Assembly (NCBI GenBank): GCA_947561715.1 | Contig: OX387197.1 | Coordinates: forward strand, 18,646,266-18,710,265 | DNA: 64,000 nucleotides | Direction of reading: 5' to 3' | DNA from: Ascidia mentula | Taxonomy: Eukaryota > Chordata > Ascidiacea > Phlebobranchia > Ascidiidae | Part shown: positions 1 through 64,000 of the stretch, one piece after another | Layout: every line of letters starts with the position of its first letter | How positions within the stretch are numbered: position 1 is the stretch's first letter | Program-made: the position numbers and the translations under genes | The notes under the pieces: model-generated | Seen by the model: the letters and a program-made list of their open reading frames with translations, nothing else | Database searches by the model: none | Told to the model about the DNA's origin: nothing

Positions 1-2292
1 AAAACCATATGATTTTCATGACAACAAATAGTAAAAAAGCCCCCAAACCTTCTGCTTTTTCTGAATTTCATCAGAGAGAACTTTAGAGGAATCGAGGACG
101 ACAATGGCGCTTTCATCTTCCAGGATGTTGCCTTCTGAGGATGAAAGTGTGTAAAGAATCTTGTCCTCAATCTCCTTCAGTTGCTTTTTGTTGGAAGCGC
201 TCTGCAGAATCAGGAGGTTTCTTTCCTCCTCCAGCTCTGGTCTGTTTAATAATTGCAATAGAAACTTAACGGCCGTGTACAATTTGGTTGATAGCTTAGA
301 AGCATTTGTCATAAGTTCGAAATTTTAGCGTCCCTTATTAAACTGGTTGAGTTAAAAGTTTTTACGGACAGTTAAAATGTTAGTTGCATGGCTGATATCA
401 GAGTTTTACAAAGTAAAAGGCAGTCTCGCATGTTAATCAACTTGAGAATTTTACAATAAGCCCAAAACTAAAGTCACTTTTAAACAACCTTATCACAATT
501 CTTATCACCTGTCATTGAGTACAGTTTATTCATGTTTAACAGCAGAATAAACATGAAAAAACACTTTACAGAAGGTATAAGCACTTCTAAACACTTTTTT
601 CGGTAAAATATGTTTCCGCAATCTGTTAAAAAAATGTCTCACCTCTCCTTGGCAACCACGATTCCGAGAAGTTGATCTTCCAAACCCTCTGGGGTGATCA
701 TGAAGTTGAGGAGGGAAACTTTGGTGGAAAGCTCCGGGAGATAATGAGGATTGCGGAGTTTGGTGGTGATGTAGAAACGGAATTCAGAGCTGTATTCGAT
801 TACATTTTCACCGAGTCTAATGCACATCACACCACCTGTGCGAAAACCGCGAGTAAAAATAATTGATGTACGTAACTCATTCAATTAATAGTACTGATGA
901 TGAACGCAGTTAGTGTTCGAAACGTCTACTCCACTTAAGATGATTAATAGCTTATTAGCTTTGGCTTTCCTATTCAAAGAATATTTGAATTTGGTTTTAA
1001 AATTACCTGAATTCAATCATATACCGAAAATGTAAACGCATTTGCCCGAGGGTAAAGTAATCATTAATCAACAATGTATTGAGATTTTCACTTAAAACTT
1101 AATATTAACTAAAATTAAATTATTAATTGTTTATTGCCACTGCCGAAGGTTAATCGTTATGCATTGGGTTACACTGTGCTGACATAAGTAAAATACACCC
1201 CCGTTACGAGAACATCCAAAGCGCTTAAACACCTTGTTTGAATGTCTGCTTCAGTAGCAGAGGTTCCAACGACGGATCCAACTCTTCGGCGACGTTTTCG
1301 AGTAGCACGGGTGTCCCAAACTGAATGGAGTTCTCCATAACCCGCATGTAGTCAGCGTTACTCAACTTGATAACACTCAGTTTGTTGTCGCGTTCAGAAT
1401 TTTTCACCCATTTGTTTGCTTGGCCCTGAGGGTCGATCATCAACGGCCTGTGTAGAAAAAAGCAACGTTTGGTATAATGGTGGTGAAAATGACTTTTAGT
1501 GTAACAAATTTAAAGCTTTAAGATCTTGTACGGTCTGAAATATTCTCGCCAAAACGTTTGGACGTCGACTATTTTCGACCTACGCTTGTGTTATCAGGCA
1601 TTGTCCGCTGCTTTCGACCATTATAGTAACCTGAATACTGGCGATCGAAACTTGCATTTAAACCAATCACAAGAAATAATTTAGTGCAACATGAAATGGT
1701 TTTTATGTTTGTATAAAAATCACTCGGTACAAACGTCAAAACATTCTAGTAATAACACCGTCTTACCAACGACGGGAATTGTCCACGATCACCCCGTTGT
1801 CTATGGAGAAATTATCCGTTGGAAGCCCAGCAATATTCCATGCCCGAATCTTAATCAGGTCACCCAGGGTTGCGCTGAGGGAGAAGTTGTCCGAGCACGT
1901 GATTTCGTGTTGCTGTTACGTCACAAAGAAACACATCAAACAATCATTGTAGTTTCGCAGCAGCACACTATGTACTATAAAGGCAATGTTATAATCGGTG
2001 TAATACCTGACACGATTTTGTCCAATCGTTTGTACATCGTTTTCGGAAACCTGCAGTGAAGGCTCCGAGATATGCGATGACTCCAGAAGAAATAAGCACG
2101 TCGCCTGTTTGTATTAAATGTTAGTGTTAAGTTGTAAATAGACCATGGGTCAAGTTATAATGGAAAACATACCCGTAAGGTTGTCGTATTGAGTTTGCAG
2201 ATCCTTGGCCGCCTGCGTCCACCTCGTCTTCTCCCCGCCTAAACCTCCAATAAGTTTCTGAGCTCGATCCAACTTTTTGGAACACAGGTCGA
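1..2292 (-). other. Dynein strut, AAA5 and start of the AAA5-AAA6 region
   Basis: The exon near 2175-2292 is the strut ([16 protein letters not shown]). The exon down to about 1990 reads [17 protein letters not shown]. Exon 1767-1912 reads [19 protein letters not shown] and its AG/GT ends are clear. Exon 1230-1445 begins [15 protein letters not shown], the exon from about 870 reads [18 protein letters not shown], and the last exon (about 50-300) has [15 protein letters not shown]. This is AAA5 up to the linker before AAA6, where the window cuts the gene. Confidence 0.9.
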
Positions 2293-5200
2293 CCTGAAAC
2301 GAGGCTTAGCTGTAATATGGTTTCGGCAAATTCATGCAAACTGACGGAGCAGCGACATTAATAATATATTGCCCACATTCCACACAACAAGTTCAATCAA
2401 GGTAAATATGCCATGACGGTGCACAATGTACATCTTATAAATAACTTACTTATTGTACAATAGTTTGCAAAACTAACCTGTGTTTATTTTTAATAACAAA
2501 AGTTTAATAAAAACACCAACCTGAAATTCGAGTTGTTCCTTCTTCTCTGTTGCCGTCTTAAAATTAAACTGGAGTTCGGCCAAACGATCTTGAACTTCCT
2601 TCAGTTCAGCTCTCTTCGCATTGAGGATCGCCATTGTTTCCGATAAAGATTGCTCCGCTTCAGCAAGCTTGATTTTCTTCGGTGCAACAACCTGTAGAAA
2701 CACGGGGTGTCTCAATGGAAAGCAACACAGACATAAACAACGAAAGTAACCCCTTTGTCACTCGTTCACAAGCACTGATAAACCATCAAACTGGTGAAAA
2801 ATCTGAGTTTACCTAAATACAAACTACTAAATAAACGCATAAATCCGTTAGTGCTCAAATTTTATACGAAATTTTCTATGGCATACATAAAACGTTAATC
2901 GAATATTTGTCAATGAATTTTGACAAGTGATCTGTGCTGTGAATATGTTTTTCAACACCATCTGTCTGAACACACCTTTGCCACTCGGTCGTAGACTTCC
3001 ATTGCGAGAATCCACTTGCACAAACCTTCGGCAGCCGAGGAAGCTTTGACAACTTTGTTGGGATCGAAATCAGGGTTTGTCATATATTCGGCTCGAATTT
3101 TCTTCATGATGGCAACCTTTCCACATAAATAACAAGCATATACTTACACATCATTCGACACAAGTACCTCGTGAAAATGTTTCGTGATGCATCTAAACGC
3201 AAAATGTTTGCAGAAAGTTTTACGCTTACCGGTATATTATCCTTGTCATATTGTTGCAGAGCACCCAGAAAGTTCATATCGCCGAGCAGACGCTTGCTGG
3301 GTCCCCAGTAGTCCAATATTTTCTCACCCTTGCCTGAAGGATCCGCGATCTTCTCTGGTTTGACGTCACGCATGACGCAAACGGCCGACATGACGAGTTT
3401 GACGCCCGACGGAGGATTTTTCATGGACTTTACAATCGTGATGTCAGCAGGCTGCACAAAAGTTTGGGATTACAACATACGACTGTACATACAAACATAA
3501 GCAGCCTTTTAAAGACTTGTGTGCAATATAAATGACCTATTGCGTAACTAAAAAACAACTTTGCGAGCCTACAATCTTAAACATTCACGGCTAAAAAGTG
3601 TGTTTACTTTTAGTGTCTTCAAAGCAGCCATGGCGGCTTCCAAAGCCGGAATCGCTTCAGCAAGGTCGCTCTCGCATTCATCTTTTAGAGCTTTTGATTC
3701 GGCGGCTTGCTCGTTAGCGACGGCTTCATCAGCTTGCACAACCTTTGTACGTTCCTCTACCACAGCCGTCTCTTTTTCGATCACCTGACAATCAAATTTG
3801 TGTTAGTACAACGTCGCATTGCTCGTGAAATTAGTGAGTACAGTTTTACAATTTTACAAAAGTTGAATTTGTAGTACACTATACCTAAAATCGTTTCAAA
3901 TCAATAATCAACTTTGTATAGACCTGCTGGAAAAGTGAGCACTAACATCACCAATAAGTGTTTTTTTTAAATTCTTACACAAGTAAGCAGCTTTGAAACG
4001 TCGCAAGTAACTTACAATCAACAGCTTGCTGTTCTCCTCCGCGGTGACAATAAGTTGAGGTTGCAAATCCTGCAGTTCCTTCTGCATTTCCGCAACTTGC
4101 CCGGCCGCAAACTTTAGTTTGTCCAAACCACCCATGTAACGTTTCTTGGCTTTCAGCACAGCGTCTCGCTTTTCATTGAGCAACTTTTTAAACGATGCAA
4201 TCAGCTCCAAATACGATGTGGGTGTGACGTAGTTGTGACGTCCCATTTCGCTCAAAAACCTACACGAAAGTTTTCATTTATCATAAATTGTGTTTTAAAT
4301 CATAAAAGTACTGTTGGGCAATTTAGGGGAAGTTCCGAAATTTTGAAAAGAAGTCAAATCTATTTTTATATTTATGTCAAGGAATGTTACTTGTATAATG
4401 TGGAGAAACTTACTGTTCGGATAGAGTGCGCGAGGAAGTGTGAAAATGTTGGCAAAGAGGAACAATCTCCGTTCTCTCGTGGTCAGAAAGTTCAAGGGTT
4501 TCCAGGAACTTGTTCGCCACAAGCTCCAAGGCATCAGCTGGCCAAGGCTGCGATACCAAACAAGTTAAATGACCACAATATTGGACTTCCAAAATCTTTA
4601 AGGAGTTTACGCTATGTATTTGTTATACGAGAGTATTTGCCACCGAAGAATATATTTCTTAAATTTTCATGGTTGTTAGGAAATTGCGCCTAAGATTTCG
4701 CCATTAAGGAACAATAAAGCTGCTCTGCTAGTTTGTAAGGCAAATAAATTCCGCCTCTTTCTTAAACCTAATAATGGGAAAGTAATTCATATTTACTAAC
4801 CATACAAGCACTGTAATCACACAATAACAAGTCATGCATGCACGTGTTCATATATTTGCGCACCTGGAACCAATCAATTGTGCAGCAATTGATCAAGGAT
4901 GGAAACTGACGAAGACGATTTCTGAAAGCGTCGCCGATTGGTGAGAAGGCGATGATAATGTGAAGGTTTTCTCGACATCGACTGACGAAATACGCGAACA
5001 TGGAGAGGGGACTGAAGTCGGCGTTCTGTCCAAGTTGTTGGGACATGATTGGGCGCACAGCCTAGAAAAAGTTAGGCCAATGTTATCTGTGTTCCGGTTG
5101 CCTGAAAACACCCCAAAATACTCGTTTAAAAATACACAAATTTTATGACGGGCAGAGAACTATGTGACGATGATCTGATCAAAATAACACAAAAATACAC

Positions 5201-8200
5201 TTTTTGTTACATTTCTGTTGTTTTTGTTCTATAGACTGACTTCAAAAAGATTGAACTTTACTTTACAGTTCAAAAAATATATTTTTATTTTCTAATAAAC
5301 ACGCGAGCTTTCGCGAGTTCCTCTCGCTTCATCAGGTGTCACAAAACTGATACGGTTTATTATATATGTACATAAAAAGATTGAAATTTGTATTCGAAGT
5401 GAGATTGTAGATAATAAAGGTTCGGCAACCTCCATAAGTTCCTGCTTCTCATCGACGGCAAAGAGGTTTGCCACTTCACCAGTATTCAGGAGACTGTCAA
5501 CATCCTCCAGGAAGGATTCGTCTTTGATCTGAGTGTCGGTGAGAAGGAAGACAGTTTTCTTGCCCTGCGCCCCAGCTCCTCGGAGTAGAGTCTGTGAATA
5601 CATTCGGTCGTAAACGAGGAACAAATGACGTAAGATTATAAAAATAAGGTTTCATCGAGCAAAGTTGCAATTACAAAATTATTTGATGTAGACGACAACA
5701 AGTGGGCTTAAAGACAGGAAATCCAGACGACTCATTTTGATGTTGAAAACATCATTTATTTTTGTATTTGTTTGTGTAATACAAAACCTTTCATCCTTAA
5801 CATTTATTAAATAGCAGTGGTATTTCCCAAATGGCATCAGTGCTAACCTGCCGCTAATTAACATTTAAGGCCGCCTTGACATTAACCACCATGCATTATA
5901 ACAAACTATTCGCATGACAACCTACCTTGAGGTCCTCTTTCCACTCTGGAATGCCGTAACTTTTCGAAATCTCCGGTTGGAAGATGATCATTTCGGACAT
6001 GGCTGCGGCCAAACGTGTGAGAGATTGGCGGCCACTTCCACCGACGCCAACCAAAAGGGCGTTGCCACCTGGTGACTTCAACACACGGGAGATACGCGAC
6101 AAATGCTCCAGCAAATATCTAGACGAAAAAAATCAAACGTAAGTTTTTGTGGCTAAGTTAACAGAATATGTACTCGGCGCCTTAAAACCTGTAACGAGTG
6201 TGTCAAAATACGAATATGCAAATATAATGTTGCTGTTGCTGCCAGGCATATTATATTTTAACAGTCTGTTCTTCTGGACCATTACCCTGAGGAAACCTTG
6301 CTGGATGGCAGGCGAAACGTCGGTGAATACAAGTTACGTTTTAACGTGTCAGAAGAACAGAATATTAAAAAAGCACCTGAATACGACGAGGTTCATTTGC
6401 GCCTTATGGGTCTGGTTGTATTCGTCCAAGCTTAGTTGGACAATGTTGGTGAACTCTTCGATGGATTTAACTTCCTCGTACATTCTGTCCTCTCCCTGGG
6501 CGTCGATGTTCATGTAGTCGCCAAACACCAGGGATCTCATGTCATCCTCGCACAGCTGTAGACACCGAAACGCTCCTTTTAGTAGATTCCAACGCGAAAG
6601 TGCATTCTCCATTAACTAAGTGTGCTCAAACTGTTACGTTCGAAACCTTAACCAGGCCGCTATGTAATAGTTGCTGTAACATTACCGGCATGCCAGGTTG
6701 GGCAAGGTGTTCAAACAAAGTGTCGTAATTCTCCTTGAAGTTGTCTTTCACCAACGTTCTTGTCAAGTTGTAAAGCCACGTCCGGTCGCTGTCGTCCACC
6801 AAACGATCGTAAAACACGCGGAAAACCTCGTGCACGAAAAGTCTGTGAAACACAGAGCGAAACATAATAAACTTCGTTGTCATTTCCCTACAGTTCTTGC
6901 GAGCAGTCAGTAACATTTATAGGTGGACCATTTATGCTGATGGGTATGCGATGTAGTTTTTATATGTTGTACCTGATAAAAGTTTTCTTGTTTTCGATTT
7001 TTTCCTTTTTAATCACCAAACAACCCAGCACCACACGTGAGAAATCTCTCAGGTTGAAAGTGTAGTGGGATTTTGCGGGAGTGGGAAGAAGGTTCTCCAT
7101 CGCCTCCTTGTAAACCTGGCGATCGCAAGCAAGAAATAAGTGATGGCAATTAACATTGTTCACGGAAAAAAGTTAGGTTTCCCAAAAAGGATTAAACAGT
7201 ATTTGTCAATATATTTGTCTTCACTGTATTTGTTTTAAATACCAAAGTGACTGATTTTAACTCGAAAATAAATGATTCCGTTCTTGTGGTACAACAGTAC
7301 GTAACAATCAACATTTTATAAAACTCTTTGGCGAATACAAACCCCACAACTATATTATACGTCACTCCTCATGCTTACGTGCGTGGTGGCGCTGACAATT
7401 TGCTGCGAGATAACGAGCAAGTCGCTCGGAAATTCGTGAGCCTTCATGTGAAGCGACATCAGGGTGCTGAATATCTTAACCATGGTATCGTCGTTGAATT
7501 CTAGGGTTGATACGATGTTGAAATGACGCATGAAGCGTTGCGTCACCACGTTGCGAGCGCCGCCTGGTGGACCCATGGCTGCTACTATTATGACGTCAAC
7601 CAATGAGATCTTTGTCGTGTCTTTTAGGTCGTACCTGTTTGATGGAGTTGGTCGACCATTCAATGTTTTGGATCGATTCATATTTTTAAAAACGAACATT
7701 TAAAAAAACGCAAAAACGCTTTTTAAACAACTTTGCTACCTTCCATGAATTAAATGTGTGATTTGAAGTAGTAATGTTTCATGCAATCGCATGATTGACA
7801 GGACCGCCACACTGCGCAGGTCCTTACTTGGCGATCACAGCTATCGTAATTTGAAGTATATTCGTTGAATATAATTATCGTACCAGTTTCCGTGGTCAAA
7901 ATATTGCCGCAGGAGTTCGATTGGGGGTTGAGCTCCGTAAACTTCCCTGGCTGGCATGTTCATGTCGTCAACGAAGATCACGCATTTCTTACCCATTGGG
8001 GGTCCATAAACACCTGCAAACACATAACAGATGCACATAATTGCATATGTGGGATGCAGAGAGATTCAAATAACAGAATACAACTAAGCACCTTTACGCC
8101 TCTTGTCGAGCTTGGACATGATGAGACCTTGCGTCTGGTTCGCGGTAGTTTTAGCCGAGAAGTTAACAAATGCTGGTAGATATTTGTCCTGGGGTAGGTT

Positions 8201-11200
8201 GTTCATCAGTTTTTCCTTCACGTAAACGCTTTTGCCTGAAAACATGAATATGTTAATTTTGGTAAAAACATGTAGTGTGAGGTAAGATGCAGAGCTGCCA
8301 AAATGAGTGGCGACTTTAGAACAAGAAAGGTAAGTTGCAAAACAGGTACATGATATTTTGTATAAAACAAAAACGGTTCAGTGGTAATGGCAAACAAACG
8401 TACAAAGTTTGTAGTATTCATCGTTACTTCATCAAAAGACAATAAACTAAGATCAAGGAGACAAAAGTAGAAAAAAACTAACCAGTTCCGGTTGGACCGA
8501 CGAACAAGATCGGACGGCTGTGGCTGATGCAAATATCAAGCAAGTAAGCTGATCTCGCCGTGTCCATAGTAGGCACAATCACATTCTGTATATTAACCGA
8601 CTTGTCGGCAACTAGGTCGGAGCCGCGCAACAAGTCAGTCCATTGACACCATTTCCCCCTTCCGTTCAGCTGGAAGAAGTAATCGTGGACTAAACCATTA
8701 TCCGGCAAGGGACATTCGAGCTTTCCGATCGAGGAAGGGAGTGGGTGGCCCTCTAACTTGCCGGCTTGAAACTCGCGCAGGTAGTCGCTGAATTTGTGGC
8801 GCCCATCCAGGTCAACCACGGCCGCTACAGACCACACCAGTGAGAATAGGAAAACGCTCTGCCAAAATATCAAATTTGTTTTACACTGCATAAGTCAGTC
8901 TGGTTTTCAGGCAAACATAAGCCTAACTTCTTAAAAAGATTCAAAGAATGTGAAGTCAGGTTTTAAATTCCTTGGGGAGAAATGGCATGTTTTATACCTG
9001 AATCCAAATCCTCATATTTTTGTTATCGGCTGCATTTTCATCGTTTGCGGCGTCGTGGAGTAACATTTCAAACATGAACATAAGACTCCGAATCAAGTTC
9101 GCTTCCTGAGATGCCAACACCTACACGAAATAACAGGAACATCAAACCGTGTTTTTTTGTAGTTGTTGTCCGAAATGTTGTGTTCAAATATGAACTAAAG
9201 CAATGACACATATCTAACAAAACATCATCTTTTGGGAACAAAAGTTGTTCAACGTGCTAAATATTTACCTCCCTGCAGCTCTTATGCACAAATCTAAGAC
9301 AGGGTTCAAGCATGGTTTCAAACAGAGCTTCAATCAACTTTCCGTTGTCATCCCGCAGCACTGGAGGAAGTTCCTCGAGCCAAGATACGAACATTGGTCG
9401 CCAACCGAGTGAGGACGGTTCCAGGTAAATCATACCACAGCGGCTTACAGTGGCAGGCTATATACAAGAAGATTTATTTTGAATAACAGGGATTTATTTC
9501 GGAAGTTTTGCAAGCTTTAGGTCAGTAAATGACCGCGGTAACTTTAGATATGACCTTACATTGTTTGTTGAATGCATAGTATTTACTATCTACGTATGTT
9601 CACAAGAAAAACATGCTAACTTCATTAAACACGCTCAGTGGTGCAAATTGCAACAATAAATATCTTTCCCACGGAAAAACCAGTAGTGTTTTAACACATT
9701 TCCTCAACAGAAAAACCTACCGACGCCTGCGACAAATCTTGTGTCTCAAAGATGAGACTCATGGGCGGGGACATCTGGATAATTTCACCGGACATGAGAC
9801 AGAGCTTCTTGTTGTCGTCCAACACAGTGTTCATGCTCTCAATCCACAGAGTGTCGATTGGACCATCAAATAACACCCATTTCCTATCGGGTGTGTCCGT
9901 ACTCGAAAACTCGCGAAAGGTGTTTGCCACGTTGCCGTCAGTCCACTGTTACGTCACAAAGACAGATAAAGATAAAGCAGTTTAACGTACAGTCTACTAC
10001 TGTGGGTGCAAAACTAGACTGATATCGCTTTACCTCGTGAGAGACGGCGTCGAATTCGCCGAAAAGTTGTCCCATAGTGACGGCCTTCGGGTTTATTGTT
10101 TTGTAAATGACTTTATCTTCTTCATTCTCCCCTCTGTCGTGCATGAAAGTAAGGGCGTCGGCCAATACGTGAAGGCACTTCGTCTTACCGGCGAATGGAT
10201 CTCCCACCAACATGAAACTAAAAGCGTGTCCACACGGTTAGTTGGCAATACACATGTGGTTTAAACCTCCAGGTACACATTCTTTTGTACATCAAGCATG
10301 CACATTATGCGTTGCAGTATGTTGGTTTAGGATAGTTATGATACAAAATTACATTTTCCACCTGGTGGCATTTCTGCACATTCGGCGAGGAACTAAATTA
10401 TTTGCATGATAAGAATTCATGAAAGCAAAAAAAAAACATCGGTCTGAATTAAATTTGGGCGAAGCTAAAAACTGTGCGAGAAACTGCGATAGAATTCTGA
10501 TTGTCACTGCTGTATTTTACCCGTGTCTGACGATCATCATCTCGTAGGTCTGTATGATTTTCTCAATGAAGACGGGAACTGGCTGGACGTGGTGTTTGTG
10601 GCAAGCTTCCTTCGCTGCGATGAGGAAGAGATCATAATCCGCCTCCGGAAGAGTGACTCCAGGAAAAAGATCGGACGTTATACCGCGGAAGAGCGGGACG
10701 TCGTGGGAAAGGAATTTAGGAAGATTTACATCCTGGATGGAGCGGAGAAGCTGCAGATAAAAGTAAGGAAATTGAAGAAACATGAAGTTTTGTGATAGTT
10801 GTCGCAAAAGAGGGGAAGTCCAAGTTTAATTTTTCATTTAAATATATTGTAGAACGTGCATTTAACTTAGTTACCGCTTGAACCACGATCATATTTTGCA
10901 TAACATCAACAAAAAAACAAAAAAGGGAAATCAATTACTCCAAACACATCAGTGAAAATTCTCACCAAAATATCCTCGTTCTCGTCGGGAAATTTCAACT
11001 TCAGGTTGCCTGCAGCCACAAGCACGGCTTTAACAGCTCTCATCCCGTAATCGTAGTGGAACTGAGAAGAAAGCTGTTCGGAGCACAGTCTGTAGGTCAT
11101 CACAATCTTCACAGAAAGGTTCCGAGCATCCAGAAAGCCGCACGAGTACAGTGAAATCTCGGCGATGAGCGCGTAGTCCGGTACCATCATCGCCACAGTA

Positions 11201-14200
11201 CGGAAAAGCACCTGGTCGTGAATGACAGGATATATTAAAATGTATACGTTTAAAATCAGTTATATGAATAATTGGGAATAAAACCCACAAAGTCGTGCAG
11301 ATTAATGTGAACACTGTCAGTTGAAAAAAAATGTTATCTTGTCCTTATTTCCGATTAGTAACTGAGTTGTTTCTTCGCGAGATATGGTTAAATTCTGCGC
11401 ATCTTTAATTTGCCACTATTATGCAAACGATAAATCTACATTGAAACTTACCTTAAGATTGTCTGGAAGTTCTGACCGTCCGGCGTAGCCGGGGTTCATG
11501 GTGATGGCAACGAAACAGTTTGGTTTTAAATTTAACTCTGAACCCTCGAACAAGAACACATCGACGTGTTGTTGGATCGCACGTTGAATGCACAGCATCT
11601 AAAATCGGAATCGTACGACGACTTTTTGATCAGCACCATTATGAAATTTATGTTAATAAAAATAAAAAATAAATAATTCGCGAAATGCGTTGGAAAATGT
11701 GGGTTTTAACCGTAAATAAACACATTGGTTGATGAATGTTAACATGTTTTATAACAACAAACTACCTATACTTTTTCTGTTTGGCAGCGGTGAAACAACG
11801 TGTATGAAGCAAGGCGAAAAATACACGGTACGACTGTAAAACAACAAGACAAAATAATTAAACGAACCTGCTGTGCGATGACACTCAGCACTTCGAGTTC
11901 AATTCGGTTGAATTCGTCGAAACAAGCCCAAGCTCCTGACGAAGCAAGTCCTTTGAAGAACTTCCCCATGGCAAGATAGTCGAGGCCGTCAGAGCAGTTA
12001 AACACCACGCACTGGTAGATAAATATTGACGCGAATAAAGGTGGAGTTTTTTTTTTCACAAAATGTTGCATTAACAAATATACGTTGTCTTGTGGCCCAC
12101 AGGAAAGCATTGAGAACCAACAAAATACAACAGTTTTGATTTAGATTTTGTCATAACTGACCTGTACAGCCAATGCTTTGGCCAAATCCTTTGTAGTTTC
12201 TGTTTTTCCCGTCCCAGCTGGACCTTCGGGAGCTCCACCCAGATTCAAGTAAAATGCACCCACCAGTGTTCGGTAGCAACGATCAGTCAAAGGGGTGATG
12301 ACAAGCCTTGAAACGTGTATTACATTCTAAAACTATTCAATACAGAAAACAATCCACGTGCTGGCCGTAATTGAAACCATTGCATCCAATTTACAAATGG
12401 TTTTTATTCACACATCTCACCTGGGGGAGTTTCCCAAGTACTCGTACGCATATTTTACGTCAGCGTTAATGATGTGAGCACGGGCCTGGTCGTTTTGCCA
12501 ATAATAACGAAGTTGGGCGAGCCAGTTGAAATCGTTGTCAGCGGATACGCCTTAAACACAGCAAGGCCCTTTAGCTGGTTAAGCACAGTACAACTTTGTC
12601 GTGGTTACCTTGTTCAACCATCTCGTGGATGACGTCACGTGCGTGTACGTCGATGGTGACGAGGGCACCGAGAGTGATACGAGTCTGTTTGGCGAGTTTG
12701 CCTCGGACCAGGTTTACGATATGACTTAACTGCGCGCAAATAGAATGTCGGGTTTTGTTGGTTATTCATAGTTGTGCTTTGATTGTTCACAATGCAATAC
12801 ATTGCAAAGATTAAAACTAAGAGTTGAAGTTAAAGAAAGGGCCACATTCTTTCTCAAATTAATCTGGACTAAATTCTCAACATAGAATCAAAATTATTCT
12901 TACTTGTTCCTTCAAAACGTCAATGTAATCCTTAAGTCCCTGCAGCCCGTTGGCACGCAACGCCTCATGAACCTCGGTGGTCCAATGCATTTGAGACACA
13001 TAGAGGACGACCTGTCAAAAAACATAAAAATAAATATATTTTCCTACCTGAATATTGCGTCTTGTCGTATAACCTTGCACACAGAGGCATACCAATAACA
13101 TACAATAGAAGCTGTCTCACTTTTACGAGTCTTAGTAAAAATGTTTATGTTAGTTTGTAATTTGTAACTCTCATTTTTCGAAATATGTAAACACCGCTGT
13201 GTACCTGGCCTGGCCATTCCGTTACCCACTGATGTCGTTCGACTTCTGGATACGCCTCGTTTGATCGAATTATGACGTCACGAACGGATTTGAGCATTCC
13301 TTCTTCAACCTAAACAGTAAAAACGCTTCAGTAATTTTTCAGTAGCGATTTGTTGATTAATTATTGCAAAAAATGTATAAAAAAACATTGCTGCACACTG
13401 CCAAAAATACTGGAAAATATATGTTTGCTTTGCTTGAAACGCATTAAAAATCCGAAACAAACAGTTTTATTATGTTGCAGCCATTACCTGCAGCAGCCAT
13501 TTTTCGACAGACCCTCTTGCCGCTGACGTAGATATGAGATCGACAAGCTCCACTTTCTCCCCTTCACTGCTGAACATCGCCTTGATGTCAAGGTTGTCGA
13601 GGAACTGCAGCTTAGCGATACCCTCGAAGCACTTCTTGAGATGAGGTTGAACTCTGGTGGGATCCTTTGTCTCCGAGAGGATCTCAAGCATCTCATCGTT
13701 CGAGAGGAAGAAGAATCTGAGAGAGGAGGAGGTTTAGTAACGGACAATTGTGAAGAATTTGTTTAGTGGTAAACCGTAAAAAACAATAGTTTTTGATTCA
13801 GGTTAACGATGGGATGTATTTATTAGTTGCACGTGGTGGAACTTGGTTTTTATTGCATCTGCAATTCACTTTTAGGCAAAAAGTTTCAAAAGGATGACTT
13901 GAAAAGACACTGGTTCTTTGGTTCCAATCAGTAGACTCTGCATGGTATTAACTTCCCAAAAGTATGAATACACATATTAAAGCGAATGAATCTTCCCCTT
14001 TTTACATATTCTGTCGTTCATACCGTGAGAAGAAGAGACGTTTCTTTTCCAAATATGCGTTAAGACCCTTCATGATTTTGTCAAGTAATCCGTTGCTGTC
14101 CAGTAACTTCTGTAGGAGGCCTTTCATGGACGTTGCGGCCATCACCTGTAAACATGTAAAAAAGTGTTTTTAATTTTAGGTTATGTAACACGTACGGAAT

Positions 14201-17200
14201 ATGTTTCCCTGAATACGTGACCAGAATATTTTTCCCACATAATAAACCAATAAAATTGACACTTTGTGTCACACATCTCGACAAGTTGTTCCCTTCGTTT
14301 CATTTTTTGCCATAGGACCAATAGTAGTAAAAACGGTCGACTTAGCAAATTCACAAGATGTTTGGGGAATTGTTTTGAACATTTTTGGAAATTTGCGATG
14401 ACGTATTGCCATACCCGGTAGAAATTCCAAACCGCACAATGAACTCACGTGTGGATCTCTAATGACGAATCGCATAATCTCCTTCCAGTTTTTGTCCACG
14501 GTGGTGAAAAGTCGTCCCTCCTCAGGCATCTGCTGCATGATGTCTTCCGAGCTGAAGATGGGCTCCAAGTAGAGCCACTGTGCTTGTACTTTGAGCCACT
14601 CGTCCAACGTATCCTGAATGTTGACCAAGCGTTCCTCCCACAGCTGTGGGCGAGAAACCAAGTTTAAAAACACATATATTTTTGCTTGGTTATTATATTG
14701 TGAAGAACTCTTCGTTCTGTTTTAAACCAGTTTATTGGTAAGGTCGGCAAGAAAGCATTTGTGTGCCAAAAAAGCAAAAGCATTCTCAAGAGCCTGCAGT
14801 TTTGTTTAACGAGCATTACCTTTGTTTCATCTTCAAAGGGTTTGATGAAGGGGGACCCCCTCATGGTTTGGGTTTTGACTATCTGATCATCGAGTGTTGT
14901 CTGAATCTCGTCGAGGGAAGATAAGATCGACACTCCAGAATCCCGATATTCGAGTGTGTTGAAGCAAATCTCGCCCCAGTCTTCCTTCATGCGCGCGAGC
15001 GCCTTCTCCAGTGAGAATTCCTATGGACAGAGAAAAATCGACCATATTACGCTCACATTTTGTGAAAAGATGCGCAAGGAAAGGTAATATGCGCGAAATA
15101 TGAAATATTATTTGAAGTCAAATCTTTGCCAACCGATTTTATCCACAACACGATGTTGGTGCCAATAACAATTCGTGTCTTTAAAGTAGTATCAAGTATT
15201 TTGATAACCTGATCAGGGTCGAAGCAATGCTTGATGATAACGAAGGCCATTTACGAAAAGAAAATGTTGCAGTCCTTGACATTAGCTTGCACCTATGTAC
15301 TTGTAAAATGAACATTCATAAACAAACCTTGCTTGCGGCGCCACTGATCGTCTCAAACTCGTTCATAAACGGTTCGAGATTTTTCTTCAGCATTTTTCTC
15401 AGCGTAGTTCCGGCATCCGGAGTCAGATCGTCACCATATATCTCAGACATCTTCACCCAGTGACGAGGTCGAATACCGGGGTTGCACATAGTCGAGATGA
15501 GCGGAATGTTTTCCTGAATAAACAACTCACTGCAGAAGACTATGTAGTTGACGCACGTATAAAAATATTTTGGTTTTACGAATCTAAATAAGGTATGTGA
15601 ACGGTAACTCTACAGACATCTCTTACGTTCATCGGTATTGGAAATAATCGTTTACAGGTGGAAAGAAGATTAAAAGTAGGCAGTGAAACAAGTTCTATTT
15701 GTTATGAAACGGTCCTCAAATGCGTCAAAGTGTGGTCCATACGTAAATGTACAAACTTTCACCATTTTGTGTATAGTCTTACAAGTCATGATGCAACACA
15801 GAAGCAAATACTTTGGAACCCATTGGTACAAATGAAATACCTTAAACTCTTTGACGTCATCCATGATAGCGGAACAGAGTTCAAGGATGACATCTTTCTT
15901 TTCCTCCTCAGCTTCCTCATCCTGTCCAATCTTCCTCCTTCGAGGAGCATTTTTTCTCTTCTCTTCCTCCATTTTCTTTTTCCTCAGAACAAAACTCTTG
16001 TTTGCTGCAAAACAGGATTTTTAAGACATGTAAGGATATCTTTTGTCATAATTACCATACACAGTTGGTGGAGATAAAAAAGGTTTGGTTTGTTTGGACA
16101 AGGTGAAAAAACGCACAAACATTAGCAACTAACTGACTATAAATATTATGTATTGACGAAATACAACGTCCACCGGTTATTGAACGCCGACCCACCTTTG
16201 TAGATTTCTCTCCAAAATTCGTCGACTTCACCTTCGATCGCTTCACTCTCCAGCTTCATAAACTCACCATCCATCCAACGTTTCTCGGCTTTCTGCCACT
16301 TCAATACTGTGCTGTACAACTTCTGGAAGGGTTCGATTGAAGTGAGGATGTTGTCCACGAGAGGATAACTCGTTTGATCCCACTTGAAAAGCACCTCTTC
16401 CTGTGGTTGTAGAAATGAAAACACGATGAAAGGTTTTTGTTTGTTAAACGAAGTTTAAACAAATATTTTGACATGTGCCTATTGTGGTTGACGAAACCTG
16501 CAAAAGTATCATTTTAAAAAGAAAGGACGGCCACAGAAACGCATAATGTTACAACGAAAGGTTTTAAGTCCCAAAATAAATAAAGCCTGCCAGTCACCTA
16601 TAGCCAAGATTAAACGTACAGTTCTACTATAAATAACAAGACATTTTACGTTAGGAATGTACGCTGTGAACATCACAGTTACCTTGTTGATGAAGGAGAT
16701 TTGCTCTTGTGCTTCGGCAAGTCGCTTCTGAACAGTGCGAGTGTCATTCACGTATTGTTGCATCATGTCCAGTTCTCCACATTCCTCGAACTCGCTCGCT
16801 CTCCTCCATAACTTGTTGAGTTCCATTTCGACTCGTTCGCGTTTCTGCAACAATTCCTGCTCGCCGGCCTTCTTTGAATCTTCAACAAGCTGAAAAATAT
16901 AGGGGGGGGAATGTAAATATTTGGAAAATGGGCATGCAGTAAATTTTATTTAAACGATTTATTTTTTTCATATTTTACATCCTGACCCACAATCTTAGCC
17001 AGAAAAAAATACACATGTCACATATTGTGAGCAAGGTTTAATGAAGACGTTGTTTTTACATTGAACACATTGGCCGAGCAGACTTCGATCGAAGTTTTAA
17101 ACTTATTCTTATCGGTTGTAACTTTATAAAAGGGGTTACTCAAGCCACAAAATCAACTAGTTTTTATGTAGGTGTAGTATCAGAATCATGAGTCAAACCA

Positions 17201-20200
17201 GGGTCCAAATAAACCGAAGCACTGATAGTAGACTGAATATTGCGCACCGTTTCGCAATAATTAATTTTCACATTATATATATGCTCAATATTCATTATGT
17301 CTGAAGACCACATATAAACACCAAGCGACTCACGTCATCGTTTTGTTCAAAGATAGGTTGGATTGTTTTCGGCCACGTCATCACGGCGCTGTTAAGTTCG
17401 ACGTCTTCCTGAGTAAAGATGTGGACATCCAGGAGGAAGCTCAGCCTCTTGTGACTCTCTCCGATCCTTTCCTTAAGCTCCGTCACCCCTACGGATAATA
17501 AGATATTTACGAACAGTGACTTTTGCGACCTTAGGTATATTGAGAGCTTGACATAAGTTTTTCCAGCGGTAGAGTGGAACCAAAGCGAATTTAATTGTAA
17601 CAAATTTATTGTACCAGGAAAAATTAATGAAGAAAATATTTCGCAGGAAACTTACCGGTGGTTCGTGCTTCCTTCACAAAATCGATCATGCTCATCATCT
17701 CCTCGCTGTTTTCAGGGTGTTTCAGACATCGCTGCTTAATTTGTTCGAAACGTTTGCAGATGCTTAAAACAAACAGCGAAGTCAGTAACACTCACCTTGC
17801 ACACAGGCATCGGGCTAAGTTTAAATGCAATCCCGACATCAAAACACACCCACACACACACTTACTCCTCATTGTCGGATCTGTGATCTTCCGTGAGTCG
17901 GTCGAGCAATGTGTCTGCATGTTGCCTCGCGTAGTCAACAAGTCCACGTTTGATGTCCTCGCAATCCAGACGAACCTAGAAACAAACAAGCTTTACTGTG
18001 GCAGTACAAACTGACATTCTTCATAAGTTATTTTGCACCAAGGCTACAAAAGATGCGACACGATAAACTGCCCACCATGTCGAAATGAACAATACTGTCG
18101 AGGTCCATAATCTCTGCTGCCACCATGCGGAACTGGTCGATGTAAGTACAGTAATCTTTAAAAGAATGTTCCTCCGATTTGAACTTTTCAATATCGGCAG
18201 CTGCCTCGCCGTTCACAAGGTAACTGTATTTCTCCACTGAAAGCAAGTGTGTTGTTGCTGCATTATATTTGTAATTGAAAATTTACATTTTCTTATCCTG
18301 ATTTTCACATAAAATATATTTTTAAATTATGTTTGTAAACAAATCTTTCAAGGTGATTGGACTTTGCAAAGCCTTTTCTGTGAATTACTTGTGGCACGCT
18401 TACCAAAGAAATCCATGTGTTCCTGGACGGACTCAAAGTTTTTGCTTACTGCTCTTCTCAAGGTCACCTTCACCCACTTCGTAAGGTGTTCCGCCACTGT
18501 GGTGTCCACATTCACTGTGGACGACGAGCCAGAAAGCCATGATTGTACGGTGGGAACGCTGTGCATACTTCCGCTGATCGTATCTGCAACGAACAGGATG
18601 CATTCCTCCAAGTCCTGAAACGAAAATATTATGCTAAATATTGTCATGTTGACATAAAATTATCGTAGTATAAATGCTTGCTTTTCATTACAAATGTCTA
18701 TGTTCGATTAAAAAAACATTTTCATGTATCTAAGACAGGAAGCGAAAACCTAACATACATAAACCATCCTTGCACAAAATGCTTTGGTCGCTTCCAACAT
18801 TTTCCATGTGTTGTGGTTTTAAATAATGATTTCTTTCCTCAATGTAAATGGAAGTAAGTTTACCTGGGAACTGGGATAGAATTCCATTTTGCCTTCATCA
18901 AAAGTGAGTTCCATTTTGAAGATGGGAAGTTTGAATTTGTATTCCAAATCAAACAGTGACACCCAGTGTTCGAGAGATCGCGCAACGAGATCTTTTAGCT
19001 GCAGAACACATTACAAATACATGTATGCGAGTCAATAAGCAAAACAATACAAAACGTTGGTACATACACAGGTAACTTAACAAAAATATTGTTTATTAAC
19101 CGTGAAGTTTGGGGTGCGCTTTCTGATGGAGTTGTATTTTGGAAAAGCTAATGTTCACAAAAAACTCCATCACAGTAAAATATGACAGGTAAAGCGTTTA
19201 TGAAAACGGGAAGCACTGAAAATGTAATTGTCCCCATGCAACAACATATGTCCAAGGGACCAATACGACGATAACAATGAAATACAAAAAATAACAGATC
19301 AAGTATCTGTCACAACTGTAATTTAAGAAAGGGTCGTGGAACGTTGTATACATAAGGTTAAAACTGAGGGGTGATATTTCGTTATTACAACACGTCTACG
19401 AGGTGTTTACAGAAAATTAATTTGCAGAACCATAATCGACAAATCTCTAGGCAAGTCGTCTATATTGATGCACTTTGTTTTTTAAAACTTATGTAACCAA
19501 TTTACCTGATTGGAAATTAACGTTGTGACACATGAATAAAAGGAATCAAGTTTGTCCTTTTTGATCATTTTGAACTTCTGGTCATCGCTAAATACGTTTA
19601 TGATCCTGGGATACCACCTCTGCATCAAACGATCCTCGGATTTTTCGCATTCAATTGCTACATGGTTACGCAGATGTTCAATATCAATGGGTCCCTGCGT
19701 TCTACATCACAAGATACAGTGTGATTAGTTTTTACCCACAAATTGGGGTTCATAAAAACAACAAGATATGTGTAGAAGAATACAATATATGCGTGAAGAT
19801 GAAGTCATTCAAGGTACATTACCATGAAGTAGGTAACTTAAATTACAAGTTTTAAAATATATATTGGTGCCTTAATGAGCAATTTTAACAATTGTTTTGT
19901 CTTTCAGAAAAACAACTGAAGAATTTATAAAAGGTAATAATGTTCAATGCTAAACAAAATGGACTAAACCCAAAACAATTTCACAAAGCCCAAATAAAAG
20001 AGCATTAAATTTAAGTATGCTACTCTCGAGTCCCAAAGTTTGTTTTTTTACCTCAGATCAGACAGATCCACCATGAGGATATACTGTAGGTTTGTCTGAC
20101 ACATTTGCAGAACAGTTTGCATAGACTGATGGGTAATCCATAAGTTGGCTGCAATATCATTTCTAGCTTTGACGAAGGTGTTGTGCCAAGGACTAGAGTA

Positions 20201-21637
20201 ATCAATTCCCCTGATAGGAAAAAGTTTGGTATAGAGTTAAGCTAGATGAGAAAAATCAACAAAAAATTAACATAAACAAATAGCCATGTCACAACTTACA
20301 ATAAAAATGACCATTTGAAACTGTGAGTCAAATTACACATAAGAAACAACACTTTTAGACAACCAAGACACATTAAATAGTAAAAATTGACCTTGATTAG
20401 ATAAGGTCTTCACCAATTAAAAGTATGCTTACATTGGTTCAGAGGGTGGAGGTCCGGCTTGCTCCTCATCCAGCCCCTTTACTGATGGTTTCAACAGCAC
20501 ATGTTGAACTACATAAAAATACAATTTTGTGGTTAAGAAGTAAAACCATTGGTTGGTACAAAAAACTTATTGGAAAATATTTAGAAATGAAATGCATTTA
20601 TCAAGAAAACGTTTAATTTGCTTGAAGGTCAGTGGTAATAAGAGGAAAAAGGGCATTTAACACCTGAGGATGGATATTACATAACAGCTCTCACCCATAG
20701 ACTTTTTGGAACTTGCTTCAAAGTCTATTTTCACTTCTGCGAACGTGTCATTTATCAGTTCCTTCTGCTGCTTAGATTGTTGCAAATGTTGTGGAACCTT
20801 GGCCAAAATGGAATCCAGCCAATGTTGTTGCAAAGGTACAACTGGGCCAGATTCAACACATTTCTTCATGTACATGTACATTTGCTATCACAAGAAAAAA
20901 AAGTCAAACATATTAACTGTTAACCATTAAACATTCTCTTACCCGTCTCTTTCGTTCAACGCTCATCATCTAGAATGCAAGAAAAAATAACTTTATCGAT
21001 ATTTATTGTTTTTCACTTATACAACTGTAGATTACAAAAGATAAATGCTGTACATACCGCAGTTGGCATATTTGGCTCTGATTTTTTTGTTGGTGCTCGT
21101 CGAACATACTCAGCTGTTTCTTCAGCTGCCTGTTCGGCCTCCTTGATACTAAGATGAAAACAAAGAAATCATAGCATTTCAATTAGGACAAACCTTAATA
21201 TCTATTTCTAATGAAAATTGCTTTGTAGGTTATACGATGACCTAATTGTCATGGCTGTATTTACATCTCCTCTGCAAAACCTTCCAAAGCAAATGACTTA
21301 TATCTCAAAAAAAGCTCAAATCTGAAATGTTCACGGCAGAATATAATATTGCCGAAGATTTTAACAAAGTCACTTTAATTGAAATTTAGGATTTTAGAAG
21401 CAGGAATTTATTGAAAAAGTTGCATAAAACCTACATTATGTTGTTAAGAACTTGTTGGTAGTGTTTGCTTCTTCTGTATGTCATCAGTTTGCTTTTAGAA
21501 AAATCTCGACTTCCGCCTCCCCCTGATGCCATTCCATTGCGCATTGGAATTGGTGGAAGGCGTTGGCGATTGGAGCTTTTCATTGTACCTCCATTGCCCA
21601 AAGAGTTGGACATCTTCTCTTTTGAGGAAGATGCCAT
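1..21637 (-). CDS. DNAH12: Axonemal inner-arm dynein heavy chain, DNAH12-like (3' end outside window)
   Basis: This is a multi-exon gene for a microtubule motor ATPase of the ciliary inner arm. The start ATG is at 21635-21637 on the minus strand, and about 40 exons can be read in order: tail, linker, AAA1 (P-loop GPAGTGKT), AAA2 (GDPFAGKT), AAA3 (GPTGTGKS, split by an intron), AAA4 (GVGGSGRQS), coiled-coil stalk with microtubule-binding tip, and AAA5. The leftmost exon (before about 300) holds the acidic helix that follows AAA5, so AAA6 and the C-terminal domain lie beyond base 1. Assignment to the DNAH3/7/12 single-headed group is firm. DNAH12 is preferred because the N-terminal stretches [21 protein letters not shown] and [11 protein letters not shown] resemble what I recall of that paralogue; this is memory, not an alignment. 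No frameshift or premature stop was seen in the exons, and introns are short with GT-AG ends. I see no bidirectional partner upstream. Confidence 0.93.
894..929 (+). ncRNA. Hammerhead-like ribozyme motif (minimal stem III), antisense in dynein intron
   Basis: CUGAUGA lies at 894-900. One extra U (901) is followed by a 6-bp stem II (902-907 with 913-918, including one G-U pair), GAAA at 919-922, then C-G and a UC (925-926) that would be the cleavage site. Stem I starts with G-U-A (891-893) pairing U-A-C (927-929). The extra base beside stem II and the two-pair stem III make this a minimal or decayed form. It lies in an intron, on the strand opposite to the gene. Confidence 0.45.
2520..4258 (-). 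other. Dynein stalk coiled coil and microtubule-binding domain
   Basis: Exons at about 4020-4258 and 3605-3785 encode the ascending coiled coil (heptad-rich, including [19 protein letters not shown]). The exon at about 3230-3453 is the microtubule-binding tip ([16 protein letters not shown], then [16 protein letters not shown]). Exons at about 2985-3108 and 2522-2690 give the descending coiled coil ([19 protein letters not shown]). Order and spacing match the family. Confidence 0.9.
5309..5335 (-). ncRNA. Hammerhead-like core in dynein intron
   Basis: On the minus strand CUGAUGA (5329-5335) is followed by one extra A, a perfect 5-bp stem GCGAG/CUCGC (5323-5327 with 5313-5317) and GAAA (5309-5312). 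A 3-bp CAC/GUG stem I can be drawn just outside. No proper stem III or UH cleavage site is evident, so activity is doubtful. It lies in an intron in the sense orientation of the dynein gene. Confidence 0.35.
6266..6360 (+). ncRNA. Hammerhead-like element with 11-bp inverted arms
   Basis: Perfect inverted arms CTGTTCTTCTG (6266-6276) and CAGAAGAACAG (6350-6360) enclose CUGAGGA (6287-6293), a stem II with one bulged U (6296-6313), GAAA (6314-6317) and CGUC. The arms would extend stem I. The same sequence family occurs inverted at 33690-33775. It lies in a dynein intron, antisense to the gene. Confidence 0.5.
6690..8858 (-). other. Dynein AAA3 module
   Basis: Exon 8483-8858 ends inside the P-loop ([10 protein letters not shown]) and the next exon, starting at 8235, supplies the GKS, so an intron splits the Walker A motif. 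Walker B is [15 protein letters not shown] in the exon ending near 7883. The exon from about 7637 continues with [10 protein letters not shown] and the family signature [11 protein letters not shown], and exons near 7115 and 6842 ([16 protein letters not shown]) complete AAA3. Confidence 0.9.
7773..7848 (+). repeat. Partial copy of a tRNA-derived SINE family
   Basis: About 76 bases match 53655-53733 at roughly nine positions in ten by eye, with a 3-base length difference. The fragment contains the A-box-like GGCGATCACAG but stops before the B box seen in the longer copy. It lies in the intron next to a dynein AAA3 exon and does not overlap the splice donor near 7882. Confidence 0.6.
9000..10217 (-). 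other. Dynein AAA2 module
   Basis: The AAA2 Walker A GDPFAGKT is encoded by 10181-10204 (minus) in an exon beginning at 10217. The next exon (about 9720-9930) has the Walker-B-like segment [15 protein letters not shown] and the arginine-containing loop. Exons at about 9270-9460 (starting [14 protein letters not shown]) and 9000-9120 finish the module. AAA2 usually binds ATP structurally in dyneins. Confidence 0.9.
10965..12308 (-). other. Dynein AAA1 catalytic module
   Basis: AAA1 is the principal ATP-hydrolysing site of dynein. Walker A GPAGTGKT is encoded by 12201-12224 on the minus strand, preceded by the conserved [14 protein letters not shown]. The next exon (11868-12011) reads [19 protein letters not shown] and has Walker [11 protein letters not shown]. 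The exon at about 11455-11600 has the sensor-I region [21 protein letters not shown], and the one at about 10965-11213 has the following helical part. All key ATPase residues are present, so the motor is expected to be active. Confidence 0.92.
12610..21637 (-). other. Dynein tail and linker exons (N-terminal region)
   Basis: About 23 exons encode the tail and linker upstream of AAA1. Readable blocks include exon 1 (about 21434-21637, basic and Gly/Ser rich), about 20700-20960, 20040-20215, 19510-19695, 18885-19005, 18405-18615, 18080-18240, 17335-17490, 16690-16890 (helical, Glu/Lys/Arg rich), 16195-16400, 15325-15515, 14445-14645, 13485-13720, 13205-13310 and 12905-13015. The block at about 15855-16005 has a strongly charged stretch ([10 protein letters not shown] followed by PRRRK and an acidic run). 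The linker block with [19 protein letters not shown] at 15420-15480 is the family's conserved N2 region. Exon limits come from reading frame plus AG/GT context and are approximate. Confidence 0.85.
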
Positions 21638-23479
21638 ACTTTGTGGTTACACAATAAACTTTATATCATTATGGACACAGAATAAATATTTTTTTGTTGT
21701 GAACTGCAAGAAAAAGACTTTTATATACAAACCATATAAAAAGCTACCTAACAAATGATGATCATCCTACTCACAAAAAATCATAGGTTACTTGTAACAT
21801 GGGCACCTATAAACAGGACTTAAACCTCACATCTGCAAACTTGAATGTTACTACACGTCTGCATTTAAAATTACAAAACGAGGATTTGACAGGAGGTTAT
21901 TTAAAAATGTAATTTTAAATGTGAAGTTTCCATCTGTGTCACGCACAACAAGTGGCATGGGAAAAGGAAAGATTTCAGGAAGAAAATATTAAATCTTGTC
22001 ACACATCTGCATATTAGTAACCCTTTCTATTGTAAACATAGGCCTACACCTTTAGAATAGGTTTTAAGACTACTCTGTAATTTGGAACACTGCATAGAAC
22101 AAAACTTGGACCATGTTTCTTAACTGGTCCACGGCCTCCAAACGCATATTGCGCACATTTTAGAAACTTTGTTTGGGCTGCCTTCAGCTCGATTTATATC
22201 AAGAAGATAACAGTATTTTTCAAATCAAATACTTCCTGTGCAAAACGTATACTTTCGCCTATTTAAGTATTATTTTTCTGTGAACCTGTTATTATACATA
22301 ACTTAATGTTAGGTTCATAAAATCATCATAAAAGTTGTTTTGAAATATTACCTATCCGCAAATGTAAAATGGTTGAGAATTGAGAACCACTGCACTGCTT
22401 TGTTGTGAATATTTAATAAGGCCGTTGTTAGTTGTAATATTTACAAAACACACTAATTTCATGATGAAAGACGTCGCCAAACCTGTTTACAATATCAATA
22501 AAACCAACGCAAATGTAAAATCCAGTGTTACTTTTCACAGTTTTTCGCATGATTCGTTTCCTTAGTTACTGCGGAGAGCTCTGTAGCGCTACATGTGGCA
22601 AAATAATTTTTGAAAGGGATAAATGCACGGGGTAGTTGAAAAAACTAAAAAAAAACTTTTTTTGCAATCCCAGCTTTAAATGAAAGGTGTATTATTGTTA
22701 GCTACCGCCAAACAGACTGAAATACATAAACTTACATTATAAAATAAATTAGGAGGTCAAGAATGATTTTATTCATACCAGCTTGGATATGTTTTGTTTT
22801 TGGTTGCATCGCGAATTCAGTCAGCATTGGTAATAACTACTTTTAAACGTCAATTATTGTAATTTGATTGGGTCATAAACATGCAAACACTACACTTTGA
22901 CGTAACTTTTTTGTCAATTGTTTTTTTAATTTGTATTCACTGCGACACACCTGGCTTCGTCTCGCGACGCATCAATGTGCCGTGACACGCCGTTGCGGTA
23001 CATGGCAATGCAATACACAAGTGGATATCCCAAAAAAGTTGATAGGCTATCTAAAAAAACGTTTCGAGACTGTCATTCGATCAAAATCGTCTCACCTAAA
23101 CTGTGGAATCATTCTTTACTTTTTGCTTGAAGAACTTTTTTTGTTCCAGTCAAATACAAATCTTCAACATATCAGCTTTAATACTGCGAAATTTACTGGC
23201 GGAAAAACAATAAAATGTACAAATGTTAAACATCATAAACACTGCTGTGTTTGGACGGCACTTAACGTAGGCACTACGTGAAGAATTTTATGTTTCAATA
23301 CAGTAAACAAATGCGCACAAGTAAATGATACTGTTGGCGTTTTGTTTCGTTTAAGGGAACAAACAGTTGACTTAAAAAAACTTTCCCACTGAAGGAGCTC
23401 ACTGCGTCGCATAACACGGTTACAAAATTCACGAGGAAGTTCCTTTGCATTTATCCATAAACTTCACTTCAGGAGGTGT
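21638..23479. other. Intergenic, nothing recognised
   Basis: This is AT-rich sequence between the dynein start codon and the stop of the next minus-strand gene. It should hold the dynein promoter. Short open frames here (for example 22931-23281 plus) have no recognisable domain and no splice partners. Confidence 0.6.
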
Positions 23480-26313
23480 TCATTTTCTTTTCTTTCTCCC
23501 AGAACCAGGAAAGTGGTCCGGAAGGAATTTCCTGCGCTTCTTTAGTTCTTCCTTCACGTTGAGACCGAACTTCATATTCACAGACGGTCCCCAGATTTCG
23601 TTGTCAGCCAGGTACAAAGCCTGAATGATCAAATCGTGAAGCTCCCGACCAAGGGTCCGTGGATCGTCGAAAGTTTGCAATGCAAAGAGTGCATACTGTT
23701 CGCGCCGTGCCAAGGCCAATAGGAGACGCAACTCAATAAGCAGCGCTGTGGTGTCGGGCGAAAACGCCTCAATACCACTGAAATGCTCATAGAGCTTCTT
23801 GATTCGGCCGCAGTGACACTCCTCGCCTTCTAGAAGCTTCTGCTTCAAACCTTCGTCCGCCCCACCGATGTAAATCTGACTCGTATTGCCTATGTCAGGC
23901 AATGTGTCGGAGGTGGTATCGTGGAGTACAAGCAGGTACATGACGTTTTCGGTGCTGGACGGATCAAAGCCATCAGGAATTGGATGGCACAATTTCCTTA
24001 TGAGAGTCTTTACTTTGGGATGAATCCATTTTAACTCCGATGGAAAATCGAACCCCAGTTCGGTGCAGTCGCTCGATTGAACCACCCACCGCTGCCAGGA
24101 GAATTTTGGGTCATCTCTAGCTCTCACGGGGGTGGAGTCGTCGCCTTCTGACGAGTCTTTCGCATAGGGATCTTTTTTAACGTACACGAAAGCTGGACAC
24201 AAATCCTCTTTTTCAAGTTCCCCCGTAACGTTCAGTGTAGAAGGTAGATTGCTTATGGAGGCCTTGTGCTCGTACAGAACAGTCTGTATGTGAGCTTTTC
24301 GGACAATACCCTTGCGAAATTGCTTGGGAAGATCGAAGAAGTCGAAAGGCTTTGATTCTCCCGACTTAGTGTTCCACCTTTTAATTTTTAAGAGAACATT
24401 TAAAAGATAGGCAATGCCAGTCTATAAAGCAACACACTAATTGTTTTTCTAATATTTGAAAAGATTTATTGGAAATCACCATACAGTTGACACACATTAT
24501 TTTTAAATTTTGCGATAACAATAGTGTATGAACATCACGATTCAAAATATTGACAGTGTGGCGCCCTCAGACCATGAACAAACTTAGTAATTCTTAATCA
24601 GTGCTAAATTACTGTACGTACCTGATATTGTACTGTTGTCGAATCAAATTGACAGCGATCTTTTTCGGAGTTTTGGGTCTAAACGGCTTTAGGATGTCGG
24701 TTGGGCTTTTAGCAGCGCTAACGCATTCGCGCAAGGCAGCTTTTTCTGCAAACTCCATGGTGTTTCCATTTTCTGTCACTTCCTTTGGCATATACCGGGT
24801 GAGATCCTTGCACTCAAGAATTTCCTCCAATTTTCCGTCCTTTTCCTCATCGCCAAGTTGTCTGCAAAGCATAGTCACATTATAAAAAGTTTCCATTCAT
24901 TTGTTTCGTAAAGAACAAAGCATTATTTCAGTCCCAATAGTTATTTTGGTTTAAAACTTCAGATGCAATAGCATGCACGCAACATAAGGTTTGGCAAATT
25001 CTAAAACTTAAAATGAATACTAAAAATATGGTGGCGCCTATAACTTAGAAACCTAAAACCGTGGTTTTAGCCAGGTTTGTAACATATATAAAAGCTTTTT
25101 TAATGTGTATTTGTTTGCCTTAAATGTTTTATTAACATGCGAAGTTGTGGTACAAATAATACTACTGAAAGCTACGTACCCAACCCATATTCTATTGGTT
25201 TTGCAACCATGAAAAGATTATTACAAATATCCTTTATAGCGCGTACAATAAAAGTTTACATTCGACAACCCCTTTTAAATGTCACAGCGCTATTCATTCG
25301 TGATACAATCAGCCTCGGTAGCTCGCCAATCCATCTTATTCTCTGTTGACTGAGCGCCTAGGCGTTCTTTATGATCGCACAAAGTGCCGAGCAACGTCAC
25401 AATGTCTGACAATAAGTTGGCCGAACAAAGCTAGAACGTGTTTGGCATGTCATAAAACAAGTTATCAACGCCTTTACTAAAGTCGCAGGGTTGTGTTGTA
25501 ACTTCTTGGAAAGATTAAAACCCATTGGAAAGATGATAAAAAAGCTGCTTTGAAGCTATTTTCGTATAAGCTTTGCAAATTTGGATCATTTTGGGTTGAT
25601 AGGAATTCACTTAACGCAGAATAACTCGTTAGTTTCATATCATGAAAAGTAGCAACGAATTCCTAGAAACCTACCTCAAATCTAACGTCATAGTAATATT
25701 ATTGTTCCCGAACAAAGCTTCTTCGAATTTCAACAGAACCGCCTTCTTTATGAGTAGATGTTGTTTCTGTTGTTTGTGGAGGTCCAGCGCTTGGAGAAGT
25801 TGTTCCAAGTCTGACAAAGGCTTAGTAGTTTTCTTCTGTGAAAAGCAATCACATGATCAAAATATACTTCAATGAATTTGACCAAAGGCGTTGGTCGCAG
25901 ATTTATATTCCTAATGTAGAAATCTCCACTAATGCCAGTGGCTACAAATCGTCTCAAAATTAGGTTGACTAAAGTGTTTCCTAACAATTCCAAAACGCTT
26001 AAAATTAGATTTAAGCCATCGAAAGAAAAACCTTATGATTTGTTTTCTGTTCTTCAGCTTCTTCCTCTTCACTTTCTTCCTCTCCCTTCTTTTCATCTTC
26101 ACTTTCTTCCTCCTCTTCTTCTTCCTCGCTTCCTTCTCCATCCTCTAACCTCTTGGCCTTGGCCGCAACTTCTTTGTTGATCGCTGCCAGTATTCCAGCC
26201 TTTATTCTTTCGCCGATGTACATGAGATCTCTGTACATATCGACCAGCGCAACGTCGCTGTTTTCTGTGTCTCCCATGCTGAGAATGTTTTTCAACAGAC
26301 TGTTGTCACCCAT
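23480..26313 (-). CDS. Unrecognised 526-residue protein with acidic region and possible GIY-YIG-like segment
   Basis: Four exons join in frame: 26032-26313, 25675-25835, 24622-24861 and 23480-24377 (all complement), totalling 527 codons including TGA or equivalent stop. The start ATG (26311-26313) follows an AG at 26321-26322 closely, which could be a trans-splice acceptor. Residues about 55-87 are very rich in Glu/Asp/Ser (poly-Glu). Exon 2 is helical and Leu/Gln/Lys rich. Exon 4 encodes a globular region ending in a basic tail GSGRKKRK, a possible nuclear signal. Residues about 373-428 contain MYLLVLHDT and SQIYIGGADEGLKQKL, which resemble the two strands of a GIY-YIG nuclease fold; the family's catalytic Arg and Glu cannot be assigned securely. 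I do not recognise the protein; function unknown. Confidence 0.8.
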
Positions 26314-28316
26314 GCCGCCTCTAATATATATCGGCACGCACGAAAGTGGCCTTTTTTTAAAGCGGAACACGCGGCGCCAATTGTTTGGTCAATATGTACA
26401 CTATACAGAGTTATGAAAACACGCGACGACGGAGCAGGGCCTGAGGAAAAAGTGTTTGCGTTTAAACTCCGGCCAAGTGTATGGTTAGGTGCGATTGGAA
26501 ACTTTGGTTTGATCACTGCCCTGACAACGCAAGAAGTGCGTTTGTTTTGCCTTAGAGTCGTGACCAATTTATTGAAACGATTGCAGATAATGTTTTGAGT
26601 TCGCGCATAAATTAACATCAAATCCTTACTATATCCGCTCGGACAAAACTTACAAAATCCAGCTAATTAGTTTAATTTGCGATTTATAAACGGAATATAG
26701 GTTAACCTCGTGGCGTTAAACGCAAACATGAAAACCTAAAAAAATGCTGTCCCAAGGCATTGGGCTGCAGTTGTTACTCCAGTCAAGAATAATAATCAAC
26801 AGGTAATAATTGTAACTCTGACTGATGTACAAATAAACAACATTCTGGTGATCCGTCGTGCGTCTATACTAAACGCACCACCCTATAAATTCTTGTGTAT
26901 CATATACAGTACAATCGTAAATCGGTGCAGAAATGCTACTACAGCTATTTCGGTTTTCCCTCTGGCTAAAGCTATCAATCTCCGCTTACCTTTGTCTACC
27001 TGACGATACACAATCTTGATAATTGCTTGCCGTAACACTGCGCTCAAAAGGTTGACTCCAGTTTAGAAAGAACGGTGGCGATGTGGATGCTGAATAGATT
27101 CCCTTACAAGCTATTCGTAAGTTAAATCCCATCCCTCCTTTGTTGTGTAACAATACTTTTTATGACACAACAATGCCCAGAGCAGCTTGGGTTGCTCCTC
27201 CATGACGACGGGTTTGGATAGTGAAGCCGAAAAACACGTTTGTTGAACTTTTACGAGGAAACGGTTGGCGATAAAATATTTATGAGACAAATTAAACTTG
27301 GTCGGAAGAATAAAGGTAGTAAAATTTTTATGCGAACTCAAAATACTCCATTGGTTATGGTTGCTTACTGGAGCTGAGTAATGTAAACAAGTACATGTTC
27401 ATGTGTAGAAGCAGCTTGAATCAAAACAAAAACTAAAGACGTTTGACAACTCCTAACCTATAACCATTACCGCAAGAATTTGTCCTGAAGTGGCGACAGT
27501 CTCAGGGCTCAGAGACCGAAATGACAATAAACCTTGAGTTAGAAATTAGCTAAACGATTTGTTCGGATCAAAGAAATTAGAGATTCTGTATTCTAATTTC
27601 TCCAAGCAAAATAATTCATTCTTGCCACTGTGTTTTGGTTTACCTAACAGTACAACTCTTTTCGTATGGATTTGCTGTACAACGAATTTAAGCCCCTAAA
27701 GTCTCCCTTTCTTATCTGCCTCGTCATTTCTCGGGACAAACGAATTGTGTATCCTGCGGCCGCAATCCACACACCACACACACATGGTATGTGAGGAGAG
27801 GTTTGTTTGCCGCTTTTCAGTTACAAACCAGTTCGAAATCTTAGTCTCTCACAACATCTCAAACCAGGCTTTCCTACTACATGTACCATGAACATCAGAT
27901 TAAAACAAAAGAATTCACGCCGGCTCATTTCTTTGGTAAGTAAACACTTCATTAGGGAGACAACACTTATCATATCGACCACACTAGTGTTACGATTGGC
28001 GCAGGGCCGGCCACACTCAAAGCTTGCGACTTTGAACAGCTTTCTAACGCGCGATAGTTTGCCTAATTGGACAAAAGTCCATCAATCTTTCTAAAGCTCT
28101 CTTCAGCGTGGATGAGTAGCAATATGTGGCGAATTTGGAAGCCGAGTGCCTCCCTTGGTGTCTCGCACGGTATACATATTTTATTTTTACTTTGTCGTAT
28201 GAAGTACGTATAACTTATTGGCCTAGAAATTACACTTTTCCACAATGCTTAGCATAGGCAACGTTTAACAAAATAATCGAATTTTATTAAGTATAAGGTG
28301 TCAAGAGGAACTTCTG
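26314..28316. other. Intergenic, nothing recognised
   Basis: Two kilobases between the unrecognised gene and the TRMU stop. Short frames at 27111-27341 and 27807-28094 show no domain. TTTATT at 28283-28288 (AATAAA on the minus strand) lies about 30 bases after the TRMU stop and is a good candidate for its polyadenylation signal. Confidence 0.55.
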
Positions 28317-30873
28317 TCATCTAATACCCAAATGTCGAAACCTCTTTTCTTTTGTATAGTAATCTTGTATCAGTTCGATTGTGTCTTTGCCATGAAACGC
28401 TCCAACACGGCTGCCAAACTTGTCCATAAGTGGGCGCCAGAGCTCGGCATTACGAAAGTGGAGGTATTCGATATTTTCTGGATTAACGCATTCGTGGAGA
28501 CTTGGGCCCATTTCTAGAATCTCCGCACCTCCAAGACATTCTTCATCCTTGTACAGCACAGCATTCTGAAAACAAAAAAAAAAACTTTTGTAATTTTACT
28601 TGCTTTTGCAAAGCATATCAATATGTAGGAGAAGTTCTCTCTCCAACTAACATTAATATACACATGGGTATGTGCAAAATTTTTGACAGTTTGCAAAAAT
28701 TAATTCCTCCATACCTGTCCAGGTGTGCAGGCACGCAACGGATGTTCTAATATTATTAGACATCTGTCGTCATCCAAAACATTTACTTCACAGTTTACTG
28801 AAATACGAAAATGCAGAAGTTATAAATTGCAGTGTTGCGACTAAACAAATTATGTTTTACTTTTGAAGAAACGATATATGTACAGTTCATTAAAACACTG
28901 TTGAAGAAATTAACTTTCCTATTTATATTATTTCTTAAATCTTTGGGAATGAAGAAATAAGTTGCTTTTGTTTAAAACTAAACCAAACCAGAAAAAAAAC
29001 ACACTGTACCGAGGGGGGTCCGATGATGTAAACGGAACTGACAATTGAACGTTGTTTGTTGTGCCATACTACCTGGCGATACCCAATGTAACTTTGAAGT
29101 TATCATACTTCTGTTGTACAGCACTGGATGATTGACACCCTGTACCTGAGGGAAGCAACCAGTGAAATAAAAGCTACAATTCACTAAAATTGTTGCAGTA
29201 AACAGCACCAGCAAGACATTGTTAGTTGTGACATCTCTGTGAAGCACCACATACGATGCAGATTGTCCTGCAATCTTGCTGCGCTGACCATCTGTGTATA
29301 GGAATATTCCATCATGCTTTCCTAGCACTTTGCCAGAAGAGAAATCCAGAAAATGTCCTGGTTTAGGTGGAATGTAGTTCTAGTAAAACAAAAACTCATT
29401 TCATATCAATAGAAAAATCTAAATGCAGAAGTTTTTATAACAGTATATATTTTATTCTTGTATTATTTTTATGCAAAACCCAAAAATAATTAACCTGCCT
29501 TTCCACGAAACGTTAGTGTGCATTAAATGCCCTTTTTCATTTAAGAAAAATTGTCCAACATTCAAAACTGCACCTTAAACACACAATAAAAAAGTGAACA
29601 ACTTACTGATATGAATTCCTTAAATGACCTTTTTCCAATAAAACAAATCCCCATGCTCTCTTTTCTGTCCAGAGTAAATGAAACTTCAGACTCAGAAGCA
29701 ATACATTTAACTTCACTCTTGTAAACCATGCCAAGAGGAAAGTAGGTTTTTGCAAGTGAATGAGATGTTATCTGAAAGGAGTCCCAACAATTTATAAAAT
29801 AATATACTTTAGCTACTAAACAAACAAAGTAATGAAAAAAAATTATTTTACAACAAATAACGATGTTTAAAAAAAATTTCGAGATTAAAATGCTAATTTA
29901 AACACATTAAATTAAGGTCACACTTACTTGGTGCAGGAAAAAAGTCTGATCTTTCATCTCATCAACTGCTTTAATCAACTTGGGAGCTACAAAAGTAAAA
30001 CAAACCATGTTAATGAAATGATTTAACAAACTCAGACACAAATTACCTTCAGTGCATTCATCGTTATTAAAAATGCTATCTCCGAGACTGTTGTGAGCAT
30101 AATGTCCTGTTGCAATTACTATGTTTGAATCACCGGTCAAGCTTTGACATTTCTTGTGAAACGCATCAAATTTTACATGGCGATTGCACAGCACATCTGG
30201 ATTTGGTGTTACACCACGCGAAAACTTTTCAACCATTGGTTCAAATACATTCACCCAGTACTCCTTCACCAAGTTTACCTACAAGTATATACAGCATTTA
30301 AATTCAGGAATGCTAATACTTTAAACAAAAGTGTCAACTAAAAACACAGTCAGTATTGACAAAATACAATCTTTATTACAAATAACAAATACAATATATA
30401 TAATGCAGTAATGTTTCATGTTTATGCTAAGGTTGCCTTGCAAGTTATGCGCTTGCGCACCAGTGTACAACTTGGCCACAATATACCCCATGAAACTGCC
30501 GAGCTCCTGAAGCTCGGTTGGTAGAGAAGAAATTTACCTCATGAAAAGGAATTTTAAGAGCTGAGCAAACTTTTTGTGCATAATGTCGATCCTCATCAAC
30601 TGAACAGGTGCCAAATTCATCTGTTAGGTCCCAATTGTTCATAAATACACCAACAACATTAAATCCTGAAACACATAAAGACCATCCAGTCTTAAACAAG
30701 GTCATACATGTCTTGCATCACAAGAATCCCGAAGTTAACTTTTCACAAAAACAATAGTTTAATTGGTAGAAGGAAAAGTGCAAATATCCCATACCTTTTC
30801 GTTTTAGCAGCAACGCGGCCACAGCACTATCTACCCCACCCGAAATAGCACAAACAATTCGGCCTAATGTCAT
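28317..30873 (-). CDS. TRMU: Mitochondrial tRNA-specific 2-thiouridylase (TRMU/MTU1)
   Basis: This enzyme adds sulfur to U34 of mitochondrial tRNAs for Lys, Glu and Gln. Nine exons join in frame to 433 residues (human about 420): 30795-30873, 30538-30665, 30047-30278, 29928-29986, 29607-29771, 29209-29379, 29010-29145, 28715-28797, 28317-28565 (complement). Exon 1 has the PP-loop SGGVDSAV, which binds and adenylates with ATP. Exon 3 has NPDVLCNRHVKF with the first catalytic Cys, and IATGHYA. Exon 5 has KESMGICFIG with the second catalytic Cys. The C-terminal beta-barrel region continues through exon 9 (YKDEECLGGAEIL). All active-site residues are present, so the gene looks functional. The N-terminus is short with no obvious cleavable presequence before the PP-loop; an upstream exon or unusual import signal cannot be excluded. 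A poly(A) signal lies near 28285. Confidence 0.95.
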
Positions 30874-32047
30874 TTGCCTTCACTATTTGTTAAGCGCCTC
30901 ACCACAACTTTCAAACCAAAGAGACAATCCAAGTTTCCAATCCCGTCCTGTTTTTATTTTTCCCGTTCTGTTGTGAATGAGAAGTTTACGACAGCGGGGA
31001 TTTCCCGACTGCATTTGGCCACCATGTGGATGGAGACAAGTACTGAAAGTTGGACAAAGTTGCCAAAAAAACACATCATAGAATGCTAAAACACCCATAA
31101 CACAGCCAGGTTAGCGTTTGCGATCTACAAAAAAGCATCAGTCTGTGATCCATAAAATACAAAAACACCATTATATGTTAATATTCTTAGGGGGAACATA
31201 GAAATCTACGTGAACGTTAACTGTAAGAAGTGAGCAAAGCAACCACATGTCATTATAATTTGAAATTATTTCACATCATTATTTGGACAAATGATTACAT
31301 CAAGGCCACTGACAACTAACGCCCACTCATGTTTCAAGCTCACATATGTGGTGTCATGGACATGGCGGTGTGTTACGTCACAAAATGACGGCGGGAAAGA
31401 ATCACGTGAATAAGGTCTTTTTGCAGTGAGCGAATGCGTTTGTCTGGTCTGTAAAATGTTTAATGTCTTGGATATTCCGTTTTAATAAACATTTATCTGT
31501 GCTTTTGATAACATTCCAGTGAACTCGGTGGTACCACCACCATCAAGCGTTCATCGTGGACATAAAACCCTAAAAATTTAACTATTTGTAGCAGATTCAG
31601 TTCCCAAAACGTAGCCTACTGAAATAAGGCGCCAACCAGGGTTTACCCTTGCTTTTTTTGGAGAAATAGATCTTGGCAGCAGACGTTGGGTGTGTGTATG
31701 GTGGCAAATCACCTGTATGCGTAAATACGGTTGGTCGTTAGACCAAACAGGACCTGTACCGTTTGTGGTGTGTCACCTCAAGCGTAGAAATGTTCCAACT
31801 GCTAGTTTTGAAATGAAGATTTTAATGCAATGAAATAAAAAATAGAAAATTCAAGAGTAAATAAATTTGAAAATAATCCAGCGGCCACAGTGCCACTAAA
31901 AAAAAAACTTATTCACAAGGGAACTTATGCCAAATAACCACTGTCAACACATCAGCTGAACGATAACAGATTTACAAAAAAAAGAACAGAAGAAAACATA
32001 GCAGCTCGAAACCCATATCACAATTACTATACAAAATATTTTGACAT
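30874..32047. other. Intergenic, nothing recognised
   Basis: This is the putative promoter of TRMU and the 3' flank of the mosaic membrane protein gene. No RNA gene, repeat or conserved open frame was seen. Confidence 0.55.
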
Positions 32048-32831
32048 TCACATGGCGGTTTGGTCAACACTGATACCCTCAAAATTTATTTTTGAACTCG
32101 CGTTTCCTCGATCTGCGTTTTCACTGCTCTTGCATTCTGGCAAAACTTGCCCCTTGGTGGATTGAACAACTTCGCCTCTTTGGGGCGTGTCGCTGCTACT
32201 TCCAAGAAATGTAGAAAACGGGCGCTTTTTCCCAAGTATGGCTCGAGCTTTTGGCCAGTTATCGGAAACTTCTTTCTGGCCAAAGCGAGTTGAATGTAGC
32301 CGATCTATCTCCTGCATCAAAGATGTTCTGTGATTTTCGGGCGGCACAGCAACCGAGGCGCCCACAGTCAAGGCAGAAACGGCGGATTTTAGTACAGCAG
32401 CTTGTGGCATCGCAGCACGATTGTTGTTGTTGTTTTCTAAAATAAAGTACATTTAAATGATAACAAGGAGAACTAGAAAAAAAAAGTTAAAAAACAATTG
32501 CGGATTTTGAGGTGACCTGTGTCTGCGTACAAAGTAGTTCTATCTTGTGGTGTTTGGTTAAATTCAGAAACACTTGCACCTCGACAATACTGGCTTGATG
32601 TGTGCCTGTGAAAATAAATGGTCTGTAGAAGTGTTGGTAAACGCTAACAAAAGGTTCGTTGTACTTGGCTATATCGCGGAACCCAACGTGACGAGACATG
32701 TAAATGGTTACAACCACGAATGTTAAAAGAAAGATGAAGGTGAAAAATATGAGCCCTGCAAGCTGGTAAGGATATTTGCAGAACGCTGACTGTTCACGAG
32801 TGATGTTTCCCCTTGTTGTAACGTCCTCAGC
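32048..32831 (-). other. Transmembrane helix and cytoplasmic tail of the mosaic protein
   Basis: The exon starting near 32831 has one strong helix, LAGLIFFTFIFLLTFVVVTI, followed by the basic stop YMSRH. Two further exons join in phase (32517-32607 and 32048-32440) and give a tail with five Asn in a row, many Ser, and one Tyr in TTLYADT, which does not fit the ITIM pattern. No enzymatic domain is present. Confidence 0.8.
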
Positions 32832-35800
32832 TGCGTAAAACAACGCGAGTTTATATAAATTCGAAAATTTCGTTTGTGTTTTACAAAAACTCTACTTAAT
32901 ATTTACTTGTAACACAGGAACACAACGACTGCAAACATGCAAGTATACATTATCCTCGTAGTTTCATAACGATGTATTGCAAGTATAGAAAAGCGAATTC
33001 CTGTTTTTTGAAAACGGATATTACATACTGATATTCTGGTCCTCCACAAGATGGACTTTCACTGTTGCAACGGTGGCTGTGGTGGTGAGTGGGGCTTCGC
33101 GTCGTTTACGGTTGGAAGGGCAGCTCTGAAAAAAAAATGGTTGCTTATAGCAATGTGCAATACAATTTGTTATACTTCGTCACAAACACTACCACGTTCC
33201 AATCAGCCTGCACTCAGTGTTTATTCCTTTTTCGTACCTTGGTGCATGTCGGACTGCTCTTGAGACACAAGCTTGCAACGCAATGGATGAAGATGTAATC
33301 GTCTCCAGGTGTAAGCCATCTGAAAACTGTGAAACTGAACAGGAAACTTCCACTGCTGGTGTTATGGATCGTTGCAGGAATACCGTTTTGTGCCAAGCAG
33401 CTGATGTGAAGAAAAAAGATAAAATAGTACGTTTTTCGTTACAATAGCAGGTCAAAAATAGAACGATTTCTGGGATGAAGTGTTATTTTGCATTGCAACG
33501 GTGTTATTTTTTGAGCAAATTTGCCTAACTATTTACTTAGGTTTATTTTTTGTGCTGTTAAAAAGTGTTTAATTTCACAGTGATTGAAAAAAAAAAAACA
33601 TTTCTGTCCCGAGTGGAGAACTGCGACGGTGGGCGAACTCATATTTACGCAAATTGTTTGTTTCAATAAATTAAAATAATTTAATAATCTGTTCTTCTGG
33701 CATAAAAAAAAGGTAACTTTATTCCGACGTTTCGCCTGTTATCCAACAAGGCTTCCTCAGGGTAATGATCATTACAAATAAACATGATTGGGACGTTGAT
33801 CTATTGCGTACAGAAGCTTTGTTTAGTTGCGAAACGAAATTGTTGCGAAGCGAGTATACCGTGTATATAAGCGGTAATGTCACACCCGGTCTGAAATAAA
33901 TATAGGACAGACCTTAAAAACTTCAGCAGATTAGGCATTGGGCATGTATACAACAGACCTACGTGGAAACTTACTTTTTCTCGATGAGCACAACATCAGT
34001 GGGGTTATTTGCTGTGTAAACTGCATCACTGGACGCTACACATTTATCGACATGCAGCATCATTTCACTTGGTATAGGATTGGTAGCGTTGACCAAAACA
34101 AACATTTGTTGAGACACACGGACAGTGGGCATATTTGCAAGAGGTGTGGTAAGTTTATCATCATCGTACAATTTCAGTTCGATGTTGAAGGTGACAACTG
34201 CACTCAGATCTTTCGTATCATTTCTGTATGGCGAGGGAAAAATATTTTATCCAAGAGCATGGTTCTACGTGTTTATTGCTTTCAGAGCGCCTGGTTTGTG
34301 CGTATTTGAAACACACTAAACTATGTGGATGATATTTAATTGCATATCATGGATTTTGGGGAGTTCAAACCAAACAAAATTATGTCAACGAAACAGTCGT
34401 TATGTCGAAATTTTTGCTCGATAATACAACTATTCAAATACAACGTTATATTGAAAGATTAAGCTAAATATGATGCGTACAAAATTATAAGGCCTTTTCT
34501 TTCAAAACAAACAACTTACTTTCCAAAAAAAAACAACTTACTGGTTAACAATGGGTTTAAAGCCGTTAGATAAGATACTCTGTTCCAAGCTGGACGAAAA
34601 ATTTCCTCCGTAAGTACAGGATACATTGAATAAGGGAATGGCGTAAGACAAGAGGAAGGAATGGTTGAAGATGTCGGCATAGATCTCACCTTTTACGATT
34701 GTTACGTTACCCATTTGGTTGACCATTATCCCACAATTCAGGAATGGTACAGCCACAAACAACCTGCAAGAAAAACGACGTGTCTTTTTATGAAAACATT
34801 TGCAAAAAAAACAAGCAGGATTGTAATTTACCGAAATACTGGAATTCCGGCGGGGTTCAGTGTAGTTGTCATACTACTGCAATTCGAGATGTTTTGAAAT
34901 CCGTAAAAAAACACAACCTTTGTATTGTTGCTGGTTTGGGAAAAACTGGACTCCAAAACGCTCAAGGCCAGGTCCACCGTCATTCCAGAAAGATTACAGT
35001 TGATAGTGGTTGCAGCGGCTGTGGTGGGGCCGGCAGTGGTTGCAGCGGCTGTGGTGGGGCCGGCCGTGGTTGCAGCAGCTGTGGTGGGACCGCCCGTGGT
35101 TGCAGCGGCTGTGGTGGTTGCAGCGGCTGTGGTGGGGCCGGCAGTGGTGGGGCCGGCAGTGGTGGGGCCGGCAGTGGTGGGGCCGGCAGTGGTGGGGCCG
35201 GCAGTGGTGGGGCCGGCAGTGGTGGGGCCGGCAGTGGTGGGGCCGGCAGTGGTGGGACCGGCAGTGGTGGGACCGGCAGTGGTGGGACCGGCAGTGGTGG
35301 GACCGGCAGTGGTGGGACCGTCAGTGGTGGGACCGGCAGTGGTTGCAGCGGCTGTGGTGGGACCGGCAGTGGTTGCAGCGGCTGTGGTTGCAGCGGCAGT
35401 GGTTGCAGCGGCAGTGGTTGGGCCGGCAGTGGTTGGGCCGGCAGTGGTTGGGCCGGCAGTGGTTGGGCCGGCAGTGGTTGGGCCGGCCGTGGGGGGACCG
35501 GCCGTGGTTGGGCCGGCAGTGGTTGGGCCGGCAGTGGTTGGGCCGGCAGTGGTTGGGCCGGCAGTGGTTGGGCCGGCAGTGGTTGGGCCGGCAGTGGTTG
35601 GGCCGGCAGTGGTTGGGCCGGCAGTGGTTGGGCCGGCAGTGGTTGGGCCGGCAGTGGTTGGGCCGGCAGTGGTTGGGCCGGCAGTGGTTGGGCCGGCAGT
35701 GGTTGGGCCGGCAGTGGTTGGGCCGGCAGTGGTTGGGCCGGCAGTGGTTGGGCCGGCAGTGGTTGGGCCGGCAGTGGTTGGGCCGGCAGTGGTGGGACCG

Positions 35801-38800
35801 GCCGTAGTTGCAGCGGCTGTGGTGGGACCGGCCGTGGTTGCAGCGGCTGTGGTTGCAGCGGCTGTGGTTGCAGCGGCTGTGGTTGCAGCGGCTGTGGTTG
35901 CAGCGGCTGTGGTTGCAGCGGCTGTGGTTGCAGCGGCTGTGGTTGCAGCGGCTGTGGTTGCAGCGGCTGTGGTTGCAGCGGCTGTGGTTGCAGCGGCTGT
36001 GGTTGCAGCGGCTGTGGTTGGGCCGGCAGTGGTTGGGCCGGCAGTGGTTGCAGCGACAGTGGTTGGGCCGGCGGCTGGTTCAGTTACTCCTTAAAAATAA
36101 AGGTTTTCATATAAACGTCGTATTTCACTCAATCACATGCTGCAACTGAGGTGTGTGTTGTCTTACCGCAGAGAAATCGTTGGAATGGGCGAGCAAGGGT
36201 TGTGGCAAGGTTTTGAAGATCCGTGTACAGAACAAAATTTGCATGGGTTGCCAAACTTTGCAAATATGTTTGATTACTTGCCAAAAATCCTATCGATCCA
36301 AAAACAAGCGGACAGACATGAACAAAATTAAACCACAATTTTGTTGTTTGTGTTCATTAGAGTACGTACCTAATGCAAATGAAGAACCTGTTCCCTGTAA
36401 AGCAGTGCGAAGACCTGCCATTTCTGCTGATACGTCGGGCATAAAAGAAGTGGTTAACACAAGGAACGTGCGAAACGGAGTGCCCTTTATCAGTTGTAGG
36501 GATTTGCTCAGTGAAGCTTTGTAGTGGGTTTGTGACAAAGAGAATGTAGGTAAGCTTTCAAACGCAAGGGTTTTGATATGCTGCCAGAAAAAAGAGAGTT
36601 GAAAAATGTATACCTGAATAAAAACTGGTATAGTGTTTGGCTTGTTTATGAATAATTATCACATACAAGATTCGTTAAGTAAGGTGTAATTTAGGCTTGT
36701 TGACCGCTTCAAACTTCGCCATGGCATTAACGTTAAAACACTTACTCAATACTCCAATCCTAGCACTACCAAATGCGTTTTCAAAAATAAAATAAAAACC
36801 CCGCTATCAACAATATACGATTTTGTTCATTATACAGGGCTACAATCGCAACAACAAGTAATTTTTGAAACACATACCGCAAGTGTTGCTGTCTTGTTGG
36901 TAAAAGACTGAGGTGAACCCGGACTGATTACAAAAGTGAATGTGATATTTTGGGCCCGCGTAAGTGTGACCATTATTGTCAGAGCTTCCTGCAGCTTTGG
37001 CCATAACGTAGTGTTTGAAAACCTTGCAAGAACGAAGATGACCTAAACCAATATCCTTGGTTACTTAGGTTGTGGTACATTTTACTTCTGAAAAATTTTA
37101 TTGGATAGTGATTTTAACTTTTCGTTACCTCAACAGGGGTATTAGAAGTAAAATACACGGATTCTTTTTCACAGATGACAGGCCTATTATTCGTGCAAAC
37201 ACCATCAAGTATTGTAAACGCTCTCGGTCTCGGTATTGCTCCTGGTTTGGGGCTAGGCCAGTGCGTGGGTAAGGAGGTTTGCTGTTGAGTGTCATCGTAA
37301 TGTCCGCAGATGTCGAATCCGGATGCTTGGACGGCGGGGATCGTTTCGTTGTTGCTGGATATAAAAACGTATCGTTACCATGTAAGTACAAATATCGTTT
37401 CCCTTTTTCCTGGCAACTCCCGTCACGCAATATTCGAACAATAGCCCCGTACAATTGGTGTTGTAATGTCAAAGTATCAAGTTGCATCACTCCTAAAATG
37501 GGAGTACACTTACTACCAACGGTAGACATTTTCATGTTTCTTTCTCTGCAAGCCCACGTAGGGATGTGGTTCAGCGAGCTCCTGAGAATCGACGAGGCTA
37601 GCCACGACGAACTTTTGTGAAGTCTTGCTGAGAACCGCTGGCGTTGAGGCGTTGCACACGCCCCCGGCAAAATAGTCAGCAAAGGAAAATGTTTGCTGCA
37701 AGCTGGACTGAAAACAATCTTGGCCAGCCAACGTCCACCCGATTTCGCAAAATTCTGAGAAAAGGAAAGGTGGGCGAGGTGTACAAGTGTATTAAAACAT
37801 TTATTAAAACAACGGATGCTTCGTTGCCGCCTATTTTGCCACTAATATTGTTACAGCTCTCTAAATTGCTATTGGTGTTGGTGTTGGTGTTGGTGTTGCA
37901 GCTCTGTGAACACTGCGGAACTTGGAATTATAATGGTTGGACTGTATACATGTTTCTAACACCAACACAAAACTATGGTAATTTATTCAGAAGCATATAC
38001 TACTAAAAGCTATCGGAATCCAACTGCTGCTCAACTCACTACAAGAACAATGGCTTAATCCCACTTCTTTGCGCAGGATGTTGCTTCCGGTCGTAGTAAG
38101 CATTACGTTCCTACTTCCCATGTGTTGCGTTCCGCATCCAAACAGCGCAGAGTAGATGGAATAGATGTCAGACACCAGCATCAACTTTTGCCATACTGTG
38201 ATACCACCGATGTACCCTGCAAGTTGGGGTTGGGGTTGAGAAGAATAACATTATATGCGTATTATTCGTTTTTCCAACACGTGTCCTCAAGACGAAAGCA
38301 AGCAAAATCAGCATAGTAAAAATAGATAAAAACTAAAAAATAACTTTCATATTATTGGCTCCACATTGCTTATCATATGATTATTGTGACACGGGGCCTG
38401 ACGGCACTATTGGTTGAGCTTGCTTGGCCGTAGTGTTTCCACCTTGTTTGCTCCGCAAGGTTGCACCTAGTTTGGTGCCCAACGGATGACGGTGACTGTA
38501 TAGTCACCACAAAGTGGAAGTCTTTGCTTGGCCGTTTGGTCAGCAAAGTCGTCTGATAGTCACACCAGCTGCACTGATGAGACCTTTTTTTAGGTCGAAA
38601 CAGTGGCCATCTGTCTGCAGCTTATACATAAAAAATAACTCTTTCGACCATTTAAGGAGAAAATGGTACAATATATTGTCACCTAATATCGGTTCTGGCT
38701 GATCGGCCAAATCGGTCACGACAGTGTTATTTTGGGAAACACCTTTTGGATTACATGAGAGGTCACTGTGGAACCCCAGTGGAGAACCCCTTGTATAAGA

Positions 38801-41800
38801 TAGGCAGACACCTCAACCAAGAATTGTGTTAACAGACCGTGAGCAAAATGTTCTAAATTTTCATTTACTCACCTGAAAAGCACGACTGGTTGGTGTCCAC
38901 AGAGCAGTAAGCGATGCGAAACGATGTATTTGCAGCCATCAAGTTCGTGGCTGCCGCATAAACCGTCGTGGCTACTTTCAAAGTGAAATTAAGGCGGAAT
39001 CCATCCACATGATAACTTATGCTGGAACTTCCTTCGCCGTGTATGCAGAAGTGGTGCCAATAGCGCCGGGCAATTGCATCCTTTGACAGTGCCACAGATG
39101 AAGCGATCTGCAGGAAAGATTGCCATAGACATAAATGCACAATAAAATAAAAAATTGCTCATTTGTTGCTTGTTAGTAAACCTTTTGTTATCGCGCAATT
39201 TTTGCCTTGACGGAGGATATGCAAACATAAACGGAGACAATTTCTGTACCTTGGTTCCGTTGAGGAAGGAGAGCTCAAAAATCTTACTCCCATTATTGTC
39301 GGCCTCCCGCAGAAGCGTCAAGCTGCCCCCAGCGCTTATCATCACAGTTGGCAACATCACCGACGAGGAGTTGTGAGCTCGAAACCAGAAGCATAATGTG
39401 TGCGGGTGGTGGGATGTCATCATCGTAGTAGAAATACACATAGGAACTCCGATCCACGAAGAAGATAAAACTGTTGCTTGGCTTTGAACTTCGTAGCGGG
39501 GAAACGTTTCCTGCAACTCCGACGGAATTGAGTTGGACTGATCTGAATACGCATGTACATCTTAGGGAATAAAGTTTAATAAATTTCGAGATTCTAAAAT
39601 CGTAACTGCATAAACCACTCCAGTAAAAAAAGTATAGATGTTACTGTCTGTGTCTTATGGTATTAGATGGATTTAACATGCAGTGCGCCTGAAACCGGGT
39701 GTTCCCCAGGCGACTAAAAAATACATGCGGGTGCTGAATGGCTTTGTGTATTGGTTTCACTTGATATGGGCAAAATAAGATGCTACGATCAAAACCACTT
39801 ACTAGATGCCAGACGAAAAAGCAACACAACTGCTGGGCCATTATCGTTCAACGTGAACCCGTTGCTGTAGGAAAATAGACCTCCAGTAATTGCGCTGCGG
39901 AGTACATATGATTGGGAAGCAGCGTTTTCCACCAGAACATGCCAAGGATGATAACTGAATACATTGCAACAACATAGAAAATTGTTTATTTTCCCCATAT
40001 TCGCTATGCGCAGTGAGAACAATTTATTTACCCATATTTGCTGTCCACAAAGAAAACAGAAGAATCCGCCAGAACGTTAAGCCAGAGATCGCACTGGTTG
40101 CCATTGGGACACCCTCGTGTCGAACGCACTGCAAAATGCTGGCCGAGATTGATAAGTTGCATGGCTATAGACGATGTGGATCTAAAAGAAGAATCGGTGA
40201 CGTAGTGCACGTATCTAAACCGAAAAAATAACAAACAGAGTTGTACTTCCTATTACAAAGTGCAAACTTTGCTACAATATCGATGACGTCGACGTGAATG
40301 AGGGATACAAAAATATGCGAAATAATCTAGCAATACCTCTTTCTGAATGTCTTCACAGCTTGGTTGTTTCCAGTATACAGTAGCTCTAAGTTGTCAGAAG
40401 ATTCTAATGCATAATTGCCCGTTTCCACCGGCACTGGAACTTCACACTTTTCGCCAGCAAAACCGTTCGCGCACTGACATGTGAAGTTGCTGTAAAGATG
40501 AATGTTGCTATTTGGTTAAGTTCTTTTATGACGAACACCACAGCATACCGAAAATTTAGAAAATGTTTATTTTACTCACATTGCATGCTACTAAAAAGTT
40601 TATAAATCACTTCCATCAAATGTCAATGTTAAGCAACGTTACCTGTTGTTTCCGGTGCATGTTCCACCGTTCTGACACTGAGAACATGGTAGCGGTGTCG
40701 TGACCGCAGCAGTAGCGGTCGCACCAGTCGTGGCCCCTGCTGTAGTGGTCGCACCAGTCATGGCCCCTGCTGTAGTCGTTGCACCAGTGGTCGCTCCATT
40801 CGTGGCCCCTCCTGTAGTCGTTGCACCAGTAGTCGCCCCAGTCGTGGGCCCTGCTGTAGTCGTTGCACCAGTGGTCGCTCCAGTTGTGGCCCCTGCCATA
40901 GTGGTTGCAACAGTCGTGGCCCCTGCTGTAGTCGTTGCACCAGTGGTCGCACCAGTCGTGGCCCCTGCGATAGTGGTCGCTCCAGTCGTGGTCCCTGCCA
41001 TAGTGGTCGCTCCAGTCGTGGCCCCTGCCATAGTTGTTGCAACAGTCGTGGCCCCTGCTGTAGCCGTTGCACCAGTGGTCGCTACAGTCGTGGCCCCTGC
41101 GATAGTGGTCGCTCCAGTCGTGGCCCCTGCTGTAGTCGTTGCACCAGTGGTCGCACCAGTCGTGGCCCCTGCGATAGTGGTCGCTCCAGTCGTGGTCCCT
41201 GCCATAGTGGTCGCTCCAGTCGTGGCCCCTGCCATAGTTGTTGCAACAGTCGTGGCCCCTGCTGTAGCCGTTGCACCAGTAGTCGCTCCAGTCGTGGCCC
41301 CTGCTGTAGTCGTTGCACCAGTGGTCGCTACAGTCGTGGTCCCTGCGATAGTGGTCGCTCCAGTCGTGGCCCCTGCTGTAGTCGTTGCACCAGTGGTCGC
41401 TACAGTCGTAGTCCCTGCGGTAGTGGTCGCTCCAGTCGTGGGCCCTGCTGTAGTCGTTGCACCAATGGTCGCTCCAGTCGTGGCCCCTGCTGTAGTCGTT
41501 GCACCAATGGTCGCTCCAGTCGTGGCCCCTGCTGTAGTGGTCGCCCCAGTCGTGTGCCCTGCTGTAGTCGTTGCACCAGTGGTCGCTCCAGTCGTGGCCC
41601 CTGCGGTAGTGGTTGCAACAGTCGTGGCCCCTGCTGTAGTCGTTGCACCAGTGGTCGCTCCAGTCGTGGCCCCTGCTGTAGTCGTTGCACCAGTGGTCGC
41701 TCCAGTCGTGGCCCCTGCGGTAGTGGTTGCAACAGTCGTGGCCCCTGCTGTAGTCGTTGCACCAGTGGTCGCTCCAGTCGTGGCCCCTGCTGTAGTCGTT

Positions 41801-44800
41801 GCACCAGTGGTCGCTCCAGTCGTGGCCCCTGCGGTAGTGGTTGCACCAGTGGTCGCTCCAGTCGTGGCCCCTGCGGTAGTGGTTGCAACAGTCGTGGCCC
41901 CTGCTGTAGTCGTTGCACCAGTGGTCGCTTCAGTCGTGGCCCCTGCTGTAGTGGTTGCAACAGTCGTGGGCCCTGCTGTAGTCGTTGCACCAGTGGTCGC
42001 TCCAGTCGTGGCCTCTGCGGTAGTGGTCGCTCCAGTCGTGGCCCCTGCTGTAGTCGTTGCACCAGTGGTCGCTCCAGTCGTGGCCTCTGCGGTAGTGGTC
42101 GCTCCAGTCGTGGGCCCTGCTGTAGTCGTTGCACCAGTGGTCGCTCCAGTCGTGGCCTCTGCGGTAGTGGTTGCAGCAGTCGTGGCCCCTGCGATAGTGG
42201 TCGCTCCATTCGTGGTCCCTGCTGTAGTTGTTGCACCAGTGGTCGCACCAGTCGTGGCCCCTGCGATAGTGGTCGCTCCATTCGTGATCCCTGCTGTAGT
42301 CGTTGCACCAGTGGTCGCACCAGTCGTGGCCCCTGCGATAGTGGTCGCTCCAGTTGCACCAGTGGTCGCTCCAGTCGTGGCCTCTGCGGTAGTGGTTGCA
42401 GCAGTCGTGGCCCCCGCTGTAGTGGGCGCACCAGCAGTCGTCGCCCCAGCCGTCGTGGTCCCTGTCATTATGGGCTGTCCGGTTGTGGTCCCAGCAGTTG
42501 AGGACGCTTTACTGGTGGGCCCAGCCATTGTGGGCGCTTTAGTAGCGGACCCAGTCGTTGCGGGAGCTCCAGACGTGGGCCCTGCCGTTGTGGGCGCAAG
42601 AGTCGTGGCTTCGGGTGTTGTAGCCGCTGGTGTCGCGGCATTATTTGTGGTCGCCTGGGTTGTTGCAGGTGCTCTTGTTGTCGCTGCCAAAGTTCCCACG
42701 TCGTTCTGATTCGGTTTTCCATAACCTATCAGTAATATGCGGAAATAAATTTAATGTACTATATACATACATACATGTTACTGTGTTGGAACAGAAACAA
42801 CAGCGCACCTGTTAAGTTCAAATGAATGTATTTCATAGCACCGGGGTGAGCAGCTGTAGCAACACCGCCCAACGCAACCACCTGACTTCCAAAAGTGCTC
42901 CCGTTTTTCATGTAATACACGTTCGGTTGGTTAACGGTAAAATAAACAGTATCCGAACCACGTTTGGTGGTGCTGCTAGAGATTGGTAACCAGTTTGTGA
43001 TGCTGGTTCCCAAACCGTAGATTTGAAAATCTGGAAAGAGTGCAACCAATTGTTTCAAAAGTTACAAGGAAATTTAATTTCGCTGTGAAATGGAATCTTC
43101 TACATTCGCACAAAACTAAAATATTTACGAAAGTGCACAAAGTTTCGCAGCGTTCCGTTTCTCGCACTGTTCCCGGAAGCAGTGACCAGTGTTCTCACCA
43201 TTTGGTTTGTCCGTAGCAAATGTGGCCGCGTACTTCCAGAGAGGTTTGAATGCCGCAAAGCTGTAGTATTCGGTGTACGATCGCACGCCAGGAATGATGG
43301 TCATGTAAGGATATCGCGTTGGAGTGCTTGCCACTCGAGGTCGTACAGCTTGCCTTGCGCGTGGGTGTGGGTAAAAGTGATAGGGAGCACCTCTGTACGC
43401 TAAAATTCAGTTTGTTACAAGCAAGCTAAGTGGTTAAATAAGCAACAATACAAACAGGAGTTCGTGCAATGGAGTGTGACCGTATCAGTGCATAGCAGTT
43501 TACAACTGAACCAAAGAGTATATTGAAGTTGTTTTTCTACGCTTGTGTTTGCACTCCCTGTAAAACGATTTTTTAATCGCTTTTTGTTATTGGCTTACCG
43601 TTACTTATTCCACTTTTGCCGAGAACCACTGGGAAAAAAATCTCGTCACTTATTAAATGAACAAGGCTGTCGGAATCCATCATCACGTCCTTGTGTGAAA
43701 AGGGACTTACGGTGGTAAAGTTGGTCGCAAAACCAGTCCGAATCTGGGAACAAGTTTTGTGCTCACTTTATCTTAAATTAATCCAATCCAGAGATGCGGC
43801 AAACACACTTTTAACCACGAAGGTTTTTGTTTTATCGTTAGTAGCTGTTTGCTGGTAAAACTACCTTCTTTATTAGGCTACATCAACAGCGATTAAAAAC
43901 GAATTCCCGCGGCAAATTTATCGTCAACTCAAAAAATACAAATAAAAAACGGTAGTAAATGCACTTACCACAACGGTTGTTGCTAGTTTGTAGGCCAAGA
44001 TACGTATGACTATGCCATTTCCTCGAGAATCTAAATTAATGACATATTCTTTGTCCCATAGTGAAACAGGGAGCAACTGTTCGGCCATGTAGTCCGTCGT
44101 TATGTCCTCGAAAGTGTTGTGAGGAACCTAACACAAAATGGTATACAAATGTAAAAGTCACATCGCAAACACCAGCATGTAACGTACTATAGTATTTTGA
44201 TGCAATCGCGGTTGGAAAAAATTACACAGTATACAATTTCAGCTTGAGGTTAAATTTACTCACCTTAGCGTCGAGCATTGCACTGATCACACTTATTGGG
44301 TGATTTGAGGTCACTCGAATTCCTGTTAAGTCGTACATGGCCGAGCAAAGGCCCTGGCCCGCGACCAAATGGACGCTGTTTGCGCTGGATAAAGTAACGT
44401 TGATGATTTGTCCGTCAGTCATTGTAATTTGCATCGTTGTGTTTTGGTAGAAGCTCGTCAATATGATGAAGGTTAATCGGGAGGAGTAAGAGGCTATAAC
44501 GTAATCAGAACCCCAAGCACAAAGAGGAAGGACAGCGAACGAAGCCATTTTCCTGACGTACGACAAAATTGTATTAAGTGACATCACTTAACAAAAATAA
44601 AAATTACCCTGTGGAAATCGAGGTAACAAGAGCAACGGCTTGAAATGTGGCACCAGTGGTTATGACGACACCCTTGGCAGTCGGGTTTTTTACGTCGGAG
44701 CGGACAGGATTTAACTTCATGCTTGAAGGTACCATGTAAGTCCAAGTGGGGAAATTCATTTCGATATTGCTGATGGTTTGGTTCGTCATCGTTCCAACGT

Positions 44801-46319
44801 GAGCCTGATATATTTGCACAAGAACACGCCATTATCGAAAATGTATTGTAACTCCATAAAGAACAGAAGCTTAAAAAACCCAAACCACGTTGTCTAAAAG
44901 TGTTTAAAATATTTATTCGGCAGGCTATGTAGTTCGATGTAACGATTTACTTAAATCTGGATTTGATGTCTGTAGAAATTCAAAGCTATTGTTCATTTGC
45001 TGACTGAAAAGGCAATTGAGTTTACAGTGACATTCGGCGAATTGCTTACAATAAATGGGTTTACCTTATTGCTCGTAACATTTATTGGAGAGGAAAAAAA
45101 GATTTGTGTCTTCAAACGACCGACTGGTGGAATAACGAAGACGTTTGTCAAAGAAGAGCAGTTGTCTGTAAAGCAAATCCACTTAAGAACTATAGAGCCT
45201 TGTAAAACGGTGTGGGCTAAAAAACACAATAGCCCCAATTATACTTACAAACAGGTATTGTCGAAGGGTAGAGATGCTGGGAACGAGATTCTGAACACAG
45301 AAAAAATGTTTTTCTCTTAAAACACAGGCGTTCGGTACTACATATACAGTTTTTTGTTTGCAAGCAACGGTTTTGATTTAAACACCGGTTTGGTTTCAAA
45401 AAAAGGTGTTGCAAAATGTTAGGCACTGTTTCACTTACTTAGTAATCCCCGAAATTCAGGACTTTGGGGCATAAAGACGCACTTGTAGTTCATAATATAA
45501 GAGAAATTGCCACCTTTTACGTATCCGAAAGTACCAGGGAAACGGTATTCAATATTCGATCCGTCCCACTAGAGAGTAATCACACAGTTTTGACTGCTGC
45601 ATTTGTGCAGAAAGTAAATCAAACTATCACCGTTAACAATGGCAAAAAAAATATATTTAAAGCAAAGCTAATTGTGAACACTATTTAGGGATTTGCTCAT
45701 AATTCTGAGAATGAAGAGACTGATCCATACTATTTAAACAGATGATGGCTTAAGTTAAACATGACAATGCTAACTGTATGCTATCAACGCTGATGTGCTT
45801 GAAATAAGATACCTTTAGGTCGCTGCCGCAGGAATGATTATAGTACGACCTAATTTCTATTCCAGGAATTCCCACATAGGACACGAGTTTCAGTTTGCAA
45901 CCTTGTCCATCGATCGTAAATTTTATTGAAACAAGATCTGAAACACGAAAATTCCGAATTTAGGGTTTGCACATGAACTGTTAACCATCAGACCCGGCCA
46001 TCTTATGGTTCCTTTACATGTTTTATTATAAACGAATGTTTGCATTCATGAGGTACTAGATACACTTACCGTCCGACGCATTAAGATTTTGTAGTAGGGG
46101 TAACGGGATAAACAAAATGGATTGTTCAGGGTTGCAGAGCGTGTACACGTAGTTGACCTGGTGCGGAAACGCATGGGCAGCATACCGATAGACAGGAGCA
46201 TTTAGCGGAATGACTGTCACAGAATCGGTTGGCGTTGCTAGAAACACTGCCACTAGGGCAGATAACAGAAACAGATGACATGGAACATAAATATGGGCAT
46301 TGTCTCTGTGGTAAGACAT
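32048..46319 (-). CDS. Large mosaic type I membrane protein: IgGFc-binding, mucin repeats, EGF, LamG-like, C-type lectin, vWA, ZP
   Basis: About 30 exons on one strand encode roughly 2,900 residues (sum of approximate exon lengths). Order from the N-terminus: signal peptide; IgGFc-binding-like region; Thr/Ala repeat of about 650 residues; one EGF module; an unassigned beta-rich part; LamG/pentraxin-like region; C-type lectin domain; vWA domain; second Thr/Ala/Gly/Pro repeat; ZP module with furin site; transmembrane helix; about 180-residue cytoplasmic tail. Several exon junctions were checked for phase and agree, including EGF to the following exon, lectin, vWA, and ZP to transmembrane, which argues for one gene. 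The stop is at 32048-32050. It is likely a surface, mucus or egg-coat protein that can be shed at the furin site and polymerise through ZP; this is inference from domains. The start codon follows directly after an AG, suggesting trans-splicing. An annotation pipeline might split it at the repeats. Confidence 0.85.
33045..35010 (-). other. ZP (zona pellucida) module with furin site
   Basis: ZP-N starts right after the repeat (INCNLSGMTVDLAL) and runs through VPFLNCGIMVNQMGN and NVSCTYGG. ZP-C has DDDKLTTPLANMPTVRV, MMLHVDKCVASS, CLAQNG, FRWLTPGDDYIFIHCVASLC and the exit segment SCPSNRKRREA. The RKRR is a furin-type site located, as in egg-coat and uromodulin-type ZP proteins, just before a hydrophobic patch and the membrane anchor. 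Exons: end of the repeat exon (to about 34845), 34552-34757, 33965-34230, 33236-33395, 33047-33124, all approximate. Confidence 0.85.
33725..33775 (-). ncRNA. Hammerhead-like element, inverted relative of 6266-6360
   Basis: On the minus strand CUGAGGA (33754-33760), one extra A, stem II with a bulged U (33734-33752), GAAA (33730-33733), then CGUC. Upstream bases (33761-33775) can pair with bases after CGUC, forming an interrupted stem I. The shared flank with the 6266 copy includes CAGAAGAACAG (33689-33699 as its complement). It lies in an intron of the mosaic gene, in sense orientation. Confidence 0.45.
35008..36080 (-). repeat. Coding minisatellite of 15-bp units (TAGPT/TAAAT)
   Basis: About 71 tandem 15-base units read on the minus strand as Thr-Ala-Gly-Pro-Thr or Thr-Ala-Ala-Ala-Thr. 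Units are strongly homogenised: about two dozen nearly identical units of one type at roughly 35416-35800, then eleven or so of the other type at about 35850-36015. Because the unit is 15 bases, copy-number change keeps the frame. It links the vWA and ZP domains as an O-glycosylated stalk. The exon starts at an AG near 36092 and continues into the ZP module without an intron. Confidence 0.93.
36166..37056 (-). other. von Willebrand factor A-type domain with degenerate MIDAS
   Basis: Three exons: about 36869-37053 (VIFVLARFSNTTLWPKLQEAL), about 36370-36585 (FLVLTTSFMPDVSAEMAGLR, SSFALG) and about 36166-36288 (YLQSLATHANFVLYTDLQ). Fold landmarks fit vWA: hydrophobic strand 1, helix with LxxAL, strand followed by SxxPD, a 'FALG' strand, and 'L...A....VLY..D...L'. 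The metal site DxSxS is replaced by ARFSN, so metal-dependent ligand binding is unlikely. Confidence 0.7.
37131..37757 (-). other. C-type lectin domain
   Basis: The first exon (start near 37757) reads FCEIGWTLAGQDCFQ, then SFADYFAGGVCNA and FVVASLVDS, the classic opening half with Cys pairs. A donor is placed inside the codon after VYR (near 37513). The second exon (from about 37365 to 37131) has FDICGHYDDT and ends GVCTNNRPVICEKE, giving the final Cys pair. I see no clear QPD/EPN plus WND calcium-binding set, so sugar binding is uncertain. Confidence 0.75.
38405..38508 (+). other. Run of predicted hairpins upstream of the complete hammerhead
   Basis: Four consecutive short inverted repeats: CACTA/TAGTG (38405-38409, 38431-38435), ACCTTG/CAAGGT (38441-38446, 38456-38461), CACC/GGTG (38464-38467, 38474-38477) and GGTGACT/AGTCACC with a 4-base loop (38491-38497, 38502-38508). 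They end about 60 bases before the ribozyme and suggest a structured RNA element. Confidence 0.45.
38567..38622 (+). ncRNA. Complete type I hammerhead ribozyme
   Basis: All parts are present in order: stem I strand AGCTGCA (38567-38573), CUGAUGA (38574-38580), stem II GACCU/AGGUC (38581-38585, 38592-38596) with a six-U loop, GAAA (38597-38600), stem III CAG/CUG (38601-38603, 38611-38613) with a 7-base loop, U and C (38614-38615), and the stem I partner TGCAGCT (38616-38622). The A15.1-U16.1 pair and H17=C are correct, so self-cleavage would fall after 38615. It lies in an intron between LamG exons of the mosaic gene, on the opposite strand, so it needs transcription from the plus strand. Catalytic activity is inferred from structure only. 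Confidence 0.8.
40336..40690 (-). other. EGF-like module
   Basis: The first half, CSQCQNGGTCTGNN, ends the repeat exon (donor near 40641). The second half, TCQCANGFAGEKC, starts the next exon (about 40336-40492). Six Cys in EGF spacing are present. The second exon continues into VPVPVETGNYALESSDN and joins the following exon in phase (KTFRKR then YVHYVTD). Confidence 0.85.
40690..42700 (-). repeat. Coding minisatellite: Thr/Ala/Gly mucin-like repeat
   Basis: A single exon (about 40639-42710) reads without stop through short units such as ATTGATTGATTTAG and ATTVATTTAG. At DNA level these are degenerate 12-, 15- and 42-base variants, all multiples of three. The product is a dense O-glycosylation substrate. 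The array is followed directly by the first half of an EGF module (CSQCQNGGTCTG). The opposite strand is also open in several frames, purely because of composition. Confidence 0.9.
43950..45165 (-). other. IgGFc-binding-like region
   Basis: Exons at about 44952-45165, 44610-44802, 44265-44545 and 43975-44130 carry the repeating pattern of this family: short beta-strands with GVVITTGATFQAVALV, a Cys plus SDYVIASYSS, and IRVTSNHPISVISAML, where the last matches the conserved 'I.S..PISV' signature. Exons further on (43650-43745, 43180-43400 and 42800-43035) continue similar beta-rich sequence up to the mucin repeat. In FCGBP-type proteins this domain is found in mucus proteins. Confidence 0.7.
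46070..46319 (-). other. Signal-peptide exon of the mosaic protein
   Basis: ATG at 46317-46319 begins a sequence with a hydrophobic core HLFLLSALVAVFLA followed by TPTDS, a typical cleavage context about 30 residues in. The exon ends at a GTAAG donor in phase 1, and the following exon (about 45815-45938) joins in phase. The base before the ATG completes CAG, a splice-acceptor-like end preceded by TTTTGTTG. Confidence 0.75.
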
Positions 46320-46923
46320 CTGCAACAAAACCATTTCGTTTCGAAATACCTGTACCAAATACATCACTAGTTCCTAACGTTGAGACGAATGGAAAGCTAT
46401 ACAACCTTTTCTTAAATGGTTCTAACTAAGCAACATTTTCGTGACAGGTACCTTAACCAAATTCATGATATTTGTTGTAGTTGCCCTGGCGTTTAAATAA
46501 ATTTCACCCCGTTGTTCAGCAATTTAAAGTATAACCCTACAACCTATTGTCTGTCATCTTACTGTTTCAATCCAAAACCGTTCAACTATCAAGGCTTTGC
46601 TGAAGTCCACACGTGTCATCTACATTTACGCCTAATTGATTTGGCTGCAACATTTGTGCGTTCGATACGCTATTTATTTTCAGCTCGATTATATCTTTAA
46701 TGTTTTGTGATTGCAGGAAAGGCAAGATTTTGACATGTAGAACTAACAAGTGAATTTTGAACAACAAATCCCACAACAAAGTCCCAACTTCGATTTTGAC
46801 TTTGAAAAGTCGCAGTTAAAAATCCTATATTTTTGCAGATTTCCGACAACTGTTTGTCACCACAATAAAACGCATGACTCAGCAATTAACGCAGCGCGTA
46901 GTGCAAACTGCAAACGTGACGGC
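46320..46923. promoter_or_regulatory. Head-to-head intergenic region, possible bidirectional promoter
   Basis: About 600 bases separate the start codons of the mosaic gene (minus) and the RCCD1-like gene (plus). An in-frame upstream ATG for the plus gene exists at 46750, so part of this may be its 5' UTR or N-terminus. No TATA box or known site was identified. Confidence 0.4.
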
Positions 46924-48679
46924 ATGAGTTTTTGCCTGTTCGGATTTGGATACAATGGGTTTCAACAAATAAAAACAACAGAAAAAAGTTTATGGCAACC
47001 AGTTAAGCTTTTTGAAGACACTGCGCGCCCTGACCTGTTTTTCGACTGGAGCACAACTGTGTGCATCCATAAAGGTATGTGGTTTTTACATAATTATAAT
47101 AAAAGCACAAGAATTGTTTATAAATATAGGTGTGGTCGTTTAAAGATAACTAATTTGATTTCTTTACTATATCGTGGCATGATATTCAAATATTTAATGG
47201 GTATACATTTAATTCCAGAGAAGACTTGCCTTCTGATACGGGGATTCAGCAGCACTAAAAATGTGTCCACTGAAAAATATTTTGATTTGAGATGTTTACC
47301 AGGCAACCTCAAAACCCTAAAGCGTGTATTAATATTGGATGGGGTCCTTTTTGTGTGGTTCGATGATAAAACATTGAGATTGTACAGCTTTGACAATGAC
47401 ACTCATTTAAGTAAAGAAATGCCATTTTCATCAAATATTGAATTGAAGGGGCTTTCATTAGTCAAAATTGAGCAAATTTCTGTTCTGCAATCATCAAACA
47501 TTGTGGTAATGGTGAAAGGTAAGACATGTACAGTCAATCAAGTTAGCCTACACTGATTTCACCTAAAAATTATAATTTTAAAACCACAATCAACTTTAAA
47601 AGTATGAATGCTTGAGGACATCTGCATATTTTGTTGTTAGATGAAAAAGTGATCCAGTGTAAGGTCAGGGAGAAAGAAGTCAGAAAAATCAATGAATTGC
47701 ACTTTGCGTTGCCTGTCAAAAAACTTAGTTGTGGAAAAGATCATCAGGTTTTGGTAACCAAGGATGGCCAGATATATGCATGGGGTATAGGAAGGTAAAA
47801 AACACTGTGCTTGTTGTTTTCTGAAGCAATGATAGAAAGCTTTCGATTGTAATCATGTTTATTATGTGCTCATGAACTAGTTGCTAATTTTTGTTTTGTA
47901 GTCGTGGCCAGATTGGAAATGGAGCATTGACATCAATGGAAAAACCTGCACTTGTTGAGGCATTGGACGGTGTAAAAATAATTGATGCATGTTGTGGAGG
48001 TTGGCATACACTTGCATTGGCAGGTAAGGGTAACCATGGAAATTGTACCTTCTGCTGTTAAAAATTTGTTGCATTTCGTATTGTTTTGGTGAAAAAATTG
48101 TTTTTGAATCTTTCTGTGAGGTTCACTTTTAGTTTTTAAATGTTTCACTTTTGTACATAAAAATAATTTGGAACATAGATGCAAGCGAAATGTTTTGTAG
48201 AAAGCCAAGACGTTTATTCTTGGGGTTGGAATGAATCCGGTCAAACAGGATTTCCTGCACCCACAAACTCCTTTGCCACCATCAAAAATAAATCTGCCAT
48301 GGGAGACACCAACGCACCTTCAACGTATGAACCAATCGCCATGGTAACCACACCGCTCCTAGTCGAATTGGAAAATTACGTGCCTAATGTGGCGGCGGGC
48401 GAATTTGTTCAAGTGCGCTCAATTTCTTGCGGAACAAGACACTCGGCTGTCGTGACGTCACGTGGAATGGTGGTCACGTGGGGTTGGGGTGAATACGGAC
48501 AGCTTGGGCATTCGTGTTGTGTGATGACCCGTTCAGCCGAGACTTCTGTCAGTCACGGTTGTAATTCCCCTGTTCATGGACCTGCGGTCGCAGTGTGGTT
48601 CGTTGAAAATGGCCACTTCGTCGACGGCGTCTTCTGCGGTCCCTGGAATACGTTTGTCGTCACCAAAATATCCAGATAA
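46924..48679 (+). CDS. RCCD1: RCC1-repeat protein, RCCD1-like
   Basis: Five exons join to 401 residues (human RCCD1 about 376): 46924-47074, 47219-47518, 47641-47794, 47902-48023 and 48201-48679. The protein opens CLFGFGYNGFQQI and then has WSTTVCIHK, matching the beginning of RCCD1 as I recall it. RCC1-type blades are visible as SCGKDHQVLVTKDGQIYAW, GGWHTLALA, VYSWGWNESGQTG, and SCGTRHSAVVTSRGMVVTW with WGWGEYGQLGH, ending GPWNTFVV. In vertebrates RCCD1 partners the demethylase KDM8 in chromatin at mitosis; that role is known for the family, not shown here. The ATG at 46924 was chosen because it starts the conserved part; an in-frame ATG at 46750 is possible. AATAAA occurs near 49026. Confidence 0.88.
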
Positions 48680-50580
48680 TGTTTTTTAGGCCAAAGTGTT
48701 ATGATGGGTCGAACACGAGACTGCATTTTCTCTATGCAGAAACATTTTAAGTGTTTGGACTGAAAAAGAACGTCTGTTACAAACAACCTATGCGAAACCT
48801 TTGCTGACGCGTTGGCCTGTATTTTTTGATACAACTCTGATGTTGTTTTGTTTTCATTTGGAACTAAAATGAAAAATACAGTTTCTCACTCGTAACTTTC
48901 AGTTTCAAACTTTGTTTGTTGTCAATTAATGTTGTAAAGGATAAACACGATCACAATATTTCCGAAAACTGCAGTGACATCAAGCGCTTGGAAATTTTGT
49001 CTCATATTTCCATTAAAAAAAATATAATAAAACAAACTTAATTATAATTTTTATAAATTGTTGAAATGTTCAAGGCCAACCTGAACCCGTTTCATCGCAC
49101 ATGCTTTAAGAAACTCTATTTTAAAGGTTTGTGAAACTGCCTTTTTGTCTTGCTGTCTGCTGCTGTTGAAGATAAATGTCAAGATAAAAGCTGAAACCCG
49201 ATTGTTTTACAGCCTCGGCAACTTTTCTGCATGAATGGGCCCCTCGCCGTCGCTCTGCATGGCGCCAATGGAGGTTGCGAGGGGACAAAGAACGTGTCTG
49301 TCAAAGCAAAGTCGTTTTGCTTGCAAGACTTTGCAGGCTTGTTGCTTATGGTCAAGAGCAGATGTGAAATCCAGATGTTAGTGGAGTTGCTGCACGCTGA
49401 AGTTTTGCAAAAGTCCGAGGAGTTGTTGGTTTAGTTCGGTTGATGAAAGATTTGTAGCGCGACTATAGATGGTCTATGAGTTATGAGGAATTGTGTGTGA
49501 AACCATCGGAGACCAGAGGGATGTTAGTTGATAAAAAAAATCGCCAGGAAAAGTTTGAACGCGGGTTACTCGGCCACCGTACGACTATTAGAGAGTGGAC
49601 GTTAAACGGTATAGTTATACTTATGCTACGTTTACGGAACAAAACTAGACTAAGACAAATAGTATGTTAAAAGGCGTAGTACAATTGAGAATTCTATACA
49701 AAGAGCCAAAGAACATTGGGTAACGGTCAAAAAAATACACACGTTTCATTCCAAGCTTGAACTTTAAACTTCAACGCTAATTGTTGGTACTGTTTCGTTT
49801 TGTGCAATGCTTTGATGTTGGAGTTATTACTTCCCAACAACTACACAAAGTTTTCGCCTTGTATTTATGTTTTTCAAATAATTTTTGTTTGGGTAATGTG
49901 TTGACTTTTGTGCTGTTGTATCGTGTCCGGAGATCAAAATTTATGTTTGGTCATAAACAGCGTCGCTTTCTTGTCAAACAATTAGTGACAATTTACGTGC
50001 AGTCGCAGACAGACTTCGATGCCTGTCATGTAATAGTTTTATTGCACAAGGGTTGCGGGCGACAGATGCATTCTCCGGATAGTTAAACAGGTCAAGTGGG
50101 TTTCTGGACAAACAGAATAGAATTGCATTACGTGGTGTTTGGTTTTAGTCACGCTTGATTGTGCAACTGAATCATGGATGTGAAAGCGTAAGTTTGACGT
50201 TAGTGTTCACTGGGTTGCTCACTAAGTCGAAAAATTTACTAATGCAGAGTAAAAAGGAATGAAATGCTTTCTTGACAAGTTAGTCATAATGCTGCTGGAC
50301 AAAGATTTATGATTAGTTACTATCGTGACGTGGTCACATCGGTTTATTGCCCTATACTACAGATAAACATGCACATTAATTAAAAAAAAAAATAGGTTAA
50401 ATTGAAACAACAAACTTTAGATCTTCAAATAAAACTTTCCGTGCTAAATGTTTACGATCAAAAAATAATACAATCATTACTCCGTAAACCAATTTCTCCT
50501 GGCAGTTACTTTATCAATGCATAGATTTTAATTAGGCCGGACTGCACAAATATCTCAACTATATATTGGTTGTATCCGAC
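48680..50580. other. Intergenic, nothing recognised
   Basis: This holds the 3' UTR of the RCCD1-like gene and the upstream region of the phosphate transporter. Open frames at 49231-49434, 49476-49670 and 49781-50086 show no domain or splice partners and are probably chance. Confidence 0.55.
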
Positions 50581-53500
50581 ATGGACGTCACATCAGCTGC
50601 TGTGACATCTGCCCAGAGTTTTGCAGGTATGTTTTCTCGACAATGTGTGTTTGTTTTTTTGACAATAGCAGTAGTAATTGTATCTTCTCTTTTGTCCTAA
50701 CTATATGACTGCACTCTGCACAAACAAAACGACTGGTTAGAAAGCAGGTCTATTGTTTTTAGAATTGTCGACTGGTCAACCATGGTCTTCCGAGTCGGTT
50801 TTATGGATGTTAATAGTTGGGTTTGTGGTGGCCTTTGTGCTGTCCTTTGCGGTGGGAGCCAACGATGTCGCCAACAGCTTTGGAACAACTGTGGGCGCCA
50901 AAGTACTCACATTAAGACAGGTATGTCGAAAAGCAACCGCATTCCTGGAGTATGATCTTTTTCTCAATAGTGTTATTTCACCGCCTCCTTGCATTACTGT
51001 GTGTTGTTGCCAAAAACTTGAAAAAACATGCCATCAATGCCACTACAGTAGGCTACATTAAATTTTGTTCACGCGGGTAAGGGTAAACTATGCTTTCATA
51101 AGTGTTTCGTTTGAAGACTGAAATGACATACTTTGAGTATTGTTTTATAAAGCGTCCGCCATCAAGGTAATCATTTGAACTTGTTTTCTGACAATTATTG
51201 CGACATAAGGATTAAGTAGCTTATTTGTATGTTTTGATAAGTTTACAAAAAATTCTAACTGTATTAAACTATCTTCACCAAATTCAGCCCAACATTTAAC
51301 AAGATAAGGGAATATTTGGGTTAGATTTGGGCTTGGTATCTGTATTCCGTCCCACGTAATTACGAAGTAAACTCGTACCTTCAATACAGGCGTGCATATT
51401 GGCAACGATATTTGAAACTGCCGGGGCTGTTCTGATTGGCGCAAAAGTGGGCGAGACTATAAGGAAAGGCATCATCGATGTGAACGTATATAAAACGGAA
51501 GAGGGACCAAAACTTCTCATGTTAGGAAACATAAGCGCAATGTTCGGTGAGCATTATTAGCGTTAAAATGTTTGTTTGTGAAATGTTTGTATGATGGTTC
51601 TTTTGAGTTATTTTCTCCTTGTTGGAAAAAAATTCGCAGTGGTAATTTTTTGGTGAACGTGTTTTCAGCCGTTTTCCAAAGGTATCAACATTTGTGCAAG
51701 CAAAAGTTTAAACCGGTGTCATCCTTTCTTTAGGATCAGGTGTTTGGCAGTTAATTGCAACAGCCCTGAAACTACCTGTATCGGGCACACACAGCATTGT
51801 GGGGGCAAGCATCGGGTTCTCTTTGGTTGCTGTTGGATCGCTTGGCGTCAACTGGTACAACCTAGGCTTCATAGGTACGTGCAGAATGCGTCCTAAGTTA
51901 ATTAGGTGTACTTGTTAGGTGTTTATACAAAAACTCCGCACTTTGTAGTTAGATGTAGAAAAGCCTGATGCGTAATACCATAATTCACGCAAAAGACGTG
52001 TCATGCAGAAAAGGGGATTATTTAACGTTCACGCTAGGCATTGGTTCAAAACAAATTTTGCTTATTATTGCAGGGTTGGCCAATCTTTTTCCTGTTTTCA
52101 ATTTGATTCAGATGCGCCATAGTGTAATTTAACCCACCTTTAGTTCTTTATTGCAGGGACCCACTGGGCCTCGGACCAGTATTTGCAATGAAAATTAATT
52201 TCAATAAATAAAAACTGGTAAAAGATTGGCCAACCTGCAATAATGAGCAAAATTTGTTGGTCAAGAATTATTGAACCAATGCCTTACATGAGCGTTAAAT
52301 ATTTCAGTAAATAAAAATTAATTTTACTTTAGTGGTTAGAACAAGGATCGACAACTAAACGCTGGTGTCAAAATGTTAAAGACTTGAGCTTGGCAACATG
52401 TCTCTGCGAAAAACAATTTCATGTGTATAATTAAACTAGACAGCATTCGAGTATGAAATCGTAAATAACTTGTATGCCATGAGTGGTGAGTGTCTGGAGT
52501 TGCCGACCCGTGTACTACTTATTCAAGAGCAGCCTTGCTTTTCCTTTGATTGCATCTTTGGGATATATGAGCGCCGCTTAGTAATCGTGCAATGCTCCAC
52601 GCAAAGGCTGGGCAAAGGTTGCATTAATACGTTATTGTTGGTTGGCCTCTTGCGCATAGCATTTATTTATGTTATGTTTTTTTTATTTTGCAGTGGCAAG
52701 CTGGTTTATTTCGCCTATACTCGCTGGTTTGGCGGCTGTTTTCCTCTTCTACATCGTTGAGCGGTTTATTTTAAACACAGTAAGTTTTTTGTTTGTTTGG
52801 CGAGCATCATTTTTTTTTTGCACAGACTTTTATCATAATTTCCACAGATATTTGTTTTGTCAATAAAATCATTCGTTTGTGTTATATTGTACCACAGAAG
52901 GAACCACTAAAGTACGCATTACGCTGCATGCCCTTGTTCTATGCTATTGCCGTCGGGGTCAATGTTTTTTCGTTTTTCTACTCTGGGGCACCAAGTAAGT
53001 ATTTCTTCCAGGCGAAGTCAAAGCCATAAAATGTTGTGGAAATGCATCAGAACGTGCAATAAACGTCAACATAACAGTTTGTTCTTAAATTTCAGTTTGA
53101 TTTCTGCAGTTGAGTTTTATTTTTACAAACATAAATGTTTTATTATTGACAAATGAAAATATAAAGAATTTTAGTATTTCAAAACATAAATGTTTCCGAC
53201 TTTTACAGTGCTTGGTTTGGATCACATTCCAATCTGGGGAAATATTCTCATCAGCCTTGCAGTAATGGCCATCATCGCGGTTGCAACGCACTGTGTGGCG
53301 GTTCCCCGAGCTAAAGCTTATGGAGGTCGGTTTCTCAGTATTTAGAATTAATAAATCGTACCTAGAATTGAAGCGGTGTACTTTACAAATCCGGGCGAGG
53401 AACGGATGCGCTTTTTTCTGGTTAAAATTACCGAAACGTTCTATTTGTTTCGCATTCGTGTTTGCTGTGCCCAAGTCCATATTCGGGTTTTTAACCCAGA

Positions 53501-56500
53501 TATTTGAGACAGTAGTTGTTAACCAGTAACCTGTTTCTATGGGTGCGTGATGGGGTAAATTTTGGGGTCGTTTATATAAATACCTAATTACATTTATATA
53601 CAAATGGTTCGGCACTGCCTAAACGCAAGCGCCATTATAATGGGACAACGCAGCAATGTTTCATGCAATCGCATAATTGGTAGGATCGCCCCACTGCACA
53701 TACAGGTCCTTACTTGGCGATCACAGCTATCATATCGAGATCATTAGGTTTACCGGGTCGTGAGTTCAAACCTCACCTAGAGCTTGATTTTTCAGATCTC
53801 GCTCCGACTTGTCGGGAAAAAGTGGCTGATCCAGCTAGGCTGCAATGTAAACCCAATGATCATTATAGGGGGGTGCTGCTATAGGTAAAATGATTATGGC
53901 TTTTAAAGTAACAAGCCTCTAATTTATATCAGCAGACTTATTTAGAAATTCAAGTATCACCACTTTCTTAATCAAACAGAAAGGTTATGGTTACGAATCA
54001 CTGCCTTAAGCTGTCGTGCGTCAATGATAATTTGCTTTCGTTTTGCAGAGTCGCAGCGTCTCGCGCCGGTGAGCAATTCAAACAATGAGGATGATGTGTC
54101 GGAAAAATGCCTCGCACTCAGCAGGGACGAAAAAAGGGAGCCGGAGGCTGTGGTAATGCATCTGACGGTTTTTAGAAGGCACACTTTTTGCAATTTGATA
54201 TGAAAGCAATAACTTACTGAGTGAATGAAGAAGGAGACCTCTCTGCTGGCATTTCTGTTAAAAGTTACACGCCAAATATTTCGCATCCAAGTTAAAGCAA
54301 AGTTTCTTAAAAATTCAGGCGTGTTTAAAATTATTTATGTAGGTAGAATACAAAAGCACCAGCACCTCCGAGAAAAATGAAAGAAGTAACCGAACAGGTT
54401 TTTTATTGTTTCTTTCTTTGTGAATATATGCCACACTTGTCAGTTTTTGCATCTTGAGTATTGCCAAATTCATGAAACTGCGCTTGCATCCGAAACTTGG
54501 TTTAAAGCACATTATATTTTAGTTAAATGTTATACGATTAATGCTACAGTTTAATAAAAACTTAATATATGTGATGATATACGAAAAAACTTTTTAGCAC
54601 ATATTTTGGGTCAAGTGTCGAGGTTTTTTATTCATGGCAAATATTTTTGGCAATATGAGCAGATACAAGCATGGATGACGTAAATGCTGGTACATTCGAC
54701 GCTTCTTGTTCTTCTACGGTAAGTGATTTTCTCCAGTTTCGCAACCAACAGTTACTTAAACGAACACGTTGGTGTGCTAGCTGTACCTCCACGTTTTGCT
54801 AAAGTGTCGATGTGACGCTGAAAACGCAGTGATGCGTGTGGTCCTTTGCTTGCCACAAATGTTGGCGACTTCTGTACGTGTGGTGTAGCAACAACCGCGG
54901 AGCTGTTTTATTTTATTGGTGCTTTTTAGTCTCATGAAATGCAACGCTTAACCGACGCAAAGAAACCTCTTCCACCCATCGAAAAGTTCGACGGTGAGAA
55001 GGTAAGAATTTCTTTTTGAACATACACAAGCGAAGTTAAGATGCTAAAACCCGTTTTTGATCGTACGAGGTCATTCAAAACTCCCAGACATTTGAAAGAA
55101 ACTTTTAAATTAAACTCACACCATCACTGATCCTGGTGTTTTTTATCATCTTGCAGTCATCTCTCTCCCCGGATGATCCGGAGGACCCCGAAGAGGAGGA
55201 AAAACAGAAATCTGCTGAAGAATCGAGCGAAGAGGAAGACCCCAGAGAAGTTCGTCACATATTCTCAGCTCTTCAGATTCTGACAGCTTGCTTCGCCAGT
55301 TTTGCCCATGGTGGTAACGACGTCTGGTAAGTAAATTTATTATCACAGTTGTTCCAAATCAATGGTTCGAAAAAAACATCATATTTCAAAAAATACTACG
55401 GGAAATAAGCAAGTAGCAAATAACAAGTCAAACACATTGTAGCCTACTGTTTTTGTGTGCTTAGTTTTACGGGGGTGTTTATATCTTCTTACCACATAAA
55501 TACGGAACAACAATTTAATTGGAATTCAAGGGTTCGAAACGAAAGTATCATACTATAATATTTTCCCGTGTGCACCTCGCCAAACCCCCTTTCGTCATAT
55601 ATTATTTCTGTTTACGATATCTGGTTTACTTCATACAATATGATTTACATTGCAATAACTGTCACGATAAACACCCCAACCATTACTATAAAACCTTTAT
55701 TCCAGCAATGCGATAGGACCACTTATCGCATTATGGTTGATATGTTGGTCTGGAGAAGTAAAACAAGAGAGCTTCACACCCTGGTACTTGCTGTTGTTCG
55801 GTGGTCTGGCAGTCAGTGTCGGTTTATGGGTGATGGGTCGAAGGGTGATCTACACCATTGGCAAGGACCTGACTAAAGTGACCCCTTCACGGTAACATGA
55901 CAATTGTGTTTATAACTTTGATGCATAAAAAAGATTTGGTGCGTCATATGCTTTGCAACCCAGTGGAAAAGGCTGACTAACATGCTCATAATGATATATC
56001 GTTAACCTTGTTTTGTCCGATTTTTTCATACAAATCCTGGTTTAGAACAGTTTGTTCACATTTCCCTTCTACTAAATTTCAGTGGTTTCTGCATTGAAGT
56101 CATGACTGCTATCACCGTCCTTATCGCCTCCAACGTTGGAATTCCCGTTTCTACGACTCACTGCAAGGTAAGCCTTTGTTCTTCTGCCTAATTATTTCGG
56201 TTTTGCATGAACCACGATTTCAGTCCCGAAATTGTTTTGTGCAATGCTGCTGTTAAACAAGGACACATTTGGTCAAAAATTTTGGTCTTGACTACGTGTA
56301 TCTTTTTTTAGTAACAAAAATTATAAAGAAAAAACAACAATGGCATCGTTTAGCACCAATCAGTGACCGTATCTAAATGTCAGATTCCCACAAGTTATAA
56401 CCTTTCACGTTTATCCACAGGTTGGCGCAGTTGTCTCCATTGGCTGGTATCGATCCCGGGCCGCCGTTGAATGGAGTATCGTCCGAAACATTGCTTTTGC

Positions 56501-56573
56501 CTGGTTTGTTACCGTACCTGTGGCCGGTTTGTTAAGCGCCGGAGCCATGTTTGTGCTTATGAAGGTGACTTGA
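50581..56573 (+). CDS. SLC20A: Sodium-dependent phosphate transporter, SLC20A (PiT) family
   Basis: Thirteen exons join in frame to 523 residues: 50581-50626, 50763-50920, 51390-51546, 51734-51874, 52694-52779, 52898-52994, 53209-53325, 54049-54152, 54930-55001, 55157-55326, 55706-55891, 56083-56167 and 56421-56573. It imports inorganic phosphate with sodium across the plasma membrane. The two inverted family signatures are clear: [14 protein letters not shown] in exon 2 and [14 protein letters not shown] across exons 10-11, the latter with Cys where most members have Ser. Both halves have the expected helices, and VSTTHC is conserved before the last exon. The central cytoplasmic loop (exons 8-10) is acidic and much shorter than in human PiT1/PiT2, explaining the smaller size (human about 650-680). 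It cannot be assigned to SLC20A1 versus SLC20A2 and is probably the single invertebrate orthologue. A candidate poly(A) signal is at 56946-56951. Confidence 0.95.
52018..52306. repeat. Foldback element (MITE-like) in a PiT intron
   Basis: Left arm 52022-52095 and right arm about 52213-52303 are imperfect inverted copies. Matching blocks include ATTTAACG...GCATTGGTTCA, CAAATTTTGCT-ATTATTGCAGG and TTGGCCAATCTTTT; the right arm has an extra stretch of about 14 bases. The inner edge CAGGGTTGGCCAATC resembles the ends of hAT-type elements. There is no coding capacity, and no target-site duplication was established. Confidence 0.65.
53655..53890 (+). mobile_element. tRNA-derived SINE in a PiT intron
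   Basis: The first part (53655-53733) is repeated at 7773-7848. Downstream there is a B-box-like GAGTTCAAACCTC (53762-53774), which with GGCGATCACAG about 45 bases upstream forms a split RNA polymerase III promoter, followed by a non-tRNA tail. It cannot fold as a functional tRNA. The 3' limit is uncertain. Confidence 0.6.
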
Positions 56574-59502
56574 TGATGGCATTGATTGTTCCATTTGAGC
56601 TTTTAAAGGCGTGGAGTTCTGTGTTTCACGCGTGGCTCGGATTGGTCAAATTGGCAAAATTATCCTATTTCATGTAATATATGTTTTTGATTAAGTGGGA
56701 CAGTTACCCGATCAAAACATGATTTGCTGTATCGCTAGTTTTGGCCTGAAAAAAACATACAATTTTATATTCCTAATTGGAAAGACGCTTGGACACTGCT
56801 GTTATACCTCTTTTTCCATGTATACTTGTATATAATGTGCCTTATTCTTGTGTGATATCGAAAGACAGACTGAAATCTTGCAATGCATGAATCGATCCCA
56901 TGATGCCACGCTGATCACTGCGTGCTTTATGGTGTTACGTCATTTAATAAAAAGTGATATGAAATACGACACAATATGCTGGTTGGTGGTGGTAGGCAGA
57001 AGGACAAAATTGAAATAAAAACGGCTGTCACACACTTTTAGCTGTATGTTTGCATGAAATAGATCGTCACTGCCGAACAAGACAGCAAGTCAAGACGATG
57101 TTGGCATTCTTACTCTCGATTTAGTTTTAGAAAAACGAAATGATTTAAAATTAATAAAGCCGTGATGTACCGTAGTTTCGACTGAAAGCTCGTCATAACG
57201 CGAGGAGAATTAAGCTGTGTATTCGGCATATTTGGCGAAATTAACCGCTCTTCAATCAACATCGAACGCATATCTCCGTTGGCACTGTCTTAATTGAACC
57301 GCTCATATTGGCCCAAATAGCCAACTCGGTCTATTTTCATAGGCACACGTCGCTTATTCGAATTATTGCGATCGTCCTCGAAACCCACCTGTTTATGACG
57401 CAACATCAGAAGCGAGAAACCGCACTTCAGACCCCACTTGGTACAAAAACAACCCGTCCCTTGCTCGGGTCCCACGGGAGGGCCCATTCAAGGCCAGATT
57501 AGCTCATGAAAGACGAATTTAGAGCCTCGTCGTGACTGTGACAAGCTCGGTGGGGATATAAATGTTTGTTTAACGGCCCGCTCAATGGAGTTTGGCCTTG
57601 TAGGGGCCAACGGGTGCCTCTGTTTTGAGCACCAATCTCAAAGCTATACAGGAGTTGCTTTGGTTGCTATTTGGTGAAGATTAATGTATGGTATGGGTAT
57701 GAGAAAATGGTTTGTGATATTTGAAGGACAAATACTGAATAAAACTTCCTCAAAAGTGTTAAGCAAGGTTAAGTTCAATAAGCAAAGGTTCCAGTTCAAA
57801 TACGTTGCTTTTAAATAACAAGTTTTACGTATGAACGACTAAGTGTGAAAAACGTTAACCTTATATTGCTGAATATTGCCCTTCTGGCAAACTTTATTTT
57901 AGACGTTTCTCAACGTTTCGGCTGCTTCAGCCATAAAAATATGCCTCGCAGGGTCAGCAACAATTTAGTTAACTCTATTATTGATTTCGTTGAAAAGCAA
58001 TATCAATTAAGTAAAACGTATGGTAATTATTAATTTTACCCAACTGGCAATTGGCAATATTTTATCATTAATTGCTACCGACTGATGCGGTGCATATCTA
58101 TATTTATGGCCTTGTTTTGATAGGGCTGCGGCCTATTATGCAGCTGCCTACCACAGAAGAGTCAATAAAATTTGTAACGAGGTACCGCGGTTAAGTCAAC
58201 ATTAAGCTGAGGTTCAGTGTTGATAATATGCCATGTTAGTAACTACTTTTATTCGTCATTGAAAGTACGACCGTATCTGGAACGTTCTACAAAATGGTCT
58301 GATTTGGTTTAAACTTTTGAAGTTTGTTGTGCTTCAAATGTTAACAAATTTAGAAAACTTCTTTAAAAGCAATCGTAAAAAAAGGAAAAAAGATATACGA
58401 ATGTATTGTAAATGTGCTTTGTTCTTTTACTATCGCCTTCGCAACGTATGCGTATGATGTGCTGTGACTAATAAAGTATATGCGCGCGTCTAAATTTCGT
58501 TCCAAGTTGCTGGCATTATGGTATCCCAATTTACATTGGTATATAGATATGTGGTTGTTCTCGCGACCGTGCAGCTCGCCTCAACACGGCAGTTAATCAG
58601 GCCAAAATGGCAATGTGGCCCGAAGTGGTCTCCCCAAGCACCAATCGAAGGCAAGTGGAGCCCCCCATTGAAACACTCGGGGTGTGTGTATTGTAGCGGC
58701 CCTCACGCCCCAATAGGGTGGATATTGGCAGAAGAATGAGCACGAGTTTGTTCGGAGCGCAAATATTTGAAATAGACAGAGCGATTTTTAGCGATGTTGA
58801 TTATGACAATGGTGTTGCCGTGAGCACAGGCCTCGTTGAAGTCGGACAAACAACGCATGGGTGATAGAGGTTTCGGCCGAGTATTGTTTTTCTGATACTG
58901 TAGACCCACATCAGCATATACGTTGTTCATTGGATAGACGAATTTATTTCAGGTTCCTTGTTAACTACACAAAAAGGTTCCTGTGTAACGTCAGCCAAGG
59001 AATGTAAACACGTGGTATTTGTTGAATAACGTCATACGCTATAGTTGAACAAAGCTTCGTTGTCAATGTCAAAGTTTAATATTGACGTTGATTTTATTTT
59101 GGAAAAACACTTGACATGGGTTAAAAGGGCTATGTATCGTTTTAGTGAAAACGTTTCTCCAATGTCGTTCTCACAATAAATGATGTTGGAATTATTGTAA
59201 TGTATTCAAATGTATCCACATTTTAGCGCCAACTAAAGTTGTCATGCGCTCTACAGCGTATTTATTTTGCTTCAAATCTATTGATTAGCAAATCTGTTTG
59301 TAAGTGTCGATTTCTCTTGGCCCAACAATTCATGAAAGAGAGTGCTACATTTCAAGTATCGGCACCTGTGTACAGGGATTAAGGATTTATTGATTTTTTC
59401 AAAACCCGGCTACAAACACAGACGCCGGACTTGAAATGCGCTGTCCCGTCGCTGAAGTGATCTTATTCTTGCCTCTGTCCCACAATCGAACGCATCACTG
59501 AT
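56574..59502. other. Intergenic, one weak hammerhead-like relic
   Basis: This stretch has no gene I can support. AATAAA at 56946 probably ends the PiT transcript. On the minus strand at 57902-57930 there is CUGAAG, then GAAA and a perfect CGUU/AACG hairpin (57904-57915) followed by UC, resembling part of a hammerhead, but stem II is missing and the core has a changed base. Confidence 0.5.
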
Positions 59503-61876
59503 ATGGACCAACGCGCAGCAGTAGCAGGAGTCCGCAGGGGTAAGTGGTGATTGAGTGATAGGGGTCAATATTGTCTCATGTGTACCCACAGCTAACTATG
59601 TTTAACAATTTTATGCCCTGCAAACCACATATACAGTAAAACGAATTGTTCTATCCATCAACTGAACGACAAATATTTAAGGGTAAATGCTGTATGTTTT
59701 TGGAGGAAAAGCGAAGCACAACGCGCACTTTAGGTGTTACGTATCGCAGATATTTTTTCATTAAAGAAGCACATACTGAATGTACTTTGACGACGAAATT
59801 CATTCTCCACAAATGATTAACTTGTTACGTGAAGCAGGGTTCCTCGCAGTGGTAGGCCAGTTCACTCACTCGACAACCGACCTCACCCCACAGTTATATG
59901 TCTATTTTGACATAGTTATATTTGCACCGAGCATCCTAGCAAAGCACGTTTGACGTGTGCTTTCTCTAAATCTCGGTTTTCAACCATCGCATACCCGGAA
60001 AAATACACAAAGCATCCAGTAATCGATCTCACTGCCTTACAGTGCTCTTGTTCATTGACGTAGTACATTGTACAAAGTCATACGTGTCGTTGACATTGTA
60101 CGCGGGGTAGGATCGAGCGCAAGAAAATATTTGTTCAACCAACCACTTAGAGCAAGCTATTTTCGCTGGCCGCAATGTCATAACAATGTTATGACACCCA
60201 AATTCACAAAAGTTAAAAAAATTTTGGACTTGTTCGAACGCCCGCGACATTAAAAGCGAAATATGTTGAATGGTTTCGAATGGCAATAAGACAGGCGACG
60301 ACGCGCGTTGTCCGTCAGTCCAAGTAGATTGCTTTCCAGGGTAAGACAGGAGTGTAGCATTCAACAGCTGAAGGGTTCTTTCCAATCGTGCAGTTGCAAC
60401 AAAAAATGCTGTTTGGAGTTTTAATGTACGTTATGGCAATGTTGCTTCTAGTTAAAATCTTTATCTTATACGACCAGCGTTTTCCATGTTTTGGTTTGAG
60501 ATGGTTGACAACACCAAGCAACGTGCTAAAACAAAACCAATTCGCTCTTTGTGATGCAACAATGGAGTGGACACTCGGGAAAATCTCCACTTGGCCACTC
60601 GGGGGATCGAAAATCGGTTAAGATTTAATAGCGAACGACCGCGCGCGCCCAAAAGCTAACGCTCGACGAGGCATGTGCTTTTGTGATGTAACAATGAGTA
60701 TTTGTTGGTCTTGAGCAGGAATGAAAACACTCCAACCTACTCAGAAGACTGGTGAAGCGTGCAGGAGATTGGGACTGACCCTTCCTCCCTTGCAGGTCCG
60801 AACTCAGCGGCTCTCCAACAAAAGAAACAAGAAGGTAAACCGCCCAAATGCATTTTATTGGAAAGTGTGTCTACGTGTTGTGTCTAAAGATATGACCTCT
60901 CTTCTCAAAGGAATAAATAAACATTACTTGCAACCCAAAACTTTTGCAAAAAACAACTTTGTGCCGGTTTAACAGAATTCATCCAAACAGTCTCGTCAAG
61001 CCAGACCTACCGTCATATTCGGCCACAGTTTGTCCGATTACGTCACAAAGCCGTCGTACTTCTGCCACCCAGTGGTTGTTCCTGCGCTAGCGACCGTTGA
61101 AACTCAGGGTAAAATAGACATTTACTCATACATTTGTAAATGATAAATGTGCTATTCCTCATGTAGTTATTGCGTGTTATAAAATATAAATAGACTCAGG
61201 CCTTATATATCTATTACGCTCAAGGCTATATTTAAATGCAGAAACTGCCAAAAAGGTGGCATCCGTTTCAGCAGCACCGGTGCCAATTTCTGCCGAACCT
61301 GCCTCTTGCGAAATGATCGTAAGTAAACCGAGGCCGGCTGCAATTCGAGACAAACAAGTGTCTGGGTCAACGTCGCCGCGGCGGACAAGTCGAATACAGT
61401 CCTTGGAAAAGGAACAGGCAGCCAGGCGAGTTTCCCAAAAGTTCATGGAGTTCTGCGAAAACCAAGGTTTCGACACTTCCTCGTCTGAGTTCTTCAAAAT
61501 CTCGCATGCGTTTCGAAAGGTGAAGAAGTTCGGACCCATTTCCAAGGCAACATCGTTGGTGCCACTTACCGAGGACTGTCTTGTTACCGCTACCCGGCGG
61601 AATATATGTGACACGACACTTAGACTTCGGCGCAACGAGACCATACAACGAATAAAACAGAAGCATGCGTCCGGACGAAAGATTCGAGAAGACGCGAGAC
61701 AATCCGCAGCCAAAGGACAGGATGCAGCCACCAAAGCTATAACATTTATTCTTAGCGATGCGCGACCAGCCCCGGCGAAGGCAGTTGTTTTGCCACCTAT
61801 AAAGAGCGTAACAGCGATGAGTTCAGCCAACGGATCAATCAAGAACGATTTTTTAACTGAAGCGCCGACGAGATAG
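59503..61876 (+). CDS. Unrecognised basic 306-residue protein
   Basis: Four exons join in frame: 59503-59539, 60719-60834, 60976-61108 and 61242-61876, giving 306 residues ending in TAG. The product is rich in Lys, Arg, Ser and Ala, with no signal peptide or membrane segment. The first half is low-complexity. Residues about 150-235 look folded and helical (FMEFCENQGFDTSSSEFF, then LRLRRNETIQRIKQKH). I do not recognise a family. Exon 1 is tiny and 1.2 kb from exon 2, so the start is less certain than the last exon, whose long frame and AG acceptor are convincing; a second in-frame ATG is available at the start of exon 2. A cytoskeletal or nuclear role would be a guess. Confidence 0.7.

Positions 61877-64000
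<2,124 letters not shown>

Follow-up and report, generated by a model that had tools for sequence, protein, structure and literature searches.

The locus and its retrozyme copy

The window, that is, the whole stretch of 64,000 nucleotides analysed here, contains a one-unit retrozyme copy on the plus strand (38346..38628), delimited by alignment to the family unit and measuring 283 bp after trimming of the duplication. Flank comparison places it between two 12-bp target-site duplications, both reading TAAAAAATAACT, at 38334..38345 and 38629..38640. The alignment runs from unit position 18 round to 17, and the 3' end of the copy falls at what we term start site A (38624..38632, plus strand), ~13–17 nt past the predicted cleavage site of the hammerhead ribozyme (HHR) that it carries; four bases, TAAA, are common to this end and the duplication. 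The copy differs from the family majority at one of 266 compared bases, and additionally has three T residues more than the usual family copy in the loop of stem II. Because of this near-identity, it is taken to be a recent insertion and not a relic.

The copy lies in single orientation within an apparent intron of a minus-strand gene (37754..38873, bordering bases included), the limits of which were judged by eye from splice-like signals: a donor-like site at 38873/38872, which would put the upstream exon's final base at 38873, and an acceptor-like site preceding 37754, where the downstream exon would begin. The protein piece encoded by one exon of the window shows 90, 79 and 71% identity to pieces from Phallusia mammillata, Clavelina lepadiformis and Ciona intestinalis, respectively, which identifies the host as an ascidian. 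Nearby minus-strand frames match the Pfam families IgGFc_binding (44225–44587) and Zona_pellucida (33974–34246), and we infer that these frames belong to one gene. The exons with these matches are surrounded by two large, coding-like minisatellites (35005–36072 and 40697–42597; periods 15, and 42/72/114), whose minus strand is Thr/Ala/Pro-rich and mucin-like.

The initial annotation had described an intronic ribozyme from a mobile or domesticated element, transcribed opposite to the host gene. The orientation is borne out, the ribozyme being on the plus strand and antisense to the gene, whereas the intron is apparent only. The mobile origin is likewise upheld, by a one-unit copy between 12-bp duplications with hundreds of dispersed relatives; a domesticated intronic ribozyme was rejected, as the copy is young, duplication-flanked, antisense and near-identical to its family. 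There is no sign of a host function, and no ribozyme role in the host gene is implied, because the gene's own transcript would be the complement of the HHR.

Sequence and predicted folding of the hammerhead

A complete type I HHR pattern, with all core bases and three stems, can be read directly at 38567–38622 (plus strand). The 5' strand of stem I (38567..38573) pairs over 7 bp with its 3' strand (38616..38622), and is followed by the core CUGAUGA (38574..38580). Stem II (38581..38596) comprises 5 bp (38581–38585/38592–38596) and a six-T loop (38586–38591), and leads into the core GAAA (38597..38600), the last A of which is A15.1. Stem III is short (38600..38614): the A15.1–U16.1 pair and 3 bp (38600–38603/38611–38614) enclose a 7-nt loop. 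Cleavage is predicted 3' of C17 (38615..38615), and unit positions are counted from the base beyond, such that 38616 is position 1. With its CUGANGA ... GAAA ... UH core, three stems and opening at stem I, the motif conforms to the definition of a type I HHR, and the 7-bp stem I, 5-bp stem II and A15.1–U16.1 pair described previously are all present.

The earlier judgement that such a motif is unlikely by chance is supported by descriptor searches. A strict descriptor, requiring ≥5, ≥4 and ≥7 bp in stems II, III and I, respectively, matched once in the window, counting both strands, and in none of 300 window-length first-order Markov sequences, on which basis a chance motif was rejected; a loose descriptor (3/3/4 bp) matched once in the window and once across all 300 random sequences. 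The bare core pattern, CTGATGAN{6,30}CGAAA, is less distinctive: it occurs three times in the window against 0.27 expected, with the other two occurrences at 894 (plus strand) and 5309 (minus strand). A search of the 64-kb window against Rfam returned no family at the gathering score, and Hammerhead_1 applied to an isolated 86-base stretch gave 20.4 bits (E 0.0045) against a cut-off of 34, a score that falls formally on the refuting side of the check proposed in the initial annotation. A further family locus (L023) and four loci of Penelope-like elements (PLEs), together 34,383 bases, similarly gave no Rfam hammerhead match at E ≤ 1; these HHR forms therefore appear to be generally low-scoring in Rfam. 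When the 56 nt are folded in isolation, the minimum-free-energy structure has stem I (6 bp) and stem II but no stem III, CACUG (which includes the first core bases) being paired with CAGUG in its place; such folding disregards tertiary contacts, and the result still provides no support for the catalytic fold. The HHRs of mussel retrozymes are described in PMC7229834 as lacking most usual loop-contact bases.

The best independent evidence for the HHR is its recurrence: the exact pattern CTGATGAGACCN{2,10}GGTCGAAACAGTGG has 885 matches in the genome searched (195.8 Mb in 79 contigs), 453 and 432 on the two strands, with the caveat that recent copies inherit the motif whether functional or not. 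The reversed pattern, used as a control, gave no match in the whole genome, and the HHR pattern gave none in viral contigs. Covariation in stem II was judged by eye in a sample of 45 matches, 34 of them with letters: counted by pattern, the second pair is kept via a double change in 6, kept as G–U in 16, broken in 11 and unrelated in 1.

The retrozyme family and the anatomy of its insertions

A 521-bp query gave at least 159 matches at 40 or more scored loci, the window included; as the 40 scored loci were drawn from 2046 first-look candidates, these figures are lower bounds. Tandem units measure ~283–286 bp, the family unit being 284 bp with a GC content of 0.475, and so lie inside the size and composition range given for retrozymes (170–400 bp, GC <50%). 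The longest stop-free frame in a tripled unit is 81 aa, considering frame length only, and no long frame encoding a reverse transcriptase and a GIY-YIG endonuclease was found in the unit. Repetition in tandem is seen, the longest of 62 arms spanning 5.9 units, with ~1 unit or less at each of 12 C1 loci; in the two sets described below, target duplications accompany the dispersed copies at 34 of the 40 loci and at 4 of the 12. Overall, the family fits the metazoan non-LTR retrozymes.

The larger set comprises the window and the 39 other scored loci with flanks, and favours long, near-identical copies; the former are over-represented because loci were ranked by their match to the window. Target duplications of 12–16 bp enclose 34 of the 40 loci; of the other six, four have a short duplication or none (L011, L020, L022 and L030), and in the remaining two, L024 and L038, the element itself contains the longest repeat. 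Both orientations are present at 33 of the 40 loci, and in 32 of these the minus units lie to the left and the plus units to the right, the sole two-sided exception being L024 (plus-minus-plus). In line with this layout, inverted HHR pairs within 2 kb among the C1 places listed are minus-left/plus-right in nine cases and the reverse in none. The L030 palindrome, which is without an ordinary duplication, reaches beyond the element, because its two flanks also form an inverted repeat.

The outer ends are fixed relative to the HHR. Among the two-sided loci with a duplication of at least 12 bp (n = 29), 28 have one end at site A (positions 11–19, mean 15.8) and the other at a second site, B (positions 40–49, mean 44.5), with a mean spacing of 28.7 nt; the exception is L019. 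Under a rough model in which each end chooses evenly and independently between A and B, 28 such pairs have p ~4e-9. The seven one-sided loci of this set end at positions 13–23, depending on how the duplication is trimmed. The second set consists of the last 12 previously unsampled C1 places in the list of HHR-pattern matches, taken irrespective of match quality: all are single-orientation copies of up to ~1 unit, mostly truncated, with the outer end at 9–19 by alignment in 11 of the 12 (L082 is odd) and a duplication of at least 11 bp in 4 of the 12. Several of these resemble duplicates of single insertions (L077–L079, L080–L081 and L083–L084), and L034/L035 in the larger set also represent a segmental duplication. 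The 72 outward flanks of 36 loci (33 from the larger set, the duplicate L035 being omitted, together with L084, L085 and L087) have G, T, T and T at positions 1–4 in 37, 57, 57 and 47 cases, respectively; the target is thus roughly symmetric, CAAAC-N12-GTTTG.

The two arms of a palindrome carry the same diagnostic allele in all 76 comparisons at four sites (14, 20, 21 and 21 comparisons), and therefore derive from one template molecule or lineage. The sites (88, 214, 227 and 229) were picked after the variable positions had been viewed; four others were omitted, namely 164 and 209, where 39 of 40 loci have the non-reference allele, 172, for which L028 and L044 are mixed, and the deletion at 39, for which L028 and L032 are. 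At site 214, L032 is mixed within its minus arm. Mixed alleles within loci also occur at unit positions 14, 20 and 23, each time in a single unit, and look like alignment running into the flanks. The arms themselves vary between 0.08 and 5.9 units (62 arms at 33 loci). Where they meet (29 junctions), there is an overlap of 1–7 nt in 20 cases, of 10 or 21 nt in two, none in one, and a gap or extra bases in six. Their inner ends cluster at unit positions ~200–260 (27 of 62) and 0–20 (11 of 62), with only 9 of 62 at 20–140; these clusters are perhaps stops of the reverse transcriptase near the folded hammerhead.

Penelope-like elements resident in the same genome

The same-genome comparison for the insertion signature was made with PLE loci. 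A genome search for GIY-YIG returned 121 matches, of which some fall in open frames as long as 892 aa, and in the list of opposite-strand pairs within 10 kb the arrangement is minus-left/plus-right in 17 of 17. Twenty stretches, representing 19 loci (L056 adjoins L057), were sampled, partly for such pairs; the HHR search covered the sampled PLE loci except L075. Thirteen loci are palindromic PLEs with an HHR near both outer ends, and five (L062–L066) are in single orientation. The former fall into four families, to which we give working labels from frame length or protein motif; Pfam detects RVT_1 and GIY-YIG in the proteins of three of these and GIY-YIG alone in that of the fourth.

All 13 palindromic PLEs have duplications of 12–14 bp and two unequal ends, one short and the other longer by 27–44 nt: 74–75 and 112–117 in family 801 (six loci), 49–56 and 82–85 in family VYFP (four loci), 56–61 and 95–100 in family 892 (two loci), and 59 and 103 in family 876 (one locus). 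For family 892, ends were sought beyond position 50, since an internal palindrome was otherwise picked, and the duplication of L060 does not count as independent evidence because it lies inside a tandem repeat containing 28 occurrences of its sequence. The base flanking the insertion is G in 7 of 8 cases for family VYFP, like the retrozyme, and T in 10 of 12 for family 801, unlike it; the flank patterns GTTT and TGTT number 15 and 14 for the former and 4 and 14 for the latter. A hairpin is predicted both around the retrozyme start sites and around the equivalent region of PLE families, a folding prediction to which we give no weight.

In several of the PLEs (L049, L057, L058, L066 and L067), CUGANGA is separated from stem II of the HHR by one extra base, and stem III is reduced to approximately the A–U pair with a palindromic ACGT or AGCT. 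L056 and L057 (contig C67, ~6.13–6.15 Mb) contain five long-frame PLE copies in an array (two minus, then three plus), with a period of ~2870 bp and 99.9–100% identity where compared. Two further motifs in the window recall these elements. A minimal PLE-type HHR, CTGATGAAGCGAGAGGAACTCGCGAAAGCTC, on the minus strand at 5304–5339 is 88–92% identical over 34–36 bases to the HHRs of the PLE loci L064–L066 and is probably a PLE remnant. For the HHR-like motif CTGATGATGAACGCAGTTAGTGTTCGAAACG at 894–922 (plus strand), the GIY-YIG loci L049 and L052 contain near-identical counterparts and L061 a related one; it is probably what is left of yet another PLE family.

Similarity between the retrozyme and the PLE loci compared was confined to retrozyme pieces lying near PLEs (in L059, L068 and L071), and the retrozyme was accordingly rejected as a deletion derivative of these loci. 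The pieces belong to a divergent subfamily (L059 7585–7846, L071 1614–1770 and L068 100–164), with 71–79% identity over the longer stretches and HHR stem III regions of other sequence.

A possible route of mobilization

We conclude, with a probability of roughly 0.77, that the family is a protein-less, non-autonomous retrozyme of ~285 nt that is inserted by PLE machinery via the two start sites A and B. PLE machinery is the likely mover because the retrozyme has the PLE layout, duplication and one-sided tail, and a tail from two starts of reverse transcription is termed unique to PLEs in PMC11167929. The same source describes, for an anole PLE, reverse transcription beginning at two adjacent internal sites and cutting of both strands, and in rotifer Penelope, according to PMC3846280, one of the inverted pLTRs may carry a tail. 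PLEs have previously been proposed as the partner of metazoan retrozymes, 'a strong candidate' in the words of PMC7229834, which cites there the HHRs in common, tandem copies and co-occurrence. The initial annotation had named retrozymes and Penelope-like elements as alternative sources; the evidence joins both, in that the retrozyme appears to use the PLE mode of insertion and is not itself a PLE. Against this reading stand the irregular loci L019, L024 and L082, and L011, L020, L022 and L030, which are without a clear duplication. The bias of the larger set towards long copies (the second set is wholly single-orientation), the choice of PLE loci partly for opposite-strand pairs, and the finding of no retrozyme–PLE similarity other than the nearby pieces also weigh against it.

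By extrapolation from other animals, a genomic copy would be transcribed, the HHR would cut the multimers and a host ligase would close the circles. The insertion anatomy suggests that a PLE protein, comprising reverse transcriptase and GIY-YIG endonuclease, would bind this RNA and make a staggered double cut of ~12 bp at CAAAC-N12-GTTTG sites. To judge from the end positions, the two freed 3' ends would prime on one RNA, at A (~16 nt past the cleavage site) and at B (~45 nt past it). Both cDNAs would then extend inward for one unit or more before being joined; the product would be a palindrome that has a ~29-nt tail on one side only, whereas use of site A alone would give a single-orientation copy, often truncated; the window copy, of one unit, would be of this kind.

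LINE twin priming yields target-site duplications, 5' truncation and an inverted 5' part from two primers on one RNA; to our knowledge, it neither starts at two fixed internal sites of the RNA nor leaves a one-sided tail. Mobilization of the retrozyme by a LINE-type element in this manner, instead of by a PLE, would account for the duplications, truncation and internal inversion, and the literature still lists LINEs as possible partners (a 2024 review has 'LINEs or Penelope-like retroelements'); we nevertheless consider it improbable, given that the tail from two fixed starts, seen at 28 of 29 retrozyme loci and in 13 of 13 PLE palindromes, is the feature that PMC11167929 describes as PLE-unique. 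It is still harder to see the palindromes as products of DNA rearrangement, namely inverted duplication within satellite arrays, with no insertion at all. Palindromes are common products of DNA repair, the inverted flanks of L030 would suit such an origin, and some loci are indeed later segmental duplications (L034/L035, L077–L079 and L080/L081), but a single direct duplication of 12–16 bp around the whole structure at 34 of 40 loci, and ends that are fixed relative to the HHR, are not predicted by rearrangement. Least credible of all is that the hammerhead stands alone in the intron, has been domesticated there or is a fold arisen by chance: the sub-threshold Rfam score and the non-catalytic minimum-energy fold would be in keeping with it, but the strict descriptor found nothing in 300 random windows against 885 genomic matches of the exact pattern, the copy has the flanks, orientation and near-identity described above, and the same family is found with duplications at unrelated sites, which speaks directly against this reading.

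If insertion is by PLE machinery, the template may be circular or linear. A circle is plausible by analogy with other retrozymes, and metazoan retrozymes elsewhere are described in PMC7229834 as accumulating in this form. Tentatively, and at odds somewhat short of even, we propose that a hammerhead-made RNA circle templates two DNA primers at once, the lapping cDNAs being joined head to head into palindromic tandem arrays, and that the same may happen on HHR-circularized PLE RNA. If true, a single step would account for the pseudo-LTRs, tandem copies, inverted parts and tails of PLEs, and animal retrozymes would be PLE parasites. Alternatively, and with a similar likelihood somewhat below one-half, the PLE machinery may use a linear multimeric or read-through transcript, the HHR only trimming the RNA or being incidental. 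HHR mutants of the anole PLE are described in PMC11167929 as without effect on insertion in vitro, and its authors favour unprocessed RNA; moreover, the genomic arrays are uniform, so a multimeric transcript explains the shared alleles too. Stops at site A (positions 4–18) occur in 10 of 43 cases on the first return and in 1 of 29 on the first pass (p 0.04), but a length-based count gives 3 of 29 for the first pass (p 0.22) and the second return has 0 of 11, which makes this roadblock test weak for a circle; the one-lap excess additionally needs caution because locus selection requires an arm of ~1 unit. Against a linear template, the window copy closes on itself, starting and ending at one place in the unit, one-unit copies and arms are recurrent in the 40-locus set, and copies in the C1 sample are mostly single and truncated, so that there is little multimeric source.

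The anatomy of these insertions turns the question of the mover into a defined test, with one protein, one ~285-nt RNA, two predicted starts and one predicted target motif. The retrozyme insertions carry the two-start signature that biochemistry has assigned to a PLE reverse transcriptase, and it is the longer ones that point to the mover of ribozyme elements in an animal genome. The role of hammerheads in PLEs was 'still a mystery' in a 2020 review, and the compact retrozyme could serve as a substrate for addressing it.

Comparison with known systems

Among ascidians, nine type I HHR loci are described for Didemnum vexillum in PMC8704543. The metazoan non-LTR retrozymes of Cervera and de la Pena (2020; PMC7229834) share with the present family a type I HHR, a monomer of ~170–400 bp with GC <50%, tandem units, duplications of >4 bp and the lack of an LTR or evident coding frame. 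To these, the present family adds palindromic minus/plus arrays, paired starts and a one-sided tail (the word 'inverted' is absent from the main text of PMC7229834), and the C1 sample consists mostly of single, truncated copies, not tandem ones. The LTR retrozymes of plants are similarly non-autonomous and HHR-bearing and are thought to pass via RNA circles, but differ, according to the same source, in having a type III HHR, LTRs, 4-bp duplications, a size of ~700 bp and Gypsy as their proposed partner.

The PLEs with GIY-YIG, as portrayed in PMC3846280 and PMC11167929, have in common with the retrozyme HHRs near the outer ends, a head-to-head inverted layout and a one-sided tail of ~30–40 nt. 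Their duplications resemble those of the retrozyme in size, measuring 8–10 bp in rotifer cases (PMC3846280) and 12–14 bp in the PLEs studied here. Unlike PLEs, the retrozyme has no reverse transcriptase or endonuclease coding and a unit of only ~285 bp. Stem III is short in its HHR; the PLE HHRs of this genome are minimal forms with an extra base before stem II. Within the open-licence PMC papers searched, no account was found of retrozymes inserted as palindromes or bearing a PLE tail. Relative to the literature searched, what is new is a PLE-type insertion signature in a retrozyme family, found beside the matching signature of PLEs resident in the same genome.
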